DNA of 64,000 nucleotides from Catenuloplanes atrovinosus (GTDB lineage Bacteria > Actinomycetota > Actinomycetes > Mycobacteriales > Micromonosporaceae). The translations under genes and the position numbers were made by a program. Positions 1 to 64,000 of the stretch are shown piece after piece (within the stretch, counting starts at the first letter, position 1; each line of letters opens with the position of its first letter). Where the stretch lies: contig NZ_JAVDYB010000001.1 in the NCBI RefSeq assembly GCF_031458235.1, forward strand, positions 2,191,001-2,255,000, in the 5' to 3' direction. The notes under the pieces were generated by a model. The model searched no databases. It was not told the origin of the DNA and saw only the letters and a list, made by a program, of their open reading frames with translations.

Positions 1-536
1 CGAAGATGCTCGACTCCACGTCCGAGACCACGAAGGCCAGGATCGGCTGGCCCGCCTACATCATCGGCGCGGTCAAGCACCTCGGTGACCGGCCGATGCG
101 CGTCACGATCAGCATCGACGGGGGTACGCCGTTCCACCGTCGCGCCAAGACGGTGCTGATCGCCAACGTGGGCCGGCTCCAGGGCGGCGTCCGGCTGCTG
201 GAGGCCGCCGACCCGGCGGACGGCAAACTCGACGTGGCCGTGCTGTCGCCGCGCACACTGGCCCAGTGGGCCGCGATGGCGTGGGCGGTCATGCGGCGGC
301 GGGACCGCGTACCGGCGCTGGAGGTCTTCCGCGGCACCCGCGTCTCCGTCACCGCCCGCCACACCGAGCCCCGCCAGCTCGACGGCGACCTGATCGCCCC
401 GGGGCGGGGCCTCGACGTGGAGGTGCTCCCCAAGGCACTGTGGCTGTGCGTCCCCCAGCCCGCCGACCACCCCGACCTCACCAACGACGCCGACGCGGCG
501 GCGGAGCGCGCCAAGCGCCTGGTCAAGAAGGCGTAA
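1..536 (+). CDS. Diacylglycerol kinase family lipid kinase, C-terminal part (5' end outside window)
   Basis: The reading frame is open from the window edge to TAA at 534-536, so the N-terminal catalytic part lies upstream. The visible ~177 residues have the C-terminal beta-sandwich pattern of the DAGK/YegS/LcsB family. They include a KTVLIANVGRLQGGVRL-type stretch (the usual N-x-x-x-x-GGG-like segment), then PADGKLDVAVLSP, and near the end QLDGDLI, matching the family's 'Q-x-D-G-E/D' motif. Family members phosphorylate diacylglycerol, sphingosine-like lipids or related lipids with ATP at the membrane. The substrate cannot be told from this half. The tail is lysine/arginine-rich. The stop is followed by about 270 bp with no gene. 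Confidence in the family is high; exact function is open. Confidence 0.8.
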   Translation, partial: KMLDSTSETTKARIGWPAYIIGAVKHLGDRPMRVTISIDGGTPFHRRAKTVLIANVGRLQGGVRLLEAADPADGKLDVAVLSPRTLAQWAAMAWAVMRRRDRVPALEVFRGTRVSVTARHTEPRQLDGDLIAPGRGLDVEVLPKALWLCVPQPADHPDLTNDADAAAERAKRLVKKA

Positions 537-809
537 CCGATCCAGCCACGCCCGCGCGGGCCCGGCGGGGCTTGTTCCGTTCGTGCCGGGCCGCTCCGAC
601 CCGGCACGGCCCGCTCGGCGATCCGGTCGCGGCGTTCCGATCCAGCCGCGTCCACCGCTCGCCCGCCGAGACCGCCCGCGCGATCACTGCCGTCCGCCGG
701 CGCCCGGCCCGCGCGGTCGCTGCCGTCCGCCGGCGGCCGGCCCGCGCGGTCGCTGCCGTCCGCCGGCGGCCGGCCCGCGCCGGGAGTGCGGTCGCGGCCT
801 GGCCCGCGG
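537..809. other. Intergenic stretch with repeats, no gene seen
   Basis: This gap between the lipid kinase and the GNAT pseudogene holds no convincing coding frame. Its main content is the 33-bp tandem repeat at 688-780. It ends at the stop codon of the leftward GNAT gene. Confidence 0.6.
688..780. repeat. Tandem repeat, 33-bp unit, about 2.8 copies
   Basis: Copies start at 688, 721 and 754, each beginning TGCCGTCCGCCGGCG. The first copy differs by one base (CGCCCGG against CGGCCGG) and the third is cut short at 780. The unit length is a multiple of three, but no convincing gene runs through it. It could be a minisatellite or a remnant of the neighbouring proline/alanine-rich linker sequence. 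Confidence 0.85.
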
Positions 810-1905
810 TCACGAGCCGGTGGACCAGAGCCAGTCGCGGTGGGAGTGGGTGAGGGCCAGGCCGGCGCGGTGCAGGGTGCCGTGCGCGGCGGTGCCGGTG
901 GTGTGGGCGAGCAGCCAGGCAGCGCCGGCGTCGCGGGCGGCTTCGGCGCGGGTCGCGATCAGGGCGGTGTGCGCGCCGCGGTGGCGGTGGCCGCGGCGGG
1001 TGGCGGCGCCGGCCAGCAGCGCGGCGTCGCCGTGCAGGAAGACCCAGCCGGCGGCGATCATCAGGGGGCCGTCCCAGACCGCATGGACGCGGATGTCCGG
1101 CCGGGTGAAGGCGGCGGCATACATCTCCAGCAGATCGGCCTCGATCATCCCGAGTGAGTGCAGCAGCAGCGCGGCCGCGTCCAGATGCTGATCCTCCGGA
1201 ACCGGCCCGATCGTCAGTTCCCCACCACGCACGGCCCTGCCGATCGCGACGACGGCGGTGGCGGTGGCGGCTTCGCGATGATTCGCCGGGGCGCCGCCCG
1301 CCGCCGGCTTCTCCCGCCGGCTCGCGGCGGGTCCGCCGGAACCAGTGGACCCGGCGGAGTCGCCAGAACCGCCGAAGGCGGCAGAACCGGCGCGGTCCCC
1401 CGAACCGCGGAAGCCGGCGGAGCCGCCGGGATCGCCGACGCCGGCGCCGGCGGCACGCGCGGCTCGGGACCACGGGCCGGTGCGCGATGCGTGCCGGCGG
1501 AAGGACGCGGACAGGGGTGGAACGTCGGCAGGGTGGCCGGCGAAGCGGTAGCGGCGGGGGCCGGGACTCAGGACATGCGCGGCGGCGAGCGCCGGCCAGG
1601 TCGCCGGGAGCGCGACCGGCGCGATCTGGAGCGTGGCCGAAACGTTCCCCCCGCGCCCGGAACCAGTCGGTGATCTCGGACAGCGCGGCCCCGGTCACCG
1701 GCCGGTCCAGGCCGAGGCCGACCGCGCGCCGCCAGTGGCCGTCCGTCGGGTCATGACGCATCGCGACGGTGGCGGCCACGGGGAGGCGGCCGGTCGTCAT
1801 GCCGAGGGCGGTGCGGACGTGGGCGGGTGCGGTCTCGTTGAGGCGGAGCAGATGTTCGGCGTGGGTGCGCTCGGCGAGCACCACGAGATCCACGATGGAA
1901 GACAC
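810..1905 (-). pseudogene. GNAT-family acetyltransferase, frameshifted
   Basis: Two frames together make one two-domain GNAT-like protein of about 365 residues. The N-terminal part starts at GTG 1905 (SSIVDLVVLAERTHAEHL) and is clean up to DWFRARG. It then loses sense at a run of six C (plus strand 1647-1652). The shifted frame resumes as NVSATLQIAPVALPATWPAL and continues to the stop at 810. A Gly/Ser/Ala-rich linker (about 1300-1470) follows, then the acetyl-CoA-binding motif A pattern RRGHRHRGAHTALI and a C-terminal HRAGLALTHSHRDWLW, typical of GNAT enzymes in actinomycetes. GNATs move acetyl from acetyl-CoA to an amine; the substrate is unknown. The single-base shift in a homopolymer may be a real mutation or a sequencing error. 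If it is an error, this is an intact gene. Confidence 0.7.
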
Positions 1906-2185
1906 GGGACGTCACTGAACACGCGGGGGGTTGACGCGCGGGTGATGGGAATCGACCGGCCTCGGATCCGCGGCCGCGGGAGCGGCGGGAGGTGACCAGG
2001 CCGGGAGGGGGACATCGGGGTTGATCGGCCGAGGTCATCGATGGTGCGACGCCGGTGGAATCGGCCGGAGCGACCCTCGCGTTCCGGCTCCGGGGCTTGG
2101 TAACATGCCGCGGTTCAAGCCCGTCCCACCGGCGTCTCGTCGGCACGAAGCCGCGCGTATGAAGCCCACACGTACGGAGTCAATC

Positions 2186-3088
2186 GTGGCTGACAATCGG
2201 ATGAAGGATCGTGTCAAGGTGATGTTCAACGGCAACGCCATGCCGGACAGCACGACCTCGGAGCACCCCGAGGTCATGCCGGCTCTGGCAGCACAGGCCC
2301 TCGGCGGTCCGGCCGGTGGTCCCCCCATGCCCGGCCAGGCGCTCCAGGTCCTGACCATGGCCCAGCGCACCGCCGAGGCGCACATCACGGGCGCCCAGGC
2401 CCAGGCGGAGAAGATCCGCGCGGAGGCGGCCGCGGCGGCCCAGCAGATCGCGGAGGCGGCGGAGCGGCACGCGGAGCAGGTGCGCCGTGAGGCCGAGAAG
2501 GCGGTCGCGGAGGCGCGGGCCGCGGCCGAGCGTCTCACCCGCGAGTCGCAGACCCGCGTCGACGACGCGCACCGGATGGCCGAGAAGATCGTCGCGGACG
2601 CCCGCGCGCAGGCCAAGACGATCGAGCAGCACGCGGAGCAGAACGCGGAGCACACGCGTCAGCAGGCGCAGCGCCGGTTCGACGACGTGGTCGGCAGCCT
2701 CGGCGCGAAGCGGGAGTCGCTGCAGGACCAGATCGAGGCGCTGGAGCAGTTCGATCGGGAGTACCGGTCGCGGCTGACCTCGTTCATGCAGGGTCAGCTC
2801 CGCGCGCTCTGGGTCGACCAGCCGCAGGTCGTCGGCGAGCTCGCGGACGAGGCGGACTACGACGAGGAGGCGGACGTGGCGCCGGCCGCGATTCCCGCGC
2901 AGGCGCAGCGCGCGGTCCAGGCCGCCCAGGCGCAGGCCGCGGCGCAGGCCCACGCCGCCGCCCAGGCCCAGCAGAACCCGCCGGCCCAGCAGGCCCAGGC
3001 CCAGCAGGCCCAGGCCCAGCAGGCGCAGGCGCAGCGGCACGCCGCGCCGGACGACGAGGACGACGAGGTCGTCGACGACGAGAAGTGA
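2186..3088 (+). CDS. DivIVA/Wag31-like coiled-coil protein
   Basis: The product is 300 residues. I chose GTG 2186 because CGGAGT lies just upstream and the protein then begins MADNRMKDRVKVMFNG. From about residue 50 it is one long coiled coil with TMAQRTAEAHITGAQAQAEK, very like the DivIVA 'TAQRTADE' segment. A REYRSRLTSFMQGQLRAL segment near residue 200 matches the DivIVA C-terminal 'EYR-RLK-YLE-QL' block. The tail is an Ala/Gln low-complexity stretch (repeated QAQ) ending in an acidic DDEDDEVVDDEK. DivIVA-type proteins mark negatively curved membrane and organise polar growth or septation in actinobacteria. The canonical N-terminal membrane-binding domain of DivIVA is not obvious, so this is probably a paralogue rather than Wag31 itself. 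A strong terminator follows at 3101. Confidence 0.65.
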   Translation: MADNRMKDRVKVMFNGNAMPDSTTSEHPEVMPALAAQALGGPAGGPPMPGQALQVLTMAQRTAEAHITGAQAQAEKIRAEAAAAAQQIAEAAERHAEQVRREAEKAVAEARAAAERLTRESQTRVDDAHRMAEKIVADARAQAKTIEQHAEQNAEHTRQQAQRRFDDVVGSLGAKRESLQDQIEALEQFDREYRSRLTSFMQGQLRALWVDQPQVVGELADEADYDEEADVAPAAIPAQAQRAVQAAQAQAAAQAHAAAQAQQNPPAQQAQAQQAQAQQAQAQRHAAPDDEDDEVVDDEK

Positions 3089-3100
3089 CTATCAGTAATG

Positions 3101-3142
3101 AGCCCGGGACGCCACGAATAGCGTCCCGGGCTTTTCTGCTTT
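3101..3142 (+). terminator. Rho-independent terminator after the DivIVA-like gene
   Basis: There is a perfect 12-bp stem, AGCCCGGGACGC (3101-3112) and its complement (3121-3132), with an 8-nt loop. TTTCTGCTTT follows directly. It lies 12 nt after the stop codon and is the most classical terminator in the window. Confidence 0.93.
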
Positions 3143-3253
3143 ATATGCGACACGGATCGAACCCTCGGCGCCTATCACTCGTCAACAGGTCGTCAACCCC
3201 GCGCGGGCCTAATTGCAGAAAGCCCGGCACTTTCGTACGAGGAGGAATCGACC

Positions 3254-3733
3254 GTGCAGCGAATATCGCTCACCCCCCGACCCGCCCCCGCACGGCACGT
3301 ACCGCCGCCCTCCTCAGCCGGTCTCGGCTGGGCGCTGCGCACCGTGCTGCGGGACTACCTGGCCCGCGCGGACGCGGTTCTGGCCACCGCCCCGGGTGGG
3401 CAGCACGGCTACGAGATCCTGGCCGCCGTCTCCGCCGGTGACTACGGCACGCAGATCTCGCTGGCGAACCGGCTCGGCATCCACCGGACCGTGGTCACCG
3501 ACCGCATCGACGACCTGGAGCGGGCCGGCATGCTGCAGCGGCACCTGTCCGCCGCCGACCGTCGCGTGCGCCGCCTGGTGATCACGGACGCGGGCCGGGC
3601 CGTGCTGACCGAGCTCTCCGCCGGGCTGGAGGCGGCCGAGGAGGAGACGCTCGCGTCGCTCGACGAGGACGACCGTGAACAGTTCCTGAACGCGCTGCAT
3701 CTGCTGGCCCGCCGGCCGGTCGCGGCGGCCTGA
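3254..3733 (+). CDS. MarR-family winged-helix regulator
   Basis: The product is 159 residues. The GTG at 3254 is set by a strong AGGAGG at 3240-3245. A winged helix-turn-helix lies at about residues 60-125: ISLANRLGIHRTVVTDRIDDLE is the recognition-helix region, and HLSAADRRVRRLVITDAGR is the wing, with the DRR signature of MarR proteins. The terminal helices (before 50, after 130) would form the dimer interface. MarR proteins repress nearby genes and are released by small aromatic ligands or oxidants. The 27-bp palindrome at 3790-3816, just after this gene and before the ATPase gene, could be its operator. The gene is preceded by the terminator at 3101 and so has its own promoter. Confidence 0.88.
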   Translation: MQRISLTPRPAPARHVPPPSSAGLGWALRTVLRDYLARADAVLATAPGGQHGYEILAAVSAGDYGTQISLANRLGIHRTVVTDRIDDLERAGMLQRHLSAADRRVRRLVITDAGRAVLTELSAGLEAAEEETLASLDEDDREQFLNALHLLARRPVAAA

Positions 3734-3789
3734 CGTAACGCACGTGTTTCACCGTCGGGTGGCAGCCCGGCGAAGTCGAATGGGGGGAT

Positions 3790-3816
3790 CGATCTAGGGC
3801 GGACCGCCCTAGATCG
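3790..3816. promoter_or_regulatory. Perfect 27-bp palindrome, candidate operator
   Basis: CGATCTAGGGCGG (3790-3802), one central A, and its exact complement (3804-3816). The one-base centre and the lack of a following T tract argue against a terminator. It lies 41 bp before the ATPase start and 57 bp after the MarR stop, fitting a protein-binding site that controls the downstream gene. Confidence 0.7.
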
Positions 3817-3856
3817 CGCCCATGGTCCGTCTCGGCCATGAGGCAGAATCACCGGA

Positions 3857-4963
3857 ATGATCCGCACATTGGCGATCGAGGGTTACCGATCGTTACGCGA
3901 CCTCACCGTGGAACTCGGGCCGCTCACGGTCGTGACCGGCGCGAACGGGAGCGGGAAGTCCAGTCTTTACCGCGCGCTGCGCCTGCTGGCCGGGGCCGCG
4001 CGTAACGGTACGGTCGCCGCGCTGGCCCGCGAGGGCGGCCTGGCGCGCACGCGCTGGGCCGGGCCACCGGCGAGATCGGGCCCGGTCGCGATCCGGCTCG
4101 GCTTCTCCGGCGACGATTACGGCTACGCGATCGACCTCGGCCTGCCGCCGCCGAGCCGCACGTCGAAGTTCGGGAACGACCCGGAGATCAAGCGCGAGGC
4201 GCTCTGGTCCGGGCCGCTGCTGCGCCCGTCCATGCTGCTCGCCGACCGGGACGGCCCGCTGATCTCGATCCGGAACGGCCGCGGCCGCCTGGAGCCGGCG
4301 CTGGAGGCGGTGTCGCCGTTCGACAGCATGCTCAGTGAGTACGCGGACGCGCCGCTGATCAAGCTCCGCGAGCGGATCCGCCGCTGGCGCTTCTACGATC
4401 ACCTGCGCACGGACGCGGACGCGCCGGCCCGCCGCGCCACGATCGGCACCCGCACGCCGATCCTCGGCCACGACGGCGCGGACCTGGCCGCCGCGCTGCG
4501 CACCATCGTCGAGATCGGCGACCACGACGCGCTGGACGCGGCGATCGACGCGGGCTTCCCGGGCAGCCGGATCGAGATCGCCGTCGACGAGGAGGACGGC
4601 GTCATGCGGCTCGCGCTGCGCCAGCCCGGCCTGGAGCGCCCGCTCGGCGCCGCGGAGCTCTCCGACGGCACGCTGCGCTATCTGCTCTGGGCCGCCGCGC
4701 TGCTCACGCCGCGCCCGCCGGAGCTGCTGGTGCTCAACGAGCCGGAGACCAGCCTGCACCCGGATCTGCTCGGGCCGCTGGCCGGCCTGATCGCCACCGC
4801 GGCCGCCCGCGGCCAGGTCGTGGTGGTCACGCACTCGGCCGCGCTCACCGCCGCGCTCGACGCGGACGCGCACACGATCGAGCTGGTCAAGGAGGAGGGC
4901 GAGACCCGGGTGGCGGGACTGGGCCGATTCGAGGGACCCGCCTGGAAGTGGCCCACGCGCTAA
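3857..4963 (+). CDS. AAA-family ATPase (RecF/OLD-like, AAA_21 type)
   Basis: The product is 368 residues, ATG at 3857. The N-terminus (IRTLAIEGYRSLRDLTVEL-GPLTVVTGANGSGKSSL) has the 'F/Y-R-S-L-x-D' strand of SMC/RecF-type ATPases and a Walker A GANGSGKSS at about residues 29-37. Near the C-terminus ELSDGTLRYLLW is the ABC-type signature. LLVLNEPETSLHP is Walker B with Asn where Asp is usual. VVVVTHSAAL supplies the D-loop/H-loop histidine. The middle region (about 90-250) is the non-conserved insertion. These single-polypeptide ATPases are widespread; some act in DNA repair or in two-gene defence systems. No nuclease (TOPRIM, HNH) is fused or adjacent, so a defence role is not supported. The likely operator is the palindrome at 3790. 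Confidence 0.85.
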   Translation: MIRTLAIEGYRSLRDLTVELGPLTVVTGANGSGKSSLYRALRLLAGAARNGTVAALAREGGLARTRWAGPPARSGPVAIRLGFSGDDYGYAIDLGLPPPSRTSKFGNDPEIKREALWSGPLLRPSMLLADRDGPLISIRNGRGRLEPALEAVSPFDSMLSEYADAPLIKLRERIRRWRFYDHLRTDADAPARRATIGTRTPILGHDGADLAAALRTIVEIGDHDALDAAIDAGFPGSRIEIAVDEEDGVMRLALRQPGLERPLGAAELSDGTLRYLLWAAALLTPRPPELLVLNEPETSLHPDLLGPLAGLIATAAARGQVVVVTHSAALTAALDADAHTIELVKEEGETRVAGLGRFEGPAWKWPTR

Positions 4964-5019
4964 TAAGATCCTTTCGAGGGGTACGCACGACGAGCGCGGC
5001 CGGGACGGGGGCTGATCCG

Positions 5020-6069
5020 ATGCTGGACATCCGCCGCATCTACGTCGAGCCGGCCGCCGCGCAGCTGCCGCGGGGCCGGGAGGTGCTCGCCCGCTTCCCG
5101 GACGCGGAGCTGGTGGAGGTGGCCGCCCACCACCGCATCCCGGAGCTGTACGGCGACGAGACCAACGTCAACCGGTGGGTGCGGATCAAGCGGGAGGCGC
5201 TGGTGCTGGGCGTGAAGAAGTCGCTGACCGCGCGCCCGAACGGCCGCTCCGCCGACTTCATCGCGCCGTCCACGGCCAACGGCTGCGCGATGGCCTGCGC
5301 CTACTGCTACGTGCCGCGGCACAAGGGGTACAGCAACCCGATCACGGTCTTCACGAACATCGACAAGATCATGGGGTACGTACGGCGGCATGCCGGCCGG
5401 CAGGGCGTGAAGCCCGCGCCGAACGAGTGCGACCCCGAGGCCTGGGTCTACGACATCGGTGAGAACTCCGACTGCGGCGTCGACGCGCTGATCAGCGACA
5501 ACGTCCGCGACCTGGTCTCGCTCTTCGGCACGCTGCCGAACGCCAAGGCCTCGTTCGCCACCAAGTACGTCAACCGGGACCTGCTCGGCTGGGAGCCGCG
5601 GGGCCGCACCCGGATCCGGTTCTCGCTGATGCCGCCCGCCGACGCGAAGGTCCTGGACATCCGCACCTCACCGGTCGCGGAGCGGATCGCCGCGATCGAC
5701 GACTTCGTGGCCGCCGGGTACGAGGTGCACGTCAACTTCAGCCCGGTCGTGGTCCGCGACGGCTGGCTGGAGGACTGGGCCGGTCTGCTCGACCAGCTCG
5801 ACGCCGGCATCGGCCCGGCCGCGAAGGCACAGCTGGCCGCCGAGGTCATCTTCCTCACCCACAACCGGGACCTGCACCAGGTCAACCTCGGCTGGCACCC
5901 GAAGGCGGAGGAGCTGATCTGGCGGCCGGACCTGCAGCAGGGCAAGCGCTCGGAGAACGGGTTCTGGAACGTCCGGTACCGCACCGGGGCCAAGGGCCGG
6001 TACGTGGCGTCGCTGGTCGACCTGATCGCGGCGCGCACGCCGTACTGCCGGGTCCGTTACGCCTTCTGA
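5020..6069 (+). CDS. Spore photoproduct lyase family radical SAM protein
   Basis: The product is 349 residues. I chose ATG 5020 because the purine-rich GGGACGGGGG lies just upstream and the protein then starts MLDIRRIYVEP, the usual family start. A CxxxCxxC iron-sulfur motif, CAMACAYC, lies at about residues 92-99, preceded by STANGC. CYVPRHKGYSNPITVFTN follows, characteristic of spore photoproduct lyase relatives. Radical SAM enzymes of this family use a 5'-deoxyadenosyl radical to reverse the spore thymine dimer (5-thyminyl-5,6-dihydrothymine). Actinobacterial members are longer and less characterised than Bacillus SplB, and their substrate is inferred. It follows the ATPase stop by 56 bp on the same strand and may be co-transcribed. 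It converges on the flavoprotein gene with only 3 bp between stops. Confidence 0.85.
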   Translation: MLDIRRIYVEPAAAQLPRGREVLARFPDAELVEVAAHHRIPELYGDETNVNRWVRIKREALVLGVKKSLTARPNGRSADFIAPSTANGCAMACAYCYVPRHKGYSNPITVFTNIDKIMGYVRRHAGRQGVKPAPNECDPEAWVYDIGENSDCGVDALISDNVRDLVSLFGTLPNAKASFATKYVNRDLLGWEPRGRTRIRFSLMPPADAKVLDIRTSPVAERIAAIDDFVAAGYEVHVNFSPVVVRDGWLEDWAGLLDQLDAGIGPAAKAQLAAEVIFLTHNRDLHQVNLGWHPKAEELIWRPDLQQGKRSENGFWNVRYRTGAKGRYVASLVDLIAARTPYCRVRYAF

Positions 6070-6072
6070 CCG

Positions 6073-7182
6073 TCAGCGCACGTGCCGGGCGATGCGCAGC
6101 GCGGTGCGCGCGTCGAGCAGGCCGTCGTCCAGGCCGAGGGAGATCATCGCCTGGAAGACGCGCCGGTCCGCGTGCGAGGCGCCGACCGCGGCGTCCGCGA
6201 TCCACGCGCGCCGGGCCAGCCACGCCGCGGTGGTGCTGTGCCGCAGGTGCCGGCCCAGCCGCTCGCGCAGCCGGCGGGCGTATCGCCGGGCCGCCTGCCC
6301 GGGTGGCCCGGCCGCCGCGGCCGCACCGGCGAGCGCGCCGGAGAGCACCGCGTAGAAGATGCCCTCGCCGGTGAACGGGTTGATCAGGGACAGCGCGTCG
6401 CCGGCCAGCAGCACCGGGCCGCGGCCGGGCGGCGGACGGCGGGTGGACAGCGGCAGGTGGTGGCCGCGCAGCCCGGTCACCGCGCCCGGGTCCAGCCCGG
6501 GCAGCAGCGCGGCCATCCGGGCGCGCAGGTGCTCGCGGGTGACCGGCGTGCCGCGCAGCACCTCGCCGTAGCCGACGTTCGCCCGGCCGTCACCGATCGG
6601 GAACGACCAGGCGTAGGCGGGCCACCCGGACGCGGACGTGACGATCAGCTGCTCGGCCGGCCCGCGGTGGGGCGCGTAGCCGCGGACCGCGATCGCGAGG
6701 TGCCGGTCCGGGTTCGGCGGGTGGCCGAGCGCGCGGCGGACCACCGACCCGGCGCCGTCCGCGCCGATCACGGTCCGCGCGGTGCCGATGCCCTCGATCT
6801 CCACGTGCTCCCCGGGCGCGATGCGGCGCACCGTGTGCCGGCGGAACCGAGCGCCCGCGGCGATCGCGGCGTCGACCAGGCGGGCGTCGAAGACCTCGCG
6901 CGGCACCGTGAACGACGGCCGGGCCAGCGGCCCCGCGGCCTCCCGGCCGTGCGGCGAGCGCAGGCGCAGCGCCGGGACCGGCGCGAACCCGGCCGCCGCG
7001 TCCGGCACGCCGAGCGCGGCGAGCACGTCGAGCGCGTGCGCGGTGATGCCGTCGCCGCACGGCTTGTCGCGCGGGAAGTCCGCGCGGTCGACCAGCAGCA
7101 CGTCCGCGCCGGCCCGGCGGGCGGCCAGCGCGGCGGCGGCGCCGGCCGGGCCCGCCCCGATCACCACCACGTCGTACCCCAT
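6073..7182 (-). CDS. Geranylgeranyl reductase family FAD-dependent oxidoreductase
   Basis: The product is 369 residues. An N-terminal Rossmann FAD site DVVVIGAGPAGAAAALAARR lies at residues 4-23. The family signature DFPRDKPCGDGITAHALD is at about 37-54. The second FAD motif RGPVLLAGDALSLINPFTGEGI is near 250-275 (G-D motif). The family reduces isoprenoid double bonds (menaquinone side chain, archaeal lipids, chlorophyll phytyl chain) or acts as a halogenase-like flavoprotein. In actinomycetes it is often linked to menaquinone. It lies 21 bp after the HEAT-like gene on the same strand and is probably the last gene of the set starting at 12266. A lycopene cyclase is 28 kb away, so a local isoprenoid pathway is not shown. 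Confidence 0.85.
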   Translation of the reverse strand: MGYDVVVIGAGPAGAAAALAARRAGADVLLVDRADFPRDKPCGDGITAHALDVLAALGVPDAAAGFAPVPALRLRSPHGREAAGPLARPSFTVPREVFDARLVDAAIAAGARFRRHTVRRIAPGEHVEIEGIGTARTVIGADGAGSVVRRALGHPPNPDRHLAIAVRGYAPHRGPAEQLIVTSASGWPAYAWSFPIGDGRANVGYGEVLRGTPVTREHLRARMAALLPGLDPGAVTGLRGHHLPLSTRRPPPGRGPVLLAGDALSLINPFTGEGIFYAVLSGALAGAAAAAGPPGQAARRYARRLRERLGRHLRHSTTAAWLARRAWIADAAVGASHADRRVFQAMISLGLDDGLLDARTALRIARHVR

Positions 7183-7203
7183 CCGGCCATGGTGGACCAG
7201 ACG

Positions 7204-10200
7204 TCAGCTCATGTCGATGCCGTACGCCGCCTCGCGCACGTCCGGGTCCGGGTGCGCGCGCAGCTCGAGCAGCAGCGTCCGCCACGTCCCGGTCCAGCCG
7301 AAGCCGGCGCCGTGCTGCACCAGCCGCACCGCGAACAGCCCGCCGGTGACGTCGCCGCGCCGGGCGAGCCGCGCCACCGCCTCCGGGTCGGACCAGTCGC
7401 GCAGGCCGCGCATGCGCCTGCCGACCTGGTCCGCGATGTGCGCCGCGAGCACCGGCCGGCCCGCGCACAGCCCCGCGACCTCGTCCAGGTTGTCCAGCCG
7501 GCCGAGATCCACCAGCAGCACGACGCCGGTCCCGGTGAAGCCGGCGCGCGCGGCCAGCCACCGGGCCGCACCGGTCAGCGCGCTCCGGTCCGCGTCCGGC
7601 GGCAGCGTACGGGACCGGGCGGACGCGCCGGCCGCCAGCACCTGGACGCGGCGGCGTGCCGGTCGGTCCTCCAGCGGGTCGCCCGGGCGGTCGTCGGCGG
7701 CGTCGCGGGCGATCAGCCGCTCCAGCGCGGTGCCGAGCACGGCGTCGCCGCCGGCCCGCAGCAGGCCGGCCGCCTCGAGGTGGGTCAGCGACTCCCCGGT
7801 GTCGGTGAGCCGGTCCACGATCAGGTCCGCGGCGCCGGTGAGCCACGGCGACCAGGTGGCCAGTCGCGCGAAGGCCGCCCGCCGCACCTCTGCGTCGTCG
7901 GCGCGGGCCGCGTCCAGGAGGAACGCGCCGTAGCGCGCGCGGTGCCGTTCCGCGATCGCGTACGGGTAGGCGCCGAGCACCGCGCGCCGCTCCTCCCGGC
8001 TGCCGCCGACCGCGGCGCGCAGGATCGTCCAACTCGCCTCGGACCCCAGCCCCTGCCGGGCCGCGGACACGATCGCGGCGCGCACGTCCCGGTGCTGGTC
8101 CGGGCGGGTGTAGAGGTCGAGCAGCGTCGCCATCGCGTCCGGCGGGCCGAACCGGGCCAGCAGCCGGACCGCCTCCTTCCGGCTGGTCACCTTCGCGGGG
8201 CCGGCCAGCACCGGGCCGAGCACGTCCGCCAGCACCGGCGGGGGTACGTACCGGGCCGCGCGACCCGCCGCGTAGAGCGCGACCCGCGCGCGGTCGCCGC
8301 CGGCGTACCGCAGCAGCACCGGCAGCGCCTCGTCCGGCCGGTCCGTCCCGGCCAGCGCGCCCAGCGCCGCCTCCGCGATCGCCACCTCCGGATCGTCGAC
8401 GTAGCGCAGCACCAGGTCACGGCCCGCGCCGGGGATCGCGGCCGCGGCCCGGACCGCCGCCGCGCGCGCCTGCACGCCCTGGCCGGCGTCCGCCGCGACC
8501 AGCGCGCTCAGCTCCACGAACCGGGCCTGCTGGCGCGGCAGCCAGCGCTCGGGCCGCACGGCCCAGCGGGGCACCCAGCGGGTGCCCCGCTCCACGAACC
8601 GGCCGGCGATCGGGGCGTGCAGGACGCGGTCGAGCAGGTCGGTCCGGGACACGCAGATCGTCGACCAGACCTCGTGCAGCGTCACCGCGGACCCGTCCGC
8701 GTCCAGCACCGCGGCGACCCGGGCGGCGCGCGTGCGCGGGTCGTCCAGCCACAGGGAGATCGCGGTCCGCGCCACCGACGGCAGCGTGTCCGGACCGGTC
8801 GCGCGGCCCAGCAGTTCCTGCAGCTCCGGTACGTGGCGAGCGCGGCGGCCGAGCGCGTGGGTGAGCGCGAACAGCGGGCCGTAGCGGGCGCGGGCGACGC
8901 CGTTCTCCACCCAGCCGCGCAGCCGGGCGAAGACCATCGCCTCCTGGCCGCGGCGCAGCACGGAGTCGAAGCGGCGCAGCACCGGTACGGTCGCGCTGCC
9001 GCTCATCAGGTCGATGGTGAACAGCGCCCACTCGCGCAGCGACGGCTCGTCCACGTGGTGCCGCAGCACGTCCGCGGCCAGGCCGGACAGCGCGGTCGTG
9101 GTGGCGGCGGAGGCGTCCCGGGCCTCGGCCGCGTCCGTGGTGAGCCGCGTGAGCGCGTCCGCGGTGCCGGCCGTGAGCAGCGGCGCCATCGCCCGGAGCG
9201 CGGCGAGCGCGGACGCGCGGACCGGGTCCTGCTCGTTGCGCAGCCGGCCGAGCCGGGCGAGGACGTCGGCGACCGCGCGCGGGTCGCGGGACCGGCGGGC
9301 GGCCGTGACCAGCAGCGCGTACCCGCGCGCCCGCTCGTCCGCGTCGCCGGAGCGAAGCGTCACGTCCAGCGCGGCGCGCGCATCCGGCCAGGCCAGGTAG
9401 GCGCTCCACGTGTCGGCCAGCTGCTCCTGCTCACGGATGCGCGGCAGGGTGAGCACGCGGGTCGCCTCGCGGACGCGTACCGGCTCCGGCAGCACCTCCA
9501 TCACGGCGGGTGCCGGGACGGCCGTGGCCGTGTCCACGTCCGCCATGATCCGGTCGTAGAGCGGGCCGCGCCGGCGGGGCGGGACCGCGTCGAGCAGCGC
9601 GGCCAGCGCGATCGCGTTGTCGCGGATCCGGGCGCCGATCGCCGCGAGCACGTCCGTGGGCAGCGGCGCGAGGCGGCGCAGCAGGCCGGGCGGCAGCGTG
9701 GTGCGGTGCAGCCAGCCGGCGCGGGCGGGCGCGGTGAGCAGCGCGGCGACCCGGTCCGGCGCGTGCGCCGCGAGCACCCCGTACGCGGTGAGCGGGCCGG
9801 GCAGCGCCTCACCGGGCGGGTAGCGTTCCAGCAGGTCGAGCGCGTCGGCCGGGTCGCAGCGGAGGACGGCCGGGGCGGCGTCGGCCCAGATCGTGACCCG
9901 TTCCTCGGCGGTGGCCGCGCCGAGGCGCTCACGCACCCGGTCCAGCAGCGGGCCGGGGTGCCGGCGGACCAGCCGGACCGGCCGGATCGCGTGCTCCAGC
10001 TCGGGCAGCAGCGCCCGCACCGTGTCCGGGCCGCAGGCCGGCAGCAGCGCGGCGGCCTCGTGGTCGCCGAACCGGGCCCGGATCTCGGCGATCAGCGCGT
10101 CCGCCGTCTCCGGCCGCGGGTGCCGGCGCAGCGCGCGGTGGATTCGCCGCCGGTCGGCCTGCGGCCGGTCCGCGTGCTCACCCGCCGCGACCCCGGCGCG

Positions 10201-10464
10201 CACCGCGGCGCCGAGCGCGGACGCCCTGATCGACGGCATCGGGTCGTGCGCCGCGGCCGCGATCCCGTCGCGGTCCCGGGCCACCAGCGCGGCGTGCAGC
10301 GCGAGCCGCCGCTCGTACGGGCCCTGCTCCCGCAGGTCGGCGCAGACGTCGGCGCGGTCCGGCGCGGTGCGCGCCCACCGGGCGAGCGTCCTCATCCGCT
10401 CCCGGTACGGCAGCGGTTCCAGCGACGTGAGCAGGTTGCGGGTGGCGGTGAGCACGCCGATCAT
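7204..10464 (-). CDS. Very large HEAT/armadillo-like repeat protein, function unknown
   Basis: The product is 1086 residues from ATG 10464. No enzyme motif, signal peptide or membrane segment is visible. From end to end it consists of 30-45-residue alpha-helical pairs with repeated patterns such as DPMPSIRASALGAAVRAG, DDPEVAIAEAALGALAG, SRKEAVRLLARFG and HPDPDVREAAYGID. The recurring 'D-P-x-V-R-x-A-A-x-x-A-L' is the HEAT-repeat signature. Such solenoids are scaffolds that bind other proteins or nucleic acid. It lies 36 bp after the NarL-type regulator and 21 bp before the flavoprotein gene, all leftward, so it may be controlled by the two-component system. Arg and Ala content is very high. 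I cannot assign a partner or process. Confidence 0.8.
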   Translation of the reverse strand: MIGVLTATRNLLTSLEPLPYRERMRTLARWARTAPDRADVCADLREQGPYERRLALHAALVARDRDGIAAAAHDPMPSIRASALGAAVRAGVAAGEHADRPQADRRRIHRALRRHPRPETADALIAEIRARFGDHEAAALLPACGPDTVRALLPELEHAIRPVRLVRRHPGPLLDRVRERLGAATAEERVTIWADAAPAVLRCDPADALDLLERYPPGEALPGPLTAYGVLAAHAPDRVAALLTAPARAGWLHRTTLPPGLLRRLAPLPTDVLAAIGARIRDNAIALAALLDAVPPRRRGPLYDRIMADVDTATAVPAPAVMEVLPEPVRVREATRVLTLPRIREQEQLADTWSAYLAWPDARAALDVTLRSGDADERARGYALLVTAARRSRDPRAVADVLARLGRLRNEQDPVRASALAALRAMAPLLTAGTADALTRLTTDAAEARDASAATTTALSGLAADVLRHHVDEPSLREWALFTIDLMSGSATVPVLRRFDSVLRRGQEAMVFARLRGWVENGVARARYGPLFALTHALGRRARHVPELQELLGRATGPDTLPSVARTAISLWLDDPRTRAARVAAVLDADGSAVTLHEVWSTICVSRTDLLDRVLHAPIAGRFVERGTRWVPRWAVRPERWLPRQQARFVELSALVAADAGQGVQARAAAVRAAAAIPGAGRDLVLRYVDDPEVAIAEAALGALAGTDRPDEALPVLLRYAGGDRARVALYAAGRAARYVPPPVLADVLGPVLAGPAKVTSRKEAVRLLARFGPPDAMATLLDLYTRPDQHRDVRAAIVSAARQGLGSEASWTILRAAVGGSREERRAVLGAYPYAIAERHRARYGAFLLDAARADDAEVRRAAFARLATWSPWLTGAADLIVDRLTDTGESLTHLEAAGLLRAGGDAVLGTALERLIARDAADDRPGDPLEDRPARRRVQVLAAGASARSRTLPPDADRSALTGAARWLAARAGFTGTGVVLLVDLGRLDNLDEVAGLCAGRPVLAAHIADQVGRRMRGLRDWSDPEAVARLARRGDVTGGLFAVRLVQHGAGFGWTGTWRTLLLELRAHPDPDVREAAYGIDMS

Positions 10465-10500
10465 TGTGCCCGCGCGCGTCTCGCGACGACGCGAATAATG

Positions 10501-11163
10501 TCAGCGTCCGCGCGGCGCCACCAGCCCGCTCTCGTACGCGACCACCACCGCCTGGGCGCGGCTGGCCAGGCCGAGCTTGCCCATCAGGCGCTTGACGTGC
10601 GTCTTCACCGTGGCCTCGCTGAGCACCAGGCGCTCGGCGATCTGCAGGTTGGACAGGCCGTTCGCGACCAGGCGCAACACCTCGGTCTCGCGCGCGGTCA
10701 GGCCGTCCAGCGCGGGCGCGGTGGCGGCGGGGGAGCGGTGCCGGTCCGCGTACGCCTCGATCAGCCGCTGCGTGATGCGCGGCGCCATCAGCAGGTCGCC
10801 GGAGACGATGGTGTGCACGGCCGCGATGATCCGCTCGGGCGGCGTGTCCTTCAGCAGGAACCCGGACGCGCCGGCGCTGAGCGCGGCGTAGACGTACTCG
10901 TCCAGGTCGAACGTGGTCAGCGCGACCACGTGCGGGCGGGGCTCGGCGGCCAGGATCGCGCGGGTGGCCGCGATGCCGTCCATGTGCGGCATGCGGATGT
11001 CCATCATCACCACGTCCGGTCGCGTCTGGGCGGCCATCGCGATCGCCTGGGCGCCGTCCGCCGCCTCGCCGACCACCTCGATCCCGGGCGCGGCCGTGAA
11101 CAGCGCGATCAGACCGGCGCGGATCAGCGCCTGATCATCGACGACCAGCAGCCGGACGGTCAT
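10501..11163 (-). CDS. NarL/LuxR-family response regulator
   Basis: The product is 220 residues. The receiver domain (about 1-120) has the acidic pair in VVDDQ (8-12), the phospho-acceptor Asp in VVMMDIRMPHMDG (about 54) and the Lys in LLKDTPPE (about 105). The C-terminal LuxR helix-turn-helix reads LTAREVLRLVANGLSNLQIAERLVL... in the usual order and then VKTHVKRLMGKLGLASR (about 155-210). Its start overlaps the kinase stop by 4 bp (ATGA), so the two are translationally coupled. It is the cognate regulator of the kinase at 11160-12266. Likely targets include its own operon, with the TACCCC palindrome at 12327 as a candidate site. Regulon and signal are unknown. Confidence 0.95.
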   Translation of the reverse strand: MTVRLLVVDDQALIRAGLIALFTAAPGIEVVGEAADGAQAIAMAAQTRPDVVMMDIRMPHMDGIAATRAILAAEPRPHVVALTTFDLDEYVYAALSAGASGFLLKDTPPERIIAAVHTIVSGDLLMAPRITQRLIEAYADRHRSPAATAPALDGLTARETEVLRLVANGLSNLQIAERLVLSEATVKTHVKRLMGKLGLASRAQAVVVAYESGLVAPRGR

Positions 11164-12266
11164 GCGCTCTCCTCGATCGGGAGTCGTAACAGGACTCGGA
11201 AACCGCTCTCATGACGGCCGGCGGTGAGCACGCCGCCGTAGAGCGCCGCGCGCTCCCGCATGCCGCGGATGCCGTGCGAGTCCGGCGACGGCACCGGCTC
11301 GTGCGTCTTCGTACCGTCGTCGGTGATCGTCACGGTGAGCGTCAGCTCGCCGTAGTCGACCTCGACCCGCGCGGCCGCGGGCCCGGCGTGCTGCAGCACG
11401 TTCGTCAACGATTCCTGCACCACCCGGTACGCGCACAGGTCCGGCCCGGCCGGCAGCGGCCGCACCCGCCCGGTGACGGAGATGTCCACCGCGAGCCCGG
11501 CCGACCGGATGCGCGCGGCCAGTTCCTCCAGGTCGGCGAGGCCGGGCTGCGGGCGCAGCGACTCCTCGCCGTGGTCGATGCGCAGCACGTCCAGCAGGCG
11601 GCGCATCTCGGTCAGCGCCTCGCGGCTGGCCGCGCCCACCGTGGAGATCGCGACCTTCGCGGTGGGCGGGTCGGTGTCCAGCACGTACGCGGCCACGCCG
11701 GCCTGTAACGAGATCACCGACATGTGGTGCGTGACGATGTCGTGCATCTCCCGCGCGATCCGCACCCGCTCCTCGACCACCGCCTCCGCGGTCTTCGCGG
11801 CCGCCCGCTCCGCCCGCAGCGCCCACCGCCGGGTGCCGTCGCCGACCGCCCAGGTCACGGCCATCACCAGCACGTACTGCAGGATCTCCGGCACGGTCAG
11901 CGGCACCGGGAACGTCCGGTACGCGATCGTGGCGACCAGCAGCGTCAGCACGAATCCGGCCGCGGCCGCGGCGCGCGAGCGCAGCGTCGCGACCGTGAAC
12001 AGCCCGATCACCATGCCCAGCCCCGAGTTCGGCCAGGCGCCGAAGCCGAGCAGCCCGTAGAGCCCGAGTGCGCTCACGATGACCACCAGCGTGCCGAACG
12101 GAGCCCACTGCCGGAACGCCACCGGCGCCGCGGAGAGGAACCCCAGCGTGGACGCCAGCCAGTGCGGCGGGCCCTCACTCTGGGTGACGAGGCTGATGGT
12201 GGTCAACCCGGTCAGTGCGGTGGCCAGGAGCACGTCGGTCAGCACCGGGTCGAACAGTCTGCGCAC
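11160..12266 (-). CDS. Two-component sensor histidine kinase (HisKA_3, NarL-partner type)
   Basis: The product is 368 residues, GTG at 12266. About five hydrophobic segments occupy residues 12-150, with very short outside loops and no large sensor domain. The dimerisation helix follows with the phospho-acceptor His in ERVRIAREMHDIVTHHMSVI (about 172). The ATPase domain ends with an N-box-like VQESLTNVLQHA, DDG and HGIRGMRERAALYGG. This is the DesK/LiaS-like 'intramembrane-sensing' layout common in actinobacteria, often tied to envelope stress or membrane state. It overlaps the response regulator by 4 bp. The gene diverges from the ECF sigma gene across 132 bp. Confidence 0.93.
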   Translation of the reverse strand: MRRLFDPVLTDVLLATALTGLTTISLVTQSEGPPHWLASTLGFLSAAPVAFRQWAPFGTLVVIVSALGLYGLLGFGAWPNSGLGMVIGLFTVATLRSRAAAAAGFVLTLLVATIAYRTFPVPLTVPEILQYVLVMAVTWAVGDGTRRWALRAERAAAKTAEAVVEERVRIAREMHDIVTHHMSVISLQAGVAAYVLDTDPPTAKVAISTVGAASREALTEMRRLLDVLRIDHGEESLRPQPGLADLEELAARIRSAGLAVDISVTGRVRPLPAGPDLCAYRVVQESLTNVLQHAGPAAARVEVDYGELTLTVTITDDGTKTHEPVPSPDSHGIRGMRERAALYGGVLTAGRHESGFRVLLRLPIEESA

Positions 12267-12326
12267 CTCACCGACGCTATCGTGTGCGGGTCACCGTCCG
12301 CGTCTCTCCCGGGACGGACTGCGGCC

Positions 12327-12342
12327 TACCCCCAGAGGGGTA
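12327..12342. promoter_or_regulatory. Inverted repeat between kinase and ECF sigma genes
   Basis: TACCCC (12327-12332), 4-nt spacer, GGGGTA (12337-12342). It is centred in the 132-bp divergent region and could bind the response regulator or the promoter machinery of either gene. The function is inferred from position only. Confidence 0.4.
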
Positions 12343-12398
12343 TGTACATTTGCCGCTCTCGGGTGACGACGCGTGCGCACGGCTGTTCGTAGGTTCGG

Positions 12399-12923
12399 AT
12401 GATGCGGGCGGGGATCTCGGACGGCCTCGAAGACCTCTATCGGGAGCACGGCGCGGTGCTGCTGGCCACACTGACGCGGGTGACCGGCGGCGACGCCCAC
12501 CTGGCCGCGGACGTGTTGCAGGAGACCGCGATCCGGGCGTGGCAGCACCCGGAGGCGCGCAACGAGTGCGGCACGTGGAACAGGGCGTGGCTGATCACCG
12601 TGGCCCGCCGGATCGCGATCGACCACCTGCGGTCGGCCCGCGCGCGGACGATCGCGGTCGCGGACGAGCACCTCGAGGGCCGCATCGCGCGCGCGGAGGA
12701 CGAGGCGCCGCGCATGATAGACCGGCTGGAGGTGCGGGCCGCGCTCGCGTCGCTCTCCGACAGCTACCGGAAGATCATCGTGAGTACGTACTTCGAGGGC
12801 CGGACCGTGGCCGAGTTGGCCGGCGCGCTCGGCATCCCGGAGGGCACCGTCAAGTCGCGCACGTTCTACGCGCTGAAGTCGTTGCGGGCGGCGCTGATCC
12901 GGCGCGGTTACCTCGACGGCTGA
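12399..12923 (+). CDS. ECF-type RNA polymerase sigma factor (sigma-70 family)
   Basis: The product is 174 residues; ATG 12399 or the adjacent ATG 12402. Region 2 (about 15-85) includes LYREHGAVLLATLTRVTGG and the 2.4-like TWNRAWLITVARRIAIDHLR. Region 4 (about 115-170) includes LASLSDSYRKIIVSTYFEGR, VAELAGALGIPEGTVKSRTF and YALKSLRAAL, the helix-turn-helix that reads the -35 element. Its length fits SigL/SigC-like ECF factors with no extra C-terminal domain. No anti-sigma gene follows. Instead there is a 54-residue Pro/Asp-rich protein 38 bp downstream. It diverges from the two-component kinase gene. Confidence 0.93.
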   Translation: MMRAGISDGLEDLYREHGAVLLATLTRVTGGDAHLAADVLQETAIRAWQHPEARNECGTWNRAWLITVARRIAIDHLRSARARTIAVADEHLEGRIARAEDEAPRMIDRLEVRAALASLSDSYRKIIVSTYFEGRTVAELAGALGIPEGTVKSRTFYALKSLRAALIRRGYLDG

Positions 12924-12961
12924 CCCGGTTTCCCGGCGCGACATACCGGGCATTGGGGGGC

Positions 12962-13126
12962 ATGACACACCCCGAACCGTTCCCGCTGATCGACCCGAAC
13001 GAGCCGGTCCCGGACGACCCCGGCGAACTGCTCCCGGACACGCCGGACACGCTGCCACCGGCCCCGATCGAGCCGACCCCGGACGACCCGGGCGGCGACC
13101 CCGGCGCCGTCCCCGAACCGGCCTGA
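12962..13126 (+). CDS. Small acidic proline-rich protein (54 residues)
   Basis: ATG 12962 is preceded by a purine-rich TTGGGGGG. The product is 54 residues, almost wholly Pro, Asp, Glu and Thr (DPNEPVPDDPGELLPD, then PIEPTPDDPGGDPG), with no cysteine, signal or hydrophobic segment. It is likely disordered and soluble. It lies 38 bp after the ECF sigma gene on the same strand, so co-expression is plausible. Codon usage fits the neighbours and the frame ends cleanly, which supports a real gene. Function unknown. Confidence 0.5.
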   Translation: MTHPEPFPLIDPNEPVPDDPGELLPDTPDTLPPAPIEPTPDDPGGDPGAVPEPA

Positions 13127-13379
13127 CCGCTCGGCCGGTCTCCGCCACCGCGCCGGCAACGGCGGCACCGCGGCCAGGAATCCTCCTGGCCGGCCGTGAC
13201 GCTCGCCCGCACGGCGGCGGGTGCGTAATCGGTTGCGCGGGCCGGCGCGGGTGTGCACGATGAGGATTCGATCGCGAGTGGGAAGGAGGGCGGCGATGTT
13301 TCGGATGACCGGTTCGCCCGTGCCCTCCCGGGGACTCTCCGCGGGGTGACGCACGGGCACTCACTCTCACAGGAGAGCC
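13127..13379. other. Gap upstream of the GNAT gene; holds a possible 17-codon leader ORF
   Basis: No full gene is seen. A strong AAGGAGGG (13283-13290) precedes ATG 13296, which opens a 17-codon frame (MFRMTGSPVPSRGLSAG, stop 13347-13349). The GNAT start follows 30 bp later. It could be a leader peptide or chance. Confidence 0.3.
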
Positions 13380-14285
13380 GTGACGCTCATGATTCGCCCG
13401 ATCTCCGGGCCGACCGAGATCGACCTGTTCAACACCCTGCCGTACCAGCTGAACGACCAGATCGCGAAGGACCTCGCCGAGGGGCGGCGGCACGACCGCT
13501 GGCTGTGGATGGGGCTGCGCGCCGGCCGCCTGGTCGCGCGCGCCGGCTTCTGGTCCCGGCCCGGCGACGCGGACCCGCTGGTCATCGACATCTTCGATGT
13601 CGCCGCGGACCACGATCTCGATGACGGGGTACGGGTGCTGGAGCGCGCCCTGGCCACCGTCCGCACCCGGCCGGAGTACACGCGGTTCGTCGCACCGGAC
13701 TGGCGCGACGAACCCGGGCCGACCACGCTGCGCATGCGCGCGATCGAGACGCTCGGCGGCCGGCTGTTCGTGGAGCGGCTGCGCCTGCACCGGCCCGGCA
13801 CCGCGCCGCTGCCCGCGCCGGCCGGCCGGCTCGCGTTCCGTGAGCCGCGCGACGCGGACGAGCTGATCGCGCTGATGACCCGCGTGCTGGACGGCACGCT
13901 GGACGCGCACGGCCGCGACGAGCTGACCCGGCGCTCCGCCGGGGAGGCCGCCCGCGCCCAATACCACGAGGAACTGCTGCGCTACCCCAGCCCGCGCGAG
14001 TGGTGGCGGGTCGGCGTGCTGCCGGACGGCACGCCCGCCGGATTCGTGCTGCCCGCCCACAACGGCTACAACCCGGTCATCGCGTATATCGGCGTGGTGC
14101 CGGAGCTGCGCGGCCGGCGCCTGGTCGACGACCTGCTCGCGGAGGGTACGCGCCTGCTGATGGAGCAGCGCGTGCCGCACGTGCGCGCCGCCACCGACGT
14201 GGGCAACGCGCCGATGGCCGCCGCGTTCGCGCGCGCCGGCTACCGCGTCTTCGAGCGGCAGCTCGACATGGTCTGGCCCGGCTGA
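13380..14285 (+). CDS. GNAT-family N-acetyltransferase
   Basis: The product is 301 residues. GTG 13380 has AGGAGA (13370-13375) at close spacing; an in-frame ATG at 13389 is the alternative. The N-terminal half (about 1-140) is a degenerate first GNAT-like domain. The C-terminal half (about 150-300) has the acetyl-CoA-binding pattern: YNPVIAYIGVVPELRGRRL (motif A with R-G-R-R) then VDDLLAEGTRLLMEQ, and the late motif ATDVGNAPMAAAFARAGYRVF. Tandem GNAT folds with one active domain are common in actinomycetes. The acetyl acceptor is unknown. The gene converges on the small exported protein at 14294. Confidence 0.85.
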   Translation: MTLMIRPISGPTEIDLFNTLPYQLNDQIAKDLAEGRRHDRWLWMGLRAGRLVARAGFWSRPGDADPLVIDIFDVAADHDLDDGVRVLERALATVRTRPEYTRFVAPDWRDEPGPTTLRMRAIETLGGRLFVERLRLHRPGTAPLPAPAGRLAFREPRDADELIALMTRVLDGTLDAHGRDELTRRSAGEAARAQYHEELLRYPSPREWWRVGVLPDGTPAGFVLPAHNGYNPVIAYIGVVPELRGRRLVDDLLAEGTRLLMEQRVPHVRAATDVGNAPMAAAFARAGYRVFERQLDMVWPG

Positions 14286-14293
14286 GTGTGCGG

Positions 14294-14680
14294 TCAGGCC
14301 GCCGCCGCGGTCCCCCCGGCCGGGGCCGGCGGCCCGACCGCCCCACGGCGCGCCCGGAAGACCCTGATCAGGCGGTACGCGAGCCGGCCCGGCAGCACCG
14401 CCAGCAGCCCGATCAGCACCCACGGCGGCGCCCACAGCGAGGTGCCGGGCGTGACCGGCCCGAGCGGTGTGTCCGGTGTGGACGGCACCACGGAGACGGT
14501 CGCGGTGAGCCGCCCGCGCTCGGTCGACGGCTGCACCGCCCACTTCGTGTCCGCGGACGCGCGCACGGCGACGGGACCGGCGCCGGTGGCCGCGGCGGCC
14601 GGCACCGGTGCGGACGCGACGATCGCGGCGATCGCGAGCAGCGCCGTGGCCGGGCGGTGGAGGTGTCGGATGGTGGTCAC
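14294..14680 (-). CDS. Small exported membrane-anchored protein
   Basis: The product is 128 residues from GTG 14680, chosen because a GGAG lies upstream and the protein then begins with a signal peptide: TTIRHLHRPATALLAIAAIVA, cleaved near APVPAAAA. A short Thr/Ser/Pro ectodomain (about 35-85, containing TVSVVPSTPDTPLGPV) follows. Then comes one C-terminal membrane helix (PPWVLIGLLAVLPGRLAYRL) and a basic cytoplasmic end RRGAVGPPAPAGG. This layout (signal, short outside segment, single helix, basic tail) resembles small secreted or anchored actinomycete proteins, but I recognise no family. It is convergent with the GNAT gene (8 bp between stops). Confidence 0.6.
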   Translation of the reverse strand: MTTIRHLHRPATALLAIAAIVASAPVPAAAATGAGPVAVRASADTKWAVQPSTERGRLTATVSVVPSTPDTPLGPVTPGTSLWAPPWVLIGLLAVLPGRLAYRLIRVFRARRGAVGPPAPAGGTAAAA

Positions 14681-14819
14681 GGCGCGAAACGCTCCAATGT
14701 GGTGGGATTGTGAGGGCGGCGCCGGCTCAGGGGAGGGGCCTACGCCGATCCGGTGCGGTGCCGGCCCGAGTGATCGCGGCCGGCACCGTCCGAACCTGAG
14801 GTGTCGGGCCGGCGTCAGC

Positions 14820-15035
14820 GTGAGCACCGAGGGGTACGCGCCGGCCGCGCTGGACTCCGGCACGGACCCGCGCGCCTACCAGGACGCCTACCGCGCCCGC
14901 CTGGACGCGCTGCCGTACCCGCCGGAGGAACTGGAGCGCCTGTCCGCCGAGGCGGCGATCGCCTCCCGGCTCACCATCGACGTGCTCGGCGACCTCGGCC
15001 GCGCCTTCCCGACGACCTGCCCTCGGCCGCGGTGA
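14820..15035 (+). pseudogene. Heme oxygenase C-terminal remnant
   Basis: A 71-codon frame (GTG 14820) encodes TDPRAYQDAYRARLDALPYP, then PEELERLSAEAAIASRLTID and VLGDLGRAF. This matches the last helices of biliverdin-producing heme oxygenases, as in cyanobacterial HO1 'DDEKAFKNTYRQAMNDLP' followed by 'DEANDAFAMNMKMFNEL'. The heme-binding His helix and the distal GDLSGG helix that should precede it are absent upstream, so this is the end of a deleted gene. The comparison is from memory of the family, so the call is an inference. The fragment converges on the membrane protein at 15038 (2 bp between stops). Confidence 0.6.
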
Positions 15036-15037
15036 AC

Positions 15038-15832
15038 CTACGGACCCGTGTTCCGGTGCGGGAGCGCGAGCAGCTGGATGATGACCACGAAGGACGGCAG
15101 GACGATCGAGCCGAGGGTGACGGAGACGTAGCTGACCGGGTCCGCCTCGGTGGACCAGTAGCTCGCGGGAACCACCGTGAGCAGGCCGAACGCGAGCGCG
15201 GACGCCAGCGCGTAGCCGATCGCGACGTAGGCGGACACGCCGACGCTGCGGCGGGCCCACCCGCACAGGCGCGCGGCCAGCACGGCGTGACCGGCGATGA
15301 CGGCGAGGCCGATCACCAGGCCGACGGTGAGCAGCCCGTCGAGCCAGGCGCCGTCGCCGGCCGGGCGGATGTCCCGCAGGTAGTCGCGTGCGGTCGCGTT
15401 GAGCTGGGCGACCTCGATGATCACCAGGGCGTACACGATCACGCGGGTGACCCGGAACGGGACCGTGTCGCCGAGACCCCGCTCGTACAGCAGCCAGGCG
15501 ATCCCGACGAACAGGCTGACCGCGCCGTAGCCGAGCAGGCCCGCACCGATCATCGTCTCGGTCCAGGCCCGCGCGCACGTGCGGTCGCCGGCGATCACCG
15601 CGAACAGGAAGCTGTCCAGCGCGAACGTGAAGAACCCGGCGAGGAACATGGTGAGCGCCTCGGTGGGGCGCGCGGTCGCGCTCGGCCGCTCCACGATCAC
15701 GATGATGGCGGCGAACACCAAGCCCGCGACCACGCCGGCGAGCTGCGAGTGCGAGGCGGCGGAGCCGATCGGGCTCCAGTCCAGTGCGTCGCAGCCCGAC
15801 CCGATCACCTCGGCGGCGCCCGACCAGGACAT
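15038..15832 (-). CDS. Polytopic membrane protein, unknown function
   Basis: The product is 264 residues with about seven hydrophobic helices: SQLAGVVAGLVFAAIIVIVE, EALTMFLAGFFTFALDSFLF, GAGLLGYGAVSLFVGIAWLL, TRVIVYALVIIEVAQ, LLTVGLVIGLAVIAGHAVLA, SVGVSAYVAIGYALASALAF and VTLGSIVLPSFVVIIQLLAL. There is no signal peptide and no transporter or enzyme motif I recognise. The ATG at 15832 gives MSWSGAAEVIGSGCDALDW before the first helix. It lies about 110 bp downstream of the TIGR03086 gene on the same strand. Confidence 0.75.
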   Translation of the reverse strand: MSWSGAAEVIGSGCDALDWSPIGSAASHSQLAGVVAGLVFAAIIVIVERPSATARPTEALTMFLAGFFTFALDSFLFAVIAGDRTCARAWTETMIGAGLLGYGAVSLFVGIAWLLYERGLGDTVPFRVTRVIVYALVIIEVAQLNATARDYLRDIRPAGDGAWLDGLLTVGLVIGLAVIAGHAVLAARLCGWARRSVGVSAYVAIGYALASALAFGLLTVVPASYWSTEADPVSYVSVTLGSIVLPSFVVIIQLLALPHRNTGP

Positions 15833-15941
15833 CCGCCGAGGGTATCAGCGCCGGACCGGGAGTACGGACCTCATATTCCTCTTCCGGCGTGGTCGGTTCG
15901 GGGCGGCAGCAGGGCTTCCTGCCTGTTCCGCGGTGGTCCGA

Positions 15942-16505
15942 TCAGACCTCGCGCCCGCACAGGGAGATCAGTTGCACGGTGGGGTCGGTGCTGGTGGTGG
16001 GCACCGGGGGAGCGGTGACGCCCATGCCGATGAACCGCTCCACGTTCGCCCGCGCGTACGCCAGGCCGTACGCGACCGCGGCCGGGTCGAGCGTCTCGTC
16101 CTGGCCGGATCCGCGCGCCAGGTCCCACTGGTGGACGGTCAGGTCGACGAGCATCTGGTCCGCGTAATCCCGCAGCGGCACCGTCCCGAACGAGAGCTGG
16201 ACCGGGCCGGCCGGGTCCGCGGCGGGCCACAGGGCCCGGGAGCGCGCCGCGGCCCGCTCCCACGCGGCGACCGGGTCGGCGCCGACCACGTCGCCGTCGT
16301 ACCGGTTCCCGACCTGCTCCAGCGGCTCGCCGGCCAGGATGTGCGGCGCCCACAGGTGCTCCCCGACCAGGTGGTTGACGAGGTCGCGGACGGTCCACTC
16401 GGTGCACGGGGTCGGATCGTCCCAGCGGTCCGCCGGCACCCCGCGCACCCGCGCGCCGAACCGGTCGATGGCCTCGGGGATCATGAGCAACGCCGAAGTC
16501 GTCAT
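15942..16505 (-). CDS. TIGR03086-family metal-binding protein (mycothiol-dependent isomerase fold)
   Basis: The product is 187 residues with the DinB/MDMPI four-helix fold. DDPTPCTEWTVRDLVNHLVG (about 29-48) is the family's opening motif with the first metal His (NHLVGEH). DLTVHQWDLARGSG near 125 gives the later His. The C-terminus LISLCGREV is the typical 'F/L-L-x-x-x-G-R' end. Relatives bind a divalent metal and mycothiol, the actinobacterial thiol (maleylpyruvate isomerase is the known enzyme), but most members have no assigned substrate. It lies 53 bp after the NmrA-type reductase on the same strand, likely one transcription unit. Confidence 0.88.
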   Translation of the reverse strand: MTTSALLMIPEAIDRFGARVRGVPADRWDDPTPCTEWTVRDLVNHLVGEHLWAPHILAGEPLEQVGNRYDGDVVGADPVAAWERAAARSRALWPAADPAGPVQLSFGTVPLRDYADQMLVDLTVHQWDLARGSGQDETLDPAAVAYGLAYARANVERFIGMGVTAPPVPTTSTDPTVQLISLCGREV

Positions 16506-16558
16506 GCCGGCAGGCTATGTCACGATCATTGTCGGCCGGTGGTCGGCATAATGCCCGG

Positions 16559-17362
16559 TCAGAAGGCGTCCCGATGATCTTCCGCCCAGGCACGGAACGT
16601 CGTGGGCGGACGGCCGAGCAGCCGCGCCACGTCATCGGTCACCACGGCGTTGTGGCCGTCGCGGGACCAGGCGATGCCGCTCGCCCAGGCCGCGGCCGGC
16701 GGTGGCGCGGTGGTCACCCGGACCGGGCGGCCCAGCACGTCGGCCAGGATCAGCGCCTGCTCGCCCACGCTGATCGGCGCCGGGCCGGTCAGCGGGTGGA
16801 CGGCCTCGTGGTGGCCGGTGCCGGTCAGCGCCTCCACCGCGACGGCCGCGACGTCGCGCGGATCGACCACGCCCTGGCGGGCGCCGTCGACCGGGTCCGG
16901 CACCGGCGCGCCGGACCGGATCGCGGGTGCCCACCACAGCGCGTTCGAGGCGAACACGGACGGGCGGAGAATCGTCCAGGACAGGCCGCTGGCGCGCAGC
17001 GCCTCCTCGCCGCGCAGGTGCCACTCGCCGATGACGCCGCCGGCGTACCGCTCGCCGGTCCCGATCGCGGACAGCTTCACCACCGAGGCGACACCCGCCG
17101 AGACCGCGGCGCCGATCATGGCGAGGTCGTGGCGCGCGGTCGGCTCCGGCGGCGCGGTGATCAGCAGGATCTTCTCCGCGCCGGTCGCGGCCTTGCGCAG
17201 CGAGTCCGGGTCGTCGAGGTCGGCGGCGACCACCTCGAGTCCGTCCGCGGGCGCGATCCGGCGTGGATCGCGGGTCATCGCGCGGACCGGGACCCCGCGC
17301 GCGAGCAGCCCGGCGACCGCCGGACGTCCGATGGTGCCGGTGGCACCGGTTACCAGAATCAT
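16559..17362 (-). CDS. NmrA-type NAD(P)-binding SDR protein
   Basis: The product is 267 residues. ATG 17362 is chosen because it places the nucleotide-binding GATGTIG motif at residues 6-12 (MILVTGATGTIGRPAVAGLL). The longer upstream frame has no conserved sequence. VRAMTRDPRRI supplies the basic residues that favour NADPH, and VVAADLDDPDSL follows as in NmrA/HSCARG proteins. PTTFRAWAEDHRDAF is the usual C-terminal end. Atypical SDRs of this class are redox sensors or quinone/flavonoid reductases and lack the YxxxK pair. It diverges from the pectate lyase gene across 188 bp and is probably co-transcribed with the TIGR03086 gene. Confidence 0.85.
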   Translation of the reverse strand: MILVTGATGTIGRPAVAGLLARGVPVRAMTRDPRRIAPADGLEVVAADLDDPDSLRKAATGAEKILLITAPPEPTARHDLAMIGAAVSAGVASVVKLSAIGTGERYAGGVIGEWHLRGEEALRASGLSWTILRPSVFASNALWWAPAIRSGAPVPDPVDGARQGVVDPRDVAAVAVEALTGTGHHEAVHPLTGPAPISVGEQALILADVLGRPVRVTTAPPPAAAWASGIAWSRDGHNAVVTDDVARLLGRPPTTFRAWAEDHRDAF

Positions 17363-17550
17363 GGCGTCGATGCTGCTCCGCGCCGTGCGGCGGCATCTAG
17401 GACGGATCGGCACGCTTTCCACGTTGAACAAAGCAGCGATTAAAGTTGCCTTAAACAAATTCATGATGGTCGAAGCCTGAGTGCGGCATATGGTCCGTGT
17501 GTGCCCCACCTTGACCGGAAGAGAGTGGGTAACGACGAAAGGTCGAGACC

Positions 17551-18270
17551 ATGAGAACACCACGCATGCTCCTCGGCGCCGCCGTACTGGTCGCGGCGAT
17601 GGCCGGCTCCGTCACGCTGACGGGTGTGGCCTCCGCCGACGCCGACGTGCCGGTCTCCGCGACGATCGAGGTGTCCGGCACGTTCAACGGCAACGGAAAC
17701 CGCTACTACGGCACCGGCCCGCTGGGCAGCGGCGGCCAGAACGAGGACCAGGACCCGCTGTTCCGCCTGGCCGCCGGCGCCACCCTGACCAACGTCGTGC
17801 TGGGCGCCCCGGCCGCCGACGGCATCCACTGCGCCGGCAGTTGCACGCTCCGCAACGTCACCTGGCAGGACGTCGGCGAGGACGCCGCCACCTTCCGCGG
17901 CACCAACGCCACGGTGCTGGTCGAGGGCGGCAGCGCGGCGAAGGCCGCCGACAAGGTCTTCCAGGACAACCGCGGCGCCGGCGGCTCGGTGACCATCCGC
18001 AACTTCTCGGTCAACGACTTCGGCAAGCTCTACCGCTCCTGCGGCAACTGCTCCACGCAGGCCGCCCGCTCGGTGACCCTGCAGAACATCACCGCCTCCG
18101 ACGGCGACGTCCTGGTCGGCATCAACGTCAACTACGGCGACCGGGCGCGGCTGTCCGGCCTCAACATCGGCTCCATCGGCGTCTGCGACCTCTACAACGG
18201 CAACAACAGCGGCGACGAGCCGGTCAAGGTCGGCGAAGGCCCCAACAGCACCACCTGCATCGTCTCCTGA
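17551..18270 (+). CDS. Secreted pectate lyase (PL3 family)
   Basis: The product is 239 residues with a clear Sec signal (MRTPRMLLGAAVLVAAMAGS, cleavage near VASA-DA). The mature part is a parallel beta-helix in which polar, Asn-rich coils repeat. Recognisable PL3 blocks are DPLFRLAAGATLTNVVLG, ADGIHCAGSCTLRNVTWQDV, GEDAATF, KVFQDNRGAG, VNDFGKLYRSCGNC and SVTLQNI. Paired cysteines (HCAGSC, SCGNC) fit the family. PL3 enzymes cleave polygalacturonate by beta-elimination in a calcium-dependent way. It is monocistronic, with its own terminator at 18284. It is one of several plant-wall enzymes here (GH51, GH43 twice, GH59). Confidence is high. Confidence 0.9.
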   Translation: MRTPRMLLGAAVLVAAMAGSVTLTGVASADADVPVSATIEVSGTFNGNGNRYYGTGPLGSGGQNEDQDPLFRLAAGATLTNVVLGAPAADGIHCAGSCTLRNVTWQDVGEDAATFRGTNATVLVEGGSAAKAADKVFQDNRGAGGSVTIRNFSVNDFGKLYRSCGNCSTQAARSVTLQNITASDGDVLVGINVNYGDRARLSGLNIGSIGVCDLYNGNNSGDEPVKVGEGPNSTTCIVS

Positions 18271-18283
18271 CCCCCGTCACAAC

Positions 18284-18313
18284 CCGGCCCCTCGGCGAAT
18301 GCCGAGGGGCCGG
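18284..18313 (+). terminator. Terminator hairpin after pectate lyase
   Basis: A perfect 13-bp stem, CCGGCCCCTCGGC (18284-18296) and its complement (18301-18313), with a GAAT loop, lies 13 nt after the stop. No T tract follows, as is usual in GC-rich actinomycetes. Confidence 0.85.
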
Positions 18314-18617
18314 CCCACGTCCACCTCCCGGTGCCGAGCCCGGTGGCCGCCGGCCCTCCGCACGCCGGGCGAGGGTGGCGGTGGTGGCGGTGCGGCATGG
18401 CGCGGGGCGGCCGGCCGATGTGGAGCGTCTGGCTCGGCGGGCCTCTCGACCCGGATGGCGGTGCTCCAGTGGCGGCCGGGTCGTTCCCCAGGGGCTGGGC
18501 GCCGACCGCGGAGTCCGGTGGCCTCCGGGCGGTGACCGGGGCCCGCCGCGTTGGAGGTTTCGGCACGATCGGCGGTCAGGGGGCGCGGAAGCCGTGGGGA
18601 GGGCCTACGGTGGCGGG
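18314..18617. other. Gap without a gene
   Basis: Open frames run through this G-rich stretch but none has a credible start, composition or family match. It contains short GGTGGCGG runs (about 18372-18390) and the promoter region of the AraC-type gene that starts at 18618. Confidence 0.5.
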
Positions 18618-19289
18618 GTGAGCAGCTGGTTCGAGGGGCCGCCGAGGGTGGTGCCGCATCGGTGGCACGGGGGTGCGGCCATGGTGGAGCCGGACCACGG
18701 GGTGGAGCTGGCCTGGCCGGCGGACGGGGCGGCCGGCGCGGGGGACGTGGTGGTGATGGGGCCGCGGACGCGCGCGCACTACTGGGACGGCATGCGGTCG
18801 CCCGCGGGATGCGTGCGGATGCGGCTCGCCCCCGGGCGTGCGCCGGACCTCCTCGGACTGCCGGCGCAAGCGATCACCGACCGCGCCGTACCGCTGAAGG
18901 AATTTGATCTTGATCTTGCGGAGTTGCTGGCGAGCGTGCCGCCGGGGCCGGACGGCCGGTCGCGGCTGTTGCGGGACGCGGCGGCGCTGATCACCGGGGC
19001 GCGGCCGGAGCCGGTGCATCGGGCCGCGCGGCGCCTGCACGTCAGCGAGCGGCACCTGCGTGGGCTGTTCGCGTCCGGGGTCGGGCTGCCGCCGCGGCTG
19101 TACACCCAGATCGAGCGGGTACGGACCGTGCTCGCCCACCCGGAGGTGCCGTTGCCGGAGGTGGCGGCGCTGGCCGGCTACTACGACCAGTCGCACATGA
19201 CGGCCGAGTTCCGGCGGTTGATGGGTGCGCCGCCGGGAGCGTTCCGGGCCGGTCGATGGCCGGCGCCGGAACGGTGCGGACGGGCCTAG
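18618..19289 (+). CDS. AraC-family helix-turn-helix regulator
   Basis: The product is 223 residues from GTG 18618 (SSWFEGPPRVVPHRWHGG). The N-terminal ~110 residues are a small cupin-like sensing domain with VRMRLAPGRAPDLLGLPAQA, as in AraC proteins with a DUF6597-like sensor. The C-terminal AraC DNA-binding domain starts near 130: ARRLHVSERHLRGLFASGVG is the first helix-turn-helix, with LYTQIERVRTVL between. The second is PEVAALAGYYDQSHMTAEFRRLMG, then the 'P-x-x-F-R' end PPGAFRAGR. Such proteins activate genes of metabolism or stress. It overlaps tail-to-tail with the STAS gene by 4 bp. The regulated gene is not evident. Confidence 0.85.
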   Translation: MSSWFEGPPRVVPHRWHGGAAMVEPDHGVELAWPADGAAGAGDVVVMGPRTRAHYWDGMRSPAGCVRMRLAPGRAPDLLGLPAQAITDRAVPLKEFDLDLAELLASVPPGPDGRSRLLRDAAALITGARPEPVHRAARRLHVSERHLRGLFASGVGLPPRLYTQIERVRTVLAHPEVPLPEVAALAGYYDQSHMTAEFRRLMGAPPGAFRAGRWPAPERCGRA

Positions 19290-19621
19290 CGCACGTTCAG
19301 AAGGTCCTTCACGCCGAGCATGGCGAGCACCTGGCTGACCCGGGACGTCGGGCGGAGGAACGTGAGCGTGGTGCCGGCCTGTTCGGCCGCGAGCTGGCAG
19401 CGCATCAGGCACCGCACGCCGGCGGCGTCGACGAACGTGAGGCCGGACAGATCCAGTTCCGCGCCGCAGTCCTTGCGCGTGAGGTCGAACAGCCCGGCGA
19501 GCGCCTCTTGCAGGACGGGGACGGTGTCGCGGTCCAGCTCGCCGATGATGACAAGGCGGTTGGGCGGTTCGCTCTCGACCTGTAGGTAGTCGAGGTCAGA
19601 CTCGGTGCGGAAGGAGTTCAT
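19286..19621 (-). CDS. STAS-domain anti-sigma factor antagonist
   Basis: The product is 111 residues, all one STAS domain: RLVIIGELDRDTVPVLQEAL at about 29-48 and ELDLSGLTFVDAAGVRCLMR at about 55-74. The conserved Asp of LSGLTFVDAAG precedes the Ala/Ser position. At the phosphorylatable position (usually 'D-S-S/T-G') this protein has DAAG, so the Ser is replaced by Ala. SpoIIAA-type antagonists free a sigma factor by binding its anti-sigma kinase when unphosphorylated. Without the Ser it may bind constitutively or be tuned another way. No kinase or sigma gene is adjacent. The start at 19621 follows a purine-rich GGAGG upstream. Confidence 0.85.
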   Translation of the reverse strand: MNSFRTESDLDYLQVESEPPNRLVIIGELDRDTVPVLQEALAGLFDLTRKDCGAELDLSGLTFVDAAGVRCLMRCQLAAEQAGTTLTFLRPTSRVSQVLAMLGVKDLLNVR

Positions 19622-19677
19622 GACTCCTCCGTCCTGTAGGTTGTGCCCTCACCCTACCCGCCCGACCTCGGGAAAGC

Positions 19678-19968
19678 TCACGGCCGGGGCGACACCCTCA
19701 CCCATCCGCGCCCGCGGGCACCGCGCGGACGCGTGCCGGCGAGGCAGCGTTCACACAGGTGACGCACGTCGTCCGCGTCGGTGAGCACGTCGGATGAGCG
19801 ATATTCCCATGGTACGTGTGGGAAGCGACGCAGCCCGGCCCGGGCCAGCGGCACGCCGCACAGCGTCTGGTTGGTGCCGGGCAGCCAGGCGTGCGCGTCC
19901 CCGGCCGGCTGCCGCGCGCCGTCGCCGCCCCGCGCCTGCCCGGAGGCGGCCACCGCGTATCGTGCCAT
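19678..19968 (-). CDS. Small cysteine-containing protein, unknown
   Basis: The product is 96 residues from ATG 19968 (MARYAVAASGQARGGDGARQ). The middle has HAWLPGTNQTLCGVPLARAG and the end VRHLCERCLAGTRPRGARGR. The arrangement of one Cys (TLCG) plus CxxC (CERC) with nearby His residues could bind zinc or be a degenerate ribbon. The 'LPG-x-x-Q-T-x-CGVPL' and 'H-L-C-E-R-C' motifs occur in short, uncharacterised actinomycete proteins as far as I recall, but I cannot name a family. It lies 29 bp downstream of the DeoR-type gene on the same strand, so it may be co-transcribed with it. Confidence 0.6.
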   Translation of the reverse strand: MARYAVAASGQARGGDGARQPAGDAHAWLPGTNQTLCGVPLARAGLRRFPHVPWEYRSSDVLTDADDVRHLCERCLAGTRPRGARGRGWVRVSPRP

Positions 19969-19997
19969 GACCCGCGGGTACCCCGGGTGACGCCCGG

Positions 19998-20759
19998 CTA
20001 CGCGTGCACGATGGGGACGCCCGCCTCGCCGAGCCGCCGTACCGTGTCGTCGCCGGCCGGCGCGTCCGTGACGATCCCGGCCACCGCGTCCAGCGCCAGC
20101 ACCGCGAACCGCGACGCGGCCCCCACCTTCTCGGCGCTGGCCAGCACGATCGTGTCCGCGGCGCGCCGGGACAGTGCCCGCTTCATCGCCGCCTCGTCCG
20201 CGTCGCCGGTGGTCAGCCCCGCCTCCGGATGCACGCCCGTGACACCCAGCAGGAACAGATCCGCGTGTACGGACTGGGCCGCCTCCACGGCCGCGGCACC
20301 GCACGCCACCATCGAGTGCTTGAACACCCGGCCGCCGAGCAGGTAGATCTCCACGTGCGGGTGCTCACCGAGCGCCGCGGCCACGGTCGGGCTGTGCGTC
20401 ACCACGGTCGCGTGCAACTCGTCCGGCAGCGCGTGCGCGACCGCCAGCGCGGTGGTGCCGCCGTCCAGGATCACGGTGGCGCCGGGCCTGACCAGCTCCG
20501 CCGCCTTCGCCGCCACGCGCCGCTTGCCGTCCACGGACACGGCGCCGCGAGTGGCGTAGTCCGCGGTCGCGGGGGAGGCCGGGAGCGCGCCGCCGTAGAC
20601 CCGCTGGCACAACCCGGCGGCGGCCAGATCGCGCAGGTCACGGCGGATGCTGTCCTCCGAGATGCCGAGCTCGGCGGCGATGTCCTTGGCGACGACGCGC
20701 CGGTCCCGCGCCAGGCGGTCCAGCAGGAGCGTGCGGCGCTGGGCGGCGAGCATGCGCAA
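19998..20759 (-). CDS. DeoR/GlpR-family transcriptional regulator
   Basis: The product is 253 residues. An N-terminal DeoR helix-turn-helix (about 5-60) reads RRTLLLDRLARDRRVVAKDI then AAELGISEDSIRRDLRDLAA. The C-terminal sugar-phosphate-binding domain has ILDGGTTALAVAHAL (the 'D-G-G/S-T-T' motif, about 96-110), LLGGRVFKHSMVACG near 155 and DLFLLGVTGVHPEAGLTTGD (about 175-195). DeoR proteins repress carbohydrate genes and are released by a sugar phosphate. The gene diverges from the Nudix gene across only 41 bp. Two 8-bp direct repeats in that gap are likely its binding site. It also heads the small-protein gene downstream. Confidence 0.92.
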   Translation of the reverse strand: MRMLAAQRRTLLLDRLARDRRVVAKDIAAELGISEDSIRRDLRDLAAAGLCQRVYGGALPASPATADYATRGAVSVDGKRRVAAKAAELVRPGATVILDGGTTALAVAHALPDELHATVVTHSPTVAAALGEHPHVEIYLLGGRVFKHSMVACGAAAVEAAQSVHADLFLLGVTGVHPEAGLTTGDADEAAMKRALSRRAADTIVLASAEKVGAASRFAVLALDAVAGIVTDAPAGDDTVRRLGEAGVPIVHA

Positions 20760-20768
20760 ATCCTTCCC

Positions 20769-20786
20769 GTTGTTGCATGTTGTTGC
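20769..20786. promoter_or_regulatory. Direct repeat in the DeoR / Nudix divergent promoter
   Basis: GTTGTTGC occurs at 20769-20776 and again at 20779-20786, a 10-bp repeat distance (one helical turn). It lies 9 bp upstream of the DeoR start and 15 bp upstream of the Nudix start. DeoR proteins often bind closely spaced direct repeats, so this is the likely operator for both genes. Confidence 0.6.
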
Positions 20787-20800
20787 GTAGTCTAGCGGGC

Positions 20801-21469
20801 ATGAGTTCCGTGATTGTGCGTATTCCTGGTGTCGATGTGCCGGACGAGCGCGGACGCACCGGGCTGGACCGGGCCGGCCGCGACCTGACCGGCAATCCGG
20901 ACGTGGTGGTCCGCGACGTGGAGCTGATCGCCTCCGGGTGGCACGTGCTGCGCCGCACCACGTTCGACTACCGGCATGCGGACGGGCGCTGGACGCGCGA
21001 GCGGCGGGAGACCTACGACCGGGGGAACGGGGCCACGGTTCTGCCGTACGACCTGGCGCGTGGCACGGTGCTGCTGGCGCGTCAGTTCCGGTATCCGGTG
21101 TACGTCAACGGCCACCCGGACGGGATGCTGCTGGAGGCCGCGGCCGGCCTGCTGGACGACGACGAGCCCGAGGCCGCGATCCGGCGCGAGGCGGAGGAGG
21201 AACTCGGGGTCACGCTCGGCGCGCTCACCCACGTGTTCGACGTCTACATGAGCCCGGGTTCGGTGACCGAGCGCCTGCACTTCTACGCGGCGCCGTACCG
21301 GCCGTCGGATCGGACCGGGGCCGGTGGCGGCATCGCCGACGAGGGCGAGGACATCGCGGTGGTCGAACTGCCGTTCGCCGAGGCGCTCGCCATGATCGGT
21401 GACGGGCGGATCGCGGATGCGAAGACCGTCATGCTGTTGCAGTGGGCGGCGCTGCACGTCTTCTCGTAG
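20801..21469 (+). CDS. Nudix hydrolase (NudK/ADP-sugar-type)
   Basis: The product is 222 residues. ATG 20801 gives MSSVIVRIPGVDVP; the alternative upstream start at 20777 would overlap the operator. The Nudix box GLLDDDEPEAAIRREAEEELGVTLG (positions about 118-142) fits GX5EX7REUXEEXGU, with the EEELG metal-binding glutamates. YDRGNGATVLPYDLARGTVL and LARQFRYPVYVNGHPDGMLLEA precede it, as in NudK (GDP-mannose hydrolase) and ADP-ribose hydrolases. The enzyme cleaves a nucleoside diphosphate linked to a sugar. Divergent from and probably regulated by the DeoR protein, which would fit a nucleotide-sugar role. Confidence 0.88.
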   Translation: MSSVIVRIPGVDVPDERGRTGLDRAGRDLTGNPDVVVRDVELIASGWHVLRRTTFDYRHADGRWTRERRETYDRGNGATVLPYDLARGTVLLARQFRYPVYVNGHPDGMLLEAAAGLLDDDEPEAAIRREAEEELGVTLGALTHVFDVYMSPGSVTERLHFYAAPYRPSDRTGAGGGIADEGEDIAVVELPFAEALAMIGDGRIADAKTVMLLQWAALHVFS

Positions 21470-21488
21470 CGCCCCGGGGTGGTGCCGG

Positions 21489-21720
21489 TCAGACGACGGC
21501 GGTCACGCGGATCTCCACGCGCATCCCGGGGCCGCGACCCCCCGCCCGGTCCAGATCGGCGCCCGGTCGCCATGCGCGTGCGGAACTGCTCGACCATCAC
21601 CCGGTGGTGCGCCTCCCGCACGACCTCGTCCTCCAGGCTCTCGGGGAACGTGAGGTCGTCGTACCAGCCGCCCTGGCCGGACGTCTCGATCCGGTCGCCG
21701 ACGCGTACCGGGCTCAGGCA
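21489..21720 (-). pseudogene. Rid-family (RidA/YjgF) gene remnant
   Basis: Reading leftward from about 21710, one frame gives VRVGDRIETSGQGGWYDDLT then FPESLEDEVV, matching the N-terminal half of Rid proteins. The pieces then jump frames: a second gives APIWTG, and a third gives GPGMRVEIRVTAVV with stop at 21489. These correspond to the 'APIWT-x-x-G' and 'VEI-x-x-x-A' end of the family, with the middle helix and catalytic-Arg region deleted. At least two frame changes and an internal deletion mean no functional Rid enamine/imine deaminase can be made. Identity is inferred from motif recall. It fills most of the gap between the Nudix and PadR-operon genes. Confidence 0.65.
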
Positions 21721-21774
21721 CCGTATCCGCGCGGAACACGGTGCCTGAGTCTCGAACGGTGGGCGATGAATCGA

Positions 21775-22527
21775 TCAGGCCGGTTGGCGGGCGGGGCGCA
21801 GCAGCAGGCGGAACCCGGTCCACACGCTCCACACCAGGTAGCTCGGCACCAGCACCGCGATCCCGAGCACCGACAGCCCCTGCATGGACGGTGGCAGGCC
21901 GCCCCGGCTCAGCCCCACGCCGAAGCAGATCAGCATCACCGCGAGCGCGGCGCCCGCCAGCAGTCCGGCCGCGCCGAGGCCGGCCGGTGCGTGCCCGCCG
22001 CGCAGGTCGGCCACGGACGTCGTGATCAGCCAGCCCGCCGGGCCCAGCGCGCTGAGCACGGCCGCGAAGACCAGGACGCCGGTGAACGGGCCGTCCAAGC
22101 TGGCCAGGGCCACCAGGATCGCCGCCAGCAGCGCGCCGAAGCCGCAGACCGCCACGGTCAGCGCGGTGCGCAGTGGCCCGCCGTCGCCCGCGGCCGCCCG
22201 GAGTGCCACGGCCGGTGCGATGCCCAGCGGGCCGACGAGGAACAGGGCCTCCGCGTTGTCCTCGCCGATCACGGGGGCGAGGATCGGGGCGCCGGCGACC
22301 AGCACGGTGGTGAGCAGCATGGCGGCGCCGCCGAGCACGGGCAGCAGCCGCGGGCGGCCGGTGAGGGAGCGGCGCAGGGCGGGCAGCTTGATCAGGACGT
22401 CGGCGGCGTAGCGCCAGCGGCGGGTGCCGTGGACGTCGGCGAGCAGGCCGAGGGTCTCCTCGCGCCAGCGATCGCGGTGGCCGGGCGGCAGCAGCCGGGC
22501 GCCGGCCCGGATCAGGGCGTCGATCAT
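21775..22527 (-). CDS. Membrane protein paired with PadR regulator
   Basis: The product is 250 residues from ATG 22527, which overlaps the PadR stop by 4 bp (ATGA). Residues 1-50 are cytoplasmic, MIDALIRAGARLLPPGHRDR then WREETLGLLADVHG, the typical start of proteins coded with actinobacterial PadR repressors. About six membrane helices follow (for example LPVLGGAAMLLTTVLVAGAP, TALTVAVCGFGALLAAILVA, LGAAGLLAGAALAVMLICFG and GIAVLVPSYLVWSVWTGFRL). The family is of unknown function; some relatives are permease-like. Coupled expression with the PadR gene suggests that regulator controls this protein's own membrane load. Confidence 0.8.
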   Translation of the reverse strand: MIDALIRAGARLLPPGHRDRWREETLGLLADVHGTRRWRYAADVLIKLPALRRSLTGRPRLLPVLGGAAMLLTTVLVAGAPILAPVIGEDNAEALFLVGPLGIAPAVALRAAAGDGGPLRTALTVAVCGFGALLAAILVALASLDGPFTGVLVFAAVLSALGPAGWLITTSVADLRGGHAPAGLGAAGLLAGAALAVMLICFGVGLSRGGLPPSMQGLSVLGIAVLVPSYLVWSVWTGFRLLLRPARQPA

Positions 22528-22868
22528 CGGGTGAGGCCTCCGAGCGGGGGGTGCGGGAACGGGACGGCGGGTCGGCGGTGGGCCTGGCGGCGCTGCGCGG
22601 ACGCGGCGAGCAGCGCGCGGGCGGGCTCGACGCTGTCCGGCGTCAGGCGGTAGTAGCGGCGGCGTGGCCGGCCCTCGGCGTGCTCGCCGTCCTCCCAGCG
22701 GCTGGTCACCCACTCGGCGCTCTCCAGCCGGGCGAGGATCGGGTAGATGGTGCCGGGCGGGAGCCCGGTGGCGTCGACGATCTGCAGCCCGTACAGCTCG
22801 GCCGGGGGGTCGGCGAGCAGCGTCTCGAGGACGAGCCGGGTTTGCAACGTAGCGCGGAACGGCGGCAT
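22524..22868 (-). CDS. PadR-family transcriptional regulator
   Basis: The product is 114 residues from ATG 22868 (MPPFRATLQTRLVLETLLAD). It shows the PadR winged helix: LLADPPAELYGLQIVDATGL, PPGTIYPILARLESAEWVTS, and the wing with GRPRRRYYRLTPDS (about 65-78), the PadR signature 'G-x-x-R-R-x-Y-x-L-T'. It lacks the long C-terminal dimer helix of the full PadR type (subfamily s2-like, short). PadR proteins repress themselves and an adjacent membrane protein. The palindromic ACTCTATATAGGGT at 22876-22889 directly upstream is a good operator candidate. Confidence 0.88.
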   Translation of the reverse strand: MPPFRATLQTRLVLETLLADPPAELYGLQIVDATGLPPGTIYPILARLESAEWVTSRWEDGEHAEGRPRRRYYRLTPDSVEPARALLAASAQRRQAHRRPAVPFPHPPLGGLTR

Positions 22869-22875
22869 GTTCCGT

Positions 22876-22889
22876 ACTCTATATAGGGT
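22876..22889. promoter_or_regulatory. PadR operator candidate
   Basis: ACTCTATATAGGGT: the core CTATATAG is a perfect palindrome and the flanks match in all but one pair. It lies 8 bp upstream of the PadR start codon, within the expected promoter. Confidence 0.5.
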
Positions 22890-22958
22890 CCGGCGTTGTT
22901 TCAAGCAGAGATCGAGACGTTGACGAATGGAGATGTGTCGTTAACACTGTGGGCGCTG

Positions 22959-22972
22959 TGTTAGCGCTCACA
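22959..22972. promoter_or_regulatory. LacI-type operator upstream of the arabinan genes
   Basis: TGTTAGCGCTCACA, a near-perfect palindrome around AGCGCT, is like the TGTTAGCGCTAACA consensus of LacI-family regulators of polysaccharide use. It is 22 bp before the GH51 start. No LacI gene is in the window, so the regulator would be encoded elsewhere. Confidence 0.6.
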
Positions 22973-22993
22973 TGACCCCCGGGAGTCGCTGTC

Positions 22994-25462
22994 ATGTCCC
23001 GACGACGCATCCTCACCAGGGCCGGGGCGGCCCTGCTCCTCAGCACCGCGCTGCTGGCCATGCCCGGCACCTCCGTGGCCGCGCCGGAGTACACGATCAC
23101 GCTCGACCCGGGCGCGGCGGGCGTCGAGATCCCCGACTCGATGTACGGCGTGTTCTTCGAGGACATCAACTACGCGGCGGACGGCGGCCTCTACGCCGAG
23201 CTGGTGCGGAACCGCTCGTTCGAGTTCCTCCCGGCGGACAACGCGTCGTTCACCGGCCTGACCGCCTGGATCACCCCCGGCACCACGGCCGACGACGACG
23301 GCCGCCTGCACGAGCGCAACCGCACCTACCTGCGGCTCGCGGGCGGGCAGTCGCTCACCAACGCCGGTTACAACAGCGGGATCGCGGTCCGGGGCGGAGC
23401 GCTCTACGACTTCTCGATCTGGGTGGCCGGGAGCGCGCCGCTGACCGTCACGCTGCACGACGCCGCGGGCCAGGCGCTCGCCGCACCGCTGACGATCACC
23501 ACGCGCGGCGACGGCTGGGCGAAGTACACCGGCACGCTGCGGGCCACCCGCACCACGGACGCGGGGCGGCTGACCGTCCGGGCCGGGGGCACCGGCGCGC
23601 TGCGGGTGGACGAGGTCTCGCTGTTCCCGCGCGACACGTTCAGGAACCGGCCGAACGGGCTGCGCCGGGACCTCGCGGAGAAGATCGCGGCGCTCGACCC
23701 GGGCTTCGTGCGCTTCCCCGGCGGGTGCCTGGTCAACACCGGCAGCCACTACGGGTACGACGCGGCCTCGAACTACGAGCGGGCCCGGTCGTACCAGTGG
23801 AAGGACACGGTCGGGCCGGTCGAGCAGCGGGCGACGAACAGGAACTTCTGGGGCTACAACCAGTCGTACGGCCTGGGCTACTACGAATACTTCCAGTTCT
23901 CCGAGGACATCGGCGCGATGCCGCTGCCGGTGGTGCCCGCCCTGGTGACCGGCTGCGGGCAGAACCGGGCCACGGACGACGAGGCGCTGCTGCAACGGCA
24001 CATCCAGGACACGCTCGACCTGATCGAGTTCGCCAACGGGCCGGTCACGTCGACGTGGGGCAAGCTCCGGTCCGACATGGGGCATCCCGAGCCCTTCGGT
24101 CTGACGCACGTGGCGGTCGGCAACGAGGAGAACCTGCCGGACGCGTACTTCGCGCGGTTCGTGAAGTTCCGCGCCGCGATCGAGGCCCGCTACCCGCAGA
24201 TCACGGTGATCGGCAACACCGGGCCGGACGACACCGGCGCCACGTTCGACCGGCTGTGGGAGCTCAACCGCCAGGCCGGCACGGAGATGGTCGACGAGCA
24301 CTACTACAACAGCCCGGCCTGGTTCCTGTCGCACAACGAGCGGTACGACGCGTACGACCGGAACGGCCCGGCGGTGTTCCTCGGCGAGTACGCGTCGCTG
24401 GACAACAAGCTGTTCAACTCGCTGGCCGAGGCCGCGTACATGACCGGGCTGGAGCGCAACGCCGACGTGGTGCGGATGGCCTCCTACGCGCCGCTGCTGG
24501 CCAACATCGACCACGTGCAGTGGCGGCCGGACCTGATCTGGTTCGACAACGACGAGTCGTGGGGCTCGACCAGCTACCAGGTGCAGAAGCTGTTCATGAA
24601 CAACGTGGGCGACCGTACCGTGCCCAGCTCGCTCGCCGGGCCGGGCCTGGAGCCGCAGCCGATCACCGGCGGCGTCGGGCTCTCCACCTGGGCCACCTCC
24701 GTGCGCTACGACGACGTGCGGGTCACCACGCCGGCCGGTGAGACGCTGTTCGCGGACGACTTCTCCGGCGGCGCGGACGCGTGGCGCCCGTTCACCGGCC
24801 GGGGCGCCTGGTCCGTGGTGGACGGTGCCTACGTGCAGTCGGACACCGCGGCGCAGGACACGATGGTGCGCGGCGCGGACATCACCGCCACCGACTACGA
24901 CTACTCGGTCAAGGCCACCAAGCTCTCCGGCGCGGAGGGCTTCCTGATCGGCTTCGGCCTCAAGGACACCGGCGCCTTCTACTGGTGGAACCTGGGCGGC
25001 TGGAACAACACCCAGGGCGGCATCGAGAAGGGCGTCGGCGGCGCCAAGGAACAGGTGCTGCTCAAGCCCAGCACGGTGGAGACCGGCCGCACCTACGACA
25101 TCACCATCCAGGTCCGCGGCACCTCGGTGAAACTGCTGCTGGACGGCGTGGAGTGGGCGAGCTTCACCGACGACCAGGTGACCGCGCCGGTCGCGCAGGT
25201 CGTCACGCGCGACGGCGACGACCTGATCGTCAAGGTGGTCAACGCGCAGGACCGGCCCGCCGTCACCCGCGTCGACCTGGGCGGGCTGCGGGTGGACGGC
25301 CGCGCCCGGGCCACCGTGATCACCGGCGACCCCGCGGAGCAGAACACCCGGTCCGCCGAGCCGATCCAGCCCGTGACCACCACGGTCACCGGCATCTCGT
25401 CCGACTTCACCCGGACCTTCCCGGCCAACTCCGTCACGTTCCTGCGACTGAAGACCAAGTGA
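22994..25462 (+). CDS. Secreted GH51 alpha-L-arabinofuranosidase with inserted LamG-like domain
   Basis: The product is 822 residues with a signal MSRRRILTRAGAALLLSTAL ... TSVAA. The (beta/alpha)8 catalytic region follows from IPDSMYGVFFEDINYAADGG (about 50-70). The acid/base Glu lies in VAVGNEEN (about residue 378) and the nucleophile in FLGEYAS (about 465). After LFMNNVGDRTVPSS comes an inserted beta-sandwich (about 583-745: LFADDFSGGADAWRPF, YYWW-NLGGWNNTQGG-like carbohydrate-binding residues). The normal C-terminal GH51 beta domain (VAQVVTRDGDDLIVKVVNAQ ... FPANSVTFLRLK) then resumes, so the domain sits inside the usual GH51 architecture. It removes arabinofuranosyl groups from arabinan or arabinoxylan. 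It is the first gene of a pair with the GH43 (11 bp gap) behind the LacI-type site. Confidence 0.9.
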   Translation: MSRRRILTRAGAALLLSTALLAMPGTSVAAPEYTITLDPGAAGVEIPDSMYGVFFEDINYAADGGLYAELVRNRSFEFLPADNASFTGLTAWITPGTTADDDGRLHERNRTYLRLAGGQSLTNAGYNSGIAVRGGALYDFSIWVAGSAPLTVTLHDAAGQALAAPLTITTRGDGWAKYTGTLRATRTTDAGRLTVRAGGTGALRVDEVSLFPRDTFRNRPNGLRRDLAEKIAALDPGFVRFPGGCLVNTGSHYGYDAASNYERARSYQWKDTVGPVEQRATNRNFWGYNQSYGLGYYEYFQFSEDIGAMPLPVVPALVTGCGQNRATDDEALLQRHIQDTLDLIEFANGPVTSTWGKLRSDMGHPEPFGLTHVAVGNEENLPDAYFARFVKFRAAIEARYPQITVIGNTGPDDTGATFDRLWELNRQAGTEMVDEHYYNSPAWFLSHNERYDAYDRNGPAVFLGEYASLDNKLFNSLAEAAYMTGLERNADVVRMASYAPLLANIDHVQWRPDLIWFDNDESWGSTSYQVQKLFMNNVGDRTVPSSLAGPGLEPQPITGGVGLSTWATSVRYDDVRVTTPAGETLFADDFSGGADAWRPFTGRGAWSVVDGAYVQSDTAAQDTMVRGADITATDYDYSVKATKLSGAEGFLIGFGLKDTGAFYWWNLGGWNNTQGGIEKGVGGAKEQVLLKPSTVETGRTYDITIQVRGTSVKLLLDGVEWASFTDDQVTAPVAQVVTRDGDDLIVKVVNAQDRPAVTRVDLGGLRVDGRARATVITGDPAEQNTRSAEPIQPVTTTVTGISSDFTRTFPANSVTFLRLKTK

Positions 25463-25473
25463 GGGGTGCACAG

Positions 25474-26904
25474 ATGACCAGCCGTCGCAACCTGCTGCTG
25501 GGCGTGGCCGGGGCCGGGATGCTCGGTGGCCTCGGCGCCGCCACGCCCGCGACCGCGCGGGACGACCGCACGGACGCGGAGATCTACGGCGTACCCACCG
25601 CCGATCCGCTCATCGCGCAGCGCGCCGACCCGTTCATCACGCCCCGCACCGGCGGGCGGTACTACTTCACCGCGTCCGTCCCGGAGTACGACCGGCTGAT
25701 CGTGCGGGGCGCGAGCACGATCGCCGGGCTGGCCACCGCCGCCGAGTCGGTGGTCTGGCGGCGGCCCGCGTCCGGGCCGATGGGCGGCCACATCTGGGCG
25801 CCCGAGCTGCACCGCATCGACGGCCGCTGGTACATCTACTTCGCGGCCGGCGACTCCGACGACGTGTTCCGCATCCGCACGTACGTGCTGGAGTCCCCGC
25901 TCGCCGACCCGGCCGACCCGGCCGGCTGGACGCTGCGCGGCCGGCTCGCCACCGAGTGGGACGGGTTCACGCTGGACGCCACCACGTTCGCCCACCGCGG
26001 CCGGCGCTACCTGGTGTGGGCGCAGTCCGAACCGGAGATCGCGGTCAACTCCAGCCTCTACATCGCGCCGATGAGCAACCCGTGGACGCTCGGCGGCAAG
26101 CCCACCCGGATCGCCACGCCCACCCGCGACTGGGAGATCCAGGGCTTCAAGGTCAACGAGGGGCCGGCCGTGCTGATCCGCAACGGCCGGGTCTTCGTGA
26201 CGTTCTCCGCCAGCGCCACCGACGCCCGCTACGCGATGGGCCTGCTCACCGCACCCGCCTCCGCCGACCTGCTACGCCACGCGTCCTGGACCAAGACGCC
26301 CGGGCCGGTCCTCACCACGAACGAGCACACCCGGCGGTACGGGCCGGGGCACAACTCGTTCACCGTGGCCGAGGACGGCGTGACCGACGTGCTGGTCTAC
26401 CACGCGCGCGACTACCGCGACATCACCGGCGACCCGCTCTACGACCCGAACCGGCACACGCGCGTGCAGAAGCTCTACTGGCATCCGGACGGCACGCCGA
26501 TGTTCGGCATCCCGGTCGGCACCGGCGGCCCGATCGTGCGCATCTCCCCGGCCGGCGTGCGCGACGCGTTCGTCCGGCACGACCCCGCGGACGGCACGGT
26601 CACGGTGCCGGTCGCGCCGCGCGACCTGGAGAACACACAGTTCCGGTTCGTGCCGGGCCTGGCCGGCGCGGGCACCGAGTCGATCGAGTCGGTCAGCCGC
26701 CCGGGCCGGTACCTGCGCGTGGTGAACGGCACGGTCCGGGTGGAGCCCGCCGCGGCCGGCGACGGCCCGGCCAGCTTCCGGCGGACCCGGCGGCCGGGCG
26801 GCGGGATCACCGTCCAGCTCGCCGCCGACCCGGCCGTCCACCTGCGCCACGAGCGGGGCGCGCTGGTCGCGGGCACCCGGCCCGGCGCGTTCACGCTGAG
26901 CTGA
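25474..26904 (+). CDS. GH43 arabinofuranosidase/xylosidase with C-terminal AbfB-like domain
   Basis: The product is 476 residues from ATG 25474 behind GAGGGG. The twin-arginine-like signal is MTSRRNLLLGVAGAGMLGGL. The GH43 five-bladed propeller starts at ADPFITPRTGGRYYFTA (catalytic base Asp near residue 52). GGHIWAPELHRIDGRWYIYF (about 108-127) is the family strand motif, and WEIQGFKVNEGPAVLIRNGR carries the general-acid Glu. Residues about 360-476 (QFRFVPGLAGAGTESIESVS, RPGRYLRVVNG, DGPASFRR) resemble an arabinofuranose-binding AbfB/CBM42 trefoil. Together with the GH51 enzyme 11 bp upstream it would debranch and cleave arabinan. Linked by operon and shared operator. Confidence 0.88.
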   Translation: MTSRRNLLLGVAGAGMLGGLGAATPATARDDRTDAEIYGVPTADPLIAQRADPFITPRTGGRYYFTASVPEYDRLIVRGASTIAGLATAAESVVWRRPASGPMGGHIWAPELHRIDGRWYIYFAAGDSDDVFRIRTYVLESPLADPADPAGWTLRGRLATEWDGFTLDATTFAHRGRRYLVWAQSEPEIAVNSSLYIAPMSNPWTLGGKPTRIATPTRDWEIQGFKVNEGPAVLIRNGRVFVTFSASATDARYAMGLLTAPASADLLRHASWTKTPGPVLTTNEHTRRYGPGHNSFTVAEDGVTDVLVYHARDYRDITGDPLYDPNRHTRVQKLYWHPDGTPMFGIPVGTGGPIVRISPAGVRDAFVRHDPADGTVTVPVAPRDLENTQFRFVPGLAGAGTESIESVSRPGRYLRVVNGTVRVEPAAAGDGPASFRRTRRPGGGITVQLAADPAVHLRHERGALVAGTRPGAFTLS

Positions 26905-26962
26905 CCCTCCCGAGTGTGACGCGGGGACCGGTTCCGGCCGGTCCTCGCTTACCATCTGCTGC

Positions 26963-27565
26963 GTGACCAGCCCGAACCGGCGGACCGCGCACGCGGAGGC
27001 CACGCGCCAGGCGATCCTGGCCGCGGCCCGGCGGCTGTTCGTCGAGCGCGGCTACTTCGAGACCCGGGTGGAGGACATCGCGCGCGCCGCCCACGTCGGC
27101 GCGCCCGCGGTCTACGCCACCGGCGGCGGCAAGAGCGGCCTGCTGCGCACGCTCATCGAGGCCGGCACGCACGGCGGCGACGCCGACGCGATCCACGCGC
27201 GGATCGCGGCCGAGACCGACCCGGACGCGCTGCTGCGCTTCATCGTGGACGCCACCCGCGGCGTCTTCGAGGAGTGGGCACCGCTGATCCGCCAGGTCAC
27301 CGACGCCGCACCACAGGACCCGGCCGTCCGCGAGAGCCTGGAGACCGCGCACGCCGGCCTGCGCCGCGGCCTGTTCCGCACCGCCGACCGGCTGGCCGAG
27401 CTGGGCGCCCTCCAGCCCGGCCTGGACGCCGGCGAGGCCGCCGACCTGCTCTGGTACTTCCTGAACGACCAGTCCTACTTCACCCTCACCGGCGACCTGT
27501 GCTGGCCACCGTCGCGAGCCGCCGACTGGCTCCACCACCGCCTCCGCACGGTCCTGCTCCACTGA
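26963..27565 (+). CDS. TetR-family regulator
   Basis: The product is 200 residues. The N-terminal DNA-binding domain reads AEATRQAILAAARRLFVERG and then FETRVEDIARAAHVGAPAVY (about residues 10-55), the classic TetR helix-turn-helix with a Tyr/Tyr-like position at the end. The C-terminal ~140 residues are helical: ARRRLFRTADRLAELGALQP-like segments and DLLWYFLNDQSYFTLTGDL. It follows the arabinan pair on the same strand with about 58 bp between, but the target is not evident; TetR proteins often control adjacent exporters. GTG 26963 is the start. Confidence 0.9.
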   Translation: MTSPNRRTAHAEATRQAILAAARRLFVERGYFETRVEDIARAAHVGAPAVYATGGGKSGLLRTLIEAGTHGGDADAIHARIAAETDPDALLRFIVDATRGVFEEWAPLIRQVTDAAPQDPAVRESLETAHAGLRRGLFRTADRLAELGALQPGLDAGEAADLLWYFLNDQSYFTLTGDLCWPPSRAADWLHHRLRTVLLH

Positions 27566-27629
27566 CCCGCGCGGCGCGGCGGGCCGCGGAGACGGTTGCG
27601 GCCGGTGACGCTCACGCCGTACTGAACGG

Positions 27630-28253
27630 TCAGAGCACGCCCTGGTGGCGGGCCAGGTGGCGGTCCAGCACGGCCAGGTAGCCGGCGCCGTCGTGGGCGG
27701 CGAGCAGGCGGGCGAGGTCCTCGTGCTCGTCGAACGCCTCGTCCGCCTTGAGCCCGCCGACGGTCAGGACCTGGTGGAATAGGCGCAGCTGGCGGTCCCG
27801 CAGCAGGTCGTAGTAGTGCGCGGCGATGCGGTTGCCGGACAGCGAGATCACGGCGCCGTGGAAGTCGCAGTCGGCCACCACGTACGCGTTGAGGTCGTCG
27901 CAGTCCAAGGCCTCGCGCTGGTAGCCGAGCGGCGTCCGCAGCGCGGCGGTGATCCGTGCCGGGTCGACGCGGTCGGCGACGACGCGGGCGGCGGCGGTGC
28001 GCTCCAGCGCGCCGCGCATCTCCAGGACGTCACGCGCCTCGCCCGGCGGGATCGCGGTCACCACCGCGCCCTGCCGGCTGGACAGCGTCAGCAGCCGCTC
28101 CGCCTCCAGCCGCAGGAACGCCTCGTGCACGGGCGTCCGGCTCAGCTCCAGCTCGGCGCAGATCTGGCCCTCGCTGAGCCGCGCGCCGCCGACGAGCTCG
28201 CCCCGGATGATGCGCTCCTTCATGTACGCGTACGCGCGCTCGGCCGCCGTCAT
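27630..28253 (-). CDS. GntR-family regulator (FadR/FCD subgroup)
   Basis: The product is 207 residues from ATG 28253. The winged helix (about 1-75) has TAAERAYAYMKERIIRGELV and GGARLSEGQICAELELSRTP, then VHEAFLRLEAERLLTLSSRQ, the GntR signature. The C-terminal FCD domain (about 85-205) carries VADCDFHGAVISLSGNRIAA (Asp-His metal pair), DEHEDLARLLAAHD and LDRHLARHQGVL, which hold the metal-binding His residues. FCD members sense organic acids. It is divergent from nothing here: the quinone oxidoreductase lies 95 bp upstream on the same strand and could be a target or a partner in an operon. Confidence 0.9.
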   Translation of the reverse strand: MTAAERAYAYMKERIIRGELVGGARLSEGQICAELELSRTPVHEAFLRLEAERLLTLSSRQGAVVTAIPPGEARDVLEMRGALERTAAARVVADRVDPARITAALRTPLGYQREALDCDDLNAYVVADCDFHGAVISLSGNRIAAHYYDLLRDRQLRLFHQVLTVGGLKADEAFDEHEDLARLLAAHDGAGYLAVLDRHLARHQGVL

Positions 28254-28348
28254 CCCGCCACCATATCGCGACCATGAAAGACCAAAATCAAGATCATTCA
28301 ACGGTACGTACGACCCCGTGCCACCTCGCCGACAGCCTGCTCCACGCC

Positions 28349-29311
28349 TCAGATCAGCAGCAGGGACTTGCCCACCACGCTTCGGGCGGCCAGCGCGCGG
28401 TGCGCGTCCGCGGCCCGCTCCAGCGGGAACGTGGCCCCGATGACCGCGCGCCACCGGCCCTGGGCGACACGATCCAGCGCCTGCTCCAGGAGCACCCGTT
28501 CGACTTCCGGCGCCGGCCGGCCCTCGGACAGCGGCGTGAAGACGCGGATGCCCCGCCGGACCGCCGCGTCCACGTCGGGCGGGAGCAGACCGCCCGCGGT
28601 GCCGAACACGACCACGCGCCCGCCCGCCGCGGTCGCCTCCACCGCGGCCGCGCCCGGCGCGCCGCCGGCCCCGTCGTAGGTCAGCGTCGCGCCACCCCCG
28701 ATCGTGGCGCGTACCGTGTCGGCCCAGTCCGGCCGCGTGTAGTCGACCGTGACCTCCGCGCCCAGCTCGCGCGCGAGGGCCCGCTTCCGCTCGGTGGAGG
28801 CGGCCGCGACGACGCGCGCGCCGGCCTCGACCGCGAGCTGCGTCAGCAGCGATCCGGCGCCGCCGGCCGCGGCCAGGATCAGCACCCACTCGCCCTTCTG
28901 CGGCGCGCCGAGCGCGTGGAAGCGCAGCGCGGTCACGCCGTCGTGCATCATCGCGGCGGCCTGGTCGAGCGCGACCTCGTCCGGAACCGGCACGATCCGG
29001 TCGACGCCGGCCGCGATCCGCTCCGCGTAGCCGAGGTCCGCGCGCACCACCACGCGCCGGCCCACCCAGCCCGGGTCCACGCCGTCGCCGGTCTCCAGCA
29101 CGGTGCCGGCGCCGCCGAAGCCCGGAACGTACGGCAGCGCGCGCGGGAAGAACGCCTGCCCGTCGCCGCTGCGCAGCATGGTGTCCAGGAACAGCACGTC
29201 GGCCGCGTGCAGGCCGACCACCACCTGTCCCGGTGCCGCCGCCGGATCGGGCAGCCGCACCGGCAGCAACTCCTCCGGACCCCCGAACGCGCCCACCTGT
29301 ACCGCCCGCAC
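28349..29311 (-). CDS. Zinc-type alcohol dehydrogenase / quinone oxidoreductase (MDR family)
   Basis: The product is 320 residues; GTG 29311 has a purine-rich GAAAGGGG upstream. The GroES-like part begins RAVQVGAFGGPEELLPVRLP and includes PYVPGFGGAGTVLETGDGV (about 60-78). The Rossmann motif of MDRs is WVLILAAAGGAGSLLTQLAV (about 142-162, GGAGSL-type), then EAGARVVAAAST. It lacks the catalytic zinc Cys/His set, so it is the quinone-oxidoreductase branch (NADPH-dependent, one-electron or enoyl reduction). KSLLLI ends the chain as in the family. It is in a leftward group with GntR below and an alpha/beta hydrolase above. Confidence 0.88.
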   Translation of the reverse strand: MRAVQVGAFGGPEELLPVRLPDPAAAPGQVVVGLHAADVLFLDTMLRSGDGQAFFPRALPYVPGFGGAGTVLETGDGVDPGWVGRRVVVRADLGYAERIAAGVDRIVPVPDEVALDQAAAMMHDGVTALRFHALGAPQKGEWVLILAAAGGAGSLLTQLAVEAGARVVAAASTERKRALARELGAEVTVDYTRPDWADTVRATIGGGATLTYDGAGGAPGAAAVEATAAGGRVVVFGTAGGLLPPDVDAAVRRGIRVFTPLSEGRPAPEVERVLLEQALDRVAQGRWRAVIGATFPLERAADAHRALAARSVVGKSLLLI

Positions 29312-29370
29312 CCCGCACCCCTTTCGGCCCGCTCCCGGGTGAAAGCGTCCAACCTGAACCGGGGTTGAGG

Positions 29371-30174
29371 TCAAGCGTCGATGAGCGCCTTCGCCAGCGC
29401 GTTCCGGGCGGCCTCGTCGTCGATGGTCGCGGTGCCGTCGCCGCCCTGCTCGCCGTACGCGCCGAACTGCGCGTGGCTCATGCCGTCGATCTGCACGAAC
29501 GTCGCGTCCGGGGGCAGCAGGTGCGCCTTCTCCCCGATGTCCCGCGGCGTGCTGAGCGCGTCCGCCGAGCCGCCCACGCTGAGCACCGGGAGCGCGGTGC
29601 CGGAGATGTCGTCGTCGCAGTACGACCCGAGCAGCACCAGCCCCGCGATCCGCTCCGGCGTCTCCGCCGCGTACGCGCAGGCACGCACGCCGCCGAGCGA
29701 GTGGCCGCCGACCCGCCAGGTGCTGATCTCCGGTGCGAGCGCGGTGAGGGCGGCCAGCGCGCGCGTCTCCAGGATCGCGAACCGCACCGGCGGGCGCACG
29801 ATGACCACGGTGGTGCCGGCGTCGACCAGCGGCGCGAGCGTCCACGCGTAGGCCTCCGCCTCGACCCGGGCGCCCGGGATGAACAGCAGCCCCTCCCCGG
29901 TCGAGGCCGCGGCCGGCCGCATCACGATCCCGTCCCCGGCGTCCTCGACCTGGCGCTCCACCTCCGCGAACCGCGCCGCGTCCGCCCGCAGCGGCACCGC
30001 CAGCCACACCCCGGCGGCGGCCACCGCGGCGACGGCCACCGCGGCGAGCCCGCCGGCCACCCACCGCCACCAGCGGATCTTCCTGGCGCCGGCCGCATCG
30101 GTCCCGGGTGCGTGGTCCGGCCCGATGCCGGCGTCGTCCGTCGCGTCGGCCTCGGGTGACCGGTCGGTGTCCAT
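29371..30174 (-). CDS. Membrane-anchored alpha/beta hydrolase
   Basis: The product is 267 residues from ATG 30174; an in-frame TTG at 30180 is closer to the GGAG and may be used. The N-terminus is acidic and cytoplasmic (DTDRSPEADATDDAGIGPDH). One membrane helix follows at about 38-60 (VAGGLAAVAVAAVAAAGVWL), then the outside alpha/beta hydrolase domain. EGLLFIPGARVEAEAYAWTL (about 95-115) is a strand-to-loop oxyanion region. The nucleophile elbow is RVGGHSLGGVRACAYAAE (Ser in G-H-S-L-G, near 158). LSVGGSADALSTP and IDGMSHAQFGAYG give the Asp and His. A family of extracellular carboxylesterases with this shape is common in actinomycetes; the substrate is unknown. Confidence 0.85.
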   Translation of the reverse strand: MDTDRSPEADATDDAGIGPDHAPGTDAAGARKIRWWRWVAGGLAAVAVAAVAAAGVWLAVPLRADAARFAEVERQVEDAGDGIVMRPAAASTGEGLLFIPGARVEAEAYAWTLAPLVDAGTTVVIVRPPVRFAILETRALAALTALAPEISTWRVGGHSLGGVRACAYAAETPERIAGLVLLGSYCDDDISGTALPVLSVGGSADALSTPRDIGEKAHLLPPDATFVQIDGMSHAQFGAYGEQGGDGTATIDDEAARNALAKALIDA

Positions 30175-30213
30175 GAACAACTCGCTCTCCAGGCGGCGGG
30201 GTGCCCGAGCAGC

Positions 30214-30383
30214 CTAGGGCATGTCTGGCGGATCTTCGCCGGCCTGCGGCGTGGCCCAGGCGCCGCCTGGCCGCACGTCGCGAAAGCCCACATACAACAC
30301 CGGTATGCGGACTTCCGCGCCGCACACCCAGACGACACCTGGACCTCGCCTCGGCTCGACGACATCCACCAGACACGCCCTAG
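30214..30383. mobile_element. MITE-like element (170 bp, IS5-type ends)
   Basis: Ends match as a terminal inverted repeat: CTAGGGCATGTCTGGCGGA at 30214-30232 and the complement of 30365-30383 (CTAGGGCGTGTCTGGTGGA). They differ at two positions, and the match continues loosely inward. The outermost CTAG on each side could be a 4-bp target duplication, as made by some IS5-family transposases. The inside is GC-rich with small palindromes and no transposase frame, so movement would need a transposase elsewhere. It sits cleanly between the hydrolase start and the rhodanese stop. I could not see a second copy in this window. Confidence 0.7.
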
Positions 30384-30398
30384 CCGGGGGAGATCACC

Positions 30399-30809
30399 TC
30401 ACTCGCGGACGTCGGCGGGCCCGGCCGTGGTCGGCAGTCCGGCCGTGATCCACGCCTCCACGCCGCCCGCCAGGTCCGTGGCCCGGTGCAGGCCGATCGC
30501 GCGCAGGCTGGCCGCCGCCAGGCTGGAGCTGTACCCCTGCCGGCACACCACCACGACCGGCACGTCGTAGCCGGTCGCCTCCGGGATGCGACTGCCGGAC
30601 GCGGGGTCGAGCCGCCACTCCAGCACGGTGCGGTCGATCACGATCGCCCCCGGCAGCTCTCCCTGCCGTGCCCGCTGCCGGTCCGTGCGCGTGTCGACCA
30701 GCAGCGCCCCGTCGGCCACCGCCGCCCAGGTCTCGCGCGGATCGAGCCGTCGCATCCCGTCCCGCGCCCGTTCCAGCAGCGCGTCCACCCCACCAACCGC
30801 CGTCGTCAT
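30399..30809 (-). CDS. Rhodanese-domain protein
   Basis: The product is 136 residues from ATG 30809 (MTTAVGGVDALLERARDGMR). It is a single rhodanese fold: ALLVDTRTDRQRARQGELPG (about 40-59, Asp-Thr-Arg motif 'V-D-x-R'), GAIVIDRTVLEWRL, and the active loop VVVVCRQGYSSSLAAASLRA (Cys near 95, six-residue CRQGYS loop). RATDLAGGVEAWITAGLPTT is the usual rhodanese end. Single-domain rhodaneses move sulfane sulfur from thiosulfate or persulfides to acceptors such as cyanide or thiols; actual donors are unknown. The gene ends 15 bp from the MITE-like element. Confidence 0.9.
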   Translation of the reverse strand: MTTAVGGVDALLERARDGMRRLDPRETWAAVADGALLVDTRTDRQRARQGELPGAIVIDRTVLEWRLDPASGSRIPEATGYDVPVVVVCRQGYSSSLAAASLRAIGLHRATDLAGGVEAWITAGLPTTAGPADVRE

Positions 30810-31289
30810 GTCCCGATCATGCCCGCTTCGCCGCCATCCGGCCGGATTGCCGCGATGCATACGTGGCCGCCCGTGACAGCGGCGACGTGCGCATGGCCGC
30901 CGTCACCACATCCCTGAAGGCGACATAAGGCGAAATGTCGGGCGCGCGGCGCCCTGTCGTGTGCCTCCCGCCGCCGCGGAACCGGCTCCGACGCGGCGTC
31001 GGAGCGGCGGCGGAGCCGCCGCGAGGTTTGCCCGCGGGAGCATGCGGACCGCCACCACGCCGGAAGCGGGAATATGAGGCCCGTGTCGTTCCCGGACCGG
31101 CTGAGTGCCTGCGGCGGCAGGCGGGCCGCGACCATGCTGGGAGCGGATATGCAGCTCCGGGCCGGCGGGCACGCGGGGAGCGGTACGAGGGTCCGGGGCC
31201 GCCCGCGGGAGCGTGCGGGCCGCCGTGGGTGATCTTGTGGAGGGGTGGAATTGGGGGGTGGAGGGGGCGGGCCAGTACAGTTCGCGGAC
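30810..31289. other. 480-bp gap with imperfect repeats and hairpins
   Basis: No credible gene was seen. It holds the direct repeat at 31030-31053 and 31201-31224 (see below), an 8-bp-arm hairpin GCTCCGAC (about 30978-31000), and several GC-rich hairpins near 31000-31025. The SDR gene's purine-rich ribosome site is at its right end. Confidence 0.5.
31030..31053 (+). repeat. 24-bp direct repeat, copy 1 (copy 2 at 31201-31224)
   Basis: GCCCGCGGGAGCATGCGG, then ACCGCC, recurs 171 bp later at 31201-31224 with two differences (A to G at two positions). Between them lie a further weak copy and GGGAGCGGATATGC-like words. Function unknown. Confidence 0.6.
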
Positions 31290-32681
31290 GTGAGTGGAGC
31301 GGGGCTGGATCCGGAGCGGCTGGCGGTGTGCCTGGAGGTGATCGCCGAGGCCGAGGCGCTGCCGCCGGAGCATCCGGACGCGGTCGCGGTGCGGCGGGCG
31401 ACGGCGGGGCTGTTCAAGACGGTGAAGCTGCAGCGGCGCAAGGAGCGGCGCGAGGCGGTGCTGGAGGCGGACCGGGCGGTGACGGCGGCGACCGCGACCG
31501 GGGCGCCGGGGCGGATCGACGACGAGACCGCGGGACTGCCGTTGCAGAGCCGGGTGCGGGGGCGGACCGCGGGGGTGCTGCGGCAGCCGCGCGGCTGTTA
31601 CGTGTGCAAGCAGCGGTATACGCAGGTGGACGCGTGGTATCACCAGCTCTGCCCGAGTTGCGCGGAGATCAACCACAGCCGCCGGGACGCGCGGACCGAC
31701 CTGACCGGGCGGCGGGCGCTGCTCACCGGCGGGCGCGCCAAGATCGGCATGTACATCGCGCTGCGGCTGCTGCGGGACGGCGCGCACACCACGATCACCA
31801 CGCGGTTCCCGCACGACGCGGTGCGGCGCTTCGCGGCCATGCCGGACAGCGGCGACTGGCTGCACCGGCTGCGCGTGGTCGGCATCGACCTGCGTGATCC
31901 CGCCCAGGTGGTCGCGCTGGCCGATTCGGTCGCGGCCCGCGGGCCGCTGGACATCCTGATCAACAACGCGGCCCAGACGGTACGGCGCCCGGCCGGCAGC
32001 TACGCGGCGATCGTGGCGGCGGAGTCGGAGCCGCTGCCCGCGGGCCCGCTGCCGGAGCTGGAGTTCCTCGGCGGCCGGTCCGCGGCGGGCGAGCTGACCG
32101 GCGGCGTGCCGACGGTGAGCGCGCACAACGTGACCACGCTGGCGCTGACCGCCGGGTCCACGCTGATCGACGCGGGCGGGCTGGTGCCGGACACCGCGCC
32201 GACGAACAGCTGGAGCGACCGGGTGCACGAGGTGCCGCCGATGGAGCTGCTCGAGGTGCAGCTGTGCAACGTCACGGCGCCGTTCATCCTGGTCAGCCGG
32301 CTGCGGAAGGCGATGACCGCGTCGCCGCACCCGCGCCGGTACGTGGTGAACGTGTCCGCGATGGAGGGCGTGTTCACGCGCGGCTACAAGGGCGCCGGCC
32401 ACCCGCACACGAACATGGCCAAGGCCTCGCTGAACATGCTCACCCGCACCAGCGCGGACGACCTGTTCGCCGACGGCATCCTGATGACGAGCGTGGACAC
32501 CGGCTGGATCACGGACGAGCGCCCGCACCCGACGAAGATGCGCCTGCACGAGGAGGGCTTCCACGCGCCGCTCGACCTGGTGGACGGCGCGGCCCGCGTA
32601 TACGACCCGATCGTGCGCGGCGAGCGCGGCGAGGACGTGTACGGGTGCTTCCTGAAGGATTACGCACCGGCTGCCTGGTAG
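31290..32681 (+). CDS. SDR-family oxidoreductase with N-terminal zinc-ribbon segment
   Basis: The product is 463 residues from GTG 31290. The N-terminal ~95 residues are helical (LDPERLAVCLEVIAEAEALP). A zinc ribbon follows with two CxxC pairs: GCYVCKQRYTQVDAWYHQLC then PSCAEINHS (about 110-140). An SDR Rossmann domain starts near 150: GRRALLTGGRAKIGMYIALR holds the dinucleotide motif, DILINNAAQTV the NNA motif and YVVNVSAMEGV the catalytic Ser. Where YxxxK should follow, the protein has PHTNMAKASLNMLTRT: Lys is present but Thr/His occupies the Tyr position. Members of this atypical group occur in bacteria and fungi; the substrate is unknown. Loss of Tyr suggests altered or no reductase activity. 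Confidence 0.8.
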   Translation: MSGAGLDPERLAVCLEVIAEAEALPPEHPDAVAVRRATAGLFKTVKLQRRKERREAVLEADRAVTAATATGAPGRIDDETAGLPLQSRVRGRTAGVLRQPRGCYVCKQRYTQVDAWYHQLCPSCAEINHSRRDARTDLTGRRALLTGGRAKIGMYIALRLLRDGAHTTITTRFPHDAVRRFAAMPDSGDWLHRLRVVGIDLRDPAQVVALADSVAARGPLDILINNAAQTVRRPAGSYAAIVAAESEPLPAGPLPELEFLGGRSAAGELTGGVPTVSAHNVTTLALTAGSTLIDAGGLVPDTAPTNSWSDRVHEVPPMELLEVQLCNVTAPFILVSRLRKAMTASPHPRRYVVNVSAMEGVFTRGYKGAGHPHTNMAKASLNMLTRTSADDLFADGILMTSVDTGWITDERPHPTKMRLHEEGFHAPLDLVDGAARVYDPIVRGERGEDVYGCFLKDYAPAAW

Positions 32682-32756
32682 CTCGTACCCGCCGGAGGCG
32701 TACGGTCTGGGGGAGAGCCTCGTTGATGCGGTGAGGACGGGCAGGGGGTGATGGCG

Positions 32757-33566
32757 ATGGTGGAGACGCTGCGACCGGGTGACCATGTGTGCTGGACGGT
32801 CGGCACCGACGACGAGCAGTTGGACGTGACCGCGCGGTTCATCGCCGACGGCCTCGCCCGCCGCCACCGGATCGTGTACTTCACGCACAGCCTCCTGCCG
32901 CTGGCCGTGTCCGCCGGCCTGACCGCGCGCGGCGTGCCGGTCGCGCGCGCCGTCGCCGACGGCCAGTTGCGGATCACGCCGTCGTCCGGCGGCTACCTGG
33001 CGACCGGCCGGTTCGACGCGTCCGCGATGCCCGGCGCGTGGGCGGCCGAGCAGGACGCGGCGCGCGCGGCCGGCTGGTCCGGGCTGCGCGCGATCGGCGA
33101 CATGGCGTGGGCGGCGTCGCGGCTGCCCGGCGCGGAGGATCTCGCGGCGTACGAGGCCCGGGTGAACCGGGTCTTCGCCGAGGGGTACGCGATGGCGCTG
33201 TGCCTGTACGACCGGCGCCTGTTCACGGCCGCGGAGCTCAACCCGATCATGTCGGCGCACCCGTGCGCGAAGGGCGCGGCCGACGAGCGCGGCTGGCGCC
33301 CGGCGCTGCGCATGCGGGTCACGGCCACGCCGCCGCGGCTGACGTTGCGCGGCGAGATCGACGCCTCGAACCGGGACGCGGTCGCCGCCATGCTGGAGAC
33401 GCTGGCCGCCGAGTCCGCCACCGTGGAGGTCGACCTGGCCGGCGCGGCCGTGTTCGACGTCTCCACGGTCACCCGGCTGGTGCGCGGCGCGGGCACCTTC
33501 CGCCTGGTGGGTCAGTCGCCACAGGTCGACCGCCTGATCGGCCTGGTCGGCGGTGGCGCGCGGTGA
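32757..33566 (+). CDS. MEDS-domain sensor with C-terminal STAS domain
   Basis: The product is 269 residues. ATG 32757 is 8 nt after AGGGGG (32743-32748), a better fit than GTG 32748 or ATG 32751. The MEDS domain (about 5-165) begins RPGDHVCWTVGTDDEQLDVT, then GLARRHRIVYFTHSLLPL and ALCLYDRRLFTAAELNP. The C-terminal STAS domain (about 183-262) reads LTLRGEIDASNRDAVAAMLE then AVFDVSTVTRLVRGAG. MEDS domains (known from DcmR) sense small molecules and are frequent with anti-sigma parts in actinobacteria. The stop overlaps the next start by 4 bp (GTGA), so the two are translationally coupled and probably form a sensing-switch pair. Confidence 0.85.
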   Translation: MVETLRPGDHVCWTVGTDDEQLDVTARFIADGLARRHRIVYFTHSLLPLAVSAGLTARGVPVARAVADGQLRITPSSGGYLATGRFDASAMPGAWAAEQDAARAAGWSGLRAIGDMAWAASRLPGAEDLAAYEARVNRVFAEGYAMALCLYDRRLFTAAELNPIMSAHPCAKGAADERGWRPALRMRVTATPPRLTLRGEIDASNRDAVAAMLETLAAESATVEVDLAGAAVFDVSTVTRLVRGAGTFRLVGQSPQVDRLIGLVGGGAR

Positions 33567-34513
33567 CGGTGTCCGCCCCCGGACTGTGCCACGAGGCCCT
33601 GTTCTACGACAGCGACGACGCGTACCGCGACGCGCTGCTGCCGTTCCTCCGCGACGGGCTCGCGGCCGGTGACGCGCTGGTCGCCGCGGTCCGCCGGGAG
33701 AACATCGCGCTGCTGCGCGACGCGCTCGGCCCGGACGCGCCGCACGTCACCTTCATCGACCGGGACGAGTGGTACCGGCGGCCCGCCGTCACGATCGCGG
33801 GCTGGTGGACGCTGCTGGCGCGGGCCCGGGCCGCCGGGCACACCGGCGCCCGGATCGTCGGCGAGGTCGCGTTCGGCGGGCTGGAGCGGCACCGGACCTG
33901 GACGCGGTACGAGTCGGCGGTCAACGCGGTGTTCGCGGACGCGCCCGCGTGGATCGTCTGCCCGTACGACACGCGCGCGCTGCCCGGCCGGGTCCTCGCG
34001 GACGCGCACCGCACCCACCCGGTGATCCGCGACCCGGGACGGCGGGACAGCGCCGGCTATCGCGCGCCCGGCTCGCTGCTGCGCGAGCTGCCCGAGGAAC
34101 TGCCGCCGGTCTCCGGCCCGCCGCTGGCCGACCGGCCGCTGCACGACGTCACCGACCTCGCCGCGGTGCGCGAGACGGTCCGCGCGATCGCGGCGGGCTG
34201 GCCGGCCGAGGCGCTGGAGGACCTGCTGCTGGTCACCACGGAGATCGCGGTCAACGGCCTGCGCCACGGCCGCGGCGAGCGCCGGCTGCGCGTCTGGCGG
34301 TCCGGCGACACGGTCGTCTGCGAGGCGGCCGACGACGGGCCCGGCCCGGCGGACCCGCTGGTCGGCTACGGCGCGCCGGCCGAGGGCAGCCAGGGCGGCC
34401 GGGGCCTGTGGATCGTCCGGCAGCTCTGCGACGAGGTGGCGATCGCCGCCGAGCCGGCCCGCACCCGCGTGCGGGTCGCGATGACCGCGGCGCCGGGCGT
34501 CACGACCGGGTGA
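33563..34513 (+). CDS. MEDS-domain protein with C-terminal HATPase (anti-sigma-like kinase)
   Basis: The product is 316 residues from GTG 33563. The N-terminal MEDS domain (HEALFYDSDDAYRDALLPFL, WIVCPYDTRALPGRVLADAH) covers about 10-165. The C-terminal HATPase_c domain (about 195-310) has LLVTTEIAVNGLRHGRGERR (N-box-like 'E-x-x-x-N-x-x-x-H'), then EAADDGPGPADP (D-x-G-x-G) and GRGLWIVRQLCDEV (G2-like), as in RsbW/SpoIIAB-type Ser kinases. No phospho-acceptor His domain is present. It is coupled to the MEDS-STAS gene by a 4-bp overlap, fitting a partner-switch module in which the kinase controls the STAS protein. The stop overlaps 14 bp with the convergent hydrolase gene. Confidence 0.85.
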   Translation: MTVSAPGLCHEALFYDSDDAYRDALLPFLRDGLAAGDALVAAVRRENIALLRDALGPDAPHVTFIDRDEWYRRPAVTIAGWWTLLARARAAGHTGARIVGEVAFGGLERHRTWTRYESAVNAVFADAPAWIVCPYDTRALPGRVLADAHRTHPVIRDPGRRDSAGYRAPGSLLRELPEELPPVSGPPLADRPLHDVTDLAAVRETVRAIAAGWPAEALEDLLLVTTEIAVNGLRHGRGERRLRVWRSGDTVVCEAADDGPGPADPLVGYGAPAEGSQGGRGLWIVRQLCDEVAIAAEPARTRVRVAMTAAPGVTTG

Positions 34514-35252
34514 TCGCGGCCACCACCGCGTCCGGGTCGTCGGCCGGGATCTGGTGCCCCGCGCCGTCCGCCACCCGCAGTTCGCCGCGCGGCGAGAGGC
34601 CGGCCAGGCGCTGCTGCGCGGCGATCCAGGCGTCGGTGGCGTTCTCACCGCGGCGGAGCACGGTGAGCGGCAGCCCGGCGAACACGTCCGGCCGGGCGAC
34701 CGCGTCCCGGGCCTGCCGCTCCACGGTCTCCAGCGCCAGGCCCTCCTTCGCCATCGACACGTCCGCCCAGGAGCCCGCGCCGAGCGCGGGCAGCAGCCCG
34801 AAGGCCGGGTCCACGCCGTCGACCAGCACCACCCCGGCGACGCGGTCCCGGTGGGCCGCCGTGTAGATCAGCACCGGGTAGCTGCCGAACGAGTGCCCGG
34901 CCAGCACCACCGGCGCGCCCGCCTCCGCCACCACTGCGTCCAGTTCGGCCGCGAGCGCGGTGCCGTCGCGGCCGGACGCGCGCGGCGCCGGGCTGTCCCC
35001 GGCGCCGGGCCGGTCGTAGCGGCAGACCCGCCGGTCGTCCGGGAGCAGGTCCAGCACCTCGGACCAGGACGCGGAGCCGGCCCGGTCGCCGATGCCGTGC
35101 ACCAGCACCACCGCGGGCGTGACCGTGCCGCGGCACTCCACCCGCTGCCGCTCGCCCGCCGCCTCCGTCACCGTCCCCCAGTCGGATTCGTTTCCGCAGG
35201 CCGTGAGCGTCAGCACGCACGCCGCCAGGCACGCCGCGATGGTCCGGGTCAC
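34500..35252 (-). CDS. Lipoprotein alpha/beta hydrolase
   Basis: The product is 250 residues from GTG 35252 behind GGAGGAGAA. The signal ends in the lipobox LTACGNESDW (Cys near 19). The alpha/beta hydrolase core has VVLVHGIGDRAGSASWSEVL (HG oxyanion motif, about 50-70). RVCRYDRPGAGDS is next, then the nucleophile elbow VVLAGHSFGSYPVLIY (Ser in G-H-S-F-G near 124). VLVDGVDPAFG follows, and GAGHQIPADDPDAVVAAI carries the His near 230. It is a cell-surface esterase or lipase of unknown substrate. Its 3' end overlaps the MEDS-HATPase gene by 14 bp tail-to-tail. Confidence 0.88.
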   Translation of the reverse strand: MTRTIAACLAACVLTLTACGNESDWGTVTEAAGERQRVECRGTVTPAVVLVHGIGDRAGSASWSEVLDLLPDDRRVCRYDRPGAGDSPAPRASGRDGTALAAELDAVVAEAGAPVVLAGHSFGSYPVLIYTAAHRDRVAGVVLVDGVDPAFGLLPALGAGSWADVSMAKEGLALETVERQARDAVARPDVFAGLPLTVLRRGENATDAWIAAQQRLAGLSPRGELRVADGAGHQIPADDPDAVVAAITRS

Positions 35253-35378
35253 GGTTCTCCTCCATTCGAGTGGATCACCACGCCCACAGCCTGGCAGCGG
35301 CCGCGCACGTCCACATCGGGGTTCCCACCCACCGGCCCCGGAACACCCGCCGAGCCGGGTCATGGCAGGCTTGCCCGG

Positions 35379-36557
35379 GTGACCGTTGATGTCGATCTTG
35401 CGCTGGTGGGTGGCGGGGGTGCCGCGTCGCTCGTGCTGGCCGCGCTCGGCCGGGCCGGGGTGGGTGGCCTGCGGGTGGCGGTGGTCGACCCGGTGCACAA
35501 GCGCGGGCAGGACCGGACGTGGGCGTTCTGGGGCCGGCCCGGCACGTTCCTGGACCCGCTGCTCAGCGCGAGCTGGGACGAGGTGGACGTGGTCACGCCC
35601 GCCCGCCGCCGGGTGCTGAGCCTCGACCCGCTGCGGTACGCGATGCTGCGCTCCGCCCCGCTCTACGACCTCGCGGCCGGCGCGGAGAAGCGGCTGGACG
35701 CCACGCGGCTCACCGCGCCGGCGGGCGCGCTCGCCGACGACGGCGCGCGGGTCACGGTCGCCGGCCCGGACGGTACGCCGCTGGTGCGCGCCGCGTGGGT
35801 GCTCGACTCCCGCCCGCGCCGCCCGGACCGGCCCGGCGTGACGAGCTGGCTGCAGCACTTCCGCGGCTGGTGGCTGGAGGCGGACCGGCCCACCTTCGAC
35901 CCGGGCCGCGCGGTGCTGATGGATTTCCGCACGCCGCAGCCGGCCCGGGGGATCTCGTTCGGCTACGTGCTGCCGGTCAGCGACCGGTTCGCGCTGGTCG
36001 AGTACACCGAGTTCTCGCCCGCGCGGCTGGACGGCGACGCCTACGACGCGGCGCTGCGCGACTACGCGGCGCTGCTCGGCCTCGATCTGGCCGCGCTGCG
36101 CGTGCGCGAGGTCGAGGACGGCGTGATCCCGATGACGGACGGCCCGTTCACGCCGCGGCCGTCCGCGCGCGTGGTCCGGCTCGGCACCGCGGGCGGCGCG
36201 ACCCGGCCGTCGACCGGCTACACGTTCTCCGCGATGGCCCGGCAGGCCGACGAGATCGCCCGGGCGCTCGCGGCCGGCCGCCCGCCGGTGCCGGCGCCGG
36301 CGTACCCGGGCCGGCACCTGTGGATGGACGCGGTGCAGCTGCGCGCGCTGGACCGCGGCCTGGTCGACGGCGTCGCGTTCTTCGACCGCCTCTTCGACCG
36401 CAACCCGGCCGACCGGGTGCTGCGTTTCCTGGACGGCGCCACCACGTGGCGGGAGGACCTGACGCTGATGGCCTCCAGCCCGCTGCTGCCGATGACCCGG
36501 GCGGCGGCCGAGGTGGTCAATGAGAATCGTTCGGCGCGGCGGAGACCATCGCACTGA
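35379..36557 (+). CDS. Lycopene cyclase family protein
   Basis: The product is 392 residues from GTG 35379. An N-terminal FAD/NAD site DVDLALVGGGGAASLVLAAL (about 4-23) carries the GxGxxG-like glycines. QDRTWAFWGRPGTFLDPLLS (about 46-65) and the strand ARGISFGYVLPVSDRFALVE (about 190-209) are typical of beta-cyclase CrtY. The later GTAGGATRPSTGYTFSAMAR (about 272-291) is the family's 'P-S-T-G-Y-x-F' motif. The enzyme forms beta-ionone rings on lycopene. No phytoene synthase or desaturase is adjacent, so it is an orphan within this window and the carotenoid genes must be elsewhere. Confidence 0.88.
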   Translation: MTVDVDLALVGGGGAASLVLAALGRAGVGGLRVAVVDPVHKRGQDRTWAFWGRPGTFLDPLLSASWDEVDVVTPARRRVLSLDPLRYAMLRSAPLYDLAAGAEKRLDATRLTAPAGALADDGARVTVAGPDGTPLVRAAWVLDSRPRRPDRPGVTSWLQHFRGWWLEADRPTFDPGRAVLMDFRTPQPARGISFGYVLPVSDRFALVEYTEFSPARLDGDAYDAALRDYAALLGLDLAALRVREVEDGVIPMTDGPFTPRPSARVVRLGTAGGATRPSTGYTFSAMARQADEIARALAAGRPPVPAPAYPGRHLWMDAVQLRALDRGLVDGVAFFDRLFDRNPADRVLRFLDGATTWREDLTLMASSPLLPMTRAAAEVVNENRSARRRPSH

Positions 36558-36578
36558 CGATCGGGCGCCGAACAACCC

Positions 36579-37124
36579 TCATTGCTTCGCGTTGGCCGCG
36601 TTCCGGATCACGCTGAGCCGCAGTTCCAGCTCGTCGGAGACCATCGACGCCAGATGTTGCAGCGCCTTGAGCTGACGCGGCGTGGCCGTCCGCGGCCGGC
36701 TGTCGATCACGTTGACCGTGCCCAGCCGGTAGCCGTCGTGGGTGCGGATCGGCGCGGCCGCGTAGAAGCGCAGGCCCAGCTCGCCCCGGACCAGCGGATG
36801 CTCCAGCGTGCGCGGGTCCACGGCCGCGTCGGTGACCACATAGGTGTCGTCCTGCGCGATGACCGAGGCGCACAGCCCCGGCTCCCGGCCCACCTGGCGC
36901 ACGCCGGTGAGCCCCTGGCAGGCGGCGAGCCAGACCCGGTCCTGCTCCACCAGCGACACCGTGGCGATCGGCGTGTCGAAGATCGTCCCGGCGAGGAACG
37001 CGATCCGGTCGTACGCGTCCTCCACCGGCTGGTCCACCAGCACGTAGCGCCGCACCGCCGCCAGCCTGCGCCGCTCCGCCGCCTCCGCGGTGTCCAGGTA
37101 TTCGTAGCTGTTCCCGCCCGTCAC
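36579..37124 (-). CDS. GAF-domain protein
   Basis: The product is 181 residues from GTG 37124, chosen for GGAAGGGA just upstream; the frame is open further back but without conserved sequence. A GAF domain fills most of it: RIAFLAGTIFDTPIATVSLV and EQDRVWLAACQGLTGVRQVG, with REPGLCASVIAQDDTYVVTD, then LRFYAAAPIRTHDGYRLGTV and NVIDSRPRTAT (about 45-160). Stand-alone GAFs bind cyclic nucleotides, small molecules or act in signalling; the Cys and His near residues 92-100 are of the phytochrome-like order but no chromophore is implied. It is convergent with the lycopene cyclase gene. Confidence 0.82.
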   Translation of the reverse strand: MTGGNSYEYLDTAEAAERRRLAAVRRYVLVDQPVEDAYDRIAFLAGTIFDTPIATVSLVEQDRVWLAACQGLTGVRQVGREPGLCASVIAQDDTYVVTDAAVDPRTLEHPLVRGELGLRFYAAAPIRTHDGYRLGTVNVIDSRPRTATPRQLKALQHLASMVSDELELRLSVIRNAANAKQ

Positions 37125-37253
37125 GACTGTCCCTTCCAGATCATCCCCCGTCCAGCGATCGTGCGAGTGTAGTGACGCCGCCACCCCGCCCCGCAACGCT
37201 TGAGCCCCGAATGCGACACACCCCGGCGCGCGGGAGTGAATCATTCACGCGAT

Positions 37254-38753
37254 CTACCGATTGGTGACGACCACGTTGTCGAAGCCGGCGGGGGTGTTGA
37301 AGACGCGGAGGCCGGAGCGGCCGGAGGAGAAGGTGGCATCGGTGACGGTGAGCTTCGGGGTGGTCAGGTCGTCGACGTAGACGCGCAGCGTGCTGCCGGT
37401 GGCCTCGACCCGCAGGTGGTGCGGGCGGCCAGCGGTGATCGTCGCGGGCGCGGTGGCGAGCGGGGTCCAGCCGTTGTCGGCGCGGCCGAGCAGCACCTGC
37501 CCGCGCGCGGTGATGCCGGCGTAGTAACCGCGGTAGGCGTCCACGCCGGTCGCGGGCGACGTGGCGCGGAAGACCAGGCCCGCATCGCCGGAGGCGGAGC
37601 CGGGATCGAGCGTGACGTCGACGTCGTAGACCGCGTCGGTGTGGTTGTCGTCCAGCAGGGACTTGCCGCCGTACGAGTGGGTGGCCCGGTACTGCCCGCC
37701 GGTCGCGGTCCAGCCGCCGCCGTAGGTGCGCCAGCCGAGCGCGTTGCCGTCCGCGAAGTTGTCCTTGACCAGCATGGTGACCCGGCGGATGGTGCCGTCC
37801 GCGTTGAAGTGCATCCGGTCGTACGCCAGCTCGCGCGAGTTGCCGTCGGTCTCGCTGAGCGGGCGGCGGTGGTAGACGATGTACCAGGTGTCGGTGCCCG
37901 GAATGTTGATCACCGAGTTGTGGCCGGCGCCGCGCGCCACCGCGGGGTCCTGCGCGAGCACCCTGTCCAGCCGGGTGAACGGGCCGGTGGGGGAGTCGGA
38001 CCGGGCGTAGGCCACCGAGTAGTTCGGGCCGGTCCAGCCACCCTCGGACCACATCAGGTAGTAGACGCCGTCGCGCTTGAACATCTGCGGGCCCTCGACG
38101 TACCCGCTGGGGGTGATCTCCTTGAACGTGCTGCCGTCGGGGAAGGTGCCCAGGCTGACCATGTCGGCGTTCAGCTTGGCGACGTTGGCGTGACCCCAGC
38201 CGCCGTAGTAGATGTAGGCCTGGCCGTCGTCGTCGATGAAGACGTCCTGGTCGATCGGCTGCGCGCCGTTGACGAACCGGTCGATGAGCGGCCGGCCGAT
38301 CGCGTCCGTGTACGGGCCCTCCGGCCGGTCCGCGACGGCCACCCCGATGCCGCCCAGCTCCGCATCGCTCTGGATGTCGTTGGCGGCGAAGTAGAGGTAG
38401 TGCCGGCCGTCGCGCTCGATCGGCGCGGGCGCCCACACGGCCCGTCGCGCCCAGGAGACGTTCGCGGTGGTGAGCACGTTCGGGTGTTTCGTCCAGGTGA
38501 CCAGGTCGGTGGAGGAGAACGCGTCGAGATAGGTCTGCTGGTCGTACGGCCGGGAGGACGTCGGGAACACGTAGTAGCGGCCCTGGTGGATCGCCACGTC
38601 CGGGTCGGCGTACCAGCCGCCGACGAACGGGTTCCCCGCCTCGGCGGTGGTGTGGTCCGGTGGCGCGGCCGCGGCGGGTGAGCCCGCCACGGTGGCGGCC
38701 AGCACGACGGCGACGGCGGTTACCCTCTTCGCGAAACCTCCGAGTATCGACAT
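37254..38753 (-). CDS. Secreted GH43 glycosidase with C-terminal LamG-like domain
   Basis: The product is 499 residues. The signal is MSILGGFAKRVTAVAVVLAA (cleavage near PAAAA). The GH43 propeller begins WYADPDVAIHQGRYYVFPTS (base Asp near 50), with WAPAPIERDGRHYLYFAAND and QPIDQDVFIDDDGQAYIYYG. The general-acid Glu is in SGYVEGPQMFKRDGVYYL (about 220). After YDRMHFNADGTIRRVTMLVK comes a beta-sandwich (about 330-499: FADGNALGWRTYGGGW, VYDVDVTLDPG, YRGYYAGITARGQVLLGRAD, SGRSGLRVFN) like LamG/CBM66. It hydrolyses arabinose or xylose links in plant wall. It lies 42 bp after an orphan NarL-type regulator on the same strand. Confidence 0.88.
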   Translation of the reverse strand: MSILGGFAKRVTAVAVVLAATVAGSPAAAAPPDHTTAEAGNPFVGGWYADPDVAIHQGRYYVFPTSSRPYDQQTYLDAFSSTDLVTWTKHPNVLTTANVSWARRAVWAPAPIERDGRHYLYFAANDIQSDAELGGIGVAVADRPEGPYTDAIGRPLIDRFVNGAQPIDQDVFIDDDGQAYIYYGGWGHANVAKLNADMVSLGTFPDGSTFKEITPSGYVEGPQMFKRDGVYYLMWSEGGWTGPNYSVAYARSDSPTGPFTRLDRVLAQDPAVARGAGHNSVINIPGTDTWYIVYHRRPLSETDGNSRELAYDRMHFNADGTIRRVTMLVKDNFADGNALGWRTYGGGWTATGGQYRATHSYGGKSLLDDNHTDAVYDVDVTLDPGSASGDAGLVFRATSPATGVDAYRGYYAGITARGQVLLGRADNGWTPLATAPATITAGRPHHLRVEATGSTLRVYVDDLTTPKLTVTDATFSSGRSGLRVFNTPAGFDNVVVTNR

Positions 38754-38795
38754 TGGACGATGCTGTCCCGTTCGCCCGCCGCCGTCAAGGGTGGC

Positions 38796-39437
38796 TCAGA
38801 CGACCAGCCGCCGCTGCCAGGCCCAGATCGCGATCTCGGTACGGTTCCGCGCGGCCAGCTTCTCCTGCACGCTCGCCAGGTGCGACTTCACGGTCGACAG
38901 CGAGATGCGCAGGTCGGCGGCGATCTCCGCGTTGGTGCTGCCGCGGGCCACCGCGAGCACCACGTCCAGCTCGCGGCCGGTCAGCGGCAGGTCGGCGCGC
39001 TCCGCGGCGCGCTCGGTGATGTGCCGCAGCAGCCGTACGGTCACCGACGGCGAGACCAGCGCCTCGCCCTTGGCCGCGGCGCGCACCGCCTCGGCCAGCC
39101 ACCCGGGCCCCACGTCCTTGAGCAGGAAGCCGCAGGCCCCGGCTTGCAGCGCGGCGTAGATGCTTTCGTCGACGTCGTAGGTGGTCACCACCACCACCTT
39201 GAGCGGGTCGGTCACCCCCGGGCCGGCCAGGAGCTCGGTGGCGCGCACGCCGTCCAGCTTGGGCATGCGCAGGTCCATCAGCGTCACGTCCGGGCGCAGC
39301 GCGCGGGCCAGCCGCACCGCGGCCTCCCCGTCGGCGGCCTCGCTGATCACCTCGATGTCCGGCTCGGCGTCGAGGATGAGCCGGAACGCGGCGCGGATCA
39401 GGCTCTGATCGTCGGCCACCAGGACCCGAATCGGCAT
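38796..39437 (-). CDS. NarL/LuxR-family response regulator (orphan)
   Basis: The product is 213 residues from ATG 39437. The receiver (about 1-120) has the acid pair LVADDQ, the phospho-acceptor Asp in VTLMDLRMPKLDG (about 54) and the Lys in LLKDVGPGW (about 108). The LuxR helix-turn-helix (about 150-205) reads LTGRELDVVLAVARGSTNAE then IAADLRISLSTVKSHLASVQ. No histidine kinase gene is adjacent. Upstream is instead the duplicated peptidase segment, whose left breakpoint lies about 20 bp from this start, so a kinase gene could have been lost there. The GH43 gene lies 42 bp downstream and may be co-transcribed. Confidence 0.92.
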   Translation of the reverse strand: MPIRVLVADDQSLIRAAFRLILDAEPDIEVISEAADGEAAVRLARALRPDVTLMDLRMPKLDGVRATELLAGPGVTDPLKVVVVTTYDVDESIYAALQAGACGFLLKDVGPGWLAEAVRAAAKGEALVSPSVTVRLLRHITERAAERADLPLTGRELDVVLAVARGSTNAEIAADLRISLSTVKSHLASVQEKLAARNRTEIAIWAWQRRLVV

Positions 39438-39498
39438 CGGTCTCCCCTCGTCGGTGCCGCGGCCCGCCTCGACCCACCGGTTGCCTGCGGTTCCTCGT

Positions 39499-39518
39499 CC
39501 GAAAGTACTACCTTTCGG
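39499..39518. promoter_or_regulatory. Inverted repeat upstream of peptidase A
   Basis: CCGAAAG (39499-39505), 6-bp spacer TACTAC, CTTTCGG (39512-39518). It lies 74 bp before the peptidase A start. The same site before peptidase B is broken (see 41750-41769), so the two copies may be regulated differently. Confidence 0.55.
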
Positions 39519-39592
39519 CAATCCGCCGTGACGCGGAGGCGCTCGCGATGGTGATATCGATGCCACCAGATCCCTGCCACGAAAGGACTACC

Positions 39593-41323
39593 GTGCGTAG
39601 ATCCACCGCGGGCGCCGCGATCATGCTCACCACGGCGCTGGTGATCACCGGGAGCGGTGTTCCGGCCAGCGCCGCGGTCGACCCGTTCGCCGCGTTCGCC
39701 GACCAGGAGGTGACCTGGGGGCCGTGCGCGTTCACCCCGGAGCCGGATGCGCGGCCCGCCGAGTGCGCGGTCATCACGGTGGCCCGCGACTGGGCCACGC
39801 CCGGCAACGGGCGCACCATCCAGGTCTCCATCAGCCGGGTCGCCGCGAGCGGTGAGAAGCTCGGCTCCCTGCTCATCAACCCGGGCGGCCCGGGTGGTCA
39901 GGGCACGTCGCTGCCCGGCGCGCTGGCCGCCGTCCAGCCCGGACTGCACGAGCGCTACGCGCTGATCGGGATGGACCCGCGCGGCACCGGGCAGGAGGGC
40001 GGCACCACGCCCGAGTTCGAGACCTGCGAGGTGCCGCTCGACCGGATCTCCCAGCGCACCGACCTGGACGCCCGGGACCGGTCGGCGGAGAGCATCGCCG
40101 AGCACCAGAAACTGCCGCGCGCGATGGCGGAGGCCTGCCAGAGCGAGGCGCTCGCGCCGTTCATCACCACCTGGCAGACCGCGCACGACATGGAGCTGAT
40201 CCGGATCCTGCTCGGCGAGCCGCGGCTGGACTACCTCGGCTACTCGTACGGCACCTGGCTCGGTGCCAAGTACGCGTCGCTGTTCCCGGGCAGCGCCGGC
40301 AAGATGGTGCTGGACTCCAGCATGAACTTCCAGGGCCGCCTGCAGGCCACGTTCGAGGCCTGGCCGCCGATCAACCAGCGGCTCTTCGACGCCCAGTTCC
40401 TGCCGTGGATGACGCGGCAGTTCCCGGACGTGGTCGGCACCACGCCCGAGGAGGCCAAGGCCAACTGGGAGCGGGCCCGGGTCTGGTTCGCGGCCCAGGA
40501 GGTCAGCCCGAACGACTACGACCTCGCGTTCGCCGGCCTCGGCTCGCCGTTCGCCTGGATGCTGGCCGCGCTGGTGTTCACGATCGGCGTGACCGGCGCC
40601 AACGGTGGGGAGCCCACGCTGACCGACTCCCCTCTCGCGCCGATGCTGGACGCGCAGTCCCGGGAGCGGTTCGGCGTGCCGCTGGGCGAGCTGACGCCCG
40701 CGGTGGCCGCCAAGGCGCTCGCGGACGACCCGGAGGACTACGGGCTCGTGCCGACCACCCGGCTCGCGGTGGCCTGCGGTGACCAGCCGACCCGATCGGC
40801 CGCCTGGTACAAGCGGCTCAGCGACGAGCAGGGCCCGCGCTACCCGCTGCTGGGCTGGGAGTACGGCATCTACACCGAGCCGTGCGCGTTCTGGTCGGAC
40901 GCGCCGCGCCAGCAGCTTCCGCAGCTGCCCGCGGAGGTCACCGGCCGGCTGCTGGTGGTGCAGAGCGAGTTCGACCCGCAGACCGGCTACGAGCAGGCCC
41001 GCGGCGCGGTCCGGGCCGCGCCCGGCGTCAGCATGGTGTCGGTGGACGACAGCCCGTTCCACGGTCAGTACGCGTTCGAGGGAAACCCGTGCGTGGACGG
41101 CATGGTGAACGTGTTCCTGCTGCACAACTCGCGTCCGGCCTCGGGCACCTGCCCGGGCCTGCCGCTGCCGGCCGAGACCGAGGTGTTCCCGGTGGACGGC
41201 CCGGTCCGCACGCCGGCCGCCGCGACGATGTCGGCCTCGTCGGTCGCGCCGCTGCCCGGGCTGCGCGCCGCGGTGCAGGACATGATCAGTGAGGTGAACA
41301 CGCCGCCGGGCGTGGGCCGCTGA
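39593..41323 (+). CDS. Secreted tripeptidyl-aminopeptidase-like S33 alpha/beta hydrolase, copy A
   Basis: The product is 576 residues from GTG 39593 behind GAAAGGA (39581-39587). The signal is [20 protein letters not shown], cleaved near PASAA. The S33 core has [15 protein letters not shown] (oxyanion loop, about 85-100). The nucleophile Ser is in [18 protein letters not shown] (residue 218). [12 protein letters not shown] holds the acidic residue and [16 protein letters not shown] the His, near the C-terminus. Cys residues (TEPCAFW, GNPCVDG) suggest disulfides outside the cell. It resembles the SlpD/tripeptidyl aminopeptidases of streptomycetes that remove tripeptides from proteins. The downstream oligopeptide transporter suggests uptake of its products. 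Confidence 0.9.
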
Positions 41324-41345
41324 CCTGACGCCGATCCGATGACGG

Positions 41346-41375
41346 GGTGCGCGGGCTCCGCGGAGCCCGCGCACC
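41346..41375. terminator. Hairpin after peptidase A
   Basis: A perfect 15-bp inverted repeat, GGTGCGCGGGCTCCG and its complement, with no loop bases spare (the centre pairs CGCGG). It is the shorter sister of the 34-bp one at 43591 and terminates peptidase A, or folds when read either way. Confidence 0.6.
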
Positions 41376-41703
41376 TCACGCGTCCGACGTGGCGGCGTGG
41401 CGGACCCGCTGCGCCCGCGGGTCCGGGACCGGGGCCGCGGCGAGCAGCCGCTGGGCGTACGGGCAGTGACGGCCGCAGCGCCAGCGCCCGCGCGATCACC
41501 ACCCGCTGGCGCTGACCGCCGGACAGCTCGTGCGGGTACCGCTCGGCGAACGACGCGTCCAGCCGTACCGCCTCCAGCAGCTCGGCCACCCGGGTGCGCG
41601 CGCCGGTGCCGCGGGCGTGCAGCTCGACCGGCTCCGCGATGCTGTCGCCGACCGTGCGGCGCGGGTCCAGCGCGGCGGCCGGATCCTGGAAGACCACGCC
41701 GAG
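41376..41703 (-). pseudogene. Truncated ABC ATPase 3' end (duplication remnant)
   Basis: This is a copy of the end of the ATPase gene at 43623-45215. It reads [20 protein letters not shown] and then [20 protein letters not shown], after which the frame is wrong. A 217-bp deletion (equivalent to 43711-43927), not a multiple of three, removes the Walker B and D-loop region. The 5' 1 kb including both Walker A motifs is also absent. It cannot make an active ATPase. It marks the right end of duplication unit 1. Confidence 0.9.
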
Positions 41704-41749
41704 TCCGCGGCGGCCCGCCTCGATGCACCGGCTGCCTACGGTTCCTCCT

Positions 41750-41769
41750 CCGAAAGTACTACCTCTCAT
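41750..41769. promoter_or_regulatory. Degraded inverted repeat upstream of peptidase B
   Basis: The left arm CCGAAAG and the spacer TACTAC are kept but the right arm reads CTCTCAT instead of CTTTCGG, so symmetry is lost. Confidence 0.5.
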
Positions 41770-41843
41770 CAATCCGCCGTGACGCGGAGGCGCTCGCGAT
41801 GGTGATATCGATGCCACCAGATCCCTGCCACGAAAGGACTACC

Positions 41844-43574
41844 GTGCGTAGATCCACCGCGGGCGCCGCGATCATGCTCACCACGGCGCTGGTGATCACC
41901 GGGAGCGGTGTTCCGGCCAGCGCCGCGGTCGACCCGTTCGCCGCGTTCGCCGACCAGGAGGTGACCTGGGGGCCGTGCGCGTTCACCCCGGAGCCGGATG
42001 CGCGGCCCGCCGAGTGCGCGGTCATCACGGTGGCCCGCGACTGGGCCACGCCCGGCAACGGGCGCACCATCCAGGTCTCCATCAGCCGGATCGCCCCGAG
42101 CGGTGAGAAACTCGGCTCCCTACTGATCAATCCGGGCGGCCCCGGCGTCCAGGCGACGTCGATGCCCAGCGCGCTGGCCGCGGCGCAGCCCGGACTGCAC
42201 GAGCGGTACGCGCTGATCGGGATGGACCCGCGCGGCACCGGGCAGCAGGGCGGCAACTCGCCCGAGGCGGAGACCTGCGCGGTACCGCTCGACCGACTCT
42301 CCCAGCGCCTCGACCTCGATGCCCGGGACCGGTCGGCGGAGAGCATCGCCGAGCACCAGAAGGCACCCCGCGCGATCGCGGAGGCCTGCCAGAGCGTGGC
42401 GCTCGCCCCGTTCATCACCACCTGGCAGACCGCGCACGACATGGAGCTGATCCGGATCCTGCTCGGCGAGCCGCGGCTGGACTACCTCGGCTACTCCTAC
42501 GGCACCTGGCTCGGTGCCAAGTACGCGTCGCTGTTCCCGGGCAGCGCTGGCAAGATGGTGCTGGACTCCAACGTGAACTTCCAGGGCCGGTATCAGGCCG
42601 CGTTCGAGTCGTGGCCGCCGATCAACCAGCGGCTCTTGGACGACCAATTCCTGCCGTGGATGGCCCGGCAGTTCCCGGACGTCGTCGGCGCCACGCCGGC
42701 GGAGGCCAAGGCCAGCCGGGAGCGGGGCCGTGCCTGGTTCGCCGCCCAGGGCGAGAGCCCGGACGTCTACGACCGCGTGTTCGTCGGCATGGGCTCGTCG
42801 CAGGCCTGGGTGGTGGCCGCGCTGGTGTTCGTGCTGAGCGTGTCCGGCGCGGACCAGGAGGAGCCCACGCTGGTCGATTCCGCTCTCGCACCGGCGCTGG
42901 ACGCGCGGTCCCGGGAGCGTTTCGGCCTGCCGCTGGCCGAACTGACGCCCGCCGCGGTCGCCGAGGCGCTCGCCGACGACCCCGAGGATTACCTGCACGC
43001 GCCGGTCACCCGTTTCGCGGTGGCCTGCGGTGACCAGCCGACCCGCTCGGCCGCGTGGTACAAGCGGCTCAGCGACGAGCAGGGCCCGCGGTACCCGCTG
43101 TTCGGCTGGCTGTACGGCATCGGCCTCGAGCCGTGCGCGTTCTGGTCGGACGCGCCGCGCCAGGAGCTGCCGCAGCTGCCCGCGGAGGTCACCGGCCGGG
43201 TGCTGATGGTGCAGAGCGAGTTCGACCCGCAGACCGGGTACGAGCAGGCCCGCGCCGCTGCCCAGGCCGCGCCCGGAGTGAGCATGATCTCGGTGGACGA
43301 CAGCCCGTTCCACGGGCAGTACGCCTTCGAGGGCAACCCGTGCGTGGACGGCATGGTGAACGTGTTCCTGCTGCGCAACTCGCGTCCCGGCTCGGCCACC
43401 TGCCCCGGCCTCCCGCTGCCTGAGGAGACCGAGGTGTTCCCGGTGGACGGCCCGGTCCGCACTCGCGCGGCCGCGACGATGTCCGAGTCGTCCGTCGCGC
43501 CGCTGGCCGAGCTGCGCGCCGAGGTGCAGAACATGATCAGTGAGGGCAACACGCCGCTGGGTCTGGCGGACTGA
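41844..43574 (+). CDS. Secreted tripeptidyl-aminopeptidase-like S33 hydrolase, copy B
   Basis: The product is 576 residues from GTG 41844 with the same ribosome site as copy A. The first ~82 codons are identical to copy A. Later segments diverge in many positions (for example residues about 90-190 and 290-370), with the Ser ([11 protein letters not shown], residue 218), [10 protein letters not shown] and [14 protein letters not shown] motifs kept. The catalytic triad therefore appears complete. Differences lie mostly on likely substrate-side and surface segments, so the two may differ in specificity. It is followed by a long terminator and the oligopeptide transporter operon on the other strand. 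Confidence 0.9.
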   Translation: MRRSTAGAAIMLTTALVITGSGVPASAAVDPFAAFADQEVTWGPCAFTPEPDARPAECAVITVARDWATPGNGRTIQVSISRIAPSGEKLGSLLINPGGPGVQATSMPSALAAAQPGLHERYALIGMDPRGTGQQGGNSPEAETCAVPLDRLSQRLDLDARDRSAESIAEHQKAPRAIAEACQSVALAPFITTWQTAHDMELIRILLGEPRLDYLGYSYGTWLGAKYASLFPGSAGKMVLDSNVNFQGRYQAAFESWPPINQRLLDDQFLPWMARQFPDVVGATPAEAKASRERGRAWFAAQGESPDVYDRVFVGMGSSQAWVVAALVFVLSVSGADQEEPTLVDSALAPALDARSRERFGLPLAELTPAAVAEALADDPEDYLHAPVTRFAVACGDQPTRSAAWYKRLSDEQGPRYPLFGWLYGIGLEPCAFWSDAPRQELPQLPAEVTGRVLMVQSEFDPQTGYEQARAAAQAAPGVSMISVDDSPFHGQYAFEGNPCVDGMVNVFLLRNSRPGSATCPGLPLPEETEVFPVDGPVRTRAAATMSESSVAPLAELRAEVQNMISEGNTPLGLAD

Positions 43575-43590
43575 CCTCACCGTCGATGGT

Positions 43591-43624
43591 GAGGTGCGCG
43601 GGCTCCGCGGAGCCCGCGCACCTC
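43591..43624. terminator. Perfect 34-bp inverted repeat between convergent genes
   Basis: Two 17-bp arms, GAGGTGCGCGGGCTCCG and its complement, meet without a spacer. It lies 16 bp past the peptidase B stop and touches the ATPase stop (43623), so it can act for both convergent transcripts. A second small repeat (CCTCACC ... GGTGAGG) overlaps its left side. Confidence 0.8.
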
Positions 43625-45215
43625 ACGCGTCCGACGTGGCGGCGTGCCGGGCGCGCTGCGCCCGCGGGTCCGGCACCGGGGCCGCGGCGAGCAGCCGCCG
43701 CGTGTACGGGTGGGACGGCGCGGTCAGCACCTCGCCGGTCGGGCCCTCCTCCACGATCCGGCCGCGGTGCATCACGGCCACCCGGTGCGCGATCGCGCGG
43801 ACCACGGCCAGGTCGTGGCTGATGAACAGGCAGGCGAAGCCGTACTCCCGCTGCAACTCGGCCAGCAGCGACAGCACCTCGGCCTGGATGGACACGTCCA
43901 GCGCGCTGGTCGGCTCGTCCGCGATCAGCAGCGACGGCCGCAGCGCCAGCGCCCGCGCGATCACGACCCGCTGGCGCTGACCGCCGGACAGCTCGTGCGG
44001 GTACCGCTCGGCGAACGACGCGTCCAGCCGTACCGCCTCCAGCAGCTCGGCCACCCGGGTGCGCGCGTCGGTGCCGCGGGCGTGCAGCTCGACCGGCTCC
44101 GCGATGCTGTCGCCGACCGTGCGGCGCGGGTCCAGCGCGGCGGCCGGGTCCTGGAAGACCACGCCGACCCGGGCCCGCACGGACCGCAGCGCCCCGCGCC
44201 GCGCCGTGCCGATCTCCAGGCCGTCGACCGTGACCGTGCCGGAGGTGATCGGGGCCAGCCCGACCAGCGCGCGGCCGATCGTGGACTTGCCGGAGCCGGA
44301 CTCGCCGACCAGCCCGGTCACGGTGCCGGCCGGGAGGTCCAGGGACACGCCGTCGACCGCGCGCACCCGCCGGTCGTACACCACGGACAGGTCGCGGATG
44401 GACACCGCGGTCCCGGCCGCGTCCGGCGCCGCGGGGAACTCGCCGGTCAGCGACGGGACCGCGGCCAGCAGCGCGCGCGTGTAGTCGTGCGACGGCGCGC
44501 CGAACAGCGACTCGACCGGCGCGGACTCCACCACCGAGCCGGCGCGCATCACCACCACGTCGTCCGCGAGGTCGGCGACCACGCCCATGTCGTGCGTGAT
44601 CAGCAGGATCGCCGTGCCGTGCGTGTCGCGCAGCCGGCGGAGCAGCGCGAGGATGCCGGCCTGCACGGTCACGTCCAGCGCGGTGGTCGGCTCGTCCGCG
44701 ATCAGCACCTCGGGTTCGCAGCTGATCGCCATCGCGATCATCGCGCGCTGGAGCTGGCCGCCGGAGAGCTGGTGCGGGTACGACGCGGCCACCCGCTCCG
44801 GCGCGTCCAGCCCGGCCTCGGCCAGCAGCGACAGCACGCGGTCCCGCAGCGCCGCGCGCCCCGGCCGGCGGTGGACCGACACGGCCTCCGCGATCTGCGC
44901 GCCGATGGTGTGCACCGGGTTCCACGCGCTCATCGGCTCCTGGAAGATCGTGCCGATCCGGGCGCCGCGGACCGCGCGCAGCGCCGCCGGTGACGCGCCG
45001 ACCAGTTCCTCCCCGCCGAGCCGGATGTGCCCGGACACGGCGGCGGACGGCGGCAGCAGGCCGAGCGCGGCCATCGCGGTCACCGACTTGCCCGACCCCG
45101 ACTCGCCGACCAGCGCGAGAATCCGCCCGCGGCGCAACGCGAACGTCACGCCGCGGGCGGCCCGCACCTGGCCGAAGGCGACGGAGACCCCGTCGAACTC
45201 CAGCACGTCGCTCAC
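43623..45215 (-). CDS. Oligopeptide ABC transporter ATPase, two fused nucleotide-binding domains (DppDF-type)
   Basis: The product is 530 residues from GTG 45215. It has two complete ABC domains. Domain 1 (about 1-260): Walker A GESGSGKSVT (near 36), signature QLSGGQLQRAMIAMAI and Walker B VLIADEPTTALD. Domain 2 (about 275-510): [26 protein letters not shown] and [12 protein letters not shown], each followed by the His-switch (ITHDMGVVAD, ISHDLAVVRA) and the DppD/F-type HPYTRRLLAA end. It powers the transporter with the two permeases. It is last in the leftward operon and overlaps the binding-protein stop by 4 bp. Its 3' half was copied in the tandem duplication. Confidence 0.93.
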   Translation of the reverse strand: MSDVLEFDGVSVAFGQVRAARGVTFALRRGRILALVGESGSGKSVTAMAALGLLPPSAAVSGHIRLGGEELVGASPAALRAVRGARIGTIFQEPMSAWNPVHTIGAQIAEAVSVHRRPGRAALRDRVLSLLAEAGLDAPERVAASYPHQLSGGQLQRAMIAMAISCEPEVLIADEPTTALDVTVQAGILALLRRLRDTHGTAILLITHDMGVVADLADDVVVMRAGSVVESAPVESLFGAPSHDYTRALLAAVPSLTGEFPAAPDAAGTAVSIRDLSVVYDRRVRAVDGVSLDLPAGTVTGLVGESGSGKSTIGRALVGLAPITSGTVTVDGLEIGTARRGALRSVRARVGVVFQDPAAALDPRRTVGDSIAEPVELHARGTDARTRVAELLEAVRLDASFAERYPHELSGGQRQRVVIARALALRPSLLIADEPTSALDVSIQAEVLSLLAELQREYGFACLFISHDLAVVRAIAHRVAVMHRGRIVEEGPTGEVLTAPSHPYTRRLLAAAPVPDPRAQRARHAATSDA

Positions 45216-46867
45216 TGCTTCAGCGACGCCTTCAGGTAGTTCGGGTACGCCGGGAACTCGCCGATGTAGAAGTTCTCCACGTTGGACCCGCGCAGGAACG
45301 AGTTCTTCGTGTAGATCAGCGGTACCACCGGCACGTCCTGGAGGATGCGCCGGTCCGCCTGCGCCCACAGCGCCTGCGACTTGGCCGGGTCGACCTCCGC
45401 GGTGGCCTGTGCGATGAGCTGGTCCACCTCGGGCACCGAGTACCGGGAGAGGTTGAACCCGCCGCCACCGATCTCGCTGGAGGCGAACAGCGGCTGGATG
45501 TTGCCGTTCGCGGACGGGAAGTCCGGCTGCCAGGAGGTGAGCGTCAGGTCCCAGTCGTCGCGCTCGCCGCTGGTGACGTGCTCGAACCAGGACTCGTACT
45601 CCTCGGTGCGGATGGTGACCTCGATGCCGGCCCGCGCGAAGCCCTGCTGCAGCGCCTGCGCCTGGCTGCTCCACTGCCCGTCGCTGCGGGCCAGCAGCGT
45701 CAGCTTCGGCGCGGTCTGCCCGGCCTCGGTCAGCAGCGCCTTGGCCTTCTCGACGTCGCCGGACGGGTCCGCCGGGAAGAGGTCGTACTCCACCCGGCCG
45801 GGGATGCCCGGCGTGATCAGCGTGGTGGCCAGCCCGCCGCCGATCTCGCCGCCGGACGCGACCTGGTAGGCGCGCTTGTCCGCGGCGTAGGCGAGCGCCT
45901 GGCGTACCCGCACGTCGGTGATCTTCTTGGTGTTGATCGCCAGGTAGGCGAGCGCGCCCGGCGACGAGGTGACGATCCGGTCCTTGACCGCGGGGTTCGC
46001 CTGCGCCTGCGCGAGCTGGGCCGGCGGCACGAAGTTGGCGCCGAAGGCGAAGCGGTCGTCGCCGGAGTCCGCGACCAGCCGCTGCGCCGCGACCGTGGTG
46101 TCCTGCCCGAGCTGGAAGATGATCTTGTCAGGACCGGCGGTACGCACCGGGTCCGTCTCCTGCTTCCACGCCGGGTTGCGCTCCAGCACCGCCTCGGACC
46201 CGGCCGTGTAGGAGGTGATCTGGTACGGCCCGGACGCGACCGGGCTCCGGCCGTACTCCGCCGGGTTGTCCTTGGCCTGCGGCACCGGCGCGAACGCGGG
46301 CATGGACGCGATCCACGGCCAGTCGCCGTAGGCGTTCTTCAGCGTGAACGTGATCGTCCTGTCGTCCGGCGTGGCGATCGAGTCCAGCGACTGCCCGTCG
46401 TACGGTCCCTCGTAGGTGTCCCCGCCGGCCAGCAACGCCTTGTGGTAACCGAGACCGCCGCCGAGCTCCGGCGCGAACGAGCGCTCCAGGCCGTACTTGA
46501 TGTCCTTCGTGGTGATCGGCGAGCCGTCCGGGTAGGTCAGCCCGTCCTTCAGCGTGAACGTCCAGGTCTTGCCGCCGTCCGTGGTGGTGCCGGTGTCGGT
46601 GGCCAGGTCCGCCACCACCGCGGGCGGCTTGCCCGGCGAGATGTCCCAGGTGGTGAGCCGGCGCAGCACCAGGCCGCCGGAGGTGATCGCCAGCGTCTGG
46701 CTCTTGGCCGGGTCCAGGTTGAACTCCGACGCCGAGGACAGGATGCGCAGCGTGCCACCCTTCTGTGCGGCCGTCGTCGCCTCCGCCGAGGGGGAGGGGT
46801 TGGCGTTGCACGCGGTCAGCCCCAGGATCACTGCGGCGGCCGCGGCAACGGCTAGGCGGGCTCTCAT
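45212..46867 (-). CDS. Oligopeptide ABC transporter substrate-binding lipoprotein (SBP family 5)
   Basis: The product is 551 residues from ATG 46867. The lipobox is LGLTACNANP (Cys near 20). The SBP_bac_5 core includes KGGTLRILSSASEFNLDPAK, GKTWTFTLKDGLTYPDG, DIKYGLERSFAPELGGG, PVASGPYQITSYTAGSEAVL and VRQALAYAADKRAYQVA (the family motif 'R-x-A-x-x-x-A-x-D-R'). It binds peptides or related solutes and delivers them to the permeases. It lies between the permease and ATPase genes, with 11 bp to the permease and a 4-bp overlap with the ATPase. Confidence 0.93.
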   Translation of the reverse strand: MRARLAVAAAAAVILGLTACNANPSPSAEATTAAQKGGTLRILSSASEFNLDPAKSQTLAITSGGLVLRRLTTWDISPGKPPAVVADLATDTGTTTDGGKTWTFTLKDGLTYPDGSPITTKDIKYGLERSFAPELGGGLGYHKALLAGGDTYEGPYDGQSLDSIATPDDRTITFTLKNAYGDWPWIASMPAFAPVPQAKDNPAEYGRSPVASGPYQITSYTAGSEAVLERNPAWKQETDPVRTAGPDKIIFQLGQDTTVAAQRLVADSGDDRFAFGANFVPPAQLAQAQANPAVKDRIVTSSPGALAYLAINTKKITDVRVRQALAYAADKRAYQVASGGEIGGGLATTLITPGIPGRVEYDLFPADPSGDVEKAKALLTEAGQTAPKLTLLARSDGQWSSQAQALQQGFARAGIEVTIRTEEYESWFEHVTSGERDDWDLTLTSWQPDFPSANGNIQPLFASSEIGGGGFNLSRYSVPEVDQLIAQATAEVDPAKSQALWAQADRRILQDVPVVPLIYTKNSFLRGSNVENFYIGEFPAYPNYLKASLKQ

Positions 46868-46878
46868 CTCATTCCTCT

Positions 46879-47865
46879 CTACACATGGGTGACACGTGGG
46901 TCGAGCAGGCCGTGCGCGACGTCCACGGCGGCGTTCGCGGCCACGATCACCGCGGCGGCGAAGAGTGTGACGCCGATGATCACCGGCAGGTCGGCGTTGC
47001 CGTACGCGTCGATCAGCAGCGAGCCGAGCCCGGGCAGGCTGAACACGCGCTCGGTCAGCACCGCGCCGCCGAGCAGGCTGCCGAGGTCGAGCCCGAAGTA
47101 GGTGACGATCGGCACCAGCGTGTTGCGCAGCCCGTGCCGGCGCAGCACCGCGCCCTCGCGCAGTCCCTTGGCCCGGGCGGTGCGCACGAAGTCCTCGCTC
47201 AGCACCTCCAGCAGCTGGGTGCGGGTGAGCCGCGCGTAGACGGCCGCGGAGATCAGCGCGAGCACCAGCCACGGCAGGATCAGGTGCCAGGCCCACCGCA
47301 CCGGGTCCTCGGTCAGCGGCACGTACCCGGAGACCGGCACCATGTTCAGCGTGAACCCGAAGATCAGCAGCCCGATCAGCCCGACCAGGTAGGCGGGCGC
47401 GGACACGGCGGCCACGGACAGCGTCATCGCGGCCCGGTCCAGCAGCGAGCCGCGCCGGACCGCGGAGATCGTGCCGGCCGCCACGCCGAGCAGCAGCCAG
47501 AGCACGGCCGCGCCGATCGCCACCGAGAACGTGACCGGCGCGCGCTCCGCGATCAGCTCGGTGACCGGCTCGCCCAGCCGGAACGAGTAGCCGAAGCACG
47601 GTGCCGCGCACTCCACCGCGGCGGCCCCGGAGCCGAACGTGCGCCCGGTGGCGATCCCGCCGAGGAACGACAGGTACTGCGCGAGCAGCGGCTCGTCGTA
47701 GCCCATGAACGCGCGGGCGTCCGCGAGCCGGTCGGGCGTGCACGGGCGGCCGCAGGACATCAGCGCGGGATCGGACGGCGCCGCGATCAGCAGCGTGTAC
47801 GTGAGCAGGCTGACCACGAACAGCACGCCGAGCATGCCGCCGAGCCGCCGCAGGATGAAGATCAT
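46879..47865 (-). CDS. Oligopeptide ABC permease 1 (DppB/OppB type)
   Basis: The product is 328 residues from ATG 47865, which overlaps the stop of the other permease (47862) by 4 bp. It has the typical N-terminal helix FILRRLGGMLGVLFVVSLLT and a loop containing two CxxC-like segments (CGRPCTP, CAAPC). About five further helices follow. The permease signature loop RTARAKGLREGAVLRRHGLRNTL (EAA loop, about 232-255) contacts the ATPase. The product forms half of the membrane channel. Other members show the same 'F-x-x-x-A-x-x-R-x-L' N-terminus. Confidence 0.93.
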   Translation of the reverse strand: MIFILRRLGGMLGVLFVVSLLTYTLLIAAPSDPALMSCGRPCTPDRLADARAFMGYDEPLLAQYLSFLGGIATGRTFGSGAAAVECAAPCFGYSFRLGEPVTELIAERAPVTFSVAIGAAVLWLLLGVAAGTISAVRRGSLLDRAAMTLSVAAVSAPAYLVGLIGLLIFGFTLNMVPVSGYVPLTEDPVRWAWHLILPWLVLALISAAVYARLTRTQLLEVLSEDFVRTARAKGLREGAVLRRHGLRNTLVPIVTYFGLDLGSLLGGAVLTERVFSLPGLGSLLIDAYGNADLPVIIGVTLFAAAVIVAANAAVDVAHGLLDPRVTHV

Positions 47866-48788
47866 CGGTGCAGCTCCCGCAGCTTCGGGTCGAGCGCGTC
47901 CCGCAGCCCGTCGCCGAGCAGGTTGAACGAGAGCGTGGCGGCGAACAGCGCGCCGCCCGGGAAGATCAGGTACATCGGGTCCAGCTGCACCCAGGAGATC
48001 GCGTCGCCGATCGAGCGGCCCCACGACGGCGTGGGCGGCGGCACGCCGACGCCGAGGAACGACAGCGCCGCCTCCGCGCCGATCATCGACGGGACCAGCA
48101 TGGTGCCGAAGACCAGCACCGTGGGCACCAGGTTCGGCAGCACGTGCCGCCACAGCACCTGGTGCGGCCGGGCGCCGAGCGCGACCGCGGCGACGACGAA
48201 CGTGCGGTGCCGCAGCGCGATCGTCTGCGCGCGGACCACCCGCGCGATCGGCGGCCAGCCGAAGAAGCCGATGACCAGGACGACCAGCAACAGCCGGGGG
48301 ACCCGCGGCGGCGCCACCGCGCTGAGCGCGATCATGAAGATCAGGGCCGGAAACCCGAACACCACGTCGGTGGTACGGCTGGCGAGCGCGTCCCACCAGC
48401 CGCCGGCGAAGCCCGCGGTGGCGCCGAGCGCGACCCCGATCACCACCGCGACCACGGTGGCGGCCACGCCGACCAGCAGCGACGTGCGCGCGCCGTGCAG
48501 CACGATCGCGAACAGGTCGCGGCCGGTCATCGGCTCCACGCCGAACCAGTGCTCACCGCCGATCCCGCCGCCGGCGCCGAGCGGCACGCCGCCGTCGGAG
48601 AGCGCGTCCAGGTCGTAGGTGTAGGGGTCGTACCCGGAGAGCCGGGTGAGCAACGGCGCGGCCAGCGCGGCCACGATCATCGCCAGCGCGATCACGCCAC
48701 CGGCCACGGCCCAGTGGTCCCGCCGCAGCCGCCGCCACACGTGCCCGCGCTGCGCGGCCGGTGGTGCGGAGAACGCGATCTCCGACAC
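47862..48788 (-). CDS. Oligopeptide ABC permease 2 (DppC/OppC type)
   Basis: The product is 308 residues from GTG 48788 behind GGAGGGAC; upstream codons in frame look non-coding. The soluble N-terminus SEIAFSAPPAAQRGHVWRRL precedes the first helix (AVAGGVIALAMIVAALAAPL). EHWFGVEPMTGRDLFAIVLH is the DppC-type 'H-x-F-G-T-D-x-x-G-R-D' motif, here with Glu-Pro in place of Thr-Asp. The EAA loop reads RTFVVAAVALGARPHQVLWR (about 200-220), then HVLPNLVPTVLVFGTMLVPS. It pairs with permease 1 to form the pore and heads the leftward operon of four genes. Confidence 0.93.
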   Translation of the reverse strand: MSEIAFSAPPAAQRGHVWRRLRRDHWAVAGGVIALAMIVAALAAPLLTRLSGYDPYTYDLDALSDGGVPLGAGGGIGGEHWFGVEPMTGRDLFAIVLHGARTSLLVGVAATVVAVVIGVALGATAGFAGGWWDALASRTTDVVFGFPALIFMIALSAVAPPRVPRLLLVVLVIGFFGWPPIARVVRAQTIALRHRTFVVAAVALGARPHQVLWRHVLPNLVPTVLVFGTMLVPSMIGAEAALSFLGVGVPPPTPSWGRSIGDAISWVQLDPMYLIFPGGALFAATLSFNLLGDGLRDALDPKLRELHR

Positions 48789-48809
48789 GGATGTCCCTCC
48801 GTCACTCCA

Positions 48810-48822
48810 ATTAGCGGCTAAT
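48810..48822. promoter_or_regulatory. Palindrome upstream of the oligopeptide operon
   Basis: ATTAGC, a central G and GCTAAT form a perfect 13-bp palindrome 22 bp before the permease start. It sits in the 220-bp divergent region shared with the amino-acid transporter and is AT-rich for this DNA. It could bind a repressor of peptide uptake. Confidence 0.5.
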
Positions 48823-49008
48823 CCTATGTGCTTAGGGGGAGATGTCCAGCGATCCGGCGCAGTGATCACGGTTACGTAGGCGCGCGGACGATGTGGGCGC
48901 GGTCACGGCCGCGCACCTTCGTCTGTTGATCTTCCATGTTGCCGGGCGGATAACGGTGGATTAATGTGTCTCGACCCGCGACGACGGGCAGGGACCTGGG
49001 GAGACAGC

Positions 49009-49836
49009 ATGAATCCGCTCGGAAGCACCCGAAGGGTGGCCGCGCTGGCGGCCGCCGCGACGCTGGCGATCGGCGGGCTCGCCGGCTGCGCCAAGGAGGA
49101 CACCGGCGGCACCACCGCCGGCGGCGTGTCACTGGTCAAGGCGGGCGCGCTCACCACGTGCACGCACCTACCGTACGCGCCGTTCCAGGCCAAGGACGAG
49201 ACCGGCAAAGTGGTCGGCTTCGATGTCGAGCTGATCGACCTGGTCGCGAAGAAGCTGGGCGTGACCCAGGAGATCGTCGATACGCCGTTCGAGGGCATCA
49301 AGTCCGGCTCCGACCTCAACGCCGGCAAGTGCGACGTGGCCGCGGCGGGCATGACCATCACCGACGAGCGCAAGCAGGTGCTGGACTTCTCCGACCCGTA
49401 CTTCGACGCCACCCAGGCGCTCGCCGTGCTCACCGGCAGCTCGGTCAAGACGCTGGAGGAGCTGGCGGGCAAGCGCGTCGGCGTCCAGGGCGGCACCACC
49501 GGTGAGGAGTACATCAAGACCCAGGTCGAGCAGAAGGGCCTGAACATCGAGGTCGTCTCGTTCCGGGACCTCGCGGCGCAGCAGCAGGCGCTCGCCACCA
49601 ACCAGGTCGAGGCGGCCGTCAACGACCTGCCGGTGTGGAACGAGTACATCAAGAACAACCCGGGCAAGGTCGTCGTCGCGGCCGGCTTCGACACCGGCGA
49701 GCAGTACGGCTTCGCGGTCAAGAAGGGCAACGCGGCGCTGCTCCAGGCCGTCAACGAGTCGCTGGCCGCGGCGCGCAGCGACGGCACGTACGACAGGATC
49801 TACGCGACCTGGATCGGCGCCAAGCCGGCCAGCTGA
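49009..49836 (+). CDS. Polar amino-acid ABC transporter binding lipoprotein
   Basis: The product is 275 residues from ATG 49009 behind GGGGAGA. The lipobox is IGGLAGCAKE (Cys near 28). The SBP_bac_3 fold has LTTCTHLPYAPFQAKDETGK then VVGFDVELIDLVAKKLG (about 55-92), CDVAAAGMTITDERKQVLDF (about 120) and DPYFDATQALAVL, the family's ligand signature. GKRVGVQGGTTGEEYIKTQV follows. The 'T-x-Y-P-P-F' and 'D-F-S-x-P-Y' positions point to a polar, possibly glutamine or glutamate, ligand. It heads the rightward operon with permease and ATPase genes, divergent from the oligopeptide operon. Confidence 0.9.
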   Translation: MNPLGSTRRVAALAAAATLAIGGLAGCAKEDTGGTTAGGVSLVKAGALTTCTHLPYAPFQAKDETGKVVGFDVELIDLVAKKLGVTQEIVDTPFEGIKSGSDLNAGKCDVAAAGMTITDERKQVLDFSDPYFDATQALAVLTGSSVKTLEELAGKRVGVQGGTTGEEYIKTQVEQKGLNIEVVSFRDLAAQQQALATNQVEAAVNDLPVWNEYIKNNPGKVVVAAGFDTGEQYGFAVKKGNAALLQAVNESLAAARSDGTYDRIYATWIGAKPAS

Positions 49837-49846
49837 CACACCACCG

Positions 49847-50641
49847 ATGAAGCTCACCCGACGCCGGCGGCAACGGCTCGCCCGTACCGCCGGCTATCTC
49901 GTCTTCGCTCTGATCATCCTGGCCGTGGTGGCCGCCGCGGACTGGGCCACGCTGTCCGAGGCGTTCTTCCGGCTCGACGTCGCCCGGAGCATGTTCCCCG
50001 AGGCGATCACGGTCGCGCTGCGCAACACCGTCCTCTACACGCTGCTGGCGTTCGCGTTCGGGTTGATCCTGGGCCTGGTCCTGGCGCTCATGCGGCTGTC
50101 GTCGGTCCTGCCGTACCGCTGGTTCGCCACCGCCTACATCGAGCTGTTCCGCGGCCTGCCCGCGCTGCTGGTGCTGTTCATGGTCGGGTACGGCGTGCCG
50201 CTGGCCTTCCCGGACCGGGAGATCCCGGGCGGCGTCTACGGCTCCGTCACGCTCGGCCTCGGCCTGACCGCCGCGGCGTACATGGCGGAGACGCTGCGGG
50301 CCGGCATCCAGGCCGTGCCCAAGGGGCAGCTGGAGGCCGCGCGCACGCTCGGGATGTCGCACACCCGGGCGATGATCTCGATCATCCTGCCGCAGGCGTT
50401 CCGGATCGTCATCCCGCCGCTGACCAACGAGATCATCCTGCTGACCAAGGACACCTCGCTGGTGTACGTGCTCGGCGTGACCTCGACCACGATCGAGCTG
50501 ACCAAGTTCGCCGGCGACGCGCTCAACACGCGCGTCAACCCGACGCCGCTGGTCGTGGCCGGCCTGCTCTACCTGCTGATCACGCTGCCGCTGTCGCAGC
50601 TGGTCCGTGCGCTGGAGCGCCGCGCCGCGAGGGAGAGGTGA
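49847..50641 (+). CDS. Amino-acid ABC transporter permease
   Basis: The product is 264 residues, ATG 49847, 10 bp after the binding protein. The N-terminal ~25 residues are basic ([12 protein letters not shown]), then the first helix [20 protein letters not shown]. The core HisM-like segment [20 protein letters not shown] (about 64-83) is next. The EAA loop [20 protein letters not shown] (about 158-177) and the following [20 protein letters not shown] complete the family's signature. [20 protein letters not shown] also matches. It is one membrane subunit, likely a homodimer. Confidence 0.92.
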
Positions 50642-50646
50642 CCGCC

Positions 50647-51423
50647 ATGTCCACCATCGAGATCAGCGGGCTGCACAAGTCGTTCGGCAAGCTGCCGGTG
50701 CTGCGCGGGATCGATCTCACGGTCGACCCGGGCGAGGTCGTCTGCGTGATCGGGCCGTCCGGCTCCGGCAAGTCCACGCTGCTGCGCTGCGTCAACCTGC
50801 TGGAGACGCCGACGTCCGGCACCATCCGGGTCGGCGGCGTCGAGGTCACCGACCCGGACTGCGACATCGACGCGGTCCGCCGCCGGATCGGCATGGTGTT
50901 CCAGCAGTTCAACCTGTTCGGCCACCTGACCGTGCGGGAGAACGTCACGATCGCCCAGCGCCGGGTGCTCAAGCGCTCGCGCGCGGAGGCGGACCGGATC
51001 GCGGGCCTCAACCTGGAGCGGGTCGGCCTGGCGGACAAGGCGGGGTCGTACCCGGCGCAGTTGTCCGGCGGTCAGCAGCAGCGCGTGGCGATCGCCCGTG
51101 CACTGGCCATGGACCCGCAGCTGATGCTCTTCGACGAGCCGACGTCCGCGCTCGACCCGGAGCTGGTCGGTGAGGTGCTCGCGGTCATGCGCGGGCTGGC
51201 CGCGGAGGGCATGACCATGCTGGTGGTCACGCACGAGATGGCGTTCGCCCGGGAGGTCGCGTCCCGGGTGGTCTTCATGGACGGCGGCGTCGTGGTCGAG
51301 CAGGGGCCGCCGGCCGACGTCTTCGGCAGCCCGCGCGAGGAGCGCACCCGGACGTTCCTGCACCGCGTGCTGGAGCCCACCCGGGTCAGCGAGACCGAGA
51401 TCGGCGCGCACCTGACCGAGTGA
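50647..51423 (+). CDS. Amino-acid ABC transporter ATP-binding protein
   Basis: The product is 258 residues. ATG 50647 has GGAGAGG (50632-50638) 8 nt upstream; the overlapping GTG 50638 is a less likely start. Walker A is [18 protein letters not shown] (about 36-53), the Q-loop region [17 protein letters not shown], the signature [20 protein letters not shown], Walker [21 protein letters not shown] and the His switch [12 protein letters not shown]. It is a GlnQ/HisP-type ATPase. The gene ends the operon and is followed by a 13-bp hairpin terminator. Confidence 0.94.
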
Positions 51424-51430
51424 CCGATGT

Positions 51431-51474
51431 GGAACGGCAGGGCCTGCCCGGCGACCGCCGGGCAGGCCCGTTCC
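51431..51474. terminator. Bidirectional terminator hairpin
   Basis: A 13-bp stem, GGGCCTGCCCGGC (51440-51452) and its complement (51457-51469), with a GACC loop. An outer GGAAC/GTTCC pair separated by a small bulge extends it. It lies between the convergent ATPase and lipoprotein genes (8 bp past the former's stop and 4 bp before the latter's). Confidence 0.85.
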
Positions 51475-51477
51475 GCA

Positions 51478-51975
51478 TCAGGAGAAGTTGATCGGGACGC
51501 CGGCGGCCTTGCAGGCGGCGTCGAAGTCGGAGGCGGCCTTCTGGAACTCGGGCGTCTCCGAGGCGGTCGCCGGGTCGGCCGCGGCCAGTGCCTTGGAGTT
51601 CTCCGCCACGTACGCCTGCGCGGCCTTCGCCACCGCGCTGTCGCCGCCCTGCGCGATCGCCAGGCCCTCGCCCATGGTCGCCATGGCCGCCTTGATCTCG
51701 GCCTCGCCGGGCATCGTCCCGGACGCGATCGCCTTCTGCACCTGGTCCTGGAACGCCTTCGCGCCCGTGACCGCGGCCTCGCAGATCTCCTTGTCGGAGG
51801 CGGCGGTCGTGGCCGGAGCCTCGGACGCGGCCGGCGCGGCCGTGGTGGCCGCGGTGGTGGCCGACGCCGCCGGCGCGGCGGTGTCGGTGGTGGTCGAGTT
51901 GTCGCCGCCGCACGCGGACAGCATCAGCAGGGAGGTACAGAAAACGGTAGACGCCACCAGGCGAATGTTTCTCAC
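51478..51975 (-). CDS. Alanine/threonine-rich lipoprotein, unknown
   Basis: The product is 165 residues with a lipobox LLMLSACGGD (Cys near 22). An Ala/Thr/Ser-rich stretch follows (about 27-60, TTTDTAAPAASATTAATTAA). The rest is a helical domain with DKEICEAAVTGAKAFQDQVQ and ending DFDAACKAAGVPINFS; two Cys (about 66 and 157) could form a disulfide. It is an exported lipoprotein anchored to the membrane by its N-terminal Cys. No family was recognised. It lies tail-to-tail with the amino-acid ABC operon and 79 bp before the LRR-like remnant. Confidence 0.7.
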   Translation of the reverse strand: MRNIRLVASTVFCTSLLMLSACGGDNSTTTDTAAPAASATTAATTAAPAASEAPATTAASDKEICEAAVTGAKAFQDQVQKAIASGTMPGEAEIKAAMATMGEGLAIAQGGDSAVAKAAQAYVAENSKALAAADPATASETPEFQKAASDFDAACKAAGVPINFS

Positions 51976-52054
51976 GGCGGCGGATGGTAGTGGATCAACT
52001 ACGTGATGATCAAACCATGAGCCGGTTGTTCACCCGCACCGATAGGTGTGGAGG

Positions 52055-52364
52055 GTGACCGAGTTGGATCCGAGCCGGCTGGCCGCCATGGTCCGCGACA
52101 GGGCCGGCCATCTACCTGAAACTGCTGCGGAATCCGGTGATGCGCGACCTCGCTCCGCTGCGGACGGCGCACCGCCTGCGGGTGCTGCATCTGGCCAGTT
52201 GCCCGCTGATCCGCGATCTCGGGCCGCTGCGCGACACCGGCGTGACGGACCTGCGCATGTACCTGATGAGCTCCCGCCTGGAGACGCTGGCGGGTGCGCC
52301 CGTGACCCGCCTGGCGATCCGGGACCGCAGCCCGGTGGCCGACCTGTCCCCGATCTGCCGCTGA
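52055..52364 (+). pseudogene. Leucine-rich-repeat-like gene fragment
   Basis: A GTG at 52055 opens TELDPSRLAAMVRDRAG, which then goes out of sense. A second frame (about 52110-52364) carries AIYLKLLRNPVMRDLAPLRT, then RVLHLASCPLIRDLGPLRDT and SRLETLAGAPVTRLAI, ending RSPVADLSPICR. The L-x-x-L-x-L pattern with 'D-L-x-P-L' steps is like the repeats at the C-terminus of actinobacterial LRR/NACHT proteins. The short length and the frame change indicate a remnant. I cannot tell which full-length family it comes from. Confidence 0.4.
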
Positions 52365-52370
52365 CCCGGC

Positions 52371-53219
52371 TCAGTTGTCGAACAGGCGCAGCGCGCTGAG
52401 CCAGATGGCCCACGGGTTCACCCGGTCCGGATAGCGCGTTTTCAGCGCGTGGAAGAACCCGGTGGCGTCGGTGGCGTGGTCGAGGACGCCGGCCGCGGCG
52501 TCGAGGTAGCGGCGGGTCTCGTCGATGTCGGCGGGGGAGTCCGGGCGGCCGGGGTCCTTGTGGCTCGCCACGACCACGCTCGGGGAGAGCGCGGCGACCG
52601 TGTCGAGGGCGCGGTGCCAGGCGGCCAGGCCGCCGTCCCGGCCCTCGCCGACGTACTGGTGCATGTTGTTGTAGACGACGTCGCCGGCGACGACCAGGCC
52701 GAGGCCGGGCACGTGCAGCACGCTGGTGTCGTCGGTGTCCGAGTGCCCGGTCTCGACCGCGAACAGCTCGTGCCCGTCGAGCGTGAGCCCGCCGGCCGGG
52801 AAGACCGTGCCGTGCACGGTGACGGGCGGCTCGGGCAGCGCGTCGCCGAAGAAACCGGTGTAGCGGTTGGAGATCTGTCCGCCCGGCGTCTCCCGGGCGA
52901 TGCGCCGGAGCACCGCGTCCGTGGCGACGACGGTCGCGTCCGGGAAGCGATCGAGGATGCGGTTCGTGGTCAGGAAGTGGTCGAAGTGCGCGTGGGTGAG
53001 GTGGATGTAGCGCAGCGGCACGTGGCGCCCCTCGATCCACTCGATGAGCGTGTCCGCCTGCGCGCTCGTGATCGGCGGGTCGGTCAGCAGCGCCTCGGAC
53101 TCGCCGTAGATCAGCGTGTGCGAGAGCGGCGACCACCGCGACGGGCCGCCGTCCGGCGGCGGCGGGCTGGCGGCGGGCGCCATGCCGGAGACGAACACCT
53201 CGTAGTGCAGCTCGGTCAT
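52371..53219 (-). CDS. Metallo-beta-lactamase-fold hydrolase
   Basis: The product is 282 residues. The metal site HLTHAHFDHFLTTNRILDRF (H-x-H-x-D-H motif, residues about 73-80) and VETGHSDTDDTSVLHVPGLG (His about 157) plus GDVVYNNMH (Asp/His near 180) complete the two-metal centre, with a late His in VVVASHKDPGRP. It belongs to the MBL-fold group that hydrolyses lactones, thioesters or acts on small electrophiles; actual substrate unknown. It diverges from a CGNR-type regulator, and the start codons of both lie inside one inverted repeat, so that regulator is its likely controller. Confidence 0.9.
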   Translation of the reverse strand: MTELHYEVFVSGMAPAASPPPPDGGPSRWSPLSHTLIYGESEALLTDPPITSAQADTLIEWIEGRHVPLRYIHLTHAHFDHFLTTNRILDRFPDATVVATDAVLRRIARETPGGQISNRYTGFFGDALPEPPVTVHGTVFPAGGLTLDGHELFAVETGHSDTDDTSVLHVPGLGLVVAGDVVYNNMHQYVGEGRDGGLAAWHRALDTVAALSPSVVVASHKDPGRPDSPADIDETRRYLDAAAGVLDHATDATGFFHALKTRYPDRVNPWAIWLSALRLFDN

Positions 53220-53316
53220 GACATAACCTTAGCACTTACGACTATGTCGTTACAGCTGGGTGGTCGGCGTCAGCCGCAGGGCTTGTCGCCGGGTATGTGC
53301 GTATGCTTATGTCATG
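53217..53316. promoter_or_regulatory. Divergent promoter with inverted repeat over both start codons
   Basis: CATGACATAA (53217-53226) and its exact complement TTATGTCATG (53307-53316) flank the shared promoter, each including a start codon's ATG. A further TATGTC lies between (near 53244). The symmetry suggests that the CGNR protein binds near both starts or that both transcripts are leaderless. Confidence 0.5.
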
Positions 53317-53928
53317 GAAGCTGATCGCCGGGAGAGTCGCTTCCGGGTCGCGGTGGCGCCCGGGGAGCTGTGGCTCGTGCAGGACCTGCTCAACACCGCC
53401 GGCATCCGCAAGCCCCGCGAGAACGTGCCCGACCTGCTGGACGCGCCGGACACGGCCGCGCGCTGGCTGAGCCGGCACGGCATCGGCGGCGACAGTCCCG
53501 GCGTCAGCGCGCTGCAACGGCTGCGCGACACCGTCCGCCAGGCGCTCATCGCCCGCGACCACGACTCGGGCGCCGCGCCGGCCCGGCCGGTCGAGGCGGC
53601 CCCGCGCATGCGGCTGGACGCGGACGGCACCGTCCGGTTCGTGCCCGGCGCCGCGGCGATTCCCGCGCTGGTCGAGCGGGTGCTGATCGCGATCTACGAC
53701 GCCCAGCGCGACGGCACGTGGCGCCGGCTCAAGGTCTGCCGCAACCCACAGTGCCTGGTCGCCTTCTGGGACGCCTCCCGCAACACCAGCGGCGCCTGGC
53801 ACGACGTCCGCACCTGCGGCAACGCCGAGAACCTGCGCCGCTCCCGCGCCCGCCGCGCCGCCGGTGGGCATCGCGCGGAGGGTGCGGCGCCGCTAGAGCA
53901 GCCCGGCCAGCCGGTACAGGACGAGTGA
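53314..53928 (+). CDS. CGNR zinc-finger / ABATE-domain transcriptional regulator
   Basis: The product is 204 residues from ATG 53314. The N-terminal ABATE domain (about 10-140) begins FRVAVAPGELWLVQDLLNTA. The C-terminal zinc finger has VCRNPQCLVAFWDASRN then TSGAWHDVRTCGNAENLRRS (about 143-182). The family's usual third ligand (WCSM) is WHDV, so His replaces Cys, and the signature CGNR is CGNA. These proteins are stress-linked transcription regulators of unknown detailed mechanism in actinobacteria. It diverges from the MBL hydrolase gene, its likely target. Its end overlaps 36 bp with the SpoU gene. Confidence 0.85.
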   Translation: MEADRRESRFRVAVAPGELWLVQDLLNTAGIRKPRENVPDLLDAPDTAARWLSRHGIGGDSPGVSALQRLRDTVRQALIARDHDSGAAPARPVEAAPRMRLDADGTVRFVPGAAAIPALVERVLIAIYDAQRDGTWRRLKVCRNPQCLVAFWDASRNTSGAWHDVRTCGNAENLRRSRARRAAGGHRAEGAAPLEQPGQPVQDE

Positions 53929-54411
53929 ACCGGCGACCGCGACGTTGAGGCTCGAACCCGTGCCGATCATGGGGATCTCGACCGCGCCGTCGAGGAGGCC
54001 GAGGGCTTCCGGCGGGATGCCGGTGGCCTCATGCCCGAGGACCATGATGGTGCGGCGGCGGGCGGGCGGCAGGTCGGCGAGCCGGATCGCCTCGTCGGCC
54101 AGTTCCACGCCGAGTACGGCGGCTCCGGCGCGGCGTTCGTCGGCGAGCCATCGCAGGGGGCTGCCGACGCGGTGTACGCAGGCGGGCTGCCGCAGTGTGT
54201 TGCCGCGGGCGAGGGCGCCCTCGACCCAGGGGAACGGCGGCACGGCCAGGCAGGCGCCGACCGCGTCGCAGGTGCGCAGCAGCGTGCCGAGGTTGGCGCC
54301 GTGCATCGGCCACAGCGGGGCGGCGACCAGGTGGCCCCAGCATCGGTGCCGGCGTGGGCGGCGGGCGGACCTGATCTCCCGGGGCGTCCTGGCCCGGATT
54401 GCGGACGTCAC
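53893..54411 (-). CDS. SpoU/TrmH-family RNA methyltransferase
   Basis: The product is 172 residues. The trefoil-knot SAM site is present in order. Motif 1 is ANLGTLLRTCDAVGACLAV (about 38-57, N-x-G-x-x-x-R). Motif 2 is TIMVLGHEATGIPPEALGL (about 121-139). Motif 3 is VEIPMIGTGSSLNVAVAGSL (about 144-163, the 'S-L-N-V-x-x-A' end). Members methylate ribose 2'-OH of tRNA or rRNA; substrate unknown. The N-terminal ~35 residues are basic (RARTPREIRSARRPRRHR) and could bind RNA. It overlaps the CGNR gene by 36 bp, tail-to-tail. Confidence 0.9.
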   Translation of the reverse strand: MTSAIRARTPREIRSARRPRRHRCWGHLVAAPLWPMHGANLGTLLRTCDAVGACLAVPPFPWVEGALARGNTLRQPACVHRVGSPLRWLADERRAGAAVLGVELADEAIRLADLPPARRRTIMVLGHEATGIPPEALGLLDGAVEIPMIGTGSSLNVAVAGSLVLYRLAGLL

Positions 54412-54539
54412 CGTACGGGAGCGAAGGGGCTCCGGGGTGTGAAGGTCATGTGTGGCGTGCTTCGCGGCGCACGCGGGCCATCGACGAGTGAGCGCACAGC
54501 ATAGCGCACCGGTCGGCCGTGAACGGTTCCGATCGGGCG

Positions 54540-54554
54540 TGAACGGTCCGTTCA
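54540..54554. promoter_or_regulatory. Operator candidate upstream of GH59 gene
   Basis: TGAACGG, T, CCGTTCA is a perfect 15-bp palindrome. A partial copy GTGAACGGTTCCG lies 22 bp upstream (about 54519), so the site may be two half-turn steps. CTCTATAGAG (54569-54578), another palindrome at -10-like spacing, follows. Confidence 0.6.
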
Positions 54555-54610
54555 GGCGGGCGACCGGCCTCTATAGAGTCGGGTCGATGCCGCCGGGAGG
54601 ATGGATCGTC

Positions 54611-57244
54611 ATGAGGCGTAGGCGCGTGTCCGCCGCTGCTGCCGTGGGCCTGCTGGTGTGCGGCCTGATCACGCCGGTGCGCGCGGCGTCCGCGGCGGCC
54701 GCGGTTCCGGCGGTCGAGATCGCGGTGAACGCGGCCGACATCGCGGCCGGCAACGTGAACGGGCTGACCTTCAAGGGCTTCGGCGTGCTGACCGCGAACA
54801 GCACGAGCGCGCTGCTGCTGGACTACAAGGCGCAGCATCCGGAGAGCTACGCGCGGCTGCTGCGGGTGCTGTTCGGCGGCGAGCGCCCGATCATGACGCA
54901 CGTCAAGATCGAGATGGGGAACGACCGCAACAACTCGACCGGGCCGGACCCGGCGACCAAGCGCTGGGCGACCGAACCGGCCAACGTGGCGCGGGCGCCG
55001 GGCTTCCAGCTGGCCGCGGACGCCAAGCGGGTCAACCCGGGCCTCAGGGTGAGCATCCTGCGGTGGAACGCGCCGGCCTGGGCGGACACCAACGACGAGA
55101 TCTACACCTGGTACAAGGAGACGATCCTCGCGGCGTACCGCACGTACGGTTTCATGGTCGACTACGTGAACCCGGGCGTGAACGAGGCACCGGCCGACCT
55201 GACGTGGACGAAGACGTACGCCGAACTGGTGCGCACCGACACCACCGGCTTCCGGCCGGGGGAGGCGGACGCGTACCGCCGGATCAAGGTCGTCATCTCG
55301 GACGAGGCCGGCATCGGCGGTTTCGGGTCGGCGATGATCGCGGACGCGAGCCTGCGCGAGGCGGTGGCCGTGGCCGGCTACCACTACAACACGGACGACG
55401 ACGCCGGCGGCAACTTCACCCGGCTCGCCGAGACGTACGACAAGGAGGTCTGGAACAGCGAGGCGCAGGCCACGTTCAGCAACTCGCGGTTCCGGCCGAA
55501 CAACAACACGCCCGACCCCACCGTGCCCGGCACCGGCCTCGGCGGGTCCGGCAGCGCGCTGGAGATGGCCAACACCGTGGTCAAGGGCTTCGTGCGGTCG
55601 CGGCGGACGCACTTCGTCTACCAGCCCGCGATCGGCTCGTTCTACGAGGGCGGCCAGTACTCGTTCAAGGAACTCGTCTCGGCGCGCGACCCGTGGTCGG
55701 GGTTCATGCACTACGACGCCGGTCTCGCGGTGCTGCAGCACTTCACCGGCTTCGCGGAGGCCGGCTGGGAGAACGCGGACAACACCGCCGGCATCTGGCG
55801 GATCGTGCCGCGGGCCAGCGCGTCCACCGCCACCGGCACCAACCCCGTGGTCGGCCGCAACGGGCTGCCGAACTACCTGACCATGGCGGCGCCGGACGCG
55901 AGCGACTTCTCCACCGTGATCGTCAACGACTCGGAGTACCCGCGGACGTACCGGATCACGCCCTCCGGCTTCCCGGTGAGCAGGCTCGCGTCCTGGGAGA
56001 CCAGGGCCGCGGACCCGGGCCAGGCCTACGACGCCGACTACAAGCGGCACGCCGGCGACCTGCGCCCGGACGCGGCCGGCGGGTACACGGTGGAGGTCAA
56101 GCCGTACTCCGTCGTCAGCGTCACCTCGCTGGACGTCACCCGCGACCCGCAGTGGACGGCACCGCTGCCCGCGGACGGCGCGCGCCCGGTGCTGGACGCC
56201 GACCCGGCGCGCGGCGTGCTCTGGGCGGACGGGTTCGACTACCGCGGCAAGACCGTGCCGGTGATCGGCCCGGGCGGCGCCGTCACGCCCGGGCGCACCG
56301 ACTTCCTCGCCACCCGTGGCGGCGACGCGCTCTACACCTGGGACCGCAACGGCGCGTTCGAGGCGGTGCGCACCGGCGACCGCGAGCACGTGCTGCGCCA
56401 GCAGATCGACCGCGCCACGACCGGCGTCGGCCGCGCCTGGAACAACGCCGACCCGATCACCGGCGTCGGCGACCCGCGGTGGACGGATTACCAGGCCCGG
56501 GTGGACGTGCGGTTCGAGCGCGCACCGGCGGCGGACAACTACGCCGCGATCGGGGCGCGCTCGACCGGCGGCGGCGCCTCGCACGGCCTGCACGGCACGC
56601 CGTACGCGCTGTGGCTCGGCTCCACCGGCACCTGGGAGTTCCGCCGGCTGGGCAGCACGATCTCCAGCGGTACGCTGGCCGGCTTCGACCCGGCGGCGTG
56701 GCACCGGCTGACGATCCGGGTGACCGGGGACCTGGTCACCGGGTTCGTGGACGGGCGCGCCGTGTTCGGCTGGCGCGATGACGCGCCGTTCCGCTCCGGG
56801 CGCGTCGACCTCGCCAGCGGCTTCCACCACACCCAGTTCGACGATCTCACCATCGAGCGGGTACGCGGTCACCGTCCCTATTACGCCGCGCTGCTCGACA
56901 ACCTGCAGTTCGGCCCGGCGCTGGTCTACGGCGGCGACTGGCGGCACGCGAACGGCCGCGGCATGTACGAGTACCACCGCTCCGCGTCGACCAGCCAGGG
57001 CCCCGGGGCCACGCTCACCTACACGACGGCCGGCTCCGGACTGGACGTCATCGGCCCCAACGACGGCACCGCCCGCCTCGACGTCCGCGTCGACGGCCGC
57101 CTCGTCGCCACCGACCAGCCCACCACGGCCTCCACCGACTTCCAGCAGACCTTCAGCCTCACCGGCCTGCCACCCGGCCGCCACACCATTACGCTCGAGG
57201 TGGTCGCCGGCACGCTGGTCGTTGATGCGGTGGGGGTGCGATGA
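54611..57244 (+). CDS. Secreted GH59-type (galactocerebrosidase-like) glycosidase
   Basis: The product is 877 residues from ATG 54611 with a signal MRRRRVSAAAAVGLLVCGLI. The (beta/alpha)8 clan-A region starts FKGFGVLTANSTSALLLDYK (about 54-73). The pattern FGGERPIMTHVKIEMGNDRN (about 88-107), WNAPAWA (about 152), the acid/base Glu in VNEAPADLTW (192) and the nucleophile in EVWNSEAQATFSN (284) match GH59 galactosylceramidases. DPWSGFMHYDAGLAVLQHFT follows. The C-terminal ~300 residues include a LamG-like beta-sandwich (about 545-750, YALWLGSTGTWEFRRLGST, DLVTGFVDGRAVFGW) and a galactose-binding-like end (LTYTTAGSGLDVIGPNDGTA). Bacterial GH59 members cleave galactosides; the natural substrate (galactan or glycolipid) is unknown. 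GH30 is the nearest alternative. Confidence 0.8.
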   Translation: MRRRRVSAAAAVGLLVCGLITPVRAASAAAAVPAVEIAVNAADIAAGNVNGLTFKGFGVLTANSTSALLLDYKAQHPESYARLLRVLFGGERPIMTHVKIEMGNDRNNSTGPDPATKRWATEPANVARAPGFQLAADAKRVNPGLRVSILRWNAPAWADTNDEIYTWYKETILAAYRTYGFMVDYVNPGVNEAPADLTWTKTYAELVRTDTTGFRPGEADAYRRIKVVISDEAGIGGFGSAMIADASLREAVAVAGYHYNTDDDAGGNFTRLAETYDKEVWNSEAQATFSNSRFRPNNNTPDPTVPGTGLGGSGSALEMANTVVKGFVRSRRTHFVYQPAIGSFYEGGQYSFKELVSARDPWSGFMHYDAGLAVLQHFTGFAEAGWENADNTAGIWRIVPRASASTATGTNPVVGRNGLPNYLTMAAPDASDFSTVIVNDSEYPRTYRITPSGFPVSRLASWETRAADPGQAYDADYKRHAGDLRPDAAGGYTVEVKPYSVVSVTSLDVTRDPQWTAPLPADGARPVLDADPARGVLWADGFDYRGKTVPVIGPGGAVTPGRTDFLATRGGDALYTWDRNGAFEAVRTGDREHVLRQQIDRATTGVGRAWNNADPITGVGDPRWTDYQARVDVRFERAPAADNYAAIGARSTGGGASHGLHGTPYALWLGSTGTWEFRRLGSTISSGTLAGFDPAAWHRLTIRVTGDLVTGFVDGRAVFGWRDDAPFRSGRVDLASGFHHTQFDDLTIERVRGHRPYYAALLDNLQFGPALVYGGDWRHANGRGMYEYHRSASTSQGPGATLTYTTAGSGLDVIGPNDGTARLDVRVDGRLVATDQPTTASTDFQQTFSLTGLPPGRHTITLEVVAGTLVVDAVGVR

Positions 57245-57390
57245 GCGAGCTTGCGAGCGAATCATCGGCTCAGCGCCGGCCACACGGATACCGCGGCTGT
57301 CGGGGTGGCCGGGCATGAGCCAGCTTGCGAGGGAATCATCGGCTCAGCGCCGGCCACACGGATGCCGCGGCTCTTGGGGGTGTCAGGCAT
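57241..57390 (+). repeat. 74-bp tandem repeat, two copies and the start of a third
   Basis: Copies start at ATGAGC 57241 and 57315; a third start is at 57389, with a constant 74-bp period. Copies 1 and 2 share GCTTGCGAG, GAATCATCGGCTCAGCGCCG and GCCACACGGAT with few changes. Each copy opens with a start codon, so the third copy supplies the ABM gene's ATG. The repeat also overlaps the GH59 stop. Confidence 0.9.
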
Positions 57391-57784
57391 GAGCGTTTTC
57401 GTGCGGGCGCGGTTCGAGCCGCTGGCGGGGCGGCGGGACGACTTCGTGGCACTCGCGCGGGCGTTGACCGCGCGCGCCGCGGACGAGCCCGGCACGCTGA
57501 CGTACCGCTGGTTCGGCCCGGACCGCGGCGGTTACCTGGTGATCGAGCAGTATGCCGATTCGGCGGCGGCCCTGGCCCACAACGCCCGCTGCGCCGACCT
57601 GCTCGCCGAGGTGCCGCGGACCGCGACCATGGTCACGGCCGAGCTCTACGGGCCGCTCGGCCATGACCTGCTCACCTGGGCATCCGCCCACCCCCAGGTG
57701 ACCACCTATCCCGACCTGGCCCTCGTCCCGTCAGGATCGGCGGCGGCCGATCCTGGACCAGACGATGGCGCCGGTCAGCAGTGA
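57389..57784 (+). CDS. Antibiotic-biosynthesis-monooxygenase (ABM) domain protein
   Basis: The product is 131 residues from ATG 57389 (the start codon of the third repeat copy). The ABM ferredoxin-like fold (about 1-95) has FVRARFEPLAGRRDDFVALA, RALTARAADEPGTLTYRWFG, RGGYLVIEQYADSAAALAHN and TATMVTAELYGPLGHDLL. ABM proteins oxidise quinone-like rings or degrade heme (Isd type); no catalytic residue set is clear, so the function is open. Its last 54 bp are antisense to the 3' end of the small membrane protein. Its upstream region is repeat-derived. Confidence 0.8.
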   Translation: MSVFVRARFEPLAGRRDDFVALARALTARAADEPGTLTYRWFGPDRGGYLVIEQYADSAAALAHNARCADLLAEVPRTATMVTAELYGPLGHDLLTWASAHPQVTTYPDLALVPSGSAAADPGPDDGAGQQ

Positions 57785-57916
57785 CAGTCCACCGGCTCCG
57801 ATCAGATACCACGGCCGCCACGCGGCGTCGGCGCGGAACGCCTCCGCGATCAGGTAACCGATGAACAGCGTCTCGGCCACCACGAGCGCGACGAGCGCCC
57901 AGCGCTTACCGTCCAT
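57731..57916 (-). CDS. Small two-helix membrane protein
   Basis: The product is 61 residues with two hydrophobic helices: WALVALVVAETLFIGYLIAE (about 6-25) and PWYLIGAGGLSLLTGAIVWS (about 35-54), and a basic end RIGRRRS. Inside-out charge bias supports a real membrane protein. Its last 54 bp overlap the ABM gene antisense. It lies 22 bp downstream of the DUF574 gene start region on the same strand, so may be co-transcribed with it. No family recognised. Confidence 0.55.
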   Translation of the reverse strand: MDGKRWALVALVVAETLFIGYLIAEAFRADAAWRPWYLIGAGGLSLLTGAIVWSRIGRRRS

Positions 57917-57937
57917 CCCGTCGGCTCTGTTCCGTGC

Positions 57938-58753
57938 CTACGTGGCGTCCGGCAGCCGGCCGACGCCGCCGAAGAGGTAGACCTCCGGTTCGCCGGAATC
58001 GGGGTCGGGGCGCCAGCGGGAGCACGTCACGACGCCGGGGTCCAGCAGGTCGAGGCCGTCGAAGAAGCGCTCCAGCTCCACCTTGGTCCGGGCGCGGATC
58101 GGGGTGCCGCCGCGCTCGGTGGTCTCGCGCATCACGCGCAGCATCGGCTCGCCGTGGATCTCCGCGGTGGAGTGGGTGAGGACCAGGTAGCTGCCGGCGG
58201 GCATCGCCTGCACCAGCCGCGCCACGGAGCCGTACGCCACGTCGTCGTCCATCAGGTGGTTGACCACGCCGAGCAGCATGAGCCCGATCGGCTGGGAGAG
58301 GTCCAGCGTCTCCCGCGCCGCCGACAGGATCGTCTCCGGCTCGCGCAGGTCCGCCTCGACGTAGTGGCAGGAGCCCTCCGGCGTGCTGGCCAGCAGCGCC
58401 CGCGCGTGGGCCATGACGAGCGGGTCGTTGTCGATGTAGAGCACCCGGCAGCGCGGGTCCAGCGACTGCGCGACCTCGTGCGTGTTGTCCGCCGACGGGA
58501 GCCCGGTGCCGACGTCGAGGAACTGACGGATGCCGGCCTCCTCGACGAGGAATCTGACCACTCGCTTCAGGAACGCGCGCTCCGCCTTCGCCCCGATCGG
58601 AATGTCCGGGATGTGCGCGATGACCTCGTCACCAGCGGCTCGGTCGGCCTCGAAGTTGTCCTTGCCGCCGAGCCAGTAGTTCCAGATCCGCGCCGAGTGC
58701 GGAACCGTGGTGTCCAGTTTGGAGTCCTCGGGAAACTCCCAATCCTCGGTCAT
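57938..58753 (-). CDS. SAM-dependent methyltransferase (DUF574/Methyltransf_19)
   Basis: The product is 271 residues. It begins with the family's PHSARIWNYWLGGKDNFEAD (about 18-37) and has RQFLDVGTGLPSADNTHEVA (about 75-94), the SAM-binding glycine loop. VLYIDNDPLVMAHARALLAS (about 103-122) is the acidic-loop motif, then LMLLGVVNHLMDDDVAYGSV (about 155-174). This is a large actinomycete family with a class I methyltransferase fold; substrates are largely unknown, and many sit near regulator genes. It diverges from the DUF7919-like gene across 192 bp. Confidence 0.9.
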   Translation of the reverse strand: MTEDWEFPEDSKLDTTVPHSARIWNYWLGGKDNFEADRAAGDEVIAHIPDIPIGAKAERAFLKRVVRFLVEEAGIRQFLDVGTGLPSADNTHEVAQSLDPRCRVLYIDNDPLVMAHARALLASTPEGSCHYVEADLREPETILSAARETLDLSQPIGLMLLGVVNHLMDDDVAYGSVARLVQAMPAGSYLVLTHSTAEIHGEPMLRVMRETTERGGTPIRARTKVELERFFDGLDLLDPGVVTCSRWRPDPDSGEPEVYLFGGVGRLPDAT

Positions 58754-58945
58754 GAAGACATTCTTCCGCCTCGACGGCCCGGTTCCGCAAGGGGGCCGGG
58801 GTCAGCGGAGGCCGGGTGGGCGGGCCGCCCGGCCTGACGAAGACGGCTCGTCGGACGCCATGCCTCATCATCGGCCGTTGCGTGCCGAGGCTGAGCAGTC
58901 GCGTACGTGGTCGCCGGCCGTCGTGCGGCCTGAGATCATGGCGGC

Positions 58946-59608
58946 GTGGAGTACCTCGATCTGAGCCCGTACGCGTACACCGCGTCGCCGCTGCCGATGA
59001 CGTCCGTGGGCTGGCTCGGGAGCGAGCACGGGGTGCAGGGCGGGACCGGGTCGCCGCTGACGGAGGCCGAGTTGCGCACCCTGCGCGCGGCGTCGCGCAG
59101 GGTGTGCAACGTCATGCTGGGCTTCCACCCGTGCGAGTTCTGCGAGGCCGTCGAGGGCAACGGCGAGTACCGGTACTACCTGCCCGGCGGCCGCACCTTC
59201 GCGGCGCCGGCGATGATCGTGCACTACGCCGAGCGGCACGGCTACCGGCCGCCCCGCGAGTTCCTCGACGGGCTGCCCGAGGCGGTACGGCCCGCCTGGG
59301 ACGGCCGGGCCGAGTCCCTCCGCGAGGTGCTCCTCGACGGCGCCGCCGGCCTCGAGTGGCGCGCCGAGGCCGCGGTCGACCTGGCACAGTGGAACGACCG
59401 GCGGGCGTTCGACGCGCTGCGGCAGGCCGTGGCCGATGCGGAGCTGGCCGATTGCGCGGGCGACGAGATCGGCCGGTCGCTGGCCGCCTTCGCCGGCCGG
59501 GACTACGCGGCCGGCCTCGACCGGGACGGCCTGCCCCCGTCGGTCCGGTTCGGGGTGGCGGACGCGGCCAGGAACGACGCGCTCACCCTGGTGCGCCGGA
59601 GGGGATAG
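58946..59608 (+). CDS. Unknown protein (DUF7919-like N-terminus)
   Basis: The product is 220 residues from GTG 58946. The N-terminal ~110 residues start MEYLDLSPYAYTASPLPMTS and have GWLGSEHG, then RRVCNVMLGFHPCEFCEAVE and YYLPGGRTFAAPAMIVHYAE, ending GYRPPREFLD. The conserved Cys pair C-E-F-C, with His, could bind a metal. I recall a DUF7919-type actinomycete family with this start, but treat that as tentative. The C-terminal part (about 120-220) is helical with no clear motif. It overlaps 26 bp with the aldo/keto reductase gene, tail-to-tail. Confidence 0.7.
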   Translation: MEYLDLSPYAYTASPLPMTSVGWLGSEHGVQGGTGSPLTEAELRTLRAASRRVCNVMLGFHPCEFCEAVEGNGEYRYYLPGGRTFAAPAMIVHYAERHGYRPPREFLDGLPEAVRPAWDGRAESLREVLLDGAAGLEWRAEAAVDLAQWNDRRAFDALRQAVADAELADCAGDEIGRSLAAFAGRDYAAGLDRDGLPPSVRFGVADAARNDALTLVRRRG

Positions 59609-60665
59609 GCCGCCGGTCGGTCGGGATCTTCATGTCGCCACGCATCACCGACCGGATGTGGTCGCCGGCCAGCAGGGCGTGCGGTTGGCCGGGATCGACC
59701 GCGCTGACCTGGTCGAGGCGGGACAGCTGCGCGGCGGTGAGGTCGACGGCCAGCGCGGCCAGGTTGTCCTCCAGCTGCGCGGGCGTGCGCGCGCCGACGA
59801 CCGGCGCGGTCACGTCCGGGTTCCGCAACACCCAGGCGAGCCCGGCCTGCGCGGGCGTGCAGCCCAGCTCCGCCGCGACCTCTTTCAGGACGTCCGCCAC
59901 GTCGAGGTTGCGTGCCGTGACGGTGCCGAGCGCGGCGGCGTTGAAGGCCTTGCGGGTGCCGTCACCGGGCGTCACGCCGGCCAGGTCGGCGCGATCGTAC
60001 CGGCCGGCCAGCACGCCGCCGGCCAGCGGGGAGTAGGGGACCACGCCCAGGCCCAGCTCGCGGGCCATCGGGATCAGGTCCCGTTCGGCCGTACGCTCGA
60101 CGAGGTTGTATTCGAGCTGCACCGCGGCCAGGGGCGACCAGCCCCGCAGGTCGGCGATCGTCTGCATGCGCGCGATCTGCCAGGCCGGCGTGTTGGAGAT
60201 CGCCACGTGCAGCACCCGGCCCTGCCGGACCAGGTCGTCCAGGCCGCGCAGGATCTCCTCGACCGGGGTGGTGAAGTCCCACACGTGCAGGTAGAGCAGG
60301 TCGAGGTAGTCCGTGCCGAGCCGTTCGAGGCTGGTCCGCACGGACGCGGCCAGGTTCTTCCGGGAGCCGCCGGTGGAGTTCGGGTCGCCGGGCCGGCGCA
60401 GCGTGCTGTACTTGGTGGCCAGCACCAGGCTCTCCCGCCGGCCGCGGATGAACTCGCCGAGCAGGCTCTCCGAGCTGCCGTAACCCACCGCGGTGTCGAT
60501 GAAGTTGCCACCGAGCTCGACGTAGCGGTCGAACAGCCGGCGGGCGTCGTCCTTGCCGGCTCCCCAGCCGGTCTCGGTGCCGAACGTGGCCGTGCCCAGC
60601 GCCAGCGGGGAGACCCGCAGACCGGACCGGCCCAGCAGGCGGTAGCTGTCGAGAGTGAGCGGCAT
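59583..60665 (-). CDS. Aldo/keto reductase
   Basis: The product is 360 residues. The (beta/alpha)8 barrel has the catalytic tetrad: Asp in LGGNFIDTAVGYGSSES, Tyr four residues on (VGYG), Lys in LVLATKYSTLRR (about 84) and His in YLDLLYLHVWDFTT (about 125). AISNTPAWQIARMQTI, VQLEYNLVERTAERDLIPMA and YSPLAGGVLAGRYDRAD follow; the late NADPH-binding VVGARTPAQLEDNLAALAVD is in place. AKRs reduce aldehydes and ketones with NADPH. It diverges from the XRE-type regulator gene across 120 bp; that regulator is the likely controller. Confidence 0.93.
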   Translation of the reverse strand: MPLTLDSYRLLGRSGLRVSPLALGTATFGTETGWGAGKDDARRLFDRYVELGGNFIDTAVGYGSSESLLGEFIRGRRESLVLATKYSTLRRPGDPNSTGGSRKNLAASVRTSLERLGTDYLDLLYLHVWDFTTPVEEILRGLDDLVRQGRVLHVAISNTPAWQIARMQTIADLRGWSPLAAVQLEYNLVERTAERDLIPMARELGLGVVPYSPLAGGVLAGRYDRADLAGVTPGDGTRKAFNAAALGTVTARNLDVADVLKEVAAELGCTPAQAGLAWVLRNPDVTAPVVGARTPAQLEDNLAALAVDLTAAQLSRLDQVSAVDPGQPHALLAGDHIRSVMRGDMKIPTDRRPIPSGAPG

Positions 60666-60785
60666 CGTGTTTCTCCTGTACTCGTACCGGGTCGTCCGCT
60701 GAAGTCTGCGAGCGCCGTGAGCCAGGGGTAAGGGAGGAGACTTCCTGGGAAGGCCGATCCCACCCCCGCGTTACCATCGGCCTCG

Positions 60786-61625
60786 ATGAGCGACACCCTT
60801 GACACCAGCCGCGAGCTGGGCGCGTTCCTGCGCAGCCGGCGGGAGCGCCTCGACCCGCGCGACGCCGGGCTCCCGGAGCGGCGCCGGTCCCGCCGGACGC
60901 CGGGGCTGCGCCGCGAGGAGGTCGCCGAGCTGGCCGGGATCAGCATCGACTACGTCGTACGGCTGGAGCAGGCTCGCGGTCTGCGGCCCTCCGCGGAGGT
61001 GCTGGAGGCGCTGTCCCGGGCGCTGCGGCTGGCCCCGGACGAGCGCGCCTACCTGTTCGACCTGGCCCGCCACCGGTCCCGGCCCGCGGGCGAGCCCGCC
61101 ACCGCCGCCGCGCCGCCGCTGGCCCGGCTGGTGGCCGACCTGTCGCCGCTGCCGGCCATGGTGATCAACCACCGCTTCGACATCCTGACCTGGAACCCGG
61201 AGATGGCGCGCCTCCAGCTCGACTTCGACACCCGGCTGCCGCCCGCCCGGCACAACTCCGCGTGGCTGTGCCTGATGCGCCCGGAGATGCGCGACTACTA
61301 CCTCGACCGCGACCGTGTCGTGCACGAGGCCGTCGCCCACGTGCGCGCCGCCTGGGCCGCGCACCCGGAGGACCGCGCGCTGGCCGGCCTGATCGCCGAG
61401 TTCAGCACGGACGAGCAGTTCGCGCGGGTGTGGGCCCAGGGCGAGGTGCGGTCGAACGGCCGCGGCAGCAAGGCGGTACGGCATCCCGGCGCCGGCACGT
61501 TCGCGGTGGACTTCGAGACGCTCACCCCGCTCGGCGACCGTGACCAGCGCCTGGTGATCTGCCGCCCCGCCGACGACGACAGCCGCGCGGCGCTGCACCG
61601 CCTCACCGCGAGCCCGGCCGGGTAG
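60786..61625 (+). CDS. XRE-family regulator with MmyB-like ligand domain
   Basis: The product is 279 residues. An N-terminal helix-turn-helix lies at about 10-75: LGAFLRSRRERLDPRDAGLP and RTPGLRREEVAELAGISIDY then VVRLEQARGLRPSAEVLEAL. A MmyB-like ligand-binding domain follows (about 110-270): AMVINHRFDILTWNPEMARL, DFDTRLPPARHNSAWLCLMR and WAQGEVRSNGRGSKAVRHPG. This two-domain layout binds fatty-acid-like ligands in related proteins. It is divergent from the aldo/keto reductase gene, its likely target. The ATG 60786 sits directly after the shared promoter. Confidence 0.92.
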   Translation: MSDTLDTSRELGAFLRSRRERLDPRDAGLPERRRSRRTPGLRREEVAELAGISIDYVVRLEQARGLRPSAEVLEALSRALRLAPDERAYLFDLARHRSRPAGEPATAAAPPLARLVADLSPLPAMVINHRFDILTWNPEMARLQLDFDTRLPPARHNSAWLCLMRPEMRDYYLDRDRVVHEAVAHVRAAWAAHPEDRALAGLIAEFSTDEQFARVWAQGEVRSNGRGSKAVRHPGAGTFAVDFETLTPLGDRDQRLVICRPADDDSRAALHRLTASPAG

Positions 61626-61635
61626 CCGCGGTTCG

Positions 61636-62580
61636 CTACCGGTCGTTGCCGGCGCGCAGCCAGTCGACGTAGTCGGCCGCGGCGGCCGCGGTGTCGTACC
61701 GCGGCTGGAAGCCGGTGTCCTCGCGCAGCCGGGTGATGTCGAGCCAGCGCTGCGGGCGCGGGCCGGCCGAGGGGAGTTCGGCGCGGAAGCCGGGCTCGAC
61801 GGAGCGCAGCGCGGCGATCACGTCCGCGTTGCTGGTGGCGTGCCCGGAGGCGACGTTGTACGTCGAGTGGCGCAGCTCGTCGGTGAGTTGCAGCAGGGCC
61901 AGCGCGCGGCCGGTGTCCCGGACGTAGAGCAGGTCGAGCGCGTCCTCCGCGTGCGGCGGCGCCAGCAGGCCGGACAGGTGGGGCTCGGTGCGCCGGGCCG
62001 CCGCGTGGGCGAGGGACGGCGCCGCGAAGAACGGGTCGGGCAGGTGGCCGCCGGGTCCCCAGGTCCCGGAGATGCGCGCGTTGACCACCTCCACGCCGGT
62101 CACGGCCGACAGGTGGCCGCCCAGCAGCTCGAAGATCTTCTTGAACGTCGGGATCACGTGCGTGTACCCGAGCCAGAGCGGCAGGTCCTCGGTGAGCGCG
62201 CCGGTGCCGTCGAAGCCGTAGACACCGATGGTGCTCGCGCTCACGACGCGGCGTACGCCCCAGGCCCGCGCCGCGCGGGTGATGTTGAGGAACGCCTCGA
62301 CGGCGCGGCCGGTGTCGCCGATCGGGTCGTCGCCGGTGACCGGCCACGGCAGCGCGACGGCGAGGTGGACCACGCCGGTGATCGGGTGCTTGTGGCCCAC
62401 GGCGAGCAGCGCGTCGAGGTCGGCGACGTCCGCCTGCACCACGTGCACGGGCAGGTCGGCCAGGTGTGCGGGGACCTCCGGGGTGCGGCGCTGGAGCAGC
62501 ACGCACTCCTCACCGGCCTCGGTGAGCGCGCGGACGGTGTGCGAGCCGATGAAGCCGGCTCCGCCGGTCACGAGGATCAT
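61636..62580 (-). CDS. NAD-dependent epimerase/dehydratase family protein
   Basis: The product is 314 residues, MILVTGGAGFIGSHTVRALT with the GxxGxxG dinucleotide motif at residues 6-12. VVQADVADLDALLAV and GVVHLAVALPW (about 70-80) follow, and RRVVSASTIGVYGFDGTGAL (about 112-131) carries the active Ser/Thr. The usual YxxxK is not seen: HVIPTFKKIFELLGGHLSAV has Lys but no Tyr four before. That suggests a non-classical enzyme. It is divergent from the MarR gene, with a 27-bp operator between; the reductase is probably the regulated gene. Confidence 0.85.
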   Translation of the reverse strand: MILVTGGAGFIGSHTVRALTEAGEECVLLQRRTPEVPAHLADLPVHVVQADVADLDALLAVGHKHPITGVVHLAVALPWPVTGDDPIGDTGRAVEAFLNITRAARAWGVRRVVSASTIGVYGFDGTGALTEDLPLWLGYTHVIPTFKKIFELLGGHLSAVTGVEVVNARISGTWGPGGHLPDPFFAAPSLAHAAARRTEPHLSGLLAPPHAEDALDLLYVRDTGRALALLQLTDELRHSTYNVASGHATSNADVIAALRSVEPGFRAELPSAGPRPQRWLDITRLREDTGFQPRYDTAAAAADYVDWLRAGNDR

Positions 62581-62600
62581 GGCAATCTCCAGTCGTGGCG

Positions 62601-62627
62601 CTGATCGTCAGTAGTGCTGACAATCAG
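62601..62627. promoter_or_regulatory. MarR operator candidate (27-bp near-palindrome)
   Basis: CTGAT-C-GTCAG, TAGTG centre, CTGAC-A-ATCAG: 10 of 11 pairs match. It occupies the middle of the 59-bp divergent region between the epimerase and MarR genes. Confidence 0.7.
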
Positions 62628-62639
62628 CCTACGCATAAG

Positions 62640-63068
62640 ATGGCCGGCATGTCCACCGACCCGCACGACGTCCTCAACTACCTGCTCAAACACGCGACCA
62701 TGCGGCTCGCCGCGCTGACCGACACGGCGTTGGCCCCGCTCGGCATCGACGGCAAGGACTTCGGGGCGCTGCGCGTGCTGGCCGGCGGCGAGCCGGCGTC
62801 CCAGCTGCAGGTGGCGCAGCGGCTCGGCATCGACCGCACCACGATGGTGGCGCTGCTGGACGAGTTGGAGCGGAAGGGCATCGTGGTGCGGCGGCCGGAC
62901 CCGGAGGACCGACGGCGCAACATCGTCGCGCTCACCGAGCAGGGGCGGCGGACGTTCGAGGCGGCGCGGGCGGCACACGCCGAGGCCGAGAGCGCGTTCC
63001 TCGCCGCGGTCGGGCCGGGCGCCGCGGACGAGCTGCGCCGCACGCTGAGAGCCCTGGTGTCGCCCTGA
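62640..63068 (+). CDS. MarR-family regulator
   Basis: The product is 142 residues from ATG 62640; ATG 62649 is an equal alternative and no ribosome site is clear for either. The winged helix reads SQLQVAQRLGIDRTTMVALL then DELERKGIVVRRPDPEDRRR and NIVALTEQGRRTFEAARAAH (about 50-110), with the DRR wing. The terminal helices (YLLKHATMRLAALTDTAL and ELRRTLRALVSP) form the dimer interface. The gene is divergent from the epimerase gene and carries the 27-bp near-palindrome in front. Its stop overlaps the next start (TGATG), so the membrane protein gene is translationally coupled. Confidence 0.9.
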   Translation: MAGMSTDPHDVLNYLLKHATMRLAALTDTALAPLGIDGKDFGALRVLAGGEPASQLQVAQRLGIDRTTMVALLDELERKGIVVRRPDPEDRRRNIVALTEQGRRTFEAARAAHAEAESAFLAAVGPGAADELRRTLRALVSP

Positions 63069-63658
63069 TGCTGTGGCGGGTGCTGACCGGCGTCGACGCG
63101 CTCGTGATCGCGGTGTTCGCGGTGGTCGCGACGCTCGATCCGTCCCACGTGCTGGAGTCGGAGGGCCTGGACGTGCTCAACTTCCAGGGCCTGCTGCCGT
63201 CCGTGCTCGTCCTGGCCGTGCGCGGTGGCGTGCTGGCCGCCGAGAGCCACCTGCTGCGCACCGCCGGGCCGAGGCCGGTGCTGATCGCCCGCGCCGCCTC
63301 CGCGATCGGCGCCTTCTACACCGGCCGGTGGCTGGCCGTCCAGACGTACAGCCGATGGCAGGATTTCCTGCTCGGTGCCGTGCTCGGATACGCGCTGGTC
63401 GGGCTCGCCGCCATCGGCGTGGCGCTGCTGGTGCACGTGTCGAGGCGGCGCCCGCCCACGCGGCCCGCCGCCCCGGCGCGGGAGTCCGCCGGCCGCGGCG
63501 CGATCGCGCGCGAGACCGTGTTCGGCCTGATCGGCGTCTTCACCGGCGTCGCCGGGCTGCTGGCCGGCGTCGCCGACCCGCGGCGCCTGGCCGTCGCGGT
63601 GGCCGCGGGCGCCGCCGCCACCGCCGTCGTCATGCTGTTCCCCCGCCGCCCGGGATGA
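63068..63658 (+). CDS. Polytopic membrane protein coupled to MarR
   Basis: The product is 196 residues. Four or five helices: VLTGVDALVIAVFAVVATLD, LPSVLVLAVRGGVLAAESHL, IARAASAIGAFYTGRWLAVQ, FLLGAVLGYALVGLAAIGVA and TVFGLIGVFTGVAGLLAGVA; the last ones are separated by a basic loop (RRRPPTRPAAPARE). No transporter motif. The ATG 63068 overlaps the MarR stop by 1 bp (TGATG). Together they look like a regulator/membrane pair that would respond to the MarR ligand. No family assigned. Confidence 0.7.
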   Translation: MLWRVLTGVDALVIAVFAVVATLDPSHVLESEGLDVLNFQGLLPSVLVLAVRGGVLAAESHLLRTAGPRPVLIARAASAIGAFYTGRWLAVQTYSRWQDFLLGAVLGYALVGLAAIGVALLVHVSRRRPPTRPAAPARESAGRGAIARETVFGLIGVFTGVAGLLAGVADPRRLAVAVAAGAAATAVVMLFPRRPG

Positions 63659-63698
63659 GGCCGGAGATGACGACGTCAGCGCTGGGTAGAGTGGCGCC

Positions 63699-64000
63699 AT
63701 GACCAGCCGGATGGAGTCCGCCGCCGCCACCCGCCGCGCCCTGCTGGAGGCGGCGGACGCGCTGCTCGACCTCGGCGGCCCGGAGGCGGTCACGCTGCGC
63801 GAGGTCGGCGCGCGCGCCGGCATGACGCGGGGCGCGCCCTACCGGCACTTCGCGGACAAGGAGACGCTGCTCATCGCGGTCGGCGCGCGGGCGTGGCAGG
63901 ACATCGAGGAGCGGGCGCGGGCGCTGGCCGCCGACCCGGCCCTGACCCCGGCCGAGCGGCTCCGCGCGAACCTCGCCGCGGTCGTCGACATCGCCCGCAC
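63699..64000 (+). CDS. TetR-family regulator (3' end outside window)
   Basis: ATG 63699 opens a frame running to the window edge, with ~100 residues visible. The TetR helix-turn-helix is MTSRMESAAATRRALLEAAD and VTLREVGARAGMTRGAPYRH, with FADKETLLIAVGARA (about 10-62); the Y-R-H-F motif is typical. The ligand-binding domain is mostly outside the window. The gene is 40 bp after the membrane protein stop on the same strand. Regulated genes are not visible. Confidence 0.9.
   Translation, partial: MTSRMESAAATRRALLEAADALLDLGGPEAVTLREVGARAGMTRGAPYRHFADKETLLIAVGARAWQDIEERARALAADPALTPAERLRANLAAVVDIAR

Follow-up and report, generated by a model that had tools for sequence, protein, structure and literature searches.

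Organization of the duplicated peptidase locus

The locus described here carries two genes for predicted secreted peptidases in tandem with the dead end of an ABC ATPase gene between them, and it raises the question of how and when this arrangement arose and what has since become of the two copies. Self-comparison of the sequence revealed two head-to-tail homologous units, 39456-41702 and about 41707-44167. The window (the whole stretch of DNA analysed, 64,000 nucleotides) holds three families of direct repeats of at least 100 bases, all of which are part of the peptidase duplication. Both observations confirm the tandem duplication proposed in an earlier note on this DNA, with essentially unchanged coordinates. 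The features are as follows.

38796-39440, minus strand: LuxR/NarL-type response regulator, divergent from peptidase A (Pfam Response_reg 4.6e-23, GerE 4.4e-16)
39456-41702, plus strand: unit 1 of the tandem duplication (sequence comparison)
39593-41323, plus strand: peptidase A (pepA), 576 aa, GTG start, Sec-type signal peptide by eye (Abhydrolase_1 1e-11, TAP-like Abhydrolase_4 7.3e-16)
41346-41702, minus strand: dead ATPase remnant, lacking the 5' part of the gene and about 217 internal bases (sequence comparison)
41703-41711, no strand: duplication junction, exact base not resolved (sequence)
41707-44167 (start approximate), plus strand: unit 2 of the tandem duplication (sequence comparison)
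41844-43574, plus strand: peptidase B (pepB), 576 aa, GTG start at 41844, Sec signal peptide by eye (Abhydrolase_1 and Abhydrolase_4, as in pepA)
43623-45218, minus strand: intact two-domain oligopeptide-type ABC ATPase (PF00005 in two stretches, oligo_HPY)
45212-46861, minus strand: family 5 solute-binding protein of the importer (PF00496 6.6e-67)

Beyond the solute-binding protein gene lie two putative permeases, judged from their reading frames only. Both peptidase copies possess an Abhydrolase_1 core and a TAP-like C-terminal domain above the Pfam cut-offs, as is characteristic of TAP-like/S33 alpha/beta hydrolases, and NCBIfam gave no match for either product. Ser218, Asp461 and His490 are invariant in 22 of 22 aligned sequences, both copies included, and are presumed, by analogy with the family, to form the catalytic triad. 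From their sequences, the products are predicted to be secreted peptidase-like alpha/beta-hydrolases.

As had been proposed, the junction falls within the ABC ATPase gene, leaving a dead ATPase end between the copies and an intact ATPase gene beyond unit 2. The heptamer GGCCCGC was spotted by eye near both parental ends of the junction; the join nevertheless does not match a simple overlap, and clean microhomology was rejected. The constant shift of 2251 bp between the units, as previously described, holds from 39456 to about the stop codon of peptidase A. Beyond this point it changes to 2247 over 41337-41463 and to 2465 over 41463-41702, because unit 1 lacks about 217 bases of the ATPase gene (43711-43927 in unit 2). 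The genome assembly is a single 8.9-Mb contig, and the difference of 12% between the peptidase bodies argues against a duplication introduced by assembly.

Relatives retain a single peptidase gene

The genus sample comprised five genomes, the present one (G000) and four relatives (G001-G004). Each of the four relatives carries one peptidase copy (E 1e-100), no second peptidase match was found in their neighbourhoods, and the response regulator adjoins the peptidase in every one. In G003 and G004, the regulator, peptidase, ATPase, binding protein and the two next genes occur in the inferred ancestral order; these are also the two of the four relatives with an intact ATPase gene adjacent to the peptidase, which the intact ATPase here matches over nearly its full length at 82-84%. 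The ancestral order of regulator, peptidase and ABC ATPase suggested earlier was thus recovered in single-copy form in two close relatives, and the peptidase is single in all four. With head-to-tail homologous units, a novel junction and a single copy in relatives, the locus is a tandem gene duplication, and among the five genus genomes it is specific to this lineage.

The remaining two relatives differ around the peptidase. In G001, the ATPase match lies on a different contig from the peptidase. In G002 (L039, about 10295-11053), the importer operon is cut down to an ATPase end set against a fragment of the second permease-like gene, beside the same peptidase; this reduction is an independent loss.

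Outside the genus, close relatives of the peptidase are patchily distributed. Only one of 32 same-family genomes (G035) was positive at E 1e-150, and its peptidase groups with L029-L036 rather than with the genus in the protein tree. Fifteen named loci with the peptidase come from genera such as Lentzea and Actinophytocola. Horizontal spread of the peptidase family is possible.

Diverged bodies and near-identical ends

Over the body of the peptidases (codons 83-576), A and B differ with a dN of 0.108 and a dS of 0.206 (rounded, 0.21). The corresponding body dS is 0.267 (A) and 0.323 (B) to G003, and 0.295 (A) and 0.344 (B) to G004. For the five genes flanking the unit, dS ranges from 0.223 to 0.316 between G000 and G003 and from 0.182 to 0.330 between G000 and G004; the lowest of these values, from the binding-protein gene in the comparison with G004, is below that of the A-B bodies. 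As the dS between the bodies comes near that of the splits from G003 and G004, the duplication is not recent on the scale of species splits. In terms of dS, its depth is roughly three quarters to four fifths of those splits, and the same proportion may apply to time. The description of the duplication as recent is at odds with the body dS of 0.206 set against 0.267 for A-G003 and 0.18-0.33 for the flanking genes. Dating by synonymous differences, as the earlier note had suggested, gives an old age in the body and near-identical ends that look converted rather than young.

Divergence between the units is distributed as a mosaic. At the outer end, 39456-39522 differs from unit 2 at 9 of 67 sites. 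This is followed by a stretch without any difference (0 in 316 over 39523-39838; 0 in 318 counted from 39521).

39521-39838, plus strand: identical head tract, corresponding to 41772-42089 (0 differences in 318 sites)

To the right of the head tract, 40 of the first 326 sites differ, and 39839-41323 as a whole shows 179 differences in 1485 sites (three rows summed). Within the ATPase remnant, 7 of 117 sites differ over 41346-41462 and 4 of 240 over 41463-41702, where 36 differ from G003. The head tract covers the core promoter region, the ribosome-binding site, the signal peptide and the first 82 codons, and its noncoding and synonymous sites are identical too; across the same 318 sites, A differs from G003 at 67. 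Correspondingly, dS over codons 1-81 is 0.000 for A-B versus 0.398 for A-G003. The longest run of polymorphic sites at which A equals B, located in the head, counts 104 sites, compared to a maximum of 35 in 10,000 permutations. Relative to the body, the deficit of A-B against A-G003 differences is significant for the coding part of the head (Fisher 8e-11) and for 41463-41702 (6e-6).

The head tract thus shows the pattern of interlocus gene conversion: excess identity at synonymous and noncoding sites, with diverged DNA on both sides. A dead gene is expected to drift. The excess identity of the remnant (41463-41702) is significant, but this patch is bounded by the deletion and the junction rather than by diverged homologous DNA. 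The near-identical ends are most simply read as the result of an old duplication whose copies later exchanged short patches, by gene conversion or by unequal exchange, with the caveats that two separate converted patches are needed and that the adjoining part of the remnant (41346-41462) differs at 7 of 117 sites. The ends would look young because the head and most of the remnant were overwritten by this later exchange, as the identity of the tracts suggests. The locus illustrates clearly how dating a tandem duplication by its ends would make it seem younger than it is. With regard to direction, both copies share 23 changes in the head, where 23.6 are expected if it derives from B and 14.3 if it derives from A (p = 0.02 against A as donor, 0.58 for B). 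This weakly indicates copy B rather than A as donor of the head.

Alternative histories of the two copies

Taken as a whole, an old tandem duplication followed by conversion between the copies in short patches is in our view the probable history of the locus. An alternative that we regard as rather unlikely is a recent tandem duplication followed by homologous recombination with an unsampled relative, in which one body, probably that of B, was exchanged for foreign DNA. Low divergence at 41463-41702 (1.7%) and in the head (0%) would fit such a history, as would the lower GC3 of B (0.941, compared to 0.970 in A) and its longer branch (0.109 versus 0.044); that B is also faster at synonymous sites, as imported DNA might be, is a caveat to an old duplication. 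However, 39456-39522 is diverged as well (9/67), so that this history would require two separate imports flanking an untouched piece, and A and B still group in trees. A clear donor did not emerge either: of 20 homologues compared at the 90 A/B differences, 17 are nearer to A, two are tied (L030, L032) and L029 alone favours B, by 27 to 25, with margins of 2-5 for several distant homologues. Import of body B from a sampled lineage was accordingly rejected, L029 being the only one of the 20 homologues nearer to B.

A duplication that predates the genus split and was followed by loss of one copy in every sampled relative appears improbable. The A-B body dS would agree with it, being close to species depth and higher than the value for the binding-protein gene in the G000-G004 comparison (0.182). 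Against it stand the single copy in each of the four relatives at E 1e-100, the lack of a second match in their neighbourhoods, and the trees. A and B group together in 94% of 200 bootstraps for body DNA and with 92% ultrafast support for protein. Eight trees, one of them entered twice and the set not exhaustive, were compared: the AU test rejects each of the four distinct trees in which A and B do not group (p ≤ 0.006), the SH test leaves three such trees unrejected (0.134, 0.12 and 0.05) and the KH test two (0.086 and 0.079). Of the three trees tested that join A and B, one was rejected on other grounds. Finally, the duplication might be recent and have served dosage or specificity, the bodies having diverged solely through accelerated protein evolution. 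The little-diverged ends on both sides would suit such a history, but protein selection cannot account for a dS of 0.000 in the head versus 0.206 in the body, and we consider it very improbable.

Copy B has changed faster than copy A

In the body, 80 sites are unique to B and 34 to A (about 2.4 times as many). Polarised codon changes number 69 in B and 29 in A (487 codons, p = 7e-5), made up of 26 versus 11 synonymous (p = 0.02) and 43 versus 18 nonsynonymous changes. Among residues invariant in the 21 other aligned sequences, B has changed five (G104A, L107M, L250Y, W292R and V455M) and A none. The two copies differ at 42 of 140 residues in the helical lid (residues 243-382) versus 48 of 354 elsewhere. 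In eight of eight pairs compared, lid divergence amounts to 1.2 to 2.5 times core divergence, and it was thus rejected as a mark of the duplication.

The ratio of nonsynonymous to synonymous changes is 35:29 after the duplication versus 35:50 on other branches (p = 0.135), and in the lid 19:7 versus 13:16 (p = 0.055). Neither contrast gives significant support for positive selection after the duplication. Since post-duplication ratios do not differ significantly from those on other branches, the data do not bear out the adaptation in dosage or specificity that had been suspected. Copy B may be under relaxed constraint or may have changed its specificity.

A 13-base motif marks both upstream regions

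A 13-base motif is present before both peptidase copies.

39499-39511, plus strand: 13-base motif upstream of peptidase A, putative control site (genus genome search)
41750-41762, plus strand: second copy of the 13-base motif, upstream of peptidase B (genus genome search)

In each case the motif lies 82-94 bases upstream of the start codon. It occurs once per genome in all four relatives and twice here, always upstream of the peptidase; a reversed control is absent from all five genus genomes. Within the window, two exact and two two-mismatch matches were found, compared to 0.10 expected at two mismatches or fewer. Across 249 genomes of the order, the motif appeared in four (this one, G001, G095 and G210), of which G095 and G210 have one match each and no peptidase at E 1e-200. 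The three non-genus genomes with the peptidase at E 1e-200 among the 249 lack the exact motif. The reversed control was more frequent among the 249 than the motif, turning up in 16, so that a single match per genome is unremarkable; it is the constant position that stands out.

Among the 15 named loci from other genera, searched over the upstream 220 bases on one strand, seven have the motif with 0-1 mismatches and eight with 3-6. Random windows of these loci matched with two mismatches or fewer in 15 of 2000 cases, which may include true sites. The motif follows one part of the peptidase tree. Of the literature matches listed for the motif, none dealt with a bacterial operator, judging by title. 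In the five genus genomes, the motif is confined to this peptidase, so that a possible regulon with a single target can be tested directly.

Regulator, kinase and importer as partners of the peptidase

The response regulator is found near the peptidase in eight of the 15 named loci, always next to a sensor kinase match (e.g. L022:4206-5408); in L025, the regulator match reaches 57% and the kinase match, which is partial, 43%. No sensor kinase match occurs beside the regulator in the window searched here or elsewhere in the genus, and the kinase matches listed for the five genus genomes do not exceed 42% identity. The response regulator looks orphaned in the genus. Motif and regulator coincide in three named loci (L022, L023 and L025), the motif occurs without the regulator in four (L024, L026, L027 and L028), the regulator without the motif in five (L029-L032 and L034), and three have neither. 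This co-occurrence (both in three, one alone in nine, neither in three) does not support the response regulator as binder of the motif.

The ATPase of this locus was found near the peptidase in none of the 15 named loci (flanks of about 6 kb); L031 has an ATPase match at 34%. Beyond the genus, about half of the peptidase loci come with the motif and about half with the two-component pair; no locus comes with the importer. The pairing of peptidase and oligopeptide importer put forward earlier does not amount to a general partnership, with the ATPase adjoining in two of four genus relatives and in no locus elsewhere.

Discussion

We propose that an ancestral block consisted of the regulator, a divergent gene for a secreted alpha/beta-hydrolase peptidase and a convergent ABC ATPase gene. 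One tandem duplication in the lineage of this species, joined inside the ATPase gene, produced a second peptidase gene with its own copy of the upstream control region and a dead ATPase end, as the sequence and the relatives show. Later exchange between the copies, most simply gene conversion, would then have overwritten the 318-base head and most of the ATPase remnant. Copy A stayed nearer to the ancestral protein, and copy B changed faster, most densely in the helical lid. Both copies are probably under the same regulator via the same 13-base site, and the exported enzymes may differ in substrate range.

A and B may even be a selected pair: conversion would keep promoter, export signal and N-terminus common to both, next to a control site with a single target, and in B the lid and the surroundings of the active site could diverge freely. 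We consider this reading unlikely. If true, one signal would release two enzymes of different specificity.

The literature searched yielded no paper on front-end conversion and, among the matches listed, none on this locus. The best sequence and fold matches to the peptidases are the secreted alpha/beta hydrolases Hip1/CaeA (Rv2224c) and TnmK1/TnmK2, but the proteins described here are only 22-24% identical to these solved structures, in a fold search with a structure model of middling confidence (pLDDT 67, pTM 0.71).

Tandem duplications that leave a truncated neighbour gene are an ordinary type of event in bacteria. Head-to-tail copies, a junction inside a gene and a remnant pseudogene are common to such events and this locus; unlike in these, a rare upstream motif was here duplicated together with the gene. 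Overall, the event is instructive but of a known kind.

Prokaryotic paralogues are known to evolve in concert (PMC6053082), and for bacteria the kinetics of gene conversion have been described (PMC5485169). As in the cases covered there, the paralogues of this locus are partly closer to each other than to their orthologues, synonymous sites included. Unlike in those cases, only short patches are affected here, and the bodies of the two peptidases have escaped and diverged.
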